DNA of 43,348 nt from Desulfobacteraceae bacterium (GTDB taxonomy: Bacteria > Desulfobacterota > DSM-4660 > Desulfatiglandales > Desulfatiglandaceae). The notes under the pieces were generated by a model. The model saw nothing but the letters and a program-made list of their open reading frames with translations. It had not been told where the DNA came from and searched no databases. This document shows positions 1-43,348 of this stretch, in pieces. How positions within the stretch are numbered: the stretch's first letter is position 1; each line of letters opens with the position of its first letter. A program made the translations under genes and the position numbers. The DNA lies in NCBI GenBank assembly GCA_016783065.1, contig JADHXI010000007.1, positions 1 through 43,348 on the forward strand, given 5' to 3'.

Positions 1-704
1 TCTTGTTTTTGTGTGGGACTCTGCGAATATACATGACAGGAGATTAACAAAGCGATTGTCCCCTGTCAAGCACATTTTTAACTTTTTGACACTACAAACA
101 CCGTACGACAACCTAAGTAACTGATATCATTATATGCCGCATCTCAAATTATAGGAATTTAACACCTAGAATCAAAAATATCCACGAACTTGGGTTAACA
201 AAATAGACCGACAAACAGAATTACGAATGCATAAATTACCCGGCATGAACAGAATTTCCATCACTTACGTACAACCCATTTGTATGATTCTAATAGATTG
301 TCGGAGTGAAGCGACGATCCCGCTATGCTATGCGGGGTTGCGGCCGCCCTGAAAACTTGACCTAATCCCACCATCGCATAGATTTTGACGAACAAATTAG
401 TTTAGCATTTTTTCTCGGTGAATGCATTAATAAAGTTGGGGACGAGCATAAAGAGGAAGCTGGGTGTTTTTTTTCTGGGATTATCGTCAAATTAAATACG
501 GACTTGATGGACACGGGGCTGATGTCCTTTGAAATGGTAGACCACCACTTTAATGGTATTATAAAGGCTGACTTCTTATCAGAAAACGCGCTATTGCGGA
601 TAAACCGCCATAATTCAGTTGACATTACTGTGGGTTTTTGTTATTCTTCTTTTTGGTTCATGTCGGTGAGAAATCCACTGCTTATGATCCAAGGAGGAGA
701 TCGC

Positions 705-1390
705 ATGATCGAGATCGAAGGCGACAAACGTTTTCTCTCTGGCTCCCAAGGGTTCATCCTGTTAAGGGATGATGACGAGATCACTGTTAAGCTGGCAATG
801 TTGTTCGAGGGTGAGTGTGAAGGCATGGGAGCCGCTAAGGCGGCAAAGAAGTTCGGCTATACACGGCAACGTTACCACCAACTCCTTCAACAATTCAAGA
901 GCCAAGGTGCAGAAGCTCTAAAGAGCAAGAAGCGCGGACCAAAAGGCAACTACAGAAGGACGGACGAAGTAATCCGGCAAATCATACGGCATCGGTTTCT
1001 TGATTCAAAGGCTTCTGCAGGAGTTATTGCTCAAAGACTTGTGCAGTGTGGGTATCCGATTGCGATCCGGAGCGTGGAGAGGGTCATCAGTGAATATGGC
1101 CTTCAAAAAAAACTCCACCTTTGCCAGCCAGGGAAAGGGCAAGTAGAGATTGAAGCGCACCGGACAAAAGAAAAGATACGACCGGAGCAGTGTGACCCCC
1201 AAAGTATTTAACGGGGTGTTCGACAGCTTTTGGCGAACAAGATATCCGGCACCGTGGTGGGTCTATGGTTGTTGGTGCCTGAATATCTGAGGCTGGGGGT
1301 TCTGGGATTTATTGGGTCTGTCCGGGTTTATCAAACGCAATTCCCTATAAAAATGGTATGTCACGCATCACAAATTGGCAGTTACCTGAG
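705..1390 (+). pseudogene. HTH transposase-like ORF with in-frame stop (relic)
   Basis: ATG at 705 follows AAGGAGGAG. HTH-type protein (GMGAAKAAKKFGYTRQRYHQLLQQFKSQG) ends ...DPQSI at TAA 1211. The same frame continues after the stop as RGVRQLLANKISGTVVGLWLLVPEYLRLGVLGFI, which reads as a continuation of the same protein. Confidence 0.5.
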
Positions 1391-1582
1391 GAGGGCGTAC
1401 GCCTAAAGGTAACACGGATGTATGATCTCAAGCTGGATTTCAGATTCAAGTAATCCCCCCTCCCCCAAAGGGCATCCTAAACGGATAAGAGAAGAGTGAG
1501 AGCCCGGGCATGTGAGGTACTGTAAAATAAACTCTGCCGTTAAAATGTCTGCGTCCGCGTGACCGTCAATGCGCCTCCCACT

Positions 1583-2335
1583 TTATGCTTCACAACCCAT
1601 CTGGAAGTCACAGGCTCTGTAAGACACCTCTTGTCCGGGCTTCATGATCTTCACGCGGATGTGGGGAGCCATTTGCCCGCAAAGATCTCGAAAGGTTTCT
1701 CCTTCCTCCTGGCCGGCCGGAAAATGAATGGGAATCGCCATCTGCACCCCCAGCCACTGTGCGGCAAGCACCGCCTCAGAGGGAGACAATTCGGTGAAAA
1801 AACCTGGAAATCCTCCCACAGGGATGAGGCCGATATGAGGCCGGTAGAGTTGACCAAATAGCTGGAGATCGGAAAAAATGGAGGTGTCCCCCACCGCATA
1901 AATGCGGAGATGATCCCGGGTAGTGATCAAAAAACTCATGGCGATGGAGCAAAGATATCCATCCCTGGACCTAAAGAAAGAAAGGTGATCGGCTTTGAGC
2001 GATCGAATCTTCACATCGAGCACATCTACCTCTCCACCCCAGACCAAGAGCTGGCATTTTTCCTCCAGTACTCCCTTCGACACGGCATCGACCCTGACGT
2101 CGGGTCCGCTGATGAGGAGAGCGCCGGTCTTCTTCACCAGTTGGATTGCGTCTCCCATATGGTCGAAAGCGCCGTGGGTGACCAGGACGATATCCGCCCG
2201 GTCCACATCCTTGAGCTTTATCGGACACTCTGGATTGTCTTCAAGAAAGGGATCCAGATAGATCACGGTTCCCGATTCGGTCACAATTTTGAATATGGAA
2301 TGACCCAGATACTGCAATTGCACCTTTTCCATCAT
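1583..2335 (-). CDS. MBL-fold metal-dependent hydrolase (UPF0173-like)
   Basis: 250 aa ORF with YLGHSIFKI, VLVTHGAFDHMGDA, AVGDTSIFSD, and IPIHFPA motifs typical of beta-lactamase-fold hydrolases. Confidence 0.85.
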   Translation of the reverse strand: MMEKVQLQYLGHSIFKIVTESGTVIYLDPFLEDNPECPIKLKDVDRADIVLVTHGAFDHMGDAIQLVKKTGALLISGPDVRVDAVSKGVLEEKCQLLVWGGEVDVLDVKIRSLKADHLSFFRSRDGYLCSIAMSFLITTRDHLRIYAVGDTSIFSDLQLFGQLYRPHIGLIPVGGFPGFFTELSPSEAVLAAQWLGVQMAIPIHFPAGQEEGETFRDLCGQMAPHIRVKIMKPGQEVSYRACDFQMGCEA

Positions 2336-2465
2336 AACCTCCGGATTTGGAACGGATTACGGGGCTAACCAGGGAATGAGGGCTTTTCTCATATGACTGT
2401 TGGCCCTGGCGAGCTCCGCCGGGAGCCTCTGCATTGAAGAAGAAGTGGCAGTAGCCTGTCGAAGC

Positions 2466-3809
2466 TCACCTTTGATCCGCTTCAATGGCGTCTGCGCACG
2501 AAAAGGCGCTCTTCACGGCGCTCCCGATTCCGGAACCCGTAAGATAGGTCGCGTCCCCTGCCAGATACAGTCCGGTCGCACCCGGTACCCGGAACCCTGG
2601 ACGGAAGGGTCCGGTGAGGGAGGTCTGTGCCAGTGGAAGAATGGTGGGGTAAATCACTGGATGCAGCCAATCCGTCTTTTGATCGAAGTCGGGCCAGATT
2701 TCCCTTAGAATTGAAAGCAATTCCTTCTGGCGGCGTCCAGCAAGCGCCTGGTCTCCGTAAGGCATAGGACCATGAGAATCGATGAACGCCAGGTGGCACC
2801 CCTCCGGTGCAAGCTCCCGGTCTACAAAAGAAGGGACTGTGATCAAGCCATGCCAATCCATTCCGGCCCGATCAACGGTCCACTGAAAGAACCGGCTCGA
2901 AAATCCCTCAAAAAGGGATGCTTCCACCCCCGCCACGAGACCAACGTAATAGTAATTTTCAGCTGTGATGCGGGAAACCTTGTCGAGCAGTTCGTCCCCG
3001 ATCATCTCAGAGGGCACGAACCTCGGCAACAGCGTCAGAGGAACGGTGAGCACGGCTAAAGGGGCCTGTATTTCCACTTCAGAGATAAAGGACGGCCGGA
3101 CGATTTTGCCCTGGACGCCTTGCACGCGATCTCCCTGAAAAAGGATCCCTTGAACAGCGACTTCAGTGATAATTTCTCCCCCGTGCGCCCTTATAGCGCC
3201 TTCCAGTACATCCGGCAACGCCTTGATGCCATGGCGGGCAGGATAGGTAATAGTGGCTTCCGAGGTGAATGCATCATGAAGGGTTTCCAGGAAAGCCCCT
3301 GCGGATACCTTGTCCATCGGCTGTCCCGAAAACCCCGTAATCTTGTCAAAAAAAGCAACTAGCTCGCTGCTGTCGAAATGATCCAAAATCCACCGTTCTG
3401 CAGATTGGCCGTGCACCGTCTCAATTTCCTCTTTGTCCAGTTCCGCCACCATTGCGACCAATCGTTTAAAGTCATTGTACAACGCGTCCCCGAACCGTTC
3501 ACGAGATGCAGCCCGCGTGTATGCACGCGTATCCAAGTCTAAGTGCATCAGTGAGGGCTTGATGGGGATGAGTTCCAAGGTTGCTTCCACTTCCTTGACG
3601 AGTCTTTCGATCCCACTCGATGTGTAACTGGCAATGGCATGGACACCGATATCCACAGTGTAGCCCCGGTAGGGGAAAGATGTGGACCTCCCGCCGAGGA
3701 TCGATTCTTTTTCCAGCAGGACAACCCTGTATCCTTTCTTTGAAAGCAAGGCCGCTACTCCCAGCCCGCTGATCCCGCCGCCGATGACAATTGCGTCGTA
3801 CCTCTGCAT
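2466..3809 (-). CDS. FAD-dependent oxidoreductase (phytoene desaturase / amine oxidase-like)
   Basis: N-terminal Rossmann motif DAIVIGGGISGLGVAALLSKKGYRVVLLEKE; C-terminal LYLAGDATYLTGSGIGSAVKSA FAD motif. Confidence 0.85.
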   Translation of the reverse strand: MQRYDAIVIGGGISGLGVAALLSKKGYRVVLLEKESILGGRSTSFPYRGYTVDIGVHAIASYTSSGIERLVKEVEATLELIPIKPSLMHLDLDTRAYTRAASRERFGDALYNDFKRLVAMVAELDKEEIETVHGQSAERWILDHFDSSELVAFFDKITGFSGQPMDKVSAGAFLETLHDAFTSEATITYPARHGIKALPDVLEGAIRAHGGEIITEVAVQGILFQGDRVQGVQGKIVRPSFISEVEIQAPLAVLTVPLTLLPRFVPSEMIGDELLDKVSRITAENYYYVGLVAGVEASLFEGFSSRFFQWTVDRAGMDWHGLITVPSFVDRELAPEGCHLAFIDSHGPMPYGDQALAGRRQKELLSILREIWPDFDQKTDWLHPVIYPTILPLAQTSLTGPFRPGFRVPGATGLYLAGDATYLTGSGIGSAVKSAFSCADAIEADQR

Positions 3810-3827
3810 ATGATACCTCCATTTCTT

Positions 3828-5387
3828 TTAGTCTCTCCGATCCCAGGCGTTTCCGATTCCCCTCTCCTTCAGCTTCACCTTCTGAATTTTCATGGCGCTG
3901 CTGGCCATGGGAAAGCCATCAACAAACTCGATGTACCGTGGAACCATGAACTTTGGCAGGTTCTCCTCGCAATAACGGATCAGGCCTTCCGGCGGAAGGG
4001 ACGGCCCTTGATGGAGCTGAATGTAAAGCTTGACGTCCTCTTCACCGATATCCGAAGGGACCCCCACGGCAGCGCATTCAAACACCTGTGGGTGGGCACG
4101 AATACACCCTTCCAGTCTATCTACCGGAATAAATTCCCCTTTCACGCGGATGCTCTCTTCCATACGCCCAACAAAATAGAGGGAACCGTTTTCGTCCATA
4201 TACCCTGTGTCACCGGAATGGAACCAGAAATTGCGGCACGCCGTTGCCGTCTTTTCTGCCATGTTATAATAGCCGCTGAATAGGGTGTGCGGAGTTTTGT
4301 CTCTGATCACAATCTCTCCCGGAGCGCCTGTGGGCACTGGATCATCATTTTCATCCAGGATGGCCATTTCCACATCGTCCCGGGGCTTTCCTGCCCATCG
4401 AGGGTCGTGCCGGGAATCGGGACCGAATGCACTCATGGTGCAGAAACCTCCTGCCTCCGTTGACCCGTACATGGCAAGACCCCGCTTCAATCCGAATCGT
4501 TTCACGAAAGGCAGGGCTCCTTCCCCCACCAGAAAAATGCCTGCCTTTGCCGGATGATCTCCATCGCCGGGGTGCGGTTTCTGCTTGAGAAGCATGTTCA
4601 TGGGCGTGATGTGGAGCATCAGGATGGTGGCGCCATATTCGCGCACCCATTGCCAGTACCGAGAAACACTGAACCTCCTTTCGACCACCGCCGCCGAATC
4701 ACCCATGAGGGCCGTAAAGATACCGATATAGACATTGCCATGATAGTTCGGCAGGCATGCCAGGACCCTGTCTTCGCGCGTGGCTTCCACGAGCCGGGAA
4801 ATCCGCTCGGTTATGGAAAGGAGGTAGCGATGACTGGTGATGCAGGGCTTGGGCAACCCGGTGGTCCCTGATGTGAAAACAAACTGCAAGGGAGTCCTTC
4901 CCGGTAGTCCGGAATCCGCCGGGGAATCCGAACCGTTTGACAAGAGCTCTTCATAGGGGATTACGCCCGAGGCGTCCGTTATAGGTACTCCCTCGCCGTC
5001 ATCGACGAGGACCTCTAGGATGTCCACATGGAGTTTTTCCCGGATTTTTTTGTAGGTCGGCCAGAGACTGGATCCGACGAGCACGGCCTTTACCTCGGAA
5101 ATGCTGAGGGCATGTTGGAGCAGCTCCGCGTCGTACTGGGTGTTCACGAAAACGTTTACCGCCCCCAGCTTGGCGTTGGCAAAGTAGAGTAGCAGCCACT
5201 CGAAACAGTTGGGCATGAATCCTCCCACCCGGTCTTCCTTCCCGATGCCAAGACGGACAAGACCTTGCGCCACCTGATTGACTAGAGCATCGAATTCGCC
5301 ATAGGTAAAGGGTTTTCCCTGGAACACGAGGAAAAGATCACGCTCTCTCTGCCTTGCCTTCTCTTCCAATAGCGATCGGACGTTCAT
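3828..5387 (-). CDS. AMP-dependent acyl-CoA synthetase/ligase (CaiC-like)
   Basis: AMP-binding motif FVFTSGTTGLPKP, YGSTEAGG, WFHSGDTGYMDENG, and C-terminal MKIQKVKLKERG. Confidence 0.9.
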   Translation of the reverse strand: MNVRSLLEEKARQRERDLFLVFQGKPFTYGEFDALVNQVAQGLVRLGIGKEDRVGGFMPNCFEWLLLYFANAKLGAVNVFVNTQYDAELLQHALSISEVKAVLVGSSLWPTYKKIREKLHVDILEVLVDDGEGVPITDASGVIPYEELLSNGSDSPADSGLPGRTPLQFVFTSGTTGLPKPCITSHRYLLSITERISRLVEATREDRVLACLPNYHGNVYIGIFTALMGDSAAVVERRFSVSRYWQWVREYGATILMLHITPMNMLLKQKPHPGDGDHPAKAGIFLVGEGALPFVKRFGLKRGLAMYGSTEAGGFCTMSAFGPDSRHDPRWAGKPRDDVEMAILDENDDPVPTGAPGEIVIRDKTPHTLFSGYYNMAEKTATACRNFWFHSGDTGYMDENGSLYFVGRMEESIRVKGEFIPVDRLEGCIRAHPQVFECAAVGVPSDIGEEDVKLYIQLHQGPSLPPEGLIRYCEENLPKFMVPRYIEFVDGFPMASSAMKIQKVKLKERGIGNAWDRRD

Positions 5388-6050
5388 TGATCTTTCTCCT
5401 CTAAGTGCTCGAAAAATTCATGTTCTCTCCTCAAATGAACCTCATCGGCCATGTGCTTCCCACAAGAGAGTGTGATAGCTTATGTTACCCGGGGCCAACG
5501 GCTCCGTCCCTTGTGTCCTCTGTGACACGGCGTGCTACCTTTAGAACTTACCAGCATGGAGGGGGGAAGCATTTTCCCAAATCCCGGCATAAGCCATTTC
5601 CCGTCCATTCCCAGCGATCATTTTCTAACTCTTTTAACCAAGAGCCTCTCTTACCCGAATCCTATGCTGAGAAAACAATACTTTCTCGCTGACCACTCTT
5701 TAGTTCACAACGCCCTTAAACCGCTTCTTATTTATCAAGATCTCTTCATCGACTCACCTGACTAAGTCGGACTTGAGAATATTCTTAGCCGATTCTGCCC
5801 TTAGACTTATTTTGGTTACATTACTTTTCAAGATCGACGCTGAAACCCTCTGCTGGTATTCCCGGGTCACGTATTTCCTTGAAACAAACTACTCTATCAA
5901 AAGTAAGCAGCGTCCCGCATAAGTTTATTTACATTCTCTTTTTCTGAAACTCAATCTCCAGATGCCTCGACCTTGCACCGCAGATAGTTTTTGTATTATG
6001 GCACCCCGCCCAACCCTCAAATATGGCAAACAGTAACCAAGAAAAGCATA

Positions 6051-7349
6051 TTATCTGACATTGCTCCCAAAAGCTTTCATCGTTTCCAGAAAAATAGACT
6101 CCCTGATGGGACTACCTGAATATGAAATCAACTTCGGTATGACGACACGAGTAACCGGTATACCGATCTCCGGGTGAGTTAAGTCACTTACGATCATGTC
6201 GAGACCATTTCTCGACAACTTGGCAGAACATAGTTCTATGTCACTACTCACGTCCCCTGTTGATTGATTAGGAATATCCTCCAAACAAATTATATTCTCC
6301 TGCTTCCAACCTTCATGCACTATTAGCTTACCTCGGTCAAACTGCACATACGCCTTCTGTCTGGCCTTTTGCTGTTCCAGCTCTGTCAGTGCCCTGAGTA
6401 GTGCAACCTCTGGGTTGAGACTAGCTCCTGACCCGCCAAAATAACGCCGCTCGCCCCCTACTACATAGCATACAAATGCGCTAAATGCAGGAATGTCTAG
6501 GGTAAATTTTTTGTTTTCCACTTGAAAAGCAAATACGCTTTCCGCCGGCAGCACCTCACCAAGGAATTGTTGAATGTATACATTCTGGGTATTCGAGAAG
6601 TCGACCATTCGCATACTACCAAGATTGCCGAGATTAAATGAATAGTACTGTGCATCGCGCTCGACAACTTCCGCAGTACCCTGTAACACAGCCTCCTCTA
6701 ATGAATTACCAGCGGCAAGGCCACCTGTATCGTTGAATGTGAAGGAAGATCGATGCTTTGATATGTACGGGTAATAAACCAATGCTGAGGGAAGCAAAGC
6801 CGCCGATTTGCTTACCAATGAATAACCCCAACTCCATTCATCACTTACCTCCTCAAGCCGGGGGAAACACCATTTGTTACTTTCCGCACAGCCAAAACAC
6901 TTCAACGGTAAAGTGGGAAAGTTGAACTGAGATGGAACTACAGCTAAAGCGCCCACTTTGTCGTACGTTGCCTCAACAATATTGCTGTGCGAAAACCTTT
7001 GCCCAGAATATCTTTCTACTGCTTCCATCAGCGCGCTTGCTTGTGATTGTTCCAGGGTCATTCCTTTGCCAAAACACTCTTGAGGAGGGTTATCTAGAGA
7101 CGTCGGCTGGGGAGCCCCATACCAAGCATGCCTGTGACATTTTGTTTTGACGGATGCCTCATTTACTCTGAAAATAGGCACACCGTCTGTAAACTCTGGG
7201 GGAATCTGCTCAAGCTTGGCGACGCCCAGTTTGGGAAGTACTTGCTTTACCCTCTCAATAGTCTCGCATGGAAAAGCGATGTGACTGCCTGTCTCCTTGT
7301 GAACTATTTTTCCGCTTGTCAATTCGAACTCTTTGCCGTTGGGTAACAT
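6051..7349 (-). CDS. YcaO-like family protein (ATP-dependent cyclodehydratase/thioamidation-type domain)
   Basis: 432 aa; YcaO ATP-binding motifs SALMEAVERYSG, GTAEVVERDAQ, and ALTELEQQKAR in the correct order. Confidence 0.85.
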   Translation of the reverse strand: MLPNGKEFELTSGKIVHKETGSHIAFPCETIERVKQVLPKLGVAKLEQIPPEFTDGVPIFRVNEASVKTKCHRHAWYGAPQPTSLDNPPQECFGKGMTLEQSQASALMEAVERYSGQRFSHSNIVEATYDKVGALAVVPSQFNFPTLPLKCFGCAESNKWCFPRLEEVSDEWSWGYSLVSKSAALLPSALVYYPYISKHRSSFTFNDTGGLAAGNSLEEAVLQGTAEVVERDAQYYSFNLGNLGSMRMVDFSNTQNVYIQQFLGEVLPAESVFAFQVENKKFTLDIPAFSAFVCYVVGGERRYFGGSGASLNPEVALLRALTELEQQKARQKAYVQFDRGKLIVHEGWKQENIICLEDIPNQSTGDVSSDIELCSAKLSRNGLDMIVSDLTHPEIGIPVTRVVIPKLISYSGSPIRESIFLETMKAFGSNVR

Positions 7350-7367
7350 AACTTTATTTGTCTCATT

Positions 7368-7735
7368 TTAAGCTTCTAACCCTGCGTCACATTCATAGCG
7401 GAAATTCCATTTTTTATTCCCAGGGTTTTTGCTTTCAGTTGGTCCCCTCATTGTCCTCTCGCCGAAATCTATGGCATAAGCAGGACACGCCTTGGCACAA
7501 AGGAAGCACTGCTCGCAAGACTCGGTTAGTCCGAAATCTATCAGTTTGTCAGCAATCAATGGCATATCTGTCAGAGCCTTGGCAGATGCGAATGCATGGC
7601 CCATATTCAGAGTCTATTAGCAAACTGTTTCTGCCGATCTGACCAAATCCAGCTCTTACCGCTAATGGTATGCTCCGTGCAGTATGAAATGCTATAGTCA
7701 TTGCCGGCACCCCAAAGAGCATTTTATAAGAAACA
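7368..7735 (-). pseudogene. rdhA: Reductive dehalogenase (RdhA) relic, C-terminal part, frameshifted and truncated at both ends
   Basis: ORF 7368-7604 has ALTDMPLIADKLIDFGLTESCEQCFLCAKACPAYAIDFGERTMRGPTESKNPGNKKW: the RdhA TDLPL..DKPIDFG motif, a CxxCxxCxxxCP ferredoxin motif and GP..S.NPG.xKW. In the upstream alternate frame I read TIAFHTARSIPLAVRAGFGQIGRNSLLIDSEYGP, matching the RdhA SIPLAV-AGLGELGRNGLLI-EYGP block. Confidence 0.8.
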
Positions 7736-7753
7736 GCTTTAAGGTGGTATCCA

Positions 7754-8545
7754 ATGACCTAGAAACGAAAACACTATTCAAAGCAATTCAAGATTGACCC
7801 AGTTAAATTGGTTACCGAACAAGCCTATAAAGTATCAGAGGAAGCATGTAACCTCGGGTTCAACCACAGGTTTCTTAGGCGATGGAAAAGCCAGTTTGAA
7901 GACGATAGTACCTCGGCTTTTCCAAGCAAAGGCCTATGAACCCTAAGAAGAGCCACTGATAGTAATCACAAACTGCCGGTCGCTGCAAATCTTTTGAATC
8001 GTCAATTTGAATTTCAAGCGGCCCGATACTGTGGATACCGATATACCTATGTTATGGACTCTTCAGGACTGGTTATATCTGGCTGTTGTCCTAGAGTTGT
8101 GCTTACATAAAATAGTTGGCTGGGCTATGAGCGATCGGTTGAAAACCCCTGTAGACGAAGAACCCGCATCGATGGTTTACTGGCACCGAGAGCCCGAGAA
8201 GGGTATAATCCATCACTCCGATCGTGGAACTCAATATACCGGCAACAAATACCAAGGATTGTAAGAGCAATACGGTATGATTTGCAGCATGATCCGAAAG
8301 GACGACTGCTGGGACAATATCGTCGTGGAAGGTCCTTTTGACTCCCTTAAAACCAAATGGATCGCTGATATCATTTATAGAACAAGGGACGAAGCCAGAA
8401 CTGATGAGATCAACTATATCGAAATGTTTTATAACAGTGACCGACTCCATTCGTTTTGGGGATACAAAAACCCAAATGCTTCTGAAAACAACTTTACTTT
8501 GGGAAAAGTTGCTTAACTGGGTGTCCGTTTTTACCTGACCAAATC
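7754..8545 (+). mobile_element. Decayed IS3-family element (orfA/orfB remnants)
   Basis: orfA remnant from ATG 7754 with TAG at codon 3: KRKHYSKQFKIDPVKLVTEQAYKVSEEACNLGFNHRFLRRWKSQF. orfB pieces: DWLYLAVVLELC...VGWAMSDRLKTP, GIIHHSDRGTQY, then in-frame TAA, then EQYGMICSMIRKDDCWDNIVVEGPFDSLKTKWI, YIEMFYNSDRLHSFWGYKNP. GTGTCCGTTTTTACC near the right end is typical of IS3 ends. Confidence 0.85.
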
Positions 8546-8559
8546 AAGGAGCCTATTTT

Positions 8560-8990
8560 AGGAATTGCTTATATTAGCCTTCTGGCCACCATACATACCT
8601 ATGATGGAACTTACAGCTTCTGCACCGATCATGAGAGCGTATCCTGAGTGCGATGCACCCTTAAAACATCATTTTCTTATGTTCTAAAGCATCCTGTTCG
8701 TCATTTTGCCCAGCCAATTCCGAGACCCCATTTCGCCTGAATCTCTCTCCCTGACGATTAAAACGCTGTTTTACTAGCCTCAAATCTTCTGCACAGAGTA
8801 TCATCAATTTCATACATATCAGTGACAGAACCAGACATGTGAAAAGCCGTCCGTGGGATCATGGACCTTACCTTCCTTACTACTCGTTTACTGACTTTGA
8901 CATTACTCGGTGCATATGCGGTACCATCCCGACTCACAGGTTTGGCGCCACCCTTCGTGATTGGTTCGTGTATGTGATAAAGGGTAGCAC
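8560..8990 (-). pseudogene. Probable RdhA relic, N-terminal part (other side of the IS3 remnant)
   Basis: Minus frame reads ...SVTDMYEIDDTLCRRFEASKTAF, resembling the RdhA N-terminal YEIDDTLKRFDQKNTxF region, then alternate-frame RERDSGEMGSRNWLGKMTNRML and KGASHSGYALMIGAEAVSSIIGMYGG. Confidence 0.4.
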
Positions 8991-9013
8991 CAAACTTGCC
9001 ATTTAAGCTTAAA

Positions 9014-10918
9014 TTAACCTCTGCCCCACACAAGATCAATGAACTCGTCAAGCCCCAGCTTCTGCATTGTTGACCGTAACGGTTTTCCAGTCCTTCTGTG
9101 CCAACCGAGTTCCTCGTAGTAGTCTCTTACCCATCCTTCAATATACGGGGCAGGGCTCATACCTGCTGCAGGCCCCGCATCCGCTGGGGCAGGTTCAATC
9201 ATCCTAGGCGACACGTTAATATCATCTTCTGGCGTAAGCCCGTAACGCATATTAATTATCCTCTCGAGAGTTACCACACGGTGGCCGACAGCTAGTGCCT
9301 CTTCCGGGCTAAAATCATCCCATCCAACAACAGCACCTAAGGCCCCCGTCGTAAATTTCAAGACGCCCGGAATCCCCCATGTCGCAAATACACAGGTTCC
9401 GAAACAATCCTCCCAAAACTTGAGCCGAGTCACCCTGGCTACTTGCTCGCCTTTTTGCCTTGGATCCAGTGGCCCTACTTTTTCTGGATAGCCTACATCA
9501 GCTTCAGGACACCAAATATCGGCAGCTAACGAATGCCATCCGGAACCTGACGAGATGAACTGTACAAGAAGTTCGCCCCATGCCCGCCTCCAATCATGGA
9601 GGTTTATACCTGAGCCTTTGACCTCAACTGCTGCATCTGGTATACCAAGACGCTGTGCCGCCACCTTGGGACCCTCCGTCAACATTTTGACAAACGTTCC
9701 CTCTTTGTTAGCGTACCTCCTCATAAGTTCTATTATCGCGTCTGTATTCCCCCAAGTCAATTCTAGGCCTTCTGTGTCTTCTTTCGTGAGGAGTCCTTTT
9801 TCATATGCCTCAAAAGCAACGGCCATTGCGCACCCTACAGTGCTGGTTTCTAAGCCAAGACGGTCAAAAAGATCTGTCAAGTACAGCGCCTCACCGGGAT
9901 CGCCGCTGGCTCCGGCTCCCATGATTGCAGCAGCCCCTTCTATGTTCTCGCCTCCGCCAGACAGCGATGCTACATAGCCTTTCCACCTGCCTTCTAGCAT
10001 TTCAATGTCATAGCAGCATGCCACCGGACACCTGAAGCACGGTCGAGGTTGGATCTTTTGGTTTTTCCACCCCTTACCAAACCCGGGAAGCTCGTTTCTA
10101 AGCCAGTTATTAGCGGAGACCCCCACAAGCTCCAGAACTCCCTCGTAGTCTACTTTCATATGTGAACCTTGTCCTACGATCGGGTACAACCCTTCCTTGC
10201 CCGCATGTTTATTCCACTCCTTGCTGATTGATCGAAGTTTTTCCGGGTCTCCAACCTTTATATCCCCTGTCCCTCTGACAGCTATTGCCTTCAATTTCTT
10301 GGAGCCCATTACTTGCCCTACGCCTGAATGACAGAATCCGTGATTCCTGTCATTCATAATAGTTGCCCCCGCAACCAAGTTTTCGCCCGCTGGGCCAATA
10401 GACGCTACGCTTGCTCCATCTGCTGCCCCGAGTTTCTTATTAATGCCCAAGTCCTCCTTGACAACCTCTTCCATTTCATGAGTATCCTTGCCTAAGAATT
10501 TCTCGGCATCTCTTATCTCAACTTTGTCATCATCAATCCACAGATAAACCCATTTATCTGAGGCCCCAGTCACTATTATGCCATCCCAGCCAGCCTTACC
10601 CAGGTATGGCCCAAACCATCCATGACTGTGCGCACGCCCAGCAGTGAATTTTGTATCTGCATTTAGCGTTGTAATGGTGCAGTTAGTAGGAGATGGGGTC
10701 CTTGTTCCAATGAGGGGACCATTCATAAAGATCAAAGGATTTTCCGGTTCCAATGGGTCGATACCATTTGGCAACTCCTTCATCAGGTACCATAGACCCA
10801 GACCAAGGTTGCCTACATACTTCCTCAATACAGTTTCATCTGGTAAGGGCTCGCTGCTTGTCTTCCCTTCGCTAAGGTCAATCCGAAGAATTTTCCCGTT
10901 ATATCCGCCTTTTATCAT
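9014..10918 (-). CDS. Aldehyde:ferredoxin oxidoreductase (tungsten/molybdenum bis-pterin family), paralog 1
   Basis: GGYNGKILRIDLSEGKT; GPAGENLVAGATIMNDRNHGFCHSGVGQVMGSKKLKAIAV; CFRCPVACC 4Fe-4S motif; TSTVGCAMAVAFEAYEKGLLT. Confidence 0.92.
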   Translation of the reverse strand: MIKGGYNGKILRIDLSEGKTSSEPLPDETVLRKYVGNLGLGLWYLMKELPNGIDPLEPENPLIFMNGPLIGTRTPSPTNCTITTLNADTKFTAGRAHSHGWFGPYLGKAGWDGIIVTGASDKWVYLWIDDDKVEIRDAEKFLGKDTHEMEEVVKEDLGINKKLGAADGASVASIGPAGENLVAGATIMNDRNHGFCHSGVGQVMGSKKLKAIAVRGTGDIKVGDPEKLRSISKEWNKHAGKEGLYPIVGQGSHMKVDYEGVLELVGVSANNWLRNELPGFGKGWKNQKIQPRPCFRCPVACCYDIEMLEGRWKGYVASLSGGGENIEGAAAIMGAGASGDPGEALYLTDLFDRLGLETSTVGCAMAVAFEAYEKGLLTKEDTEGLELTWGNTDAIIELMRRYANKEGTFVKMLTEGPKVAAQRLGIPDAAVEVKGSGINLHDWRRAWGELLVQFISSGSGWHSLAADIWCPEADVGYPEKVGPLDPRQKGEQVARVTRLKFWEDCFGTCVFATWGIPGVLKFTTGALGAVVGWDDFSPEEALAVGHRVVTLERIINMRYGLTPEDDINVSPRMIEPAPADAGPAAGMSPAPYIEGWVRDYYEELGWHRRTGKPLRSTMQKLGLDEFIDLVWGRG

Positions 10919-11211
10919 TTTTTTCCTCCTTATAACATTTTGTTACTATTTTTTTGCTCGTCTAGTTCATTCCGTTATTCTGAAAGCATATCGGGGCGGG
11001 CTGAGCTACGATGGCATAAGCCTGCGGAGCCCGAAGCGGTCACGCAAGCGGGTGGCAGTGTCAGCTCCATCGAATGTTCGAAACGTCGCCTGCGGTGGCC
11101 TGAAGAATAGGCACTCCAGCGCAAGCCCAGCGCACCGCGTTCCTGGCGCGCAAAAGCAGTGCCGCGAACTGGCTCTTATCACCTCCTTTCTGTCAGAAGG
11201 CTTAAAATAGC

Positions 11212-12519
11212 TTAGCCTCCGAACATTACTCCAGGTAGCCATAGCGAAATTTGAGGGAAAAACATCAAAATGATCATCGTTACTATTTCCACCTGTAGAA
11301 ACCACCAGATTCCACCGAAGATCTCTCCCATTGAGAAGTCTGGCACCACATTCTTAAGCATGTAAGCATTTAATCCTAAAGGTGGCGTAATCATCCCGAT
11401 TTCGTTGGTTTTCACCACCAGAATCCCAAGCCAGATAGGGTTAATGCCCATTTCGATCAATGGGGGTACAATAATAGGTACGGTTAAAAACATCATGGAA
11501 AGAGGGTCAACTATGCATCCTAGGGCAATGAGTATCACCATGAACCCACCAACAAGAACATATGGCGGCAAATCAAGGCTGATTACGTAGTGTGAGATAG
11601 CTGCGGAAGCTCCGCTCAAGGCTAAGAACGATGCGAAAAGCATTGCTCCCACCAGAACAATGCAAACAACAGATGTCGTTCGCGCACTTCCTAGGAACGC
11701 TTCCCGTATCGATTTCGGACTGGTCCTCCCTTTACGCACCAATAGTAATATGAACGCACCCCCCGCCCCGACTGCACCGGCCTCTGTGGGAGTGAAAAAT
11801 CCAGCAAAGAGTCCGCCGATAACCAAGACTACTAACGAAAAAATCCCCCATGTACCCTTAATAGCTCTGCCCCGCTCTCTCCAAGTAACATCAGGCAAGC
11901 GCGGTGCTAGGCTCGGATTCTTCAGCACCCTCAGGTACACCATTATACCGTAACATACGGCAGTCAGCAGGCCAGGCAATATACCAGCGATCAGGAGTCT
12001 AGCTACGGACAGATGGGCAAGAATGGCGAAAACGATGATGCTTAAGCTAGGAGGAATCATTGCCGCTAGTGTCCCAGCTGTTGCCACCGAGCCCGCAGCC
12101 AACTTGCGGTTTACGCCGTATCGCAACATCTCAGGTATCGCCACCTTGCCGAAAACGGCAGTCGCAGCCATGGTCTCTCCGCATGCAGCCGCAAATGCAG
12201 CATTTGCCATCGTGGTAGCTAAAACCAAGCCTCCTTTTAGACGTCCGAGCCATGCCCGGGCTGCTACGTAGAGCTCTTCCGTAATACCAGACTCGTAGGC
12301 AAGATGACCCATAAGTATAAAAAAGGGCAGGACAGTCAAGCTATAGGTCGAGCCAATATTGTATAATCTTGAGCCGAGCAAGCCTAAGGCCGAATCCAGA
12401 CCGCGTATCTCAGCAATTCCAATGGTGCTGACCAAAAGAAAGATAAAGGCCACAGGCATCCTCATCAGTAGCAGCACGCCTAGCATTATTACCAGACAAG
12501 CGATGACCAACATGCTCAT
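11212..12519 (-). CDS. dctM: TRAP transporter large permease subunit (DctM)
   Basis: 435 aa multi-TM; IPPSLSIIVFAILAHLSVARLLIAGILPGLL, FFTPTEAGAVGA, IDPLSMMFLTVPIIVPP. Confidence 0.93.
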   Translation of the reverse strand: MSMLVIACLVIMLGVLLLMRMPVAFIFLLVSTIGIAEIRGLDSALGLLGSRLYNIGSTYSLTVLPFFILMGHLAYESGITEELYVAARAWLGRLKGGLVLATTMANAAFAAACGETMAATAVFGKVAIPEMLRYGVNRKLAAGSVATAGTLAAMIPPSLSIIVFAILAHLSVARLLIAGILPGLLTAVCYGIMVYLRVLKNPSLAPRLPDVTWRERGRAIKGTWGIFSLVVLVIGGLFAGFFTPTEAGAVGAGGAFILLLVRKGRTSPKSIREAFLGSARTTSVVCIVLVGAMLFASFLALSGASAAISHYVISLDLPPYVLVGGFMVILIALGCIVDPLSMMFLTVPIIVPPLIEMGINPIWLGILVVKTNEIGMITPPLGLNAYMLKNVVPDFSMGEIFGGIWWFLQVEIVTMIILMFFPQISLWLPGVMFGG

Positions 12520-13091
12520 GTGTCGTGCCCTCCAGTTCCGCTGCCCGTTTCCCCACGGTTCGCAGTTTGCTCATAGAGGTCCCCTCTTATGAGCAGCGAC
12601 GAAAACTGCACCAGGAACCGCAGAAAGAGCAACCCCATCCCTATGGGGACTGCCATCCGCCATGGCCAAGTCACCATACCCAATGAACCTAACAGTATGT
12701 CTCCCTCTAGGAAGTTGAACCACGTTGACAGTGCAGAGTAGCAGGTAATGATGCCAGTGATGACTACGCATAGTAGAAGGACTACACCCTCTACAAACTG
12801 CTTGGCCCTTTTCGGCAACCGCTGGTAGACGAATTCAACCGTGATATGATCATCTCGTCGCTGCGCGTAAGCAACACCGAAGAAGATAACGTAAACAAAG
12901 AGCAGCATTACAATCTCGTAGGATCCTGTTACCTGCGTAGATAAAGCGCGACGTGCCACCACTGCCGAGATGGTCAACAGCACCATTATCCCCACTGCGA
13001 ATGCACAAAGGAGGGTCACCACTTCCTCCGTCTTTGCTTGAATCCTAGCTAAGCGTTTCCACATTTGGGCTACCTTTTTATGAGCGCCCAC
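12516..13091 (-). CDS. dctQ: TRAP transporter small permease subunit (DctQ)
   Basis: 191 aa, 4 TM; TGSYEIVMLLFVYVIFFGVAYAQRRDDHITVEFVYQRLP; overlaps the dctM start by 4 nt. Confidence 0.9.
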   Translation of the reverse strand: MGAHKKVAQMWKRLARIQAKTEEVVTLLCAFAVGIMVLLTISAVVARRALSTQVTGSYEIVMLLFVYVIFFGVAYAQRRDDHITVEFVYQRLPKRAKQFVEGVVLLLCVVITGIITCYSALSTWFNFLEGDILLGSLGMVTWPWRMAVPIGMGLLFLRFLVQFSSLLIRGDLYEQTANRGETGSGTGGHDT

Positions 13092-13149
13092 CTGAAGGTG
13101 GGCGGCTCAACTCTTTTGGGTGACCGGGAACACACAGTCGCACTGGTGC

Positions 13150-14187
13150 TTAGTCATACTTTCTAAGAAGGTTGAAATACTTGTCGAGCAACTCTTGTGC
13201 TGGGATCCCTTTCGCCTTCTGTTTTTGTACCCAACGATCCCAAACGACCTTAGCCCCTTTTTCCTTAATTATTTCTAGATCCTTTTTGCTAAACTCGACC
13301 TGCTTCATGCCATGCTTCTTTAAAAATTCCCAAGCTTTCTCCTCTTCAGCTCGGTACAACTCAATTTGCTTTTCCACCATTTCTTTGTTCAGGTCTGCCA
13401 TCACACTTTTTACGTCTGGAGGCAGTTTATTCCACGTTTTGAGGTTCATGGTCAGAGTTAAAGGAAGGAAATAGAAGGTCCGAATCCTGACCCAGTAAGG
13501 AAAGATATCATATAGACCAAAGTCTCTCGCAGCAATCGGGGTGCCACAAGCGGCTGCATCGATGACGCCTCTTTCGGCAGCCGAGGGGACTTCCCCCCAA
13601 GGCACAGGGTATGTTGTAACTCCTACTTCCTTTAAGGCCTCAGCCGAACCACCGTGAGCACGAAGCTTTATCTTCTTAAGGTCATCGATGGTCCTGAGTG
13701 GGACACTAGAGAGTATCTCTTGTGGATCCCAGACGGTATGGAACATGAACTTTGAGTTTAACCTAGTAAACTGCTTTTCTACGGCTGGCTGCTGAAAAAT
13801 CTCATTGCCAGCGAGGGCTTGTGCACGATAGGACGAGGTGGTAAATGGCAGGATAGTGACAGTTGCAGCTGAGTACAAGCCTGGATTATACACAGCACAC
13901 GTCATCCCCAAGTCAAATACGCCTTCCTTGATGTTCTCTGGTTGAGCCAACAAATTTCCCAAGGTGCCGCCAAATATTCTGTCAAATTTGACCTTTCCTT
14001 TGGTGCGCTTCTCAACTTGGTCCATCCACAACTCACTAGCAGCCGATAGATAACACTTCGGAAACGGTGAGTGATACTTGAGAGTAATAGGTTTAGCCTC
14101 GGCAGACACCTCGCTTGCCCACATACCAATCAACACTAATGCCAGAATAACGCTAATTACCGTTGTCCATCCTTGCTTCTTTGCCAT
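13150..14187 (-). CDS. dctP: TRAP transporter substrate-binding protein (DctP)
   Basis: Signal peptide; KRTKGKVKFDRIFGGTLGNLLAQPENIKEGVFDLGMTCAVYNPGLYSAATV; LRAHGGSAEALKEVGVTTYPVPWGEVPSAAERGVIDAAACGTP. Confidence 0.92.
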   Translation of the reverse strand: MAKKQGWTTVISVILALVLIGMWASEVSAEAKPITLKYHSPFPKCYLSAASELWMDQVEKRTKGKVKFDRIFGGTLGNLLAQPENIKEGVFDLGMTCAVYNPGLYSAATVTILPFTTSSYRAQALAGNEIFQQPAVEKQFTRLNSKFMFHTVWDPQEILSSVPLRTIDDLKKIKLRAHGGSAEALKEVGVTTYPVPWGEVPSAAERGVIDAAACGTPIAARDFGLYDIFPYWVRIRTFYFLPLTLTMNLKTWNKLPPDVKSVMADLNKEMVEKQIELYRAEEEKAWEFLKKHGMKQVEFSKKDLEIIKEKGAKVVWDRWVQKQKAKGIPAQELLDKYFNLLRKYD

Positions 14188-14395
14188 ATTGAACCTCCTA
14201 ACTATATAAAATGTTACAGAAATTTTGCCCAGGCCTTGACCGGGGCGACTCCAACCATTTGGCGACCACGAAAGGTTTCATCCGCTCATGTCGAAATCCT
14301 CCTTTCCCAAGGTTTTCTGCTTTGCGCGATAGGCTGGATTCCTATGGACACTTGTTTACCCCACGCAAAAGCACCTCATTTTGAGGTTTAAACTC

Positions 14396-16291
14396 TTGAT
14401 CAGTCCGTAAGAAGTCAGGCCTTTTAAGTAATTGAAATAATTGCAAATAAGACTATTTTTTGCTTGCTTTTCGCTTTACATTTTGGTATAAGAAAAGCCA
14501 GATGTTAACCAAATTGTAGGTGAAAAGCATGATACATATTAAAAACCATAGACAGAAGGATCTTTTCGATCCATGGCGTTTTCTAAGTCCTAAACGTCGA
14601 GAGATGTTGAATCAGTCCTGGGCCGGTCTATTTCAAAAAGAACTCCTTTGTGAACTTCCCGTTGGCGAGGTGGCCTCGTTCTTCCACGATGATTTTGGCC
14701 GCCCCACAAAGGAACTGCACACGGTGCTTGGGGCTGTGATTCTTCAACAGACACTCGACTTGACGGATGATGAAACAGTGGATCAGTTAGCCTTTAACAT
14801 CCAGTGGCATTATGCGCTGAATATCACCGAGGAATCGGATTCAGCGAAATATATGTGTCCAAAGACCTTATGGAATATGCGCAGTATAGTTGTTGATAAT
14901 GATCTGGACGCAACTGTCTTCGACCGTATTACAAATAAACTGGCAAAGGTTTTCAAGGTCGATACCGACAACCAAAGGATTGATTCGGTTCATATTAAAT
15001 CCAACATGCGGCGCTTGGGTAGAATTGGTATCTTCACCTCAAGCATCAGCAAGTTCTTGGTCAACCTAAAGCGGGGGCACAAAGAGTTATTCGACACGAT
15101 GGATGAAGGCATCATTGATAAATATCTTTCTGAGAAATCCCTACAATGCTTTTCTATGGTAAAGCCTTCAGAATCAGCCAAAACGCTTAACTCGGTCAGC
15201 GCTGATCTTTTCAACCTGGTGGAACAGTTCAAAGATCACCCTGAAGTCAAGGCCATGCATAGCTATAAACTGCTTGAGCGGGTTTTGAAAGAACAATGTA
15301 ACGTGTCAGATGATGGCAAGCTTGTTGAAGTAAAAAAGCCCAAAGAGATTCCTTCTGACTCTCTTCAAAACCCTTCAGATCCTGACGCAACATACAGCGG
15401 TCATAAGGGTCAGGGCTATCAGGTTCAGGTGATGGAGACCTACTGTAAGGATGAAGATGTTAAAGAAGAGAGCCTGAATCTGATTACTTATATTGAAGTG
15501 GAGCCTGCCCATGAAAGTGACGCGAATGCCCTGATCCCGGCGATAGAATCGAGTGAGGAACGTGGACTTGCCCCTGAAGAACTCCTGGCTGACACCCTTT
15601 ATGGTAGTGATGAAAACTGTCAGAAGGCTGAAAAGCTGGGTGTAGAGGTTGTTTCCCCCGCCAAGAGCACCAAAGAAAAAGACGGCATCACTCTTTCGGA
15701 TTTTGAAGTGTCTGAAAAAGGCGACGTTGTTTCTTGTCCCCAGGGTCATGTATCGGTTAGGACAAAAACGAAGAAAACCCGGCACACCGTCGCATTTGAT
15801 TCTCAACACTGCAGCACCTGCCCCTTTGAGGAAATCTGCCTGGTAAAACAAGGGAAGAAGTATCACTATCTTCGTTACACGGATAAAGAGATGCGATTGG
15901 CAATACGAAGAGCCTACGAGCAAACTGAAGAATTCAAAGACCGCTACAGGTGGCGTTCAGGGTCTGAAGCTACCATGTCGGAGTACGACAGAAGAACCGG
16001 GGTCAAACATCTGAGAGTCAGAGGTTTTAAATCGGTTAGGTTCTGTGCCACCTTAAAAGCCGTCGGAGTGAACATCTTCAGGGCAACTGCCGTCCGAAAG
16101 GCGGTGACTAATGGAAAGCCAGGCCATGGAGGGGTTCTACCTGCTCTAATGCATGCTATTTATGTTGTCAAAGAGCGTTTTTTGAAGGCTTGGAGCCAAT
16201 TGAGAAAAATTTTCACCTTATTTGACCGTCGCGATGGGCATCCCCTCATTATGGCCGCGTAAGGGATGTCTGACTTTTTACAGGACCTCAA
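14396..16291 (+). mobile_element. IS1182-like (DUF772/DDE) insertion sequence with imperfect terminal inverted repeats
   Basis: Left end TTGATCAGTCCGTAAGAAGTCAGGC; reverse complement of right end TTGAGGTCCTGTAAAAAGTCAGAC. Encloses an intact transposase ORF. Confidence 0.65.
14520..16262 (+). CDS. Transposase, IS1182-like (DUF772 + DDE domains)
   Basis: FDPWRFLSPKRREMLNQSWAGLFQKELLCELPVGEVASFFHDDFGRPTKELHTVLGAVILQQTLDLTDDETVDQLAFNIQWHYALNI; C-terminal RYRWRSGSEATMSEYDRRTGVKHLRVRG. Confidence 0.9.
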   Translation: MKSMIHIKNHRQKDLFDPWRFLSPKRREMLNQSWAGLFQKELLCELPVGEVASFFHDDFGRPTKELHTVLGAVILQQTLDLTDDETVDQLAFNIQWHYALNITEESDSAKYMCPKTLWNMRSIVVDNDLDATVFDRITNKLAKVFKVDTDNQRIDSVHIKSNMRRLGRIGIFTSSISKFLVNLKRGHKELFDTMDEGIIDKYLSEKSLQCFSMVKPSESAKTLNSVSADLFNLVEQFKDHPEVKAMHSYKLLERVLKEQCNVSDDGKLVEVKKPKEIPSDSLQNPSDPDATYSGHKGQGYQVQVMETYCKDEDVKEESLNLITYIEVEPAHESDANALIPAIESSEERGLAPEELLADTLYGSDENCQKAEKLGVEVVSPAKSTKEKDGITLSDFEVSEKGDVVSCPQGHVSVRTKTKKTRHTVAFDSQHCSTCPFEEICLVKQGKKYHYLRYTDKEMRLAIRRAYEQTEEFKDRYRWRSGSEATMSEYDRRTGVKHLRVRGFKSVRFCATLKAVGVNIFRATAVRKAVTNGKPGHGGVLPALMHAIYVVKERFLKAWSQLRKIFTLFDRRDGHPLIMAA

Positions 16292-16850
16292 TAACTCGAC
16301 TTTGGCCATTTTTCAATTTTATCTATCTTAGAACCTCAAGGGGTAGAGCTTTTTCACATTGAATTATTATATCATATCAGGTCAATTAGATCACTTCATT
16401 TATTTCTAACCTATTGTTTTAAAAGCCTTATTCTAAGGGAACTAAGATCGGTCAAGAATGGCCAAAATTGAGAATAATATAATATAAAAAAATGTCAAGA
16501 CTTTTTTCACAGCAATTGCGATTCAGACACTATGGAGTTCCGAGGCCGGGTAAGAGCGGGGGTCGGGGTGGCTATAGTCACAGTCCAGCATGGAAAGAGA
16601 GTAAGTTTAGTCTCCTGCCAGAGACCTATCGTGGGAAGTGTATTTGTTGGGATGCTTAGGGCATTTTTGTGGGAGAGGAAATCCCCGAAAGGATGTTCGT
16701 TGGCTGGACTATATTGTTGAGAACCGGTGGGGAAGACAGATAAGGAGGCCCTTGATCATCGTTTCGGTCATGAACCTGTTATACACCACCAATCCGTCTT
16801 TGTGCAGGTTAGGGCAAAGGCTTTCTGCCAGCAACGAGAGCGAGAGCTTT

Positions 16851-16904
16851 GCGTCATTCCGGTGCCTGCCCTGGACTCCGATCCGGGGTTCGCCGGGATG
16901 ACGT
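16851..16904. repeat. REP-like palindromic repeat (GTCATTCCGG...CCGGGATGAC)
   Basis: GCGTCATTCCGGTGCCTGCCCTGGACTCCGATCCGGGGTTCGCCGGGATGACGT; outer arms are complementary. Confidence 0.6.
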
Positions 16905-17000
16905 GACAGACCGGCTTTTCGGGCTTGCTGCCGACTCGATACTTGAGTAAGGCTCAAAACATGAATTCTTGGCCTAAACGGTGATCAAGGCCATAAGGGG

Positions 17001-18135
17001 TCATAAATGTGGCCGGGGGTCCGTCATGACACCCTTCATTTCCCGGCGGAGTCTCCTGCATTTATCAATTATTTTCTTGCGGGCTTTGTCCTCAAGGTTC
17101 GCTATGATGTAAGTGTATTCGATCGGAGTAAACAAACCGTAATAGTTTTCGAAGTAAACGATGATGTGGTTGTCCGAGGGTAATAACTGCTGACGAATAT
17201 GAAGCAGTGTCTGATTGTTTAGTTCCTTTCGTCCCCGGCGGAGGAGATAGTGTTGAAGCAAATTATAGCTAAGCATGATAAAAATGACCTGGTTAACCAC
17301 CATGGAAAAGGCGCGAGAGGTAAATTTAATCAGATCGATGAAGCACTTAAGTTGACGGTGTCGCTCTTCGATAGTTATTCGCAGATGGTATTCCTCAGAT
17401 GCCTCGGAGGGATCCTCTACCTCTTTAGTGTCGATCAGGAGCCATATCTTCTGATGGCCATCAGCATAGGTCTCACGGTTGGCTACAACATTGAGCGGGA
17501 CTGTGCACGAAGACCAGCTCTGAAACTCCCCGATAGTCGCCGTCTCCCTCTTTACGATGGTCTTCTCTGGCGGTAGGGATGGCTTTTGCGCTTTGAGTTG
17601 CTCAAGGGTTTCCTGTCGCTTTTTCTCCCGCTTGACGACGGCCTGGGGCCTTGGGCGGGGTGGATTTTGGGCCTCTACTACGGGCTCTTGTAAGCGAAGC
17701 CAGGTAACATCGGGCAATTTGAACAGGGCCATGGCATCTTCATGAATATCCATATTGCGACGAGCAGGAATAAGCACATCAATGCCATAGTCCTTCTTCC
17801 AGGTGGAGATTTTCCTACCATCCAGAAACCCTCGGTCTAAGATCAGCCTTTTCATCACCCCCTTACCCACCGTCTCCACAAACTCTCTCACCTGCTCATA
17901 AAGCACCGGAGACTCATGGACATTGCCAGGGAGAACCTTTACCGATACAAGAAAGAAAAAGTCCATAGTCCGATTCGTGTGCAGAAGCGACACCATCTTG
18001 TAGCACCGTCTCCACTGGCAACGGGTCTTTTTTCCATCGGTCATCTTTTTATATGCCTTTTCGCTGACCGGATGATCGTTCTCATCAAACTGAAGATTAC
18101 CTATATCATACTTCTCCCGGAATCCTTTTATTAAA
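17001..18135 (-). pseudogene. 5'-truncated IS4-type DDE transposase
   Basis: ILDRGFLDGRKISTWKKDYGIDVLIPAR; TIEERHRQLKCFIDLIKFTSRAFSMVVNQVIFIMLSYNLLQ (Y-x-x-R-x-x-I-E-like region). The frame continues upstream of the annotated Met (GFREKYDIGNLQFDENDHPVSEKAYKK) to stops at ~18135, with no N-terminal domain. Confidence 0.75.
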
Positions 18136-18399
18136 ACAGAAGTTTACATCTGGCAGCCTTTTCCTGTTGGGTATCTGAAAAATTGCTCTTTGTGCTTGTA
18201 ACCTTGTGCCTCATCGAACCCACACATACGATATGAAACCTTAAATCCAATTTTCACTAAGATTATTTCGTATACTAACTAACCTGCAATATACTTTGAT
18301 TATCGATATCTGTTGGTCAGCTTTTTTTGTACCCAAAATGGATTTGATATCAATGAGATACATGAAACGAATTCAACTGATGCGGGTCCCTAGGGAATT

Positions 18400-20562
18400 C
18401 TACACCGGCTTCAATCCAGCTAATGATGCAATATAGCGTCCCTTTGAATGCCTATAATTATACCTGAAAATCGTATCAACCAGCCCAGTATGCAATTTAC
18501 CGAATGTTTGGGCATACAATTTACTCAACCAACGATAATATGTTTCCATGCTTTTCATATTTTGAGGAAAAAGGATACTGATTAATTCATCGATATGGTC
18601 ATCAGCATGGTCATCAAAGAAATTTGACAGATCCGGTTGTGGCCCCTTGAGTATTGGCCGATAACGCTGAACAAATACATAAGCCCCGGGAAGTGACCGT
18701 AAAAAGCGAAATCGCTTCAAATCATTTGCCAAAGTTGTGTTATAACCATACATGCAAATGAATTCGACATTATCGCTAGGGGCAAATCTTAGTTGTTCAT
18801 ATTTACGTCTAACCAGGTCTAACTTCTCTGTGTCATTAAGACTGAAATGATAAACTCGACGAGTAAACCTAACATTCGAGGACCGAATGCGCTTTAACAG
18901 ATTTGCTTTTTCCTTGTCAATCAGACGAATATCAAGTGTTTGGTTGAAATTAACCTCGATACCTCGTTTCACCATCTCTTCCAGAAAAAAATTGGCGTTG
19001 GGATGAGAAAGAATATTGTCATCCAGTAAAATCAGCCTTTCCAATCCATTTTGTAGCAATATACCCAGATCACTGACCTGTTTTACGCTACCTTCTTTAA
19101 CCGGTACTATACAAAAGGGGCATTCAAACGGACATCCCCGTGTGAGAAAACCGATTGCCCTGTCTTTAAGTTCAGGGTAGAGGCTGTAATCAGCCGGCAG
19201 TTTTTCTATCTTTTTAGGAAGACGGCGTTTGACATCGATACCTGAGCCCCCGACAATTAACCCGGTCCCATAATATTCACGCAGTTTCTTGACATGATAT
19301 TTTGTCTTGGAATGAGAGAAAATACAGCTTGCATAAACTTCTTGCACCCCTTTTATCCGATCGTCCCTTCGAGCAAGGATTACCCGCTTCCCCTTCATCT
19401 TGAAATGAGTGCTGAGCTTCATCAAAGCCAAATTGGGTAACCGGCTGTCTATATCAATAAGAAGAATATCTTTCGAACTCAGCCGGGGCGCGGGTTTTTG
19501 TTTCGGTCGGTTGATTATCCCAGGGAGCTTTAGACGCCGCCTTCGAACAGCATTGGGGAAGGTCAGGTCTGCATTTTGTGAAAGAGTGATTACGAACTGA
19601 ACATTGGGTAGCAGACGGTCCATAGCAGTAATCCAGCGTGGAAAAACTTTCGGGGTGCTAAATCGATCCGGTCGATCCAATAACATGACCCCTGGTTTAT
19701 GAAGGGGATTTGCTATGTGGGGGGACGCATCATAAACGTGACGAACCGTATCGATGATTGGAACCACAGCCCGTTTTTGCCAGGGAAAAAGATTTTCCCA
19801 CTCTTTTTCAAAATTTACTGTTCTTTCAAGCCATGGCTCGGTATTAATGGAAAGGTATTTCTTTAACAGAAGGGTGAGCAATTGGATAATCAATTTAGCA
19901 GGATAGCGGGACTTCAGAACCGCCTTATAATGAAGCCTAACCAGATAATCACAAGGATTAGTGACCTGTGCATTTGGGTTAAAGAGGGTGTGAAACCTAA
20001 CCATACGATGAAAAGGATCGCTAAAATCAAAGTTATCCTTATCATTAAAGTGGTTTAATTGAGGGCCATATCCAAGAAGAAAATAGTTTAAATTACCGTT
20101 TCCCATCCTAGGTTTCCAAATTTTCAGCTTTTCGGGAAGGTAACGGTAATCCTTTTTCTTTATGGTCTCAGCCTTTGCAGGAAGGATTATTTTAATTCCA
20201 TTCCCGGTAATTGCTGGCTGGTAGGGGTTTCTATCACCAGGCGCATGGCGGGCCAATATGAATTCGATTGCAAGCGGTTCAAAAGGATTGCGGAACAATT
20301 CCTCCAGCTTGCATGGGAGGTGGGAGACAAAATCAGTTCCCCCGCAGGCGACAGCCATAAGTCTAAGGAGTTCTTGGCCTTTTTTATCTGGGGGTAGCCG
20401 GGTCCATTTTCGAATCTTGTCGTGATCTTTATCAACGCAAAACTTCTCAGATCCATTAATCCTGGCATTTTTGTAAAATAGATTCAGGAGAAACATTCGT
20501 CTTTTCTTTTCTGGTTTGACATGGATCGTTTGATTTTTCAAGGAAACGCGATTATAATTCAA
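18400..20562 (-). CDS. Radical SAM protein (B12-binding-like middle) with N-terminal degenerate SMC/ABC-ATPase-like domain
   Basis: RGCPFECPFC radical SAM motif (CX3CX2C); DILLIDIDSRLPNLALMKLSTHFKMKGKRVIL...YYGTGLIVGGSGIDV like B12-binding-associated rSAM proteins; N-terminal WQKRAVVPIIDTVRHVYDASPHIANPLHKPGVMLLDRPDRFSTPKVFPRWITAMDRLLPNVQFVITLSQNAD aligns by eye to the signature/Walker B/D-loop region of AAA_15-type ATPases. Confidence 0.75.
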   Translation of the reverse strand: MNYNRVSLKNQTIHVKPEKKRRMFLLNLFYKNARINGSEKFCVDKDHDKIRKWTRLPPDKKGQELLRLMAVACGGTDFVSHLPCKLEELFRNPFEPLAIEFILARHAPGDRNPYQPAITGNGIKIILPAKAETIKKKDYRYLPEKLKIWKPRMGNGNLNYFLLGYGPQLNHFNDKDNFDFSDPFHRMVRFHTLFNPNAQVTNPCDYLVRLHYKAVLKSRYPAKLIIQLLTLLLKKYLSINTEPWLERTVNFEKEWENLFPWQKRAVVPIIDTVRHVYDASPHIANPLHKPGVMLLDRPDRFSTPKVFPRWITAMDRLLPNVQFVITLSQNADLTFPNAVRRRRLKLPGIINRPKQKPAPRLSSKDILLIDIDSRLPNLALMKLSTHFKMKGKRVILARRDDRIKGVQEVYASCIFSHSKTKYHVKKLREYYGTGLIVGGSGIDVKRRLPKKIEKLPADYSLYPELKDRAIGFLTRGCPFECPFCIVPVKEGSVKQVSDLGILLQNGLERLILLDDNILSHPNANFFLEEMVKRGIEVNFNQTLDIRLIDKEKANLLKRIRSSNVRFTRRVYHFSLNDTEKLDLVRRKYEQLRFAPSDNVEFICMYGYNTTLANDLKRFRFLRSLPGAYVFVQRYRPILKGPQPDLSNFFDDHADDHIDELISILFPQNMKSMETYYRWLSKLYAQTFGKLHTGLVDTIFRYNYRHSKGRYIASLAGLKPV

Positions 20563-20632
20563 CGTCTCGGAAATTCTACAACTTATTGAAATTATAGATA
20601 TTTAATGAGGCTTAGTAGTCTTGCCTCAGACA

Positions 20633-20666
20633 TGGAATAATGGAATGGTGGAATAATGGAATGATG
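20633..20666 (+). repeat. 8-bp-period tandem repeat, unit TGGAATNN
   Basis: TGGAATAA TGGAATGG TGGAATAA TGGAATGATG. Confidence 0.8.
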
Positions 20667-20769
20667 TAAATCCGTCTTTTACCGAATGGATTAGATCCGA
20701 ATTTCTCATTTCTTTCATGCTTCGTCAACTTGATTTTCCCAATAAACCATTCCTTCAATTCCCCAAAAT

Positions 20770-20808
20770 CCATTATTCCAGTGTTCCATCATTCCAACAT
20801 TCCAATTG
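20770..20808 (-). repeat. 8-bp-period tandem repeat, unit TGGAATNN, inverted relative to 20633-20666
   Basis: Reverse complement reads TGGAATGT TGGAATGA TGGAACAC TGGAATAA TGG. Confidence 0.8.
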
Positions 20809-21062
20809 GGGCGAAGCCCCTAAGTTCACCTTTTTGACTCGCATGTTTTTTTATTGTAGCCAAATAATATTTTCAATATTATTCGCCCTCAGGAGAAATG
20901 GTCAACCATTGGTGTCGAAAATGAAATCAGGGAGGGACGTTCGTGCAGAGCGTGCCTAAAATAGACTGCAAATGAAAGCGACCTTACAATATCTGCTATA
21001 CTGTTCAAGAAAATGTTTTTGGGTTCCTGTATGGTTATGAGGCTGATTTTCAGGGGCTTTTC

Positions 21063-21095
21063 AATCGCAAATCGCAAAACGGCAATCGCAAATCC
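21063..21095 (+). repeat. 7-bp-period tandem repeat, unit AATCGCA
   Basis: AATCGCA AATCGCA AAACGGC AATCGCA AATCC. Confidence 0.75.
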
Positions 21096-21139
21096 TATAT
21101 CTGTTATGTTGATCAAGGTTTTGGTAGGGAGAACCAGCC

Positions 21140-22027
21140 ATGAATGAAATTACTGAAATGCTCGGTATTCGCTACCCGGTGATTCAGGGTGCCATGAATC
21201 CGATTTCCAATCCAGAAATGGTCGCAGCAGTTTCCGAAGCCGGTGGTTTCGGCCTGCTGGCCACAGGTCTCAAGGAATTGGAAGCCGTCCGTCAGGAGAT
21301 AAAAGCCGTCCAGCGACTCACGGACAAACCATTCGGCATTAACATCCAGACGTGGACCCCTGCCGCATTGAAGTTGGCCAAAATTTCCGCCGAAATGGCA
21401 TTGTCGGCTGTTACTTTGTCGGCCGGCTCTCCTGTGGAGGTCTGTGACTATCTCAAGGACAAAGGCGTGAAATCCCTTGCTGTAGTTCCCAACGTTGCTA
21501 ACGCTGTCAAATCCGAAAATGCCGGCGTTGATGCCATCATCGCCGAAGGCACAGAGTCCGGTGGAGTCCAAGGGCGTAACGGCGTTTCGACCCTGGTTCT
21601 GGTACCGATGGTAGTCGATGCGGTCAACGTCCCCGTTTTGGCTGCGGGCGGAATTGGGGACGCCCGCGGATTTCGGGCGGCATTGGCTTTGGGCGCCAAA
21701 GGAGTGCAGATCGGAACTCGGTTTATTGCCTCCCAAGAGTGTATTGCCCACCCCAACGTGAAGACAATCTTGTGCCAGGCCAAAGAAACCGAAACTGTTC
21801 TTTTTGCTCAAAGCCAGAGGACCTTGTCTCGCATCCTGCGAACGCCGCTGGTGGAAAAACTTCTCGCAGCCCCGGACAGGTTCGACCGTAAAACTATTAT
21901 AGCCAACCAGGGTGAGGCCTGGTTCAACGGAAACCTCGACCTTGGGTTTGTCAGCTTCGGCCAGGTGGCAGGGCTGATAAAAGAAATCAAGTCGGTCAAA
22001 GCGATCATTGAGGAAATAGTAAGCTAA
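21140..22027 (+). CDS. Nitronate monooxygenase / FabK-like FMN enzyme
   Basis: LGIRYPVIQGAMNPISNPEMVAAVSEAGGFGLLATG; DAIIAEGTESGGVQGRNGVSTLVLVPMVVDAVNVPVLAAGGIGDARGFRAALALGAKGVQIGTRF. Confidence 0.92.
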   Translation: MNEITEMLGIRYPVIQGAMNPISNPEMVAAVSEAGGFGLLATGLKELEAVRQEIKAVQRLTDKPFGINIQTWTPAALKLAKISAEMALSAVTLSAGSPVEVCDYLKDKGVKSLAVVPNVANAVKSENAGVDAIIAEGTESGGVQGRNGVSTLVLVPMVVDAVNVPVLAAGGIGDARGFRAALALGAKGVQIGTRFIASQECIAHPNVKTILCQAKETETVLFAQSQRTLSRILRTPLVEKLLAAPDRFDRKTIIANQGEAWFNGNLDLGFVSFGQVAGLIKEIKSVKAIIEEIVS

Positions 22028-22221
22028 CAATCAAGAGCAGGTGAATTCAAGGGATATCTGATACCATATATGTTATGGTTCCTTTCTCCTTGACTCACAT
22101 TGGGAAGTTTTCTATAGCCCTTTCACGAAAATGGAGGTTCTGATGAACTCAACCAATAATCTTCTACATGCAACCATTGGGGGCTCGTGCCAGGAATCAG
22201 CGGCAAAGGAGGGACAGAATA

Positions 22222-24087
22222 ATGATCGGTGGCTATATGGGCAAAATACTCGAAGTGGATCTTTCAACGGGCAGGATTTCGGAAAATGAACTTCCAGCGG
22301 AGGAGACACTCCGCAAATACCTTGGCTGTTTTGGTCTGGGGCTGCACTGGCTCTACGACAGATGTCCGCCTGGAACATCTGCTCATGATCCGGAAAATCC
22401 CTTGATTTTCTTGACGGGCCCGCTCACAGCTTCGGACGCACCGGGAGCAACCAACCTGACCCTTGTTACCAAGAATCCTGACACCGAGTTTACGGCTGGC
22501 CGATCCCATACCCATGGCTTCTTTGGTCCCAATCTCAAGTTTGCCGGATACGATGGTTTGATCGTCACTGGAAAATCTGAAAGACCCGTATTCCTCTGGA
22601 TAAATGACGGCAAGACGGAAATCAGGGAGGCTGAAAAGATTTGGGGCCGGGACACCCATGAGACGGAAGACTTGGTCAAAAAAGAACTGGGGGAACCCAA
22701 AGCGAGTGTAGCGGCCATCGGACCGGCAGGTGAGAATCTGTGTGCCGGCGCACTCATCGAGAACGATTATAATCATTCCATGGCTCATGGGGGCTTGGGC
22801 GTGGTGATGGGATCAAAGAAACTGAAGGCCATCGCGGTGTACGGAAGCAAAGAAGTCCCGGTTGCCGACAAAGACCTGGCACGTGATATTGCCAAACAAT
22901 GGCGAAAGTCACTTGACTACGGGCCGGATTCCCCATGGTCTCGTCTGGGGCGCGGCGGTGTTCCAAAAGGAGATTATAAGGGGATAAAGTCTATCTATGG
23001 TCTTTGCGTCCGTAATATGCAGACGACCGTCCTGGATGGATATGGTGACAGATGGTCAAAGCAAAAAATAACCCCTAAGCCGTGTTATCGGTGTCCCACT
23101 GCCTGCAGCTATGACTTGGAAATCCTCGAAGGCCCCCGCAAAGGCTACGTAGCTTCCCTCTGTGGAGGCGGCGAAAATGTGGAGGGCGCGTCATCCATAC
23201 TCGGGATATCGGATCTCGGTGACGTATTCTATCTCACCGACCTTTTTGATCGGCTGGGTATAGAGGCAAGCACCGCAGGCTGTACGCTTGCTATGGCATT
23301 TGAAGCGTATCAGAAGGGTCTCATCACCAAGGAGGACACTGATGGGCTAGAGTTAAGGTGGGGGGACGCTGAAGTTGTCGAAAAGATGGTCAGGAAATAC
23401 GTGGCAAGAGACGGTTTTGGTGACATCCTGGCCCGTGGACCCAAGGCAGCTGCCGAAATTATCGGTGGGGAGGCCCCTGATTTTGCTGTTCATATCAAGG
23501 GGTCGGGCATGAACCTTCACGACTGGAGAAGAGGCTGGGGGGTGCTGCTGGGACAAGTTGTCGGCTATGGTTCAGGTTGGCCGGCCCCTGGTGCTGACCT
23601 CACCCGGCCGGACCCGGACTCCGGATATCCTGAAAGAACACCCGGACTGGAACCCAGAAGCAAACCCTTGGAGGTCAGAAAGACCGGGATAACCAAATTC
23701 GCCAACGACAGTACCGGTGTCTGTTGGTTTAGTACGTGGGGAAACCCCCAGGGGCTCGAATTTGCAACCACCATGATTTCAGCGGTTACAGGTTGGGATT
23801 TCAGCCGGGAAGAGCTTCTTGAGTTTGGAGAAAGAATGCTCAATCTTGAGCGCGCCTTTGCTATAAGACACGGGCTGACACCGGAAGATGACTACAATGT
23901 ATCCAAACGGCTCATTGAAGGGCAGAAGGATGGGCCATTTGCGGGGCGGCCTTTTGCTCCCTACCTGAAGGGCATGGTGAACGAATACTACCGACTTATG
24001 GGATGGGACGAAAAGACAGGCAAGCCCTGGCGGAACACTCTCAAGCGGGTGGGCCTTGAAGAGATAATCAAGGATATGTGGGGATAG
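22222..24087 (+). CDS. Aldehyde:ferredoxin oxidoreductase, paralog 2
   Basis: ATG at 22222 after AAAGGAGGG; GGYMGKILEVDLSTGRI; CYRCPTACSYD; high similarity by eye to the 9014-10918 paralog. Confidence 0.92.
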   Translation: MIGGYMGKILEVDLSTGRISENELPAEETLRKYLGCFGLGLHWLYDRCPPGTSAHDPENPLIFLTGPLTASDAPGATNLTLVTKNPDTEFTAGRSHTHGFFGPNLKFAGYDGLIVTGKSERPVFLWINDGKTEIREAEKIWGRDTHETEDLVKKELGEPKASVAAIGPAGENLCAGALIENDYNHSMAHGGLGVVMGSKKLKAIAVYGSKEVPVADKDLARDIAKQWRKSLDYGPDSPWSRLGRGGVPKGDYKGIKSIYGLCVRNMQTTVLDGYGDRWSKQKITPKPCYRCPTACSYDLEILEGPRKGYVASLCGGGENVEGASSILGISDLGDVFYLTDLFDRLGIEASTAGCTLAMAFEAYQKGLITKEDTDGLELRWGDAEVVEKMVRKYVARDGFGDILARGPKAAAEIIGGEAPDFAVHIKGSGMNLHDWRRGWGVLLGQVVGYGSGWPAPGADLTRPDPDSGYPERTPGLEPRSKPLEVRKTGITKFANDSTGVCWFSTWGNPQGLEFATTMISAVTGWDFSREELLEFGERMLNLERAFAIRHGLTPEDDYNVSKRLIEGQKDGPFAGRPFAPYLKGMVNEYYRLMGWDEKTGKPWRNTLKRVGLEEIIKDMWG

Positions 24088-24149
24088 CTGTTTCCAGGCG
24101 TGGGGGCGCAGAAGACAGACCCCTGTCCTTGACAGGATGACAGGATTGA

Positions 24150-24292
24150 CGTGATTCTAGTTCTATACTGACATCATCTTTAACGATGATATCGGCCACG
24201 AATTCTCCTACGACTTCATCCTCATAATAAACTGTAATAGGTTTCTGTGCTTCCGTATCAAAGCCCGCCCTGACCTCCGACTCCTCGAGAGC
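24150..24292 (-). pseudogene. GxxExxY-family protein fragment
   Basis: Minus frame reads ALEESEVRAGFDTEAQKPITVYYEDEVVGEFVADIIVKDDVSIELESRQ, resembling the GxxExxY core (Q-K-P-I-x-V-Y-Y...VGE..AD.iVed.v.iELK), with no start codon. Confidence 0.55.
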
Positions 24293-24336
24293 CTACACCT
24301 CAGAGAGTGCGACTCGACTGAAATACACTGTTGGCA

Positions 24337-24612
24337 CTTCAGTACGAAACTTCTCAAAAAGTCCGGGAGAACTAATAGAATTTTTGGAGTGGGGTTCGGG
24401 TGTTTCTTGAAGGCGCTCTCTCAAAGTGGATTTACTTCTCACTTTCGCAGTGGGTGATATTTGGGGTTTTCTCCCATGAGCCCTTATTGGCTTCTCCGTG
24501 CTTTCGGCAAAACCCCAAATATCAGCCACGCTACGACGACAGGTTTAGAGAGCGCCTGAGAGAAACAGCCGAACCTCACGGTGCCCGAACTTATTGAGAA
24601 CTTACTTCAATA
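24337..24612. mobile_element. MITE-like palindromic element, copy A, with flanking imperfect direct repeat
   Basis: Element ~24346-24603. Flanks CTTCAGTAC (left) and CTTCAATAC (right). Arms: GGTTCGGGTGTTTCTTGAAGGCGCTCTCTC / GGTTCGGCTGTTTCTCTCAGGCGCTCTCT (reverse complement of right); GATATTTGGGGTTTT / CAAAACCCCAAATATCAGCCA. Confidence 0.8.
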
Positions 24613-24713
24613 CTTCGGAAGGAGGTTTGGGCCAGGGTTTGGATATTTTTTTGATTAACTGGATCTTTATCAAGTCTATCCTGTTATCCTGTCAAATATC
24701 TTGCTCCAGTGAG

Positions 24714-26450
24714 CTACCCGTTTCGGGCGGCGTGACGGGCTGCGAGATAGCCGAAGGTCATGCCAAGGGCCAGTTGCGCGCCAGCGCCGGGATACTCGCC
24801 GCCAAAGGGCGAGTGCATGTCGTTCCCGCAGGCGTAAAGACCGGGAATCGGGTGACCCTCCTGATCGACCACCTGGCCGTCGGGGGTGGTCATCAATCCC
24901 AGACTAGTCCCGAGCGGGGTCGGGTGTACGACAACCGCGCAGAAAGGCGGAGTCTTGACCTGCCCAAGGCAGGGGTTGGGCCCGTGGAGAGGATCGCCGT
25001 TGGCGCGGTCGTAGCTGTTTTCGCCTTTGCCGAACTCGTGATCGGTTCCGCTGCGCGCGTTCCGGTTATTTGCCCGTATTGTCTCGGCCAAACCGTCGGG
25101 ATCGACGCCAATTGCGGCGGCCAGCCCCCCCAATGTATCGGCCGTCTCAAGATACCCGCGGTTGATAAAAGGGCGAAGGAACGGCGTACGGGGACGGATC
25201 ATGCCCAGCCCGTACTTCCACACGAAGCGCCGGTCGCAGACGAGCGGGGTGGGGATGCAGGGTACGCGTCCATGCGCGCGAAACATGGCGCGCGTAAATT
25301 CGTGGTAGGAGACCGCCTCGTTGACGAACCTGCGACCTTGGACGTTGACTGCGATCAACCCTGGTTTGGCGCGGTCCAACACGATGTGGGGATAAACCGC
25401 CAGTGAACCGTCGGCGTGCGTGGCGACCGAACTGGGGAACCAGAGCCCGTTGTCTTCTCCCAGGGGCCCGAGTGCGGCCCCCACCCGTTGCGCCAGGGCG
25501 ATGGTATCACCGGTGCACCCTTCAAACGCTGTGGTGTATTGGGGCGTGGGCTCCGGAAGGAAACGCCGCCGCCATTCGTGATTGGCGGGAAACCCGCCCC
25601 CGGCCAAAACGACACCCTGCCGGCCGGTAAACCGGTATTCGATTCCGTCTTGTTTTGCAGCCACCCCGCACACCCGTTCGTCCCGCGAGATCAAGCCGGT
25701 GACGGAGCACCCGAGGCGGACGGCGACGTTGCGGCCGAGCAGATTTTTGTAAAGCCGGGCCACGAGGGCGTTGCCCAACACCAGGCGGGTTCCGCGCCGG
25801 TGGCGAAGACGATCCCGGGCATAACGCGTCACCAACCGCACCCCCAGCGGCACTGCATCCCAGAATGCCCTGAATTTCAAGAGCCGGGCCACTTCCCCCC
25901 GGGTTACCATCATCCCGCCGAACAGCATCAGCTCAGGGAGGGGCCAGCCGATGTCATCGAAATGGCGGGCGAGGGTCCTGCCGTCGAAGGGCAGCGGTTC
26001 CAGGGGGCGCCAGCCTTGGGCTGCGCCCGGCAGTTCCTGCCGGTAGTCGGGTTGGCTGGGATACGGCCGAAAGTGGATGCCGGCGTGCCGTTCCAGGTAC
26101 TGCAACATTTCGGTGCCGGCCGTGATAAACGTTTCCCGCAGCACTCGCGGCGCCTTCTCGCCCACGAGCGCATCCAGATAACGGCCAACAGCATGCGCGT
26201 CGTCGGTGATGCCATGGCGACGCAGGTAGGAGTTATTCGGAATCCAAACCGTCCCGGACGAACGCGCGCTTGTCCCACCCACCCGGGGGCTTTTCTCGAT
26301 GAGCAGCGTCCGCTGACCCTCGATGGCCGCGACGAGCGCTGCCGTCAGCCCCCCAACCCCGCTGCCCAGCACAATGACGTCGTAGGTTTCTTCCCGGAGT
26401 CCGGCGGGTTGCCCCGGTTGCGCTGCAGTTTCGAGTGTGGTTTGCGTCAC
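24714..26450 (-). CDS. FAD-binding dehydrogenase (fumarate reductase/flavocytochrome c / 3-ketosteroid dehydrogenase-like)
   Basis: YDVIVLGSGVGGLTAALVAAIEGQRTLLIEKSPRVGGTSARSSGTVWIPNN; C-terminal GLYACGNDMHSPFGGEYPGAGAQLALGMTFGYLAARHA. Likely GTG start at 26450 (VTQTTLET) after GGAGACGAGCA. Confidence 0.88.
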   Translation of the reverse strand: MTQTTLETAAQPGQPAGLREETYDVIVLGSGVGGLTAALVAAIEGQRTLLIEKSPRVGGTSARSSGTVWIPNNSYLRRHGITDDAHAVGRYLDALVGEKAPRVLRETFITAGTEMLQYLERHAGIHFRPYPSQPDYRQELPGAAQGWRPLEPLPFDGRTLARHFDDIGWPLPELMLFGGMMVTRGEVARLLKFRAFWDAVPLGVRLVTRYARDRLRHRRGTRLVLGNALVARLYKNLLGRNVAVRLGCSVTGLISRDERVCGVAAKQDGIEYRFTGRQGVVLAGGGFPANHEWRRRFLPEPTPQYTTAFEGCTGDTIALAQRVGAALGPLGEDNGLWFPSSVATHADGSLAVYPHIVLDRAKPGLIAVNVQGRRFVNEAVSYHEFTRAMFRAHGRVPCIPTPLVCDRRFVWKYGLGMIRPRTPFLRPFINRGYLETADTLGGLAAAIGVDPDGLAETIRANNRNARSGTDHEFGKGENSYDRANGDPLHGPNPCLGQVKTPPFCAVVVHPTPLGTSLGLMTTPDGQVVDQEGHPIPGLYACGNDMHSPFGGEYPGAGAQLALGMTFGYLAARHAARNG

Positions 26451-26490
26451 TGCTCGTCTCCTTTCATGGACCGGGTTCCGACTCCAGGGG

Positions 26491-26868
26491 TCATTCGTCG
26501 TCCGGCGGCGTCGTAACGACGAAGAAGGTGAGATCTCCGCAACCGGTGTTGTGGACCGCGTGTTCCACGCCGGGCGGGATGAAAACAAAATCCCCGGGGC
26601 GAACGACCGCTTTTTTGGCGTCCAGTTCCATCAGCCCCTCTCCTTCGATCACGTGGTAAATTTGTTCTTGCACCTTGTGCCGGTGAGGTTCCACATGGGA
26701 CATGGGCTGGTAGGTCGAGATCCGGAAATCCACCAGCCGCGAACCCGCAGTTTCCGGCCTCACGAGCATCTTGGAGATCGCTCCAGGGGAATGCCCGGGC
26801 GGGTTTTCCCACAGCACTTCGGCCATGTTTCGCACCACTGCCTTTTTCTGGTTGGACGGACGTGTCAT
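26491..26868 (-). CDS. Cupin domain protein
   Basis: MSHVEPHRHKVQEQIYHVIEGEGLMELDAKKAVVRPGDFVFIPPGVEHAVHNTGCGDLTFFVV: both cupin motifs. Confidence 0.9.
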   Translation of the reverse strand: MTRPSNQKKAVVRNMAEVLWENPPGHSPGAISKMLVRPETAGSRLVDFRISTYQPMSHVEPHRHKVQEQIYHVIEGEGLMELDAKKAVVRPGDFVFIPPGVEHAVHNTGCGDLTFFVVTTPPDDE

Positions 26869-26895
26869 CTCAGTCTCCTCTCCTCTTTTTGATTG

Positions 26896-27414
26896 TTAGT
26901 ATCGGTCTTGACGGGGAATCCCAAGGCGGCTGATACCATCCCTGTCGAGTTGAGCCGGCCGTTCTATCTCCAGGGTCGTTCCCCTGAAAAGGGACTGCAG
27001 ATCCGATGGGGCGACCGGTCTCTGGCCTGAATAGAGGGAGTTGCTGTCCCGCCCGCCGTGACCGATCTGAATAACGGCCACCGCACCGGCCTCCCTGATG
27101 GCCCCGGCCAGCCGGACCAGGCCCTCCATCTGGCCATCATCCCAGATCCCGACATTGTTAGGGAGCCGTTTGCCCTCTACCGAGACGATGCTCAGTTCTA
27201 CGATTATTGTCCCCACCCCGCCCCTTGCGCGAGTGGCGCAGAAGTCAACCAGCCGGTCTGTGACTGAACCGTCCGGCCCAGCCAGATTGGTGGTCATGGG
27301 CGGCATTACCAGGCGATTAGGGAGGATTAGAGACCCCATTTGCAGGGGTGAGAACAGTGGATCAAGAGACACTGTTTTCTCCTTGCTATTCACTTTCAGT
27401 ATGGCTGGAATCAA
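26896..27414 (-). pseudogene. NADH:flavin oxidoreductase / old yellow enzyme, truncated to the N-terminal ~150 aa
   Basis: DPLFSPLQMGSLILPNRLVMPPMTTNLAGPDGSVTDRLVDFCATRARGGVGTIIVELSIVSVEGKR...VIQIGHGGRDSNSLYSGQRPVAPS, then unrelated tail and stop at 172 aa; the rest of the TIM barrel is absent. Confidence 0.85.
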
Positions 27415-27812
27415 TCCTCCTGAATCAGTTCGGTCAGGACACCATGAGTGCTCTTGGGATTCAGAAAAGCCACCCTCTCATTTTCTCTTACTACTCGTGA
27501 TTTTTTGTCAATCAGTTGGATGCCCTTAGTTCCCAATTCACTGAGGCATGCGTCAATATCTTCCACCTCAAAAGCGAGATGGTGAATACCCTCGCCCCTC
27601 TTCCCCAAAAACTTCCCTGCAGCACTCTCGTCATCCAGGGGTTGTATCAATTCAACCCTGAATTCTCCTAAAGGCAAAAAGGCGATCTTGGCCCTGGCAT
27701 GGGGAGATTCATAAATCAGGCTGGGCTCAATTCCGTATATGCCCTGGTAAAGGGCAAGTGCCTGGTCAAGGTCTCGCACCACCATCCCTATATGGTGAAG
27801 TTTCTCTAACAT
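27411..27812 (-). CDS. mce: Methylmalonyl-CoA epimerase-like VOC protein
   Basis: LHHIGMVVRDLDQALALYQGIYG...VELIQPLDDESAAGKFLGKRGEGIHHLAFEVEDIDACL. Confidence 0.9.
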   Translation of the reverse strand: MLEKLHHIGMVVRDLDQALALYQGIYGIEPSLIYESPHARAKIAFLPLGEFRVELIQPLDDESAAGKFLGKRGEGIHHLAFEVEDIDACLSELGTKGIQLIDKKSRVVRENERVAFLNPKSTHGVLTELIQED

Positions 27813-27839
27813 CTCTTATTCCTCGCATTGAAAAGAAGT

Positions 27840-29405
27840 TTAAAGCGGAATAGTCCCATGTTTCTTTTTGGGTCTTATCTCTTTTTTCCCTCGCAGCCGC
27901 TCAAATGAGGTGATAAGAAAGGGGCGGATTTCCTTAGGCTCGATGATGGCATCCACCCATCCCTTCTCCGCCGCCACATAGGGCGTGGCAAATTGTTCTC
28001 GATAGAGCCGAATCTTTTCTTCCCTGACCGCCTCAGGATCGTCCGCCTTTTGAATTTCTTCCCTGAAAATGATATTTGCGGCGCCCTCCGGCCCCATAAT
28101 AGCAATCTCCGCTGATGGCAGGACCGCTGTCACGTCTGTCCCGACGAGCTTGCTGACTGCCATTCCGGACATTGCTCCCCCATAGATCTTTCGCGTCACG
28201 ACAGAAATCCGGGGCACTGTGGCCTCGCAATAGGCATACAGCATTTTTGCGCCGTGGCGAATGATGCCCTCGTATTCCTGCTGGGTCCCGGGGAGATACC
28301 CCGGGCAATCGACAAAATTCACGATGGGAATGCCGAAGGCATCACAAAATCGTATAAAACGAGCAGCCTTGACCGAGGCATTGATATCCAGACATCCCGC
28401 AAAAACTCGGGGTTGATTTGCAATCACCCCCACCGTGTAACCGTTCAACCTGGCAAAGCCAATGATAATATTCCTGGCAAAACCCTCCTGAACCTCAAAA
28501 AAGATTTGATCGTCCATCACCAAACCGATCAACGTCTTCATGTCATAGGCCTTTCTGGGATTTTCAGGAATCAGGGATTCAAGCGCCTCCTCGGTTCTGT
28601 CGATGGGATCATCGGTCGATTTGTAAGGGGGTGGCTCATTGCTGTTGGAGGGGAGATAGCTCAGAAGTGTTTTAGCCAGCTCAAGGCATTCCTTTTCTCC
28701 TTCAGTAGCAAAATGAGCAACCCCGCTCCGGGTGGAGTGAACCTTTGCTCCCCCCAGTTCTTCAGGAGTGACCCGTTCTCCCGTGACCTCCTTGATCACC
28801 TGGGGCCCCGTAATATGCATCCGACTGACGCCATCCACCATAAACACAAAGTCACTCAGGGCCGGAGAGTAGACCGCCCCCCCGGCGCAGGGACCAAGTA
28901 TTATGGAAATCTGCGGCACGATCCCGGATGCCAGGGTATTCCTGAAAAAAATGGAACCATAGTGCCCCAGGCCCTCCTGAATGCGGGCACCCCCTGAATC
29001 TATGAGCCCGATGATGGGACTCCCCGTCTGTATGCCCTTGTCCATTACCCGGCAGATCTTGTGGGCGTGTTTTTCCCCAAGAGATCCCCCCATTACCGTA
29101 AAATCTTGGGCGAATACATATACCCTTCTCCCATCAACAAGACCGGAGCCCGTGACCACCCCATCCCCATAGAATTTTCTTGCATCTTTGGAAAAGGCGG
29201 TATCCTGAGGCACGATGAACATGCCTCCTTCGGAAAAAGTCCCGGGATCAAGCAGCAGGTCGAGCCGCTCGCGCGCGGTGAGTTTTCCACGTTCGTGCTG
29301 CTTCTGAATTCTCTTGGGCCCACCGCCCTGCCTGGCCTCTTCGGTTCTGGTTTTCAGAAGCTCTATCTTTTCTTTGTTTGTCACCACGTCACACCTCGAA
29401 TTCAA
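27840..29405 (-). CDS. Acyl-CoA carboxylase / methylmalonyl-CoA decarboxylase carboxyltransferase subunit
   Basis: ERGKLTARERLDLLLDPGTF; VMGGSLGEKHAHKICRVMDKGIQTGSPIIGLIDSGGARIQEG; GPCAGGAVYSPALSDF; NQPRVFAGCLDINASVKAARFIRFCDAFGIPIVNFVDCPGYLPGTQQE. Confidence 0.93.
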   Translation of the reverse strand: MNSRCDVVTNKEKIELLKTRTEEARQGGGPKRIQKQHERGKLTARERLDLLLDPGTFSEGGMFIVPQDTAFSKDARKFYGDGVVTGSGLVDGRRVYVFAQDFTVMGGSLGEKHAHKICRVMDKGIQTGSPIIGLIDSGGARIQEGLGHYGSIFFRNTLASGIVPQISIILGPCAGGAVYSPALSDFVFMVDGVSRMHITGPQVIKEVTGERVTPEELGGAKVHSTRSGVAHFATEGEKECLELAKTLLSYLPSNSNEPPPYKSTDDPIDRTEEALESLIPENPRKAYDMKTLIGLVMDDQIFFEVQEGFARNIIIGFARLNGYTVGVIANQPRVFAGCLDINASVKAARFIRFCDAFGIPIVNFVDCPGYLPGTQQEYEGIIRHGAKMLYAYCEATVPRISVVTRKIYGGAMSGMAVSKLVGTDVTAVLPSAEIAIMGPEGAANIIFREEIQKADDPEAVREEKIRLYREQFATPYVAAEKGWVDAIIEPKEIRPFLITSFERLRGKKEIRPKKKHGTIPL

Positions 29406-29478
29406 TGGGGGTATAAATCAAGGTTGTCGGTTATTAAAATATCCGTGGCAGTTCATGATATGCCAACAGACATGATAC

Positions 29479-29513
29479 CGGAGTACTGGAGTATTGGAGT
29501 ACTGGCTTGTTGG
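29479..29513 (+). repeat. 8-bp-period tandem repeat, unit TGGAGTAY
   Basis: CGGAGTAC TGGAGTAT TGGAGTAC TGGCTTGT TGG. Confidence 0.75.
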
Positions 29514-29702
29514 GTCCAAAAGCGGAAAGAGACGAGACCCAAACACCGTTCATATTTCCCTATTATTCCAATTATTCATCACCCCATCACTTCGATACTC
29601 AGGATACGACTAATCTCCACGTTTGATAAGAAATGGGTATTTATTGTTCACCAACAGCTGTGATTTGCCCCCGTTTTGGGTTTACTATTTTTACTTTCTC
29701 AT

Positions 29703-30098
29703 TCAAATGGCTTCTCTGTGGAATTGAACAATATCGTTGACGGTGGAACTGGGTCTGAAGACCTCGGCGATTCCCATCTCTTTCAAGGGACCTACATCTC
29801 TCTTGGGAATGATCCCCCCCACCAGGACTTGTTTGTCCCTGATATCTCTCTGTTGCATCTTTTCCGTCAACTCCCGGCAGATGGAAAGATGACTTCCGGA
29901 CAAGATGCTCAGCCCTATAACATCCACGGCTTCTTGCACGGCGGTTTCCAGGATAACGTCCACGCTCTGTCTGATTCCGGTATAGATCACCTCCATCCCG
30001 GCGTCACGCAGACCCCTGGATACGATCTTTGCTCCTTTATCGTGGCCGTCCAGACCGGGCTTTGCAATCAGAACTCTGATGGGCCTTTTGGACACCAT
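29703..30098 (-). CDS. B12-binding small subunit of acyl-CoA mutase
   Basis: RVLIAKPGLDGHDKGAKIVSRGLRDAGMEVIYTG...VIGLSILSGSH (DxHxxG motif: LDGHDKG). Confidence 0.93.
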   Translation of the reverse strand: MVSKRPIRVLIAKPGLDGHDKGAKIVSRGLRDAGMEVIYTGIRQSVDVILETAVQEAVDVIGLSILSGSHLSICRELTEKMQQRDIRDKQVLVGGIIPKRDVGPLKEMGIAEVFRPSSTVNDIVQFHREAI

Positions 30099-30111
30099 AG
30101 TGCGCTCCTCC

Positions 30112-31746
30112 CTAAAAAATACTCATTTGTTTTGCCTCGCCGTAAATCGCCTTCATCTCGCCGACGATTTCTCCAACGGTTGCATCAGATTTCACCGCCT
30201 CGAGAATATAGGGCATGAGGTTCTCTTTTGCGTCCGCTGCCTTCTTGAGTGCTCCCAAGGCTCCCGCGAGCTTTTCCGGATTTCGTTCAGACTTAAAACG
30301 CTCCAGCTTTTCTATTTGCATCGAACGTGTTTTGGGATCCACTTCAAAGAACTCCAGTTCCCGGTCTTCTTCATCGATCTGAAACCGATTCACCCCCACC
30401 TTGACCATTTCTCCTGAGTCGAGCTTCTGCTGGACTTGGTAGGCCTGATCCGCCAACTTGCTCTGAATGGTTCCATCATCCACGCAACGCAGGATGCCCC
30501 CGAGTGCTTCGATTCTTTCCATTTCCTTGGATATTTCCTTTTCATAGAAATCGGTCAGGGACTCCACATAGTAGGAACCGCCCAAGGGGTCGACCACATC
30601 GGGGACACCAATTTCATGGCCGATAATCTGTTGGATTCGAAGGGAGGTCCGAATGGCTTCGTCCGTTGGGATGGCATATGCCTCGTCAAAGCAGGGAAGA
30701 TTCATGGATTGGGACCCGGCAAGGGCGGCGGCGAGGGCATAGAAGGAGATTCGTGAAATGTTGTTCAGGGGTTGTTGTTCTGTCATACCTCCGCCCATCC
30801 CGCCGGTGGAGAACCTGAGGCGCATGGATTTTTTGTTTCCGGTTTTAAACCGCTTTTGTATGATTTTGGCCCATAATCGTCTGGCTGCCCTCAGCTTGGC
30901 AATTTCTTGGAAGAAGTTAAACTGTACACCCCCGCAGATTAAGTGAAAGGAGAGAAGCGGAGCAATATCATCAATATTATAACCCCGGTTTAACACCTCC
31001 TCGAGATAGGTAATCCCCGTCAGAAACGGATAGGCCACGCCCTGGGCGGGAGTCGCACCGCACTCACAGATATGGGTCCCGGAGACGCTCACGGTGTTGA
31101 ACTTTGGAATGTGTTCAATACAATACTCAATGGTATCCCCGATCAATCGTATGGAAGGTTCGGGAGGAAAGATATAAGTTCCCCGGGCAATATATTCCTT
31201 GATAATATCATTTTGGATCGTCCCCCTTAATTTTCCGGGGTCGATCCCCTTCTTTTGAGCAGTGGCAATGTACATGGCCAGAATGATGCTTGCCGTAGCA
31301 TTGATCGTAAAGGATGTGCTGATCTTGTCCAAGGGAATCCCCTCGAACATCTCCTCCATATCCTTTAGGGTATCAATGGCGACTCCCAGTTTGCCCACAT
31401 CGTCTTTGGCGAGGTCGTCATCGGAATCGAGTCCCAGCTGTGTGGGGAGATCGAGGGCGAGACTGAGCCCGGTTTGCCCCTGATCGATCAGAAATTTGAA
31501 GCGACTGTTGGTATTTTCAGAGGTAGAGAACCCTGAATACTGTCGCATGGTCCAGAGCCTTCCGCGATACATCGAAGGATAAATACCTCGCGTATACGGA
31601 GGGCTTCCCGGTGCCCCCAGAGAAGCCTCATGGTCAAACCCGGTTACATCCTCCGGCGTATAAAAGAGTTTGACCTTGACCCCTGTATTGGTTTCCTTCC
31701 ATTCGCTATCCATCTTCACAATGCCTTTCTTCCATTTTGTTTTCAA
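30112..31746 (-). CDS. Acyl-CoA mutase large subunit (methylmalonyl-CoA mutase family)
   Basis: YTRGIYPSMYRGRLWTMRQYSGFSTSENTNSRFKFLIDQGQTGLSLALDLPTQLG; RGTIQNDIIKEYIARGTYIFPPEPSIRL; VDPLGGSYYVESLTD. Confidence 0.92.
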   Translation of the reverse strand: MKTKWKKGIVKMDSEWKETNTGVKVKLFYTPEDVTGFDHEASLGAPGSPPYTRGIYPSMYRGRLWTMRQYSGFSTSENTNSRFKFLIDQGQTGLSLALDLPTQLGLDSDDDLAKDDVGKLGVAIDTLKDMEEMFEGIPLDKISTSFTINATASIILAMYIATAQKKGIDPGKLRGTIQNDIIKEYIARGTYIFPPEPSIRLIGDTIEYCIEHIPKFNTVSVSGTHICECGATPAQGVAYPFLTGITYLEEVLNRGYNIDDIAPLLSFHLICGGVQFNFFQEIAKLRAARRLWAKIIQKRFKTGNKKSMRLRFSTGGMGGGMTEQQPLNNISRISFYALAAALAGSQSMNLPCFDEAYAIPTDEAIRTSLRIQQIIGHEIGVPDVVDPLGGSYYVESLTDFYEKEISKEMERIEALGGILRCVDDGTIQSKLADQAYQVQQKLDSGEMVKVGVNRFQIDEEDRELEFFEVDPKTRSMQIEKLERFKSERNPEKLAGALGALKKAADAKENLMPYILEAVKSDATVGEIVGEMKAIYGEAKQMSIF

Positions 31747-31796
31747 GCTGACCCAAATCTGGGCGCCAATTCTGCGAAGTTATTTTTGCGCAAGCC

Positions 31797-32984
31797 CTAA
31801 ACAACTCCCTCCCGCCTCAGTTCTTCAATGTCTTCGGGCGAATAATTGAGCGTTTTTGTCAAGACCTCCTCGGTGTGTTGGCCCAACCGGGGAGGCGATT
31901 TAAAGGATTCCTGATCAATCTCAGACATCTTGATGGGGTTGCCAAGAATCTTTAGTTTTTTTCCATTTTCCATATCCATCTCGGGAACCATATTCCGGCT
32001 TAGTATCTGTGGGTCTGAGAGGGCCTTGTCCACCGTGTTGATGGGCCCGATGGCAACTTTCCCATCTAGTATCTCCAACCATTCCTCCCCGGTCTTTGTG
32101 GCAAATGCCTCCTGCAAGATATCATACAGCTCTTCCTTGTTTTTCAGCCGGCTTTCTCTGGAATTGAATTTTGGATCTGTACACATGTCAGGGTGCCCGA
32201 TGCCTTTGGCCAGTTCGGCAAAAATCTTTTCCGTGTTGGCATCGATTACGATATCAAAGGTCTTGGTCTTGAAGGCCCCAATGGGATGGATTGATATGTG
32301 TCCCGACCCTACCGGTTTGGCTATTTCATTCCCGATAAGGTAATATTGACCCCTGTAGGCGAGGAGCGAGATCTGGCAGTCCAACAGGCTGATATCGATC
32401 TTCTGACCCCTTCCGGTGTGTTCCCTTTGATAGAGCGCAGACAGTATCCCGTTGGAGGCAAACAAACCGCCTGACAAATCACCCATGGGCGCTCCCATTC
32501 TAACGGGCATTCGTCCGGGTTCTCCGGTATAGCTCATAATGCCCCCCCCCGCCTGGATAATGAGGTCAAATGCAGGCCGGTCTTTGAGGGGACCGCTCCC
32601 ACCGTACCCGGAGATAGAACAGCAGATAATGCGAGGATTTATCTCTTTCAGGGTATTATAATCGACGCCAAGCCTCTCGACGATCCCCGGTCTGAAGTTG
32701 TCAATCACCACATCCGATGTCTTCGCCAGCTCGTAAAAGATTTCCTTTCCTTTCGGACGCTTTAAGTCTAGGGCGATACTCTTTTTGTTCCGGTTCATGG
32801 CAATGAAATAGGCGCTTTCACCCTCGAAAAAGTAAGGTGGCACGCCTCGTGCTCCCTCCCCAACACCAGGCCTCTCGATCTTGATTACCTCTGCCCCTAA
32901 ATCCCCCAGGAGCAAGGTGCAGTATGGTCCCGCCATGATTACCGAAAGATCAAGTATCCTCACGTTTTCCAAAGGTAAACTCAT
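31797..32984 (-). CDS. CoA transferase family III (CaiB/BaiF)
   Basis: LPLENVRILDLSVIMAGPYCTLLLGDLGAEVIKIERPGVGEGAR; AMNRNKKSIALDLKRPKGKEI; likely start at MSLPLEN (32984). Confidence 0.93.
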   Translation of the reverse strand: MSLPLENVRILDLSVIMAGPYCTLLLGDLGAEVIKIERPGVGEGARGVPPYFFEGESAYFIAMNRNKKSIALDLKRPKGKEIFYELAKTSDVVIDNFRPGIVERLGVDYNTLKEINPRIICCSISGYGGSGPLKDRPAFDLIIQAGGGIMSYTGEPGRMPVRMGAPMGDLSGGLFASNGILSALYQREHTGRGQKIDISLLDCQISLLAYRGQYYLIGNEIAKPVGSGHISIHPIGAFKTKTFDIVIDANTEKIFAELAKGIGHPDMCTDPKFNSRESRLKNKEELYDILQEAFATKTGEEWLEILDGKVAIGPINTVDKALSDPQILSRNMVPEMDMENGKKLKILGNPIKMSEIDQESFKSPPRLGQHTEEVLTKTLNYSPEDIEELRREGVV

Positions 32985-33004
32985 ATAAATCCCCCTCTTG
33001 TGCC

Positions 33005-34843
33005 TCAAGGGCTCAACTCTATTCCCATTTGAGAAAGGTTTTCAATCTCATCTTCAAGATCCAATTCCTTGAGGCAGGCTATGGTGGGAATCCCGTTCCG
33101 GTCCCATTTCCTCAAGGGATAATATCTGTCTAACAATTCCTCCAAACGGACGGTGTTTCCTTTGGAGGGGCCCTCCGGGAGAGGCTCATGTAAACTTCGC
33201 CAGGGGAGGCTGTCGTCCGATCGGCCAAACCCTTCTCTGACATTAAAAAGCCGCTCCAGAGAAAAGATCCTCCGGGTAATCAGGTCTGCCTCATAATGCT
33301 CACCCGTGACGGCCTCCAGGATCTTCAAACGGGAAGAATCGTCTAGGCCGTATCGTGAAAAAGAGCAAATAACCAGGGAGTCTAGCAAACAGTAGCTATT
33401 TTGGTTCTTGTAAACCAGTTCGGGTTTCTCTTTGTTTGTTGTGAGGCCCAGGCCTTTTTCGCCTCCCAAGGTAGGCCCAGTTGAATGATTAGCGCCCGTC
33501 GGGGCTGTGGCATAAATAAGCCCCATACCCACCAGGGCTCTCGGATCGTAGGCGGCAAATCCCTTGCCTTTCGTGGACATGGCAAATCTGATGCTATCCT
33601 GACCAATCACATGGGCGGCTCGTTCGGCCCCACCACTCAAGAGGGCTCCAACACCTTTTTTTTGACCGATGGCCTCTATGGCCTCAATCAATGCATCATC
33701 ATTCCCAAATCTGAGATCAATCCCCCCTGTGTCTCCCTTGGTCAGTATCCCTTTTTCAAAACACTCCATTGCAAAGCCAATAACATTGCCCGTTTCTATG
33801 GTGTCTATCCCATATAGGTTACAGAGGCTATTGGCCCTGGCCACGGTCTCGATGTTGATAATCCCGCAATTGGTACCTAACAATCCAATGGTCTCAAACT
33901 GAGGTCCCTGTAAAACGGTCCCCGCGTAAGGCCCGGTCTTGACCAAAGACAGCTTTCCGCAGGGCAAGGGACAACTGAAACAAGACTCATCATGCAGAAC
34001 TAATTTTTCTCGGAATATCTCAGAATAAAGGTTCTCCGCCCCCTCCAGTTTCTCACCCGAGAAATTCCTCACTGGGATAATCCCCAGCTTGTTGGTGGTT
34101 TCCACGGTCATTGTGGTGCCTTTCCAGACCCGCTCCGGAACCCCCGGGTGAGATTTGACTGCGGCATAGCTCTCCCGCAAAAGCTCCAGAAATGTCTCTT
34201 TGTTCGGGACGCTGACACCTTGTTGGCCGCTGACCACAATGGCCTTTAACCGCTTTGCGCCTAATACCGCACCGGTTCCCCCTCCGCCGGCTGATCTCCC
34301 CCAATCATTGAACACCGAAGCAAACAAAACCTGCTGTTCACCTGCAGGACCAATGGTCAGGCTCTTTGATCCTCTAAGATCCTTCCGCAGGGTTTCCTCG
34401 GTATCCCAGGTTGTCTTCCCCCAGAGATTGTCCGCATCTCTGATTTCCGCTGAACCATTTTCCAGGCAAAGGTAAACAGGTTTATCTGCCTTCCCCTCTA
34501 CCACAATCCCATCAAATCCGGCGTATTTCAGCCGGGCACTGAATTCACCGCCAGACAGGCTCCTTGTATAGGTCCCTGTCAATGGAGATTTGGTAGCGAC
34601 AACATATCGCGAGGAAAACGGGACTGCGGTTCCGTTTATGGGTCCGGTCAATACATATATATTATTATCCGGTCCCAATGGGTCCGCACCCGGTTTGAGC
34701 TCATCATACATCATCCTGGATGCAAACCCCCGTCCCCCGATATACTCCAGAGCCATTTCACGCGTAACAGGCACGACCCTGGTGGTCTTCTTCGTCAGGT
34801 TAGCCCTCAATATCTTCCCGCAATAGCCGTTCACGACTGCCAT
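33005..34843 (-). CDS. Aldehyde:ferredoxin oxidoreductase, paralog 3
   Basis: GYCGKILRANLTKKTTR; GPAGEQQVLFASVFNDWGRSAGGGGTGAVLGAKRLKAIVV; CFSCPLPCGKLS; GANHSTGPTLGGEK. Confidence 0.92.
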   Translation of the reverse strand: MAVVNGYCGKILRANLTKKTTRVVPVTREMALEYIGGRGFASRMMYDELKPGADPLGPDNNIYVLTGPINGTAVPFSSRYVVATKSPLTGTYTRSLSGGEFSARLKYAGFDGIVVEGKADKPVYLCLENGSAEIRDADNLWGKTTWDTEETLRKDLRGSKSLTIGPAGEQQVLFASVFNDWGRSAGGGGTGAVLGAKRLKAIVVSGQQGVSVPNKETFLELLRESYAAVKSHPGVPERVWKGTTMTVETTNKLGIIPVRNFSGEKLEGAENLYSEIFREKLVLHDESCFSCPLPCGKLSLVKTGPYAGTVLQGPQFETIGLLGTNCGIINIETVARANSLCNLYGIDTIETGNVIGFAMECFEKGILTKGDTGGIDLRFGNDDALIEAIEAIGQKKGVGALLSGGAERAAHVIGQDSIRFAMSTKGKGFAAYDPRALVGMGLIYATAPTGANHSTGPTLGGEKGLGLTTNKEKPELVYKNQNSYCLLDSLVICSFSRYGLDDSSRLKILEAVTGEHYEADLITRRIFSLERLFNVREGFGRSDDSLPWRSLHEPLPEGPSKGNTVRLEELLDRYYPLRKWDRNGIPTIACLKELDLEDEIENLSQMGIELSP

Positions 34844-34849
34844 CCCCCC

Positions 34850-35278
34850 CTAATCGTCCTCCAGGCTGAGGGCATCGCGTGGACAAAAAGATACACAGAG
34901 AGGCCCTCCTCCACAGAGATCGCACTTTTGAACCGTTTCCTTTTCTTCATTTAGGAGAATCATGTCAAAGGGACATTCTTCCACGCAAAGTCCACAACCC
35001 ACACATTCGTCATCCTTCACCAACAACCCTTTTGTCTTTGAATCTCTGACAATGGCGTCCTCAGGGCATATTTGCGCGCAGGGAGCCGGATCGCACTGCT
35101 CGCAGACATGTGGAACGTCTATCTGATCAGGCAACGTATCCGGTCCTATGGAACGATTGATTTCTATCCGGATTCTCGCCATGGAAGGGTTGAATTCGCC
35201 TTCATGCCAAAAGCTACAGATGAGTTCACAGATTTTGCAGCCGCTACAAACAACCGGGTTTGCCACAAGCCTTGCCAT
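34850..35278 (-). CDS. 4Fe-4S ferredoxin-type electron-transfer subunit (HycB/AOR-associated)
   Basis: MARLVANPVVCSGCKICELICSFWHEG; CEQCDPAPCAQICPEDAI; CVGCGLCVEECPFDMI; CDLCGGGPLCVSFCPRDAL; ATG 35278 after GGGAGG. Confidence 0.9.
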   Translation of the reverse strand: MARLVANPVVCSGCKICELICSFWHEGEFNPSMARIRIEINRSIGPDTLPDQIDVPHVCEQCDPAPCAQICPEDAIVRDSKTKGLLVKDDECVGCGLCVEECPFDMILLNEEKETVQKCDLCGGGPLCVSFCPRDALSLEDD

Positions 35279-35345
35279 TTGTTTGATCCTCCCGTTGAAA
35301 ACTAGGCCCCAGCTATGCCCAGACCTATTGCACACACACGTTCTT

Positions 35346-36023
35346 TCATAACCTCATATTCTCTTCCCGGGCCCTGAGAACACCAACGATCCCCTCTTTC
35401 CCTTTTCTTATGTGACCTTGCAGACGTTCGATGAGCCTCCTCTTGTTCCCCTCTAAGAAAAGATTGAGTATCTTATAGTGCTCTTCGCTGGCTTCCTGGC
35501 CTCGCTGGGGATGAAGTTCCACCACCTTTCGCTTGTAGTTAACCTTTTCAAATATGTTTTCAAGCTTGGTGCTCAGAAGGGAATTATTTGCCAGCTTTGC
35601 CAGGTCCACATGAAATTCCTGATCAAGCATCAACCGGTTTCTATAAGGTTCTTCATGCGCATATTTATAATAGAGATCCATTGTCTGTTCAAGCTCAGTT
35701 CTAAAAGCCTCCGTGATTTCCAGGCCCTCTTTAAGTGTTTTCGTTGCAGCGAATACCTCAAGGGCTTCCCTGACCTCATAGAGATCCTCTAATTCCCCGA
35801 TACTCAGATCGCTTACAAAATACCCACGGTTCTTTATCTGAAAAATAAATCCCTCTTCCATCAACCGGTTCAATGCTTCACGGATCGGCGTCGTACTCAC
35901 CCCGATCTCTTTTCGCAGGTATTCATGGTCGAGTCGCTGACCCGGTTTGATCTTGTAAGTGAGAATGAATTCTCTGATCCGATTGTAGGCTTCACGTCTT
36001 TTGTCTTTAATCACTTTTTTCAT
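35346..36023 (-). CDS. GntR-family transcriptional regulator (FCD subfamily)
   Basis: AYNRIREFILTYKIKPGQRLDHEYLRKEIGVSTTPIREALNRLMEEGFIFQIKNRGYFV; DLYEVREALEVFAA. Confidence 0.93.
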   Translation of the reverse strand: MKKVIKDKRREAYNRIREFILTYKIKPGQRLDHEYLRKEIGVSTTPIREALNRLMEEGFIFQIKNRGYFVSDLSIGELEDLYEVREALEVFAATKTLKEGLEITEAFRTELEQTMDLYYKYAHEEPYRNRLMLDQEFHVDLAKLANNSLLSTKLENIFEKVNYKRKVVELHPQRGQEASEEHYKILNLFLEGNKRRLIERLQGHIRKGKEGIVGVLRAREENMRL

Positions 36024-36121
36024 AAACGTCCAATCCGGGCCTTCGGCAGCATTCGTTAAGAAAATAGAATTTTATTTTATATTTTGTCAAATAAAAAATA
36101 AAATCAGTCGGGGCAGTTTGG

Positions 36122-36398
36122 CTTGTCATCGTAGTTTCTCAATATGTTCAGGGGAAATAATAGAATTTCTGGAGTGGGGTTCGGGTGTTTCTTGAAGGCG
36201 CTCTCTCAAAGTGAATCTACTTCTCACTTTCGCAGTGGCTGATATTTGGGGTTTTCTCACATGAACCCTTATTGGTTTCTCCGTGGTTTCGGCAAAACCC
36301 CAAATATCAGCCACGCTGCGACTACAGGTTTAGAGAGCGCCTGAAAGAAATGGCCGAACCCCACGGTACACGAGTTTATTGAGAACTTACTTGTCATC
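36122..36398. mobile_element. MITE-like palindromic element, copy B, with exact 9-bp flanking direct repeat CTTGTCATC
   Basis: CTTGTCATC at 36122-36130 and 36390-36398. Terminal inverted repeats GTAGTTTCTCAATA / GTAAGTTCTCAATA. The internal arms pair as in copy A, and the whole element is highly similar to 24346-24603. Confidence 0.85.
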
Positions 36399-36446
36399 TT
36401 ATAAAATGTAGATATAGTAAACTGCCATGGAAAGGGGGATAAGACC

Positions 36447-37352
36447 ATGAAGAAAGTCGGATTTATAGGCCTTGGCGCCATGGGAAGACCCATGGCAACA
36501 AATTTACTCAAGAAGGGCTATCAATTAACTCTCTTTGATTTGATATTTCGGGAGGGAGATGAAGAGTACTGGCGTCGGTTGGGCGGAGACATTGGGAAAT
36601 CGTCAAAAGACGTGGCCCAAGGTGCGGATGTCATCATCACCGTATTACCAAGCTCTGAAAATGTGAAGGATGCAGTTCTTGGTGAGTCTGGCGTCATTCA
36701 CGGGGTGGAAAAGGGATCCATCGTGATAGACATGAGTACCATAGATCCCATCACGACAAAGGAGGTCGGGGCAGCACTGGAGGAGAAGGGTGTTGACATG
36801 ATCGATGCTCCGGTGGCCAGAACCGTCAAAGCTGCAGAACAAGGAACCCTGGCGATTTTTATTGGCGGTAAAAAGGAAATTTTCGAGAAGTGCAGGGATC
36901 TCCTTGCTGCCATGGGCTCGGATCTCTTCTACATTGGTGAGTTGGGCACGGGTGAGCTCGTCAAAATCATCAATAACCAAATCCTCGCCGGGACTGTGGC
37001 CCTTTTGTCCGAAGCACTTGTCATGGGCGTCAAAGGCGGCGTAGCTCCCGATACCTTGCTGGAGGCGTTGGGAAACGGATCGGCCAACAGTTTTGCCCTC
37101 CAGAATCACATCAAGAACGCGGTAATGGAAGGAAAATTTGAAGAAGGGGTCTTTTCTGTCGAATACATGCTGAAAGACATAGGCTTTGCACTAAAGACCG
37201 GTGCCTCTTTGAATGTCCCCCTCTTTTTCACAGGACTCACCTCACAATTTTATCAGCAGGGCATTGCGGCAGGTGTGGGGAAACAATATCATCCGGCGGT
37301 CATCAGGCCTCTTGAAGAAATGACCGGGGTGAAAGTCAGATCTAAGGGGTAG
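36447..37352 (+). CDS. NAD(P)-dependent beta-hydroxyacid dehydrogenase (3-hydroxyisobutyrate dehydrogenase family)
   Basis: KKVGFIGLGAMGRPMATNLLKKGYQLTLFD; IDMSTIDPITTKEV; DAPVARTVKAAEQGTLAIFIGG; GELVKIINNQ. Confidence 0.92.
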   Translation: MKKVGFIGLGAMGRPMATNLLKKGYQLTLFDLIFREGDEEYWRRLGGDIGKSSKDVAQGADVIITVLPSSENVKDAVLGESGVIHGVEKGSIVIDMSTIDPITTKEVGAALEEKGVDMIDAPVARTVKAAEQGTLAIFIGGKKEIFEKCRDLLAAMGSDLFYIGELGTGELVKIINNQILAGTVALLSEALVMGVKGGVAPDTLLEALGNGSANSFALQNHIKNAVMEGKFEEGVFSVEYMLKDIGFALKTGASLNVPLFFTGLTSQFYQQGIAAGVGKQYHPAVIRPLEEMTGVKVRSKG

Positions 37353-38064
37353 GTTTGTTTTCCGGTGATCTTCTGTTCTTGGATTGTGATACGTGTACTC
37401 CAACAAGCCACGCCACCGAGATCACCAGATAAAGTTGGCCCACAACGGCCTCAAGAGCCGAAAAACTGCTCGCTACGCTGGTCAAGGGCGTCACGTCTCC
37501 ATACCCCAGTGTGGTGATCGTGACAAGGCTGTAATAAAGAAAAACGTATCTGCTGTCCCGCAGTTGACCTTCAGGCATGGCGAATGATCCGGGGTGAAGT
37601 GTCTCTATGATCTCATAGACAGTCAACCACGTCATTGCCATGAGGAGGTAAACCACGGCCGCCCCAACGATCATGTCCGCAGTAACATGGTCCTGTTGAG
37701 AGATAAAGGCCAAAATGTTAATGGCGATAAAGACAAAAAACACCGCGCCCAAAAAACTACTCACCAGAGAAAAGGCAATGCTGTCCGTAAAATACGTCGC
37801 CCATGTAAACCCGAGCGCTGGCAAGGCCAGAAATGAGGCAATGAACGTATGACGCCTTTCCTGACTAATGGCATAAATGGCAGATATGAAAATGGCGGTG
37901 AGGAAAACACTGAAGAGTATTTGGAGGTAGGCGAAACCTTCAACAAATGGACCTATGACAAGCATCGCCAAAAGAGAAACAAACAGGTAACGAAATCGAT
38001 TCTTAAAACAGACCTGTGTAAAGGGAATGCAAGTCTTTTCGTCCATAAAAACCCTGTGCCTCAT
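37342..38064 (-). CDS. Potassium/ion channel family protein
   Basis: Hydrophobic TM segments and selectivity filter SLVTITTLGYGDVTPLTSVASSFSALEAVVGQLYLVISVAWLVG. Confidence 0.85.
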   Translation of the reverse strand: MRHRVFMDEKTCIPFTQVCFKNRFRYLFVSLLAMLVIGPFVEGFAYLQILFSVFLTAIFISAIYAISQERRHTFIASFLALPALGFTWATYFTDSIAFSLVSSFLGAVFFVFIAINILAFISQQDHVTADMIVGAAVVYLLMAMTWLTVYEIIETLHPGSFAMPEGQLRDSRYVFLYYSLVTITTLGYGDVTPLTSVASSFSALEAVVGQLYLVISVAWLVGVHVSQSKNRRSPENKPTP

Positions 38065-38163
38065 GGGGAAAGATCATGGACCGCAGGCTCGGGCACCTTT
38101 TTTTTTCTTTTGTGCCCCAGTTGACTATCAGTGCTTGGGATTAAATGTGATATTCGCATTCAC

Positions 38164-38348
38164 AAATTGAGACCTTTGCAAAACGCCCCCTTTTGGCCAA
38201 TCTCGGCGCTTGCCCCGTAGCTCCGGAAGATGGTACTGGGGTCAGGCTCAAATTTCAATCCTCGAAATATTCAATATATTCCTGTGGTTGAAATTCTCGC
38301 CTTCCTTGACCTTGACCAAAATTGAACGTTTTTCAAAGGTCTCAAATT
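38164..38348. repeat. ~185-bp segment bounded by ~22-bp imperfect inverted repeats (non-autonomous IS/MITE-like)
   Basis: Left AAATTGAGACCTTTGCAAAACG; reverse complement of right AATTTGAGACCTTTGAAAAACG. Confidence 0.65.
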
Positions 38349-38568
38349 GAACCCAATAGTTTTTCAACCCGCTCAGGCGGCCTCATCTGAGGCAAGAGAT
38401 TCGCGGCAACGGGAGCCGGTAGGACCATTTTCTGGCGACGAACAAATCGTTGACATACGACCGCAGCCCAACCCTTTTGACAATGGCAGACCTATCCAAG
38501 CCGTCGAAATCCTACATTAAAAAGACAAGAGTGTCAAACAGGTGTGAGGAGGTGAGAGGGCTCACTCT

Positions 38569-39087
38569 CTAAGAATCGCTCTCTGCACCTTCTTTGGCCT
38601 TTTTCTTGTTATCTTTGTCTTGCATCAACCAAATCTTAACTGAGTACATTATAAATCGTGCCTCGCTTGACAATCTATTATATTTAAACAACATAAAAGT
38701 TTTTCCAGTTGATATGTTGCCCCAAGTATAGCTTTCAAAATATTCGCTATATTGTTTGCCATTGCCAAATCTTGCGACCGCTTCCTCTTTAAGTGCGATA
38801 CAATTTGAATCCTCTTTAGCCTTTATTGATACAGAACAAAATTTGTCCTGCCAAAAAAAATAATAAATTCCTTTCAGTTCAGCATTTCCTATTTGTAATT
38901 TGTCATTGTGTCTTGCGTATATTACCACATCTCCTTGTACCGCGTATTTTATCATATTTCTTAATGTTTCTATTTTTGTTCCCCATTTAATACCCCTAAA
39001 ACCATCGGGTTCATTTTGAAAGGCAAATGAATTGATAGAAAATGTTCCTATGGCTAGAATGAGTAAAAAGCTGATAATTCTTTTCAT
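38569..39087 (-). CDS. Hypothetical secreted protein
   Basis: N-terminal signal peptide MKRIISFLLILAIGTFSINSFAF; DGFRGIKWGTKIETL. Confidence 0.75.
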   Translation of the reverse strand: MKRIISFLLILAIGTFSINSFAFQNEPDGFRGIKWGTKIETLRNMIKYAVQGDVVIYARHNDKLQIGNAELKGIYYFFWQDKFCSVSIKAKEDSNCIALKEEAVARFGNGKQYSEYFESYTWGNISTGKTFMLFKYNRLSSEARFIMYSVKIWLMQDKDNKKKAKEGAESDS

Positions 39088-39196
39088 GCACTTTCTCCTT
39101 TGGGGTTCTTATCTGAAAACCCACAAAGCCAAGGCGCAGGGATGCCAAGTGCATTTAGCGAGCAACGCCCCAGCTAAGGTGCCGAAAAAATTGACA

Positions 39197-40648
39197 CTAC
39201 CAATCATCGAGGTGCGTTTTGTGCGACGTGCGGACAGGCACAGGTTTAACCATCCCTTTGTTCAAATCCTTTTTTGTAATCCATCCGCCACCTAAGGCTT
39301 TGTATAACTTCACGTACCCGTTCAGATATTGCTGTTTTAATTCCGAAAGTTCCAGTTCAGCAGAGAACAAGGCCCGCTCGGTTTCTAAAACCTCGAGATA
39401 GGTGCTGACCCCCTTGTCATATCTCAACTTTGCCAATCGATAGGCATTTTTGGCAGCCTTCTCTTTTTTTTCTACTGCAGCCATTTGCTTTTTGTAGGTA
39501 TCGATTTCAATCAGCGCATCTTCAACCTCTCTAAATGCCGTCAATACGGTATTCTCGTAAAAATGAAGGACCTCTTTGGTCTTGGCTTCCTCAATTTCAA
39601 CGCGCCGTATATTCTTATAAAACTCAAATATCGGCCCGAACAGACCTCCACTGACCGACCAGGCGCCTCCCTGGGAGGTTATCCCCCCTAGTTGACTGGT
39701 CGCTAAGCCCAGGAGTCCGGTCAGGGAAATGGCCGGAAAACGCATGGCTTGGGCTACGCCGATATTCGCAGTCTGGGCCTCTAATAAATACATGGCCTGA
39801 ACAATGTCCGGGCGCCGTTCAAGGATGTTGGAAGGCAAACCAGCGGGAATCTCCGGGGGTGCGGTTTCAAGGTTCAGACCTTTGCCTGTCTTGATGGCCC
39901 CTGGAAGTTTGCCTAATAAGATACTCAACGCATTTTCCGTCATGGCAACGGACCGCTCATACTGGGGGATGGCCGCCGCAGCAATTTCTTTCTGGATCTG
40001 GGCCTGATTCACATCCAATTCTTGAATAATCCCCCGATTGAAACGTTTTTGAATGATATCCAGGCTTTCCTGCCGCGACTTAAGGGTATCTTTGGATATC
40101 TTGACCCGCTGGTGGTAGTCTAACAGTAAATAATAGGCGCCAACCACTTCCGAAATGAGACCGATTTGGACGGTCCTGAGCGCATATTCAGAGGCCATTA
40201 ATTCCGCCCTGGCTGCTTCGGTGGCCCTGCGGAACTTGCCCCAGAAATCAATCTCCCAACTCAGGGCAGGTGCCACATAATAATTGTAATTCCGGGTGTC
40301 GGACCTGGCTCCTCCGGAAAAATTCCCTGTGCCGGCGCCTCCTTGGATATTGATCGAGGGATACTGATCAGCCTGGGTGTATCCCAGCCCAGCGCGTGCC
40401 TGTTCCATACGGCTGGCCGCAATTTTCAGATTCTGGTTATTCTCCAACGCCTGGTTCACGAGGGTGTAAAGCACGGGGTCATTGAATAATTCCCACCACT
40501 TCAGGTTGATCATGGTTTCCACGGGAACTTTTTCAAACCGGTAGTTTTTTGGCGTCTTAACCACAGGGGGTTTAAAATCCGGTCCCACCGCGCATCCTGA
40601 AAGAAGCAAGAAAACCAATACGCCTAAAATACTTGCCGTTTTTTTCAT
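39197..40648 (-). CDS. Outer-membrane efflux lipoprotein (NodT/OprM family)
   Basis: Lipobox LLSGCAVGPDFKPPVVKTP; LENNQNLKIAASRMEQARAGLGYTQADQYPSI; ILERRPDIVQAMYLLEAQTANIGVAQAMRFPAISLTG. Confidence 0.93.
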   Translation of the reverse strand: MKKTASILGVLVFLLLSGCAVGPDFKPPVVKTPKNYRFEKVPVETMINLKWWELFNDPVLYTLVNQALENNQNLKIAASRMEQARAGLGYTQADQYPSINIQGGAGTGNFSGGARSDTRNYNYYVAPALSWEIDFWGKFRRATEAARAELMASEYALRTVQIGLISEVVGAYYLLLDYHQRVKISKDTLKSRQESLDIIQKRFNRGIIQELDVNQAQIQKEIAAAAIPQYERSVAMTENALSILLGKLPGAIKTGKGLNLETAPPEIPAGLPSNILERRPDIVQAMYLLEAQTANIGVAQAMRFPAISLTGLLGLATSQLGGITSQGGAWSVSGGLFGPIFEFYKNIRRVEIEEAKTKEVLHFYENTVLTAFREVEDALIEIDTYKKQMAAVEKKEKAAKNAYRLAKLRYDKGVSTYLEVLETERALFSAELELSELKQQYLNGYVKLYKALGGGWITKKDLNKGMVKPVPVRTSHKTHLDDW

Positions 40649-40669
40649 GAACCCGGTCTCATTACTTTT

Positions 40670-43348
40670 TCAGATCTTGTCCTTTTGAAGAGCGCGCTTT
40701 TTCTCGTATCGGCCGATTTTACCGATCAGCACAAACAGCATGGGATAAAAGAAGACCCCTAACATAGTGGCCAAAGTCATCCCTCCCAGCAGGGCCATAC
40801 CCATGACAACCCTGGCTTCCGAGCCGGCGCCCGTGGCGACCACTAATGGCAGCACCCCTAAGATGAAAGAAAAGGCCGTCATCAATATGGGTCGAAATCT
40901 CAATCTTGCGGATTTTATAGCAGCATCAAAGAGTGAAAGGCCCTTGTCGAACTCCAGCTTGGCGAACTCCACAATGAGGATGGCGTTCTTGGCTGCCATG
41001 GCAATGAGCATCACTAAAGCAATCTGGGCAAAGACATTCAGTTCAAAACTCTCGCTGTACATGCGGGCCACATAGAGCGCCAGAAACGCGCCGAAAATGG
41101 CAAAGGGGGTCCCCAATAGAATACTCAGAGGCAACGACCAGCTTTCATACTGGGCCGCCAGAATCAGAAATACGAAAACCAATGAAAAGATGAAGACCAT
41201 CGATCCCGTACCGGCGGATTTTTTCTCCTGGTAACTCATGTTGCTCCATTCATACCCCATACCGTCCCCCAGCACCTTGGCTGCGGTCTCCTCCAGGGCG
41301 GTCATGGCCTGAGTGGAAGTAAACCCCTTGGCCGGGGAGCCTGTCAGCTCCACGGAGCGGTACAGATTATAACGGTTGGTGTAATCCGGCCCCACGATGT
41401 TCTCTATGTTGACAAAGGCGGACAGGGGAACACTCGTTCCCTGGCTATTATTGACGTAGAACAGTTCCACCTGACTTTCCTTGAGCCGATACTGGGGTTC
41501 GGCCTGGACATACACCTTGTAGAGTCTTCCAAAACGATTAAAATCATTTACATAGGAGCCTCCCAGGAAAGCGCCCAGCGTGTTATAAATGTCGTTCAGA
41601 TTGATCCCCGCTTTCAAGGCCTTGTCTTTGTTGATTTCGATGTAGCGCTGGGGCACAGTGGCCCGGAAGGTCGTGAATATGGAACCGATCTCAGGGCGCT
41701 GCGAGGCCTCCTGGATAAATTGGACGGACTGATCCATCAGGTAGGCCGGCGTATTCCCCCGCTTGTCCTGAATCATCAGCGTAAATCCGGAACCGCTGCC
41801 CAGGCCCGGAATGGCGGGGGGACCGAATGCAAACACCTGGGCCTCATTGACACCGAAATAAAACGCCATATTCAAGCGCGCCACCACTTCCCTGGCGGTG
41901 GCCTCGCGCAGGCCCCAATCCTTCAAGGAGACGAAAATAAAACCCGAATTGGAGCTCATGCTGTTAGACAACAGGCTGAATCCGGCAGCCGTTGTGATAA
42001 ACTCCACTTCCGGCTGACTTTTGATGATTTCTTCCACTTTACGGGAAACCGCATCGCACCGCTGAAGAGACGCCGCATCGGGCAGTTGAATATTCACCAT
42101 GAGATATCCCATGTCTTCTTCCGGCATGAATCCGCCCGGAATCATCTTTCCTAAGAATCCCATGGCGACGGAAAGAGTCACAATAAAGACCATGCCGATA
42201 AATATCTTCCGGGCAATAATCTTTGTAAACCCCACGTAGGCGTTGGTGGACTTCTCAAAAACCTTGTTGAACAATCTGAAAAAGGCGCCCAGAGGGCCTC
42301 GCATGGGCTTCTGCTTCCTGAGCAGGAGGGCGCAGAGAGCCGGGCTCAGGGTGAGAGCGTTCACCGATGAAAAGAGCACCGACACCGCAACGGTAATGGC
42401 AAACTGCTGGTACAGGCTGCCGGTAATGCCGCCCATGACGGCCACCGGAATAAATACGGCCACCAGCACCAGGGTGGTGGCGATCACCGGGGCGGTCACC
42501 TCATCCATGGCTTTCATGGTGGCGGCTTTAGGATCCATACCGCTTTCGATATTGTTTTGAACCGCTTCCACCACCACAATGGCGTCATCCACCACAATGC
42601 CAATGGCGAGCACCAGCCCCAGAAGCGAGAGTACATTGATGGTGAATCCGATGATGGGGAATACAATAAACGCCCCAACCAGGGATACGGGGATGGCAAT
42701 GGTGGGAATCAGCGCCGCCCGCCAGTCCTGAATAAAGATGAAAACCACCAGGATCACCAGGGCGAGAGCAATAAAGAGGGTTTCTATAATTTCATCGATG
42801 CCCGCCGTAATGGCCAGGGTGGTATCTAAAGAAATATCGTAACGAAGACTTTCCGGAAAGGACCCTGAAAGTTCCTCCATGGTCTCTCTGACTTTCCGGG
42901 CCAGGTCCACCGCGTTTGAACCGGGGGCCTGATACACGCCGATCATGGCGCACGAGCTGTCGTTTAATCGGGTAAAGGCATTATAGGTTTCAACGCCCAA
43001 CTCCACATGGGCCACATGCTTGATCTTGACCTGGGCCCCGTCATCGGTGGTGCGAATCACCACTTCCCCGAACTGCTTTTCAGACTGCAGACGCTCCGGC
43101 AGCCGCACCGTGTAGGTAAACTCCGTTCCCGGAGGCGCCGGCTCCGCACCGAACTTACCCCCCGGAACAATCACGCTCTGGGCGCGAAGGGCATCGATGA
43201 TTTCGGGCACCGTAATGCCCATCTGGGCCAGCCGGTCCGGTTTGATCCATACACGCATGGAGTAATCGCTGGCCCCGATCACATTGACCCGCCCGATACC
43301 CTTGATGCGTGCCAGGATGTCCTTGATGTTGATCAGCGCATAATTCCC
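40670..43348 (-). CDS. RND (HAE1/AcrB-type) efflux transporter permease, partial at the window edge
   Basis: GIVVDDAIVVVEAVQNNI; LVFVFLILAAQYESWSLPLSILLGTPFAIFGA; the reading frame continues upstream of 43282 as NYALINIKDILARIKGIGRVNV to the window end. Confidence 0.93.
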   Translation of the reverse strand, partial: GNYALINIKDILARIKGIGRVNVIGASDYSMRVWIKPDRLAQMGITVPEIIDALRAQSVIVPGGKFGAEPAPPGTEFTYTVRLPERLQSEKQFGEVVIRTTDDGAQVKIKHVAHVELGVETYNAFTRLNDSSCAMIGVYQAPGSNAVDLARKVRETMEELSGSFPESLRYDISLDTTLAITAGIDEIIETLFIALALVILVVFIFIQDWRAALIPTIAIPVSLVGAFIVFPIIGFTINVLSLLGLVLAIGIVVDDAIVVVEAVQNNIESGMDPKAATMKAMDEVTAPVIATTLVLVAVFIPVAVMGGITGSLYQQFAITVAVSVLFSSVNALTLSPALCALLLRKQKPMRGPLGAFFRLFNKVFEKSTNAYVGFTKIIARKIFIGMVFIVTLSVAMGFLGKMIPGGFMPEEDMGYLMVNIQLPDAASLQRCDAVSRKVEEIIKSQPEVEFITTAAGFSLLSNSMSSNSGFIFVSLKDWGLREATAREVVARLNMAFYFGVNEAQVFAFGPPAIPGLGSGSGFTLMIQDKRGNTPAYLMDQSVQFIQEASQRPEIGSIFTTFRATVPQRYIEINKDKALKAGINLNDIYNTLGAFLGGSYVNDFNRFGRLYKVYVQAEPQYRLKESQVELFYVNNSQGTSVPLSAFVNIENIVGPDYTNRYNLYRSVELTGSPAKGFTSTQAMTALEETAAKVLGDGMGYEWSNMSYQEKKSAGTGSMVFIFSLVFVFLILAAQYESWSLPLSILLGTPFAIFGAFLALYVARMYSESFELNVFAQIALVMLIAMAAKNAILIVEFAKLEFDKGLSLFDAAIKSARLRFRPILMTAFSFILGVLPLVVATGAGSEARVVMGMALLGGMTLATMLGVFFYPMLFVLIGKIGRYEKKRALQKDKI

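Follow-up and report, generated by a model that had tools for sequence, protein, structure and literature searches.

The locus studied here raises the question of whether the long palindrome inside a small bacterial transposable element merely follows from its inverted ends or is kept in its own right. Bacterial MITEs are usually treated as parasites and their hairpins as a by-product of inverted ends. The window (the whole stretch of DNA that was analysed, 43,348 nucleotides from contig JADHXI010000007.1 of a Desulfobacteraceae bacterium) contains two full-length copies, A and B, of a palindromic 260-bp element, which are 91% identical (Table 1). In this element, the ends drift as fast as the target duplications; its interior hairpin does not, and shows covariation in three families. 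That hairpin goes beyond a mere consequence of being a MITE, a point that the original prediction on this DNA had not seen: it is conserved after insertion and across the order. Our main reading, to which we give a probability of roughly 0.6, is a MITE that would be moved in trans by an IS66-type (DDE) transposase and whose payload would be a structured RNA hairpin of ~195 nt, selected after insertion.

A dispersed, mobile element

The original prediction had proposed a palindrome of ~260 bp with a second copy, left by a non-autonomous transposable element. Palindrome and second copy are both present, with their limits refined to those given in Table 1. Copy A is flanked by two convergent ORFs, whose 3′ ends face it, and copy B lies 56 bp upstream of the ORF at 36447. 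Folded as RNA, which had been suggested as a check, both copies greatly exceed dinucleotide shuffles in stability (−121.3 kcal/mol, z = −9.3 for A; −121.7 kcal/mol, z = −10.2 for B). Two aldehyde:ferredoxin oxidoreductase genes are found near the two copies (window 22168–24087 and 33005–34843).

Table 1. Features of the element and of its hairpin in the window.
Feature	Positions	Strand	Basis or remark
Left target duplication, copy A, TTCAGTAC	24338–24345	.	7/8 match
Copy A, complete element, 260 bp	24346–24605	+	repeat search, end pairing
Left terminal inverted repeat, copy A (GAAACTTCTCAAAAAGTCCGGG)	24346–24367	+	decays as fast as the target duplications across the genome
Conserved hairpin region, copy A	24388–24583	+	covariance model R1, 1–197 of 197, E 1.1e-51
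Helix 1, 5′ strand	24388–24408	+	pairs with 24560–24581
Helix 2, 5′ strand and conserved CAAA	24414–24428	+	pairs with 24545–24556
Helix 3, 5′ strand, GCAGTGG..GATATTTGGGGTTTT	24447–24470	+	pairs with 24509–24531
Variable terminal loop	24471–24508	+	
Helix 3, 3′ strand	24509–24531	+	
Helix 2, 3′ strand	24545–24556	+	
Helix 1, 3′ strand	24560–24581	+	
Right terminal inverted repeat, copy A	24584–24605	-	
Right target duplication, copy A, TTCAATAC	24606–24613	.	7/8 match
Left target duplication, copy B, TTGTCATC	36123–36130	.	8/8 match
Copy B, complete element, 260 bp	36131–36390	+	repeat search, end pairing
Conserved hairpin region, copy B	36173–36368	+	R1 match, E 6.9e-52
Right target duplication, copy B, TTGTCATC	36391–36398	.	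8/8 match

The host MAG (G000) comprises 3.69 Mb in 208 contigs and is 72% complete. A genome search for the element returned 154 candidates, 40 of which scored near full-length, and at least 75 copies with a length of ≥150 bp are present in the stretches analysed; the further copies that were to be sought by BLASTN therefore exist. They are dispersed and their flanks are unrelated to one another, rather than homologous as in a segmental duplication. Besides the 260-bp form, size variants of 51–148 bp, 292–293 bp and 587 bp occur in this genome. The 587-bp variant (L031:3849–4435) has MITE ends and a target duplication matching at 7/8, and unrelated sequence replaces its left side outside the hairpin, so that MITE ends can carry extra DNA. 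Longer elements with matching ends (2578 bp at L039; 1069 bp at L022) were dismissed as chance pairings, with duplications of 3/8.

The ends follow the consensus GTAA[C/G]TTCTCAATAAG. The outer repeat TTCTCAA had rightly been called as an inverted end but was too short, the inverted repeat consensus extending over 22 bp (GTAA[CG]TTCTCAATAAGTYCGGG). A 15-bp end sequence, GTAASTTCTCAATAA, has 210 matches in the genome at up to 2 mismatches, compared with 11 for the reversed control. Similarly, a flanking duplication had been correctly noticed but read as 9 bp (CTTCAGTAC/CTTCAATAC), when its true length is 8 bp: the ninth base is, on the left, a C that matches by coincidence outside the copy and, on the right, the element's own final base. 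Among 51 end-paired elements, the 8-bp duplication is perfect in 15 and agrees at 7/8 in 16 (31/51 at 7 or 8/8 altogether) and at 6/8 in 9, a matching fraction that is somewhat inflated since poor-ended elements were admitted only with a duplication of at least 6/8. The duplicated sequences are unique to each locus.

At one locus, independent insertions in opposite orientation lie 22 bp from each other in two sister species (L003 in G000, L195 in G001). Each insertion is surrounded by its own 8-bp duplication and the two genomes present reciprocal empty sites. Ends, 8-bp duplications, copy number and reciprocal empty sites show that the element is mobile. It is short (260 bp, within the <500 bp of such elements) and non-coding, multi-copy and dispersed with clean empty sites, and bounded by 22-bp terminal inverted repeats and target-site duplications, which confirms it as a MITE, i.e., a non-autonomous transposable element as proposed.

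The nearest named relatives with the element are the Desulfobacteraceae/Desulfobacterales MAGs CSMAG_5, CSMAG_720 and NIOZ-UU19, and blastn against plasmids and phages gave no match to it. A second palindromic repeat of ~214 bp, which matches its own reverse complement, is common to G000 and its congener G002 at 91% identity (L184:1918–2130 and L204:2179–2392).

IS66-type ends and the candidate transposase

IS66 elements make 8-bp duplications and have GTAA ends, canonically GTAAGCG (PMC11946415). The MITE shares with this family the GTAA… inverted ends and the 8-bp target duplications, which are also seen in relatives from other families; a duplication of 8 bp, and not 9 bp, points to IS66-type ends. 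It resembles IS-derived MITEs in being non-coding and present in many copies. The likeness stops after GTAA, however: the MITE ends start with GTAA[CG] and continue CTTCTCAATAAG, and the canonical GCG is absent. IS66 is not mentioned in a review of prokaryotic MITEs (PMC10969869).

A candidate partner is an IS66-family element in another genus of the family (L084, in G039), 1788 bp long with a single ORF of 533 aa. Its ends, GTAAGTTCTCAAAAAGTTCGGG, are a perfect 22-bp inverted repeat one base away from the MITE end (21/22), and its own target duplication matches at only 3/8. The ORF product matches PF03050 (E 1.6e-13) and NF033517 (E 2.1e-30), the latter at 106 bits, under the curated cut-off of 180 bits, which makes L084 a member of a divergent IS66 group. 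The interior of the MITE is not a deletion derivative of this element. Neither a PF03050 match nor a relative of the L084 protein was found in G000 and its congeners G001 and G002, genomes that are 69–83% complete. We consider an IS66-type transposase the likely mover, and the enzyme now or formerly in the lineage would belong to the IS66 group of L084.

Another IS66-like element (L102:1295–4119, in G011; 2825 bp) has the 8-bp duplication GTCTTTGT and ends GTATCATCTCAATAAATAGGGG. Its transposase adjoins a protein with a DruA domain (PF14236, E 2e-37), a domain of the Druantia defence system; no PADLOC model matched this protein.

Is the hairpin itself required for movement? If it were needed in cis for transposition, it would be conserved only in lines still moving, and the hairpin does occur together with GTA-type ends and 8-bp duplications in three families, in several genera of these, as one would then expect. 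Yet other MITEs in genus g13, to which G039 belongs, have the same ends around unrelated, non-palindromic interiors, so the palindrome is probably dispensable for movement; variants of 51–148 bp without the complete hairpin are still flanked by target duplications; the autonomous L084 element has no hairpin; and the arms stay conserved after insertion while the ends decay. We regard such a cis role as improbable. The hairpin was found in 0 of 34 IS66 and other-MITE loci, L084 included, and a hairpin that is part of the IS was thereby ruled out.

Slow evolution of the hairpin arms

Tree-based counts set the hairpin arms apart from the remainder of the element. By parsimony on 66 aligned copies, the arms changed 1.48 times per site and the rest 6.01 times (p = 7e-25), where the arms are six blocks forming the hairpin, drawn after inspecting the same copies, which makes the p-values optimistic; that choice does not bear on the shared insertion described below or on the order-wide data. 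In the same 66 copies, few parts of the element change faster than the terminal repeats. Because of saturation at variable sites, simple singleton counts do not distinguish the arms from other parts across the full 66 copies (p = 0.20); they do in the 33 copies with verified duplications (p = 1e-4). For this reason the tree-based counts were used instead.

As a neutral clock, we took the target duplications of the 33 copies in which they match at 6/8 or better. They have diverged by 0.049 per site per lineage, a value that the 6/8 filter underestimates, which works against the claim of slow arms. On terminal branches of the same 33 copies, the ends changed at 0.051 per site, the loop at 0.033 and the arms at 0.0137 (arms against the clock, p = 7e-7). 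One insertion is common to G001 and G002, in flanking DNA that is ~81% identical, and its two copies differ at 2 of 117 sites in the arms and at 23 of 143 elsewhere. Read simply, the ends decay freely after insertion and the arms do not, an argument resting on a clock limited to copies at 6/8 or better and on one shared insertion.

The main rival to selection is homogenisation, i.e., an ordinary functionless MITE in which arms are kept alike through template-switch correction between them and gene conversion between copies. Bacteria are known to correct imperfect palindromes by template switching, and some exchange between arms or copies may happen in this element. A possible trace of it is a 31-bp sequence, CTTCCGGCTCGTAGGGCCTCCAGCTCGGAGA, with 10 exact occurrences in the genome (L331–L340; e.g., L034:464–494, L035:405–435 and L045:349–379), always at TTTGGG^GGTTTT of the hairpin. 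Some copies have it in the 5′ arm and others at the mirrored position of the 3′ arm, and the copies that host it differ from each other by ~15%; it looks like either a tiny site-specific guest or a marker of arm-to-arm exchange. However, conversion tracts should include the spacers of 5–39 bp between the arms, and these vary 4 to 5 times more than the arms do. Moreover, arm-to-arm correction would preserve pairing without lowering the substitution rate. We therefore hold homogenisation to be an unlikely, though serious, account of the slow arms, and return to it below.

The target duplications provide a built-in clock that sets selection against neutral decay in single MITE copies, and make the functionality of MITE hairpins directly testable.

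Covariation, strand bias and precedents

Selection on a structured RNA, as in our main reading, is expected to leave compensatory changes. In an alignment of relatives from genera g1, g5 and g16 (A2), the consensus has 44 pairs with 98.2% of cells paired, and 11 pairs changed on both sides, a number reached by 0 of 500 shuffles. Of the 85 genomes of the order searched with a covariance model built from these relatives, 24 have full-length matches, distributed over three families, with E-values of 1e-15 to 1e-19 even in other families and often 10–29 copies per genome. An unconstrained MAFFT alignment of 29 of these order-wide matches (A4) keeps 94.0% of cells paired and shows compensatory change in 36 of 47 pairs; the 224 compensatory cells compare with a shuffled mean of 64 (0/500), and sliding the partners abolishes the signal. 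Compensatory pairs thus exceed shuffles in both alignments. Widening the search to the class covered the same 85 genomes and yielded nothing further, and in a sample of 395 genomes of the phylum a single one from outside the order matched (G439).

Whole helices are rewritten between genera (GCGCTCTCT/AGAGAGCGC to GCGATATCT/AGATATCGC), while the unpaired CAAA and GCA on the 5′ side are kept across families, and homogenisation does not conserve such unpaired bases from one family to another. Hairpins of other families are likewise framed by 8-bp duplications and by GTA-type inverted ends whose sequence differs, such as GTATCGTTCAAAAGTGT in family f4 and GTTATACTTTAGCTCTTT in G037. One genome, G074 (L297–L309, L275), has most of its hairpin copies without GTA-type ends. 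A recent subgroup there is found between GGACGTGGCTTTG and CCACGT...TTTTCAAGTTAC flanks, which form hairpins of their own, as though a different type of vehicle had carried it.

Nothing in the window matches Rfam 15 at the gathering score, and at a relaxed threshold the sole hit was mir-2788, whose 19.8 bits fall short of the cut-off of 62; the predicted hairpin family is undescribed and absent from Rfam.

The strand on which pairing is relaxed offers a second line of evidence. On the + strand of the consensus, Watson–Crick pairs of the arms changed 44 times to G-U and 17 times to A-C, the latter being equivalent to G-U on the opposite strand, whereas the other pairs of the element changed 85 times to G-U and 95 times to A-C. 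Order-wide, the counts are 43 and 16 (p = 6e-4). The strand bias becomes modest, at 37 and 18, when common G-U sites are left out. All pairs counted together on the tree give 191 and 207, with no G-U excess, so that the excess appears only with the arms separated. It is independent of orientation to neighbouring genes, and homogenisation gives no preference of G-U over A-C. In addition, one strand of the covariance model clearly outscores the other at most loci compared, meaning that the hairpin's asymmetry has been conserved as well. The G-U bias fits a selected single-stranded RNA from the + strand better than duplex DNA or a two-sided cruciform, and we infer that an RNA read off the consensus + strand is what is conserved.

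The alternative that selection acts on DNA, with the arms serving as inverted sites for a DNA-binding or nucleoid protein or as a cruciform, draws on the conservation of arm sequence within the genus beyond what pairing asks for, and on a random orientation to genes. Helices rewritten by compensatory change between genera and G-U pairs tolerated mainly on one strand both disagree with it, and we find it hardly probable. That random orientation (20 copies in the same and 20 in the opposite direction relative to tandem genes) means that the + strand would need a promoter of its own; no convincing internal promoter or terminator was seen in the element.

A small peptide encoded by the conserved interior is the least probable alternative, far down the scale. 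It is suggested by some f4 relatives in which GGAGG is followed by ATG and the frame MAVFERRYLKKNST... in the 5′ arm. At L276, L280, L281 and L285, this takes the form of a GGAGG-like motif, ATG and the short frame MAVFERRYLKK..., which is not conserved across the family. In G000, any given frame is open in at most 7 of the 66 copies, which excludes a coding role in that genome; alignment gaps shift the frame between groups, and conservation follows base pairs instead.

It is reasonable to hypothesize, within our main reading, the following course of events. An IS66-type transposase would act in trans on the GTAA... ends and create the 8-bp target duplication; each copy would then be transcribed, under its own promoter or one nearby, to give a long hairpin resembling double-stranded RNA, whose asymmetric internal loop bears the CAAA and GCA motifs. 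As a conjecture, this hairpin could be the substrate or binding site of a host factor, such as an RNase III-like nuclease or an RNA-binding protein, and could act as a dispersed small RNA or a transcript-processing element. Copies would presumably persist because either host or element benefits from the RNA. A wider proposal, on which we are evenly divided, is that an order-wide structured-RNA family spreads as MITE payload, swaps ends between genera and remains under purifying selection, once the ends have started to decay, at tens of independent insertion sites in each genome, thus forming a dispersed gene family of small RNAs or transcript-processing elements. If the RNA is real, a multi-copy RNA family of uncultivated sediment bacteria is missing from Rfam.

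Finally, known systems offer precedents for the proposed hairpin RNA. Transcripts containing the Correia elements of Neisseria (CREE/NEMIS) are reported to be cleaved by RNase III (PMC10969869). These elements resemble ours as dispersed MITEs of similar size with over 100 copies, and differ in ends, target duplication and host. Neither order-wide covariation nor slow post-insertion evolution of an interior hairpin is known for them. QMITE1 and QMITE2 of Coxiella burnetii, with ~50 copies each, form stable hairpins and some are transcribed as small RNAs (PMC5896051); unlike the MITE described here, they are confined to one species, are unrelated in sequence and have direct repeats of 2–3 and 7–11 nt. 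REP/BIME repeats are likewise palindromic, intergenic and present in many copies, whereas our MITE is set apart from them by its 260 bp, its DDE-type ends and its 8-bp target duplications.
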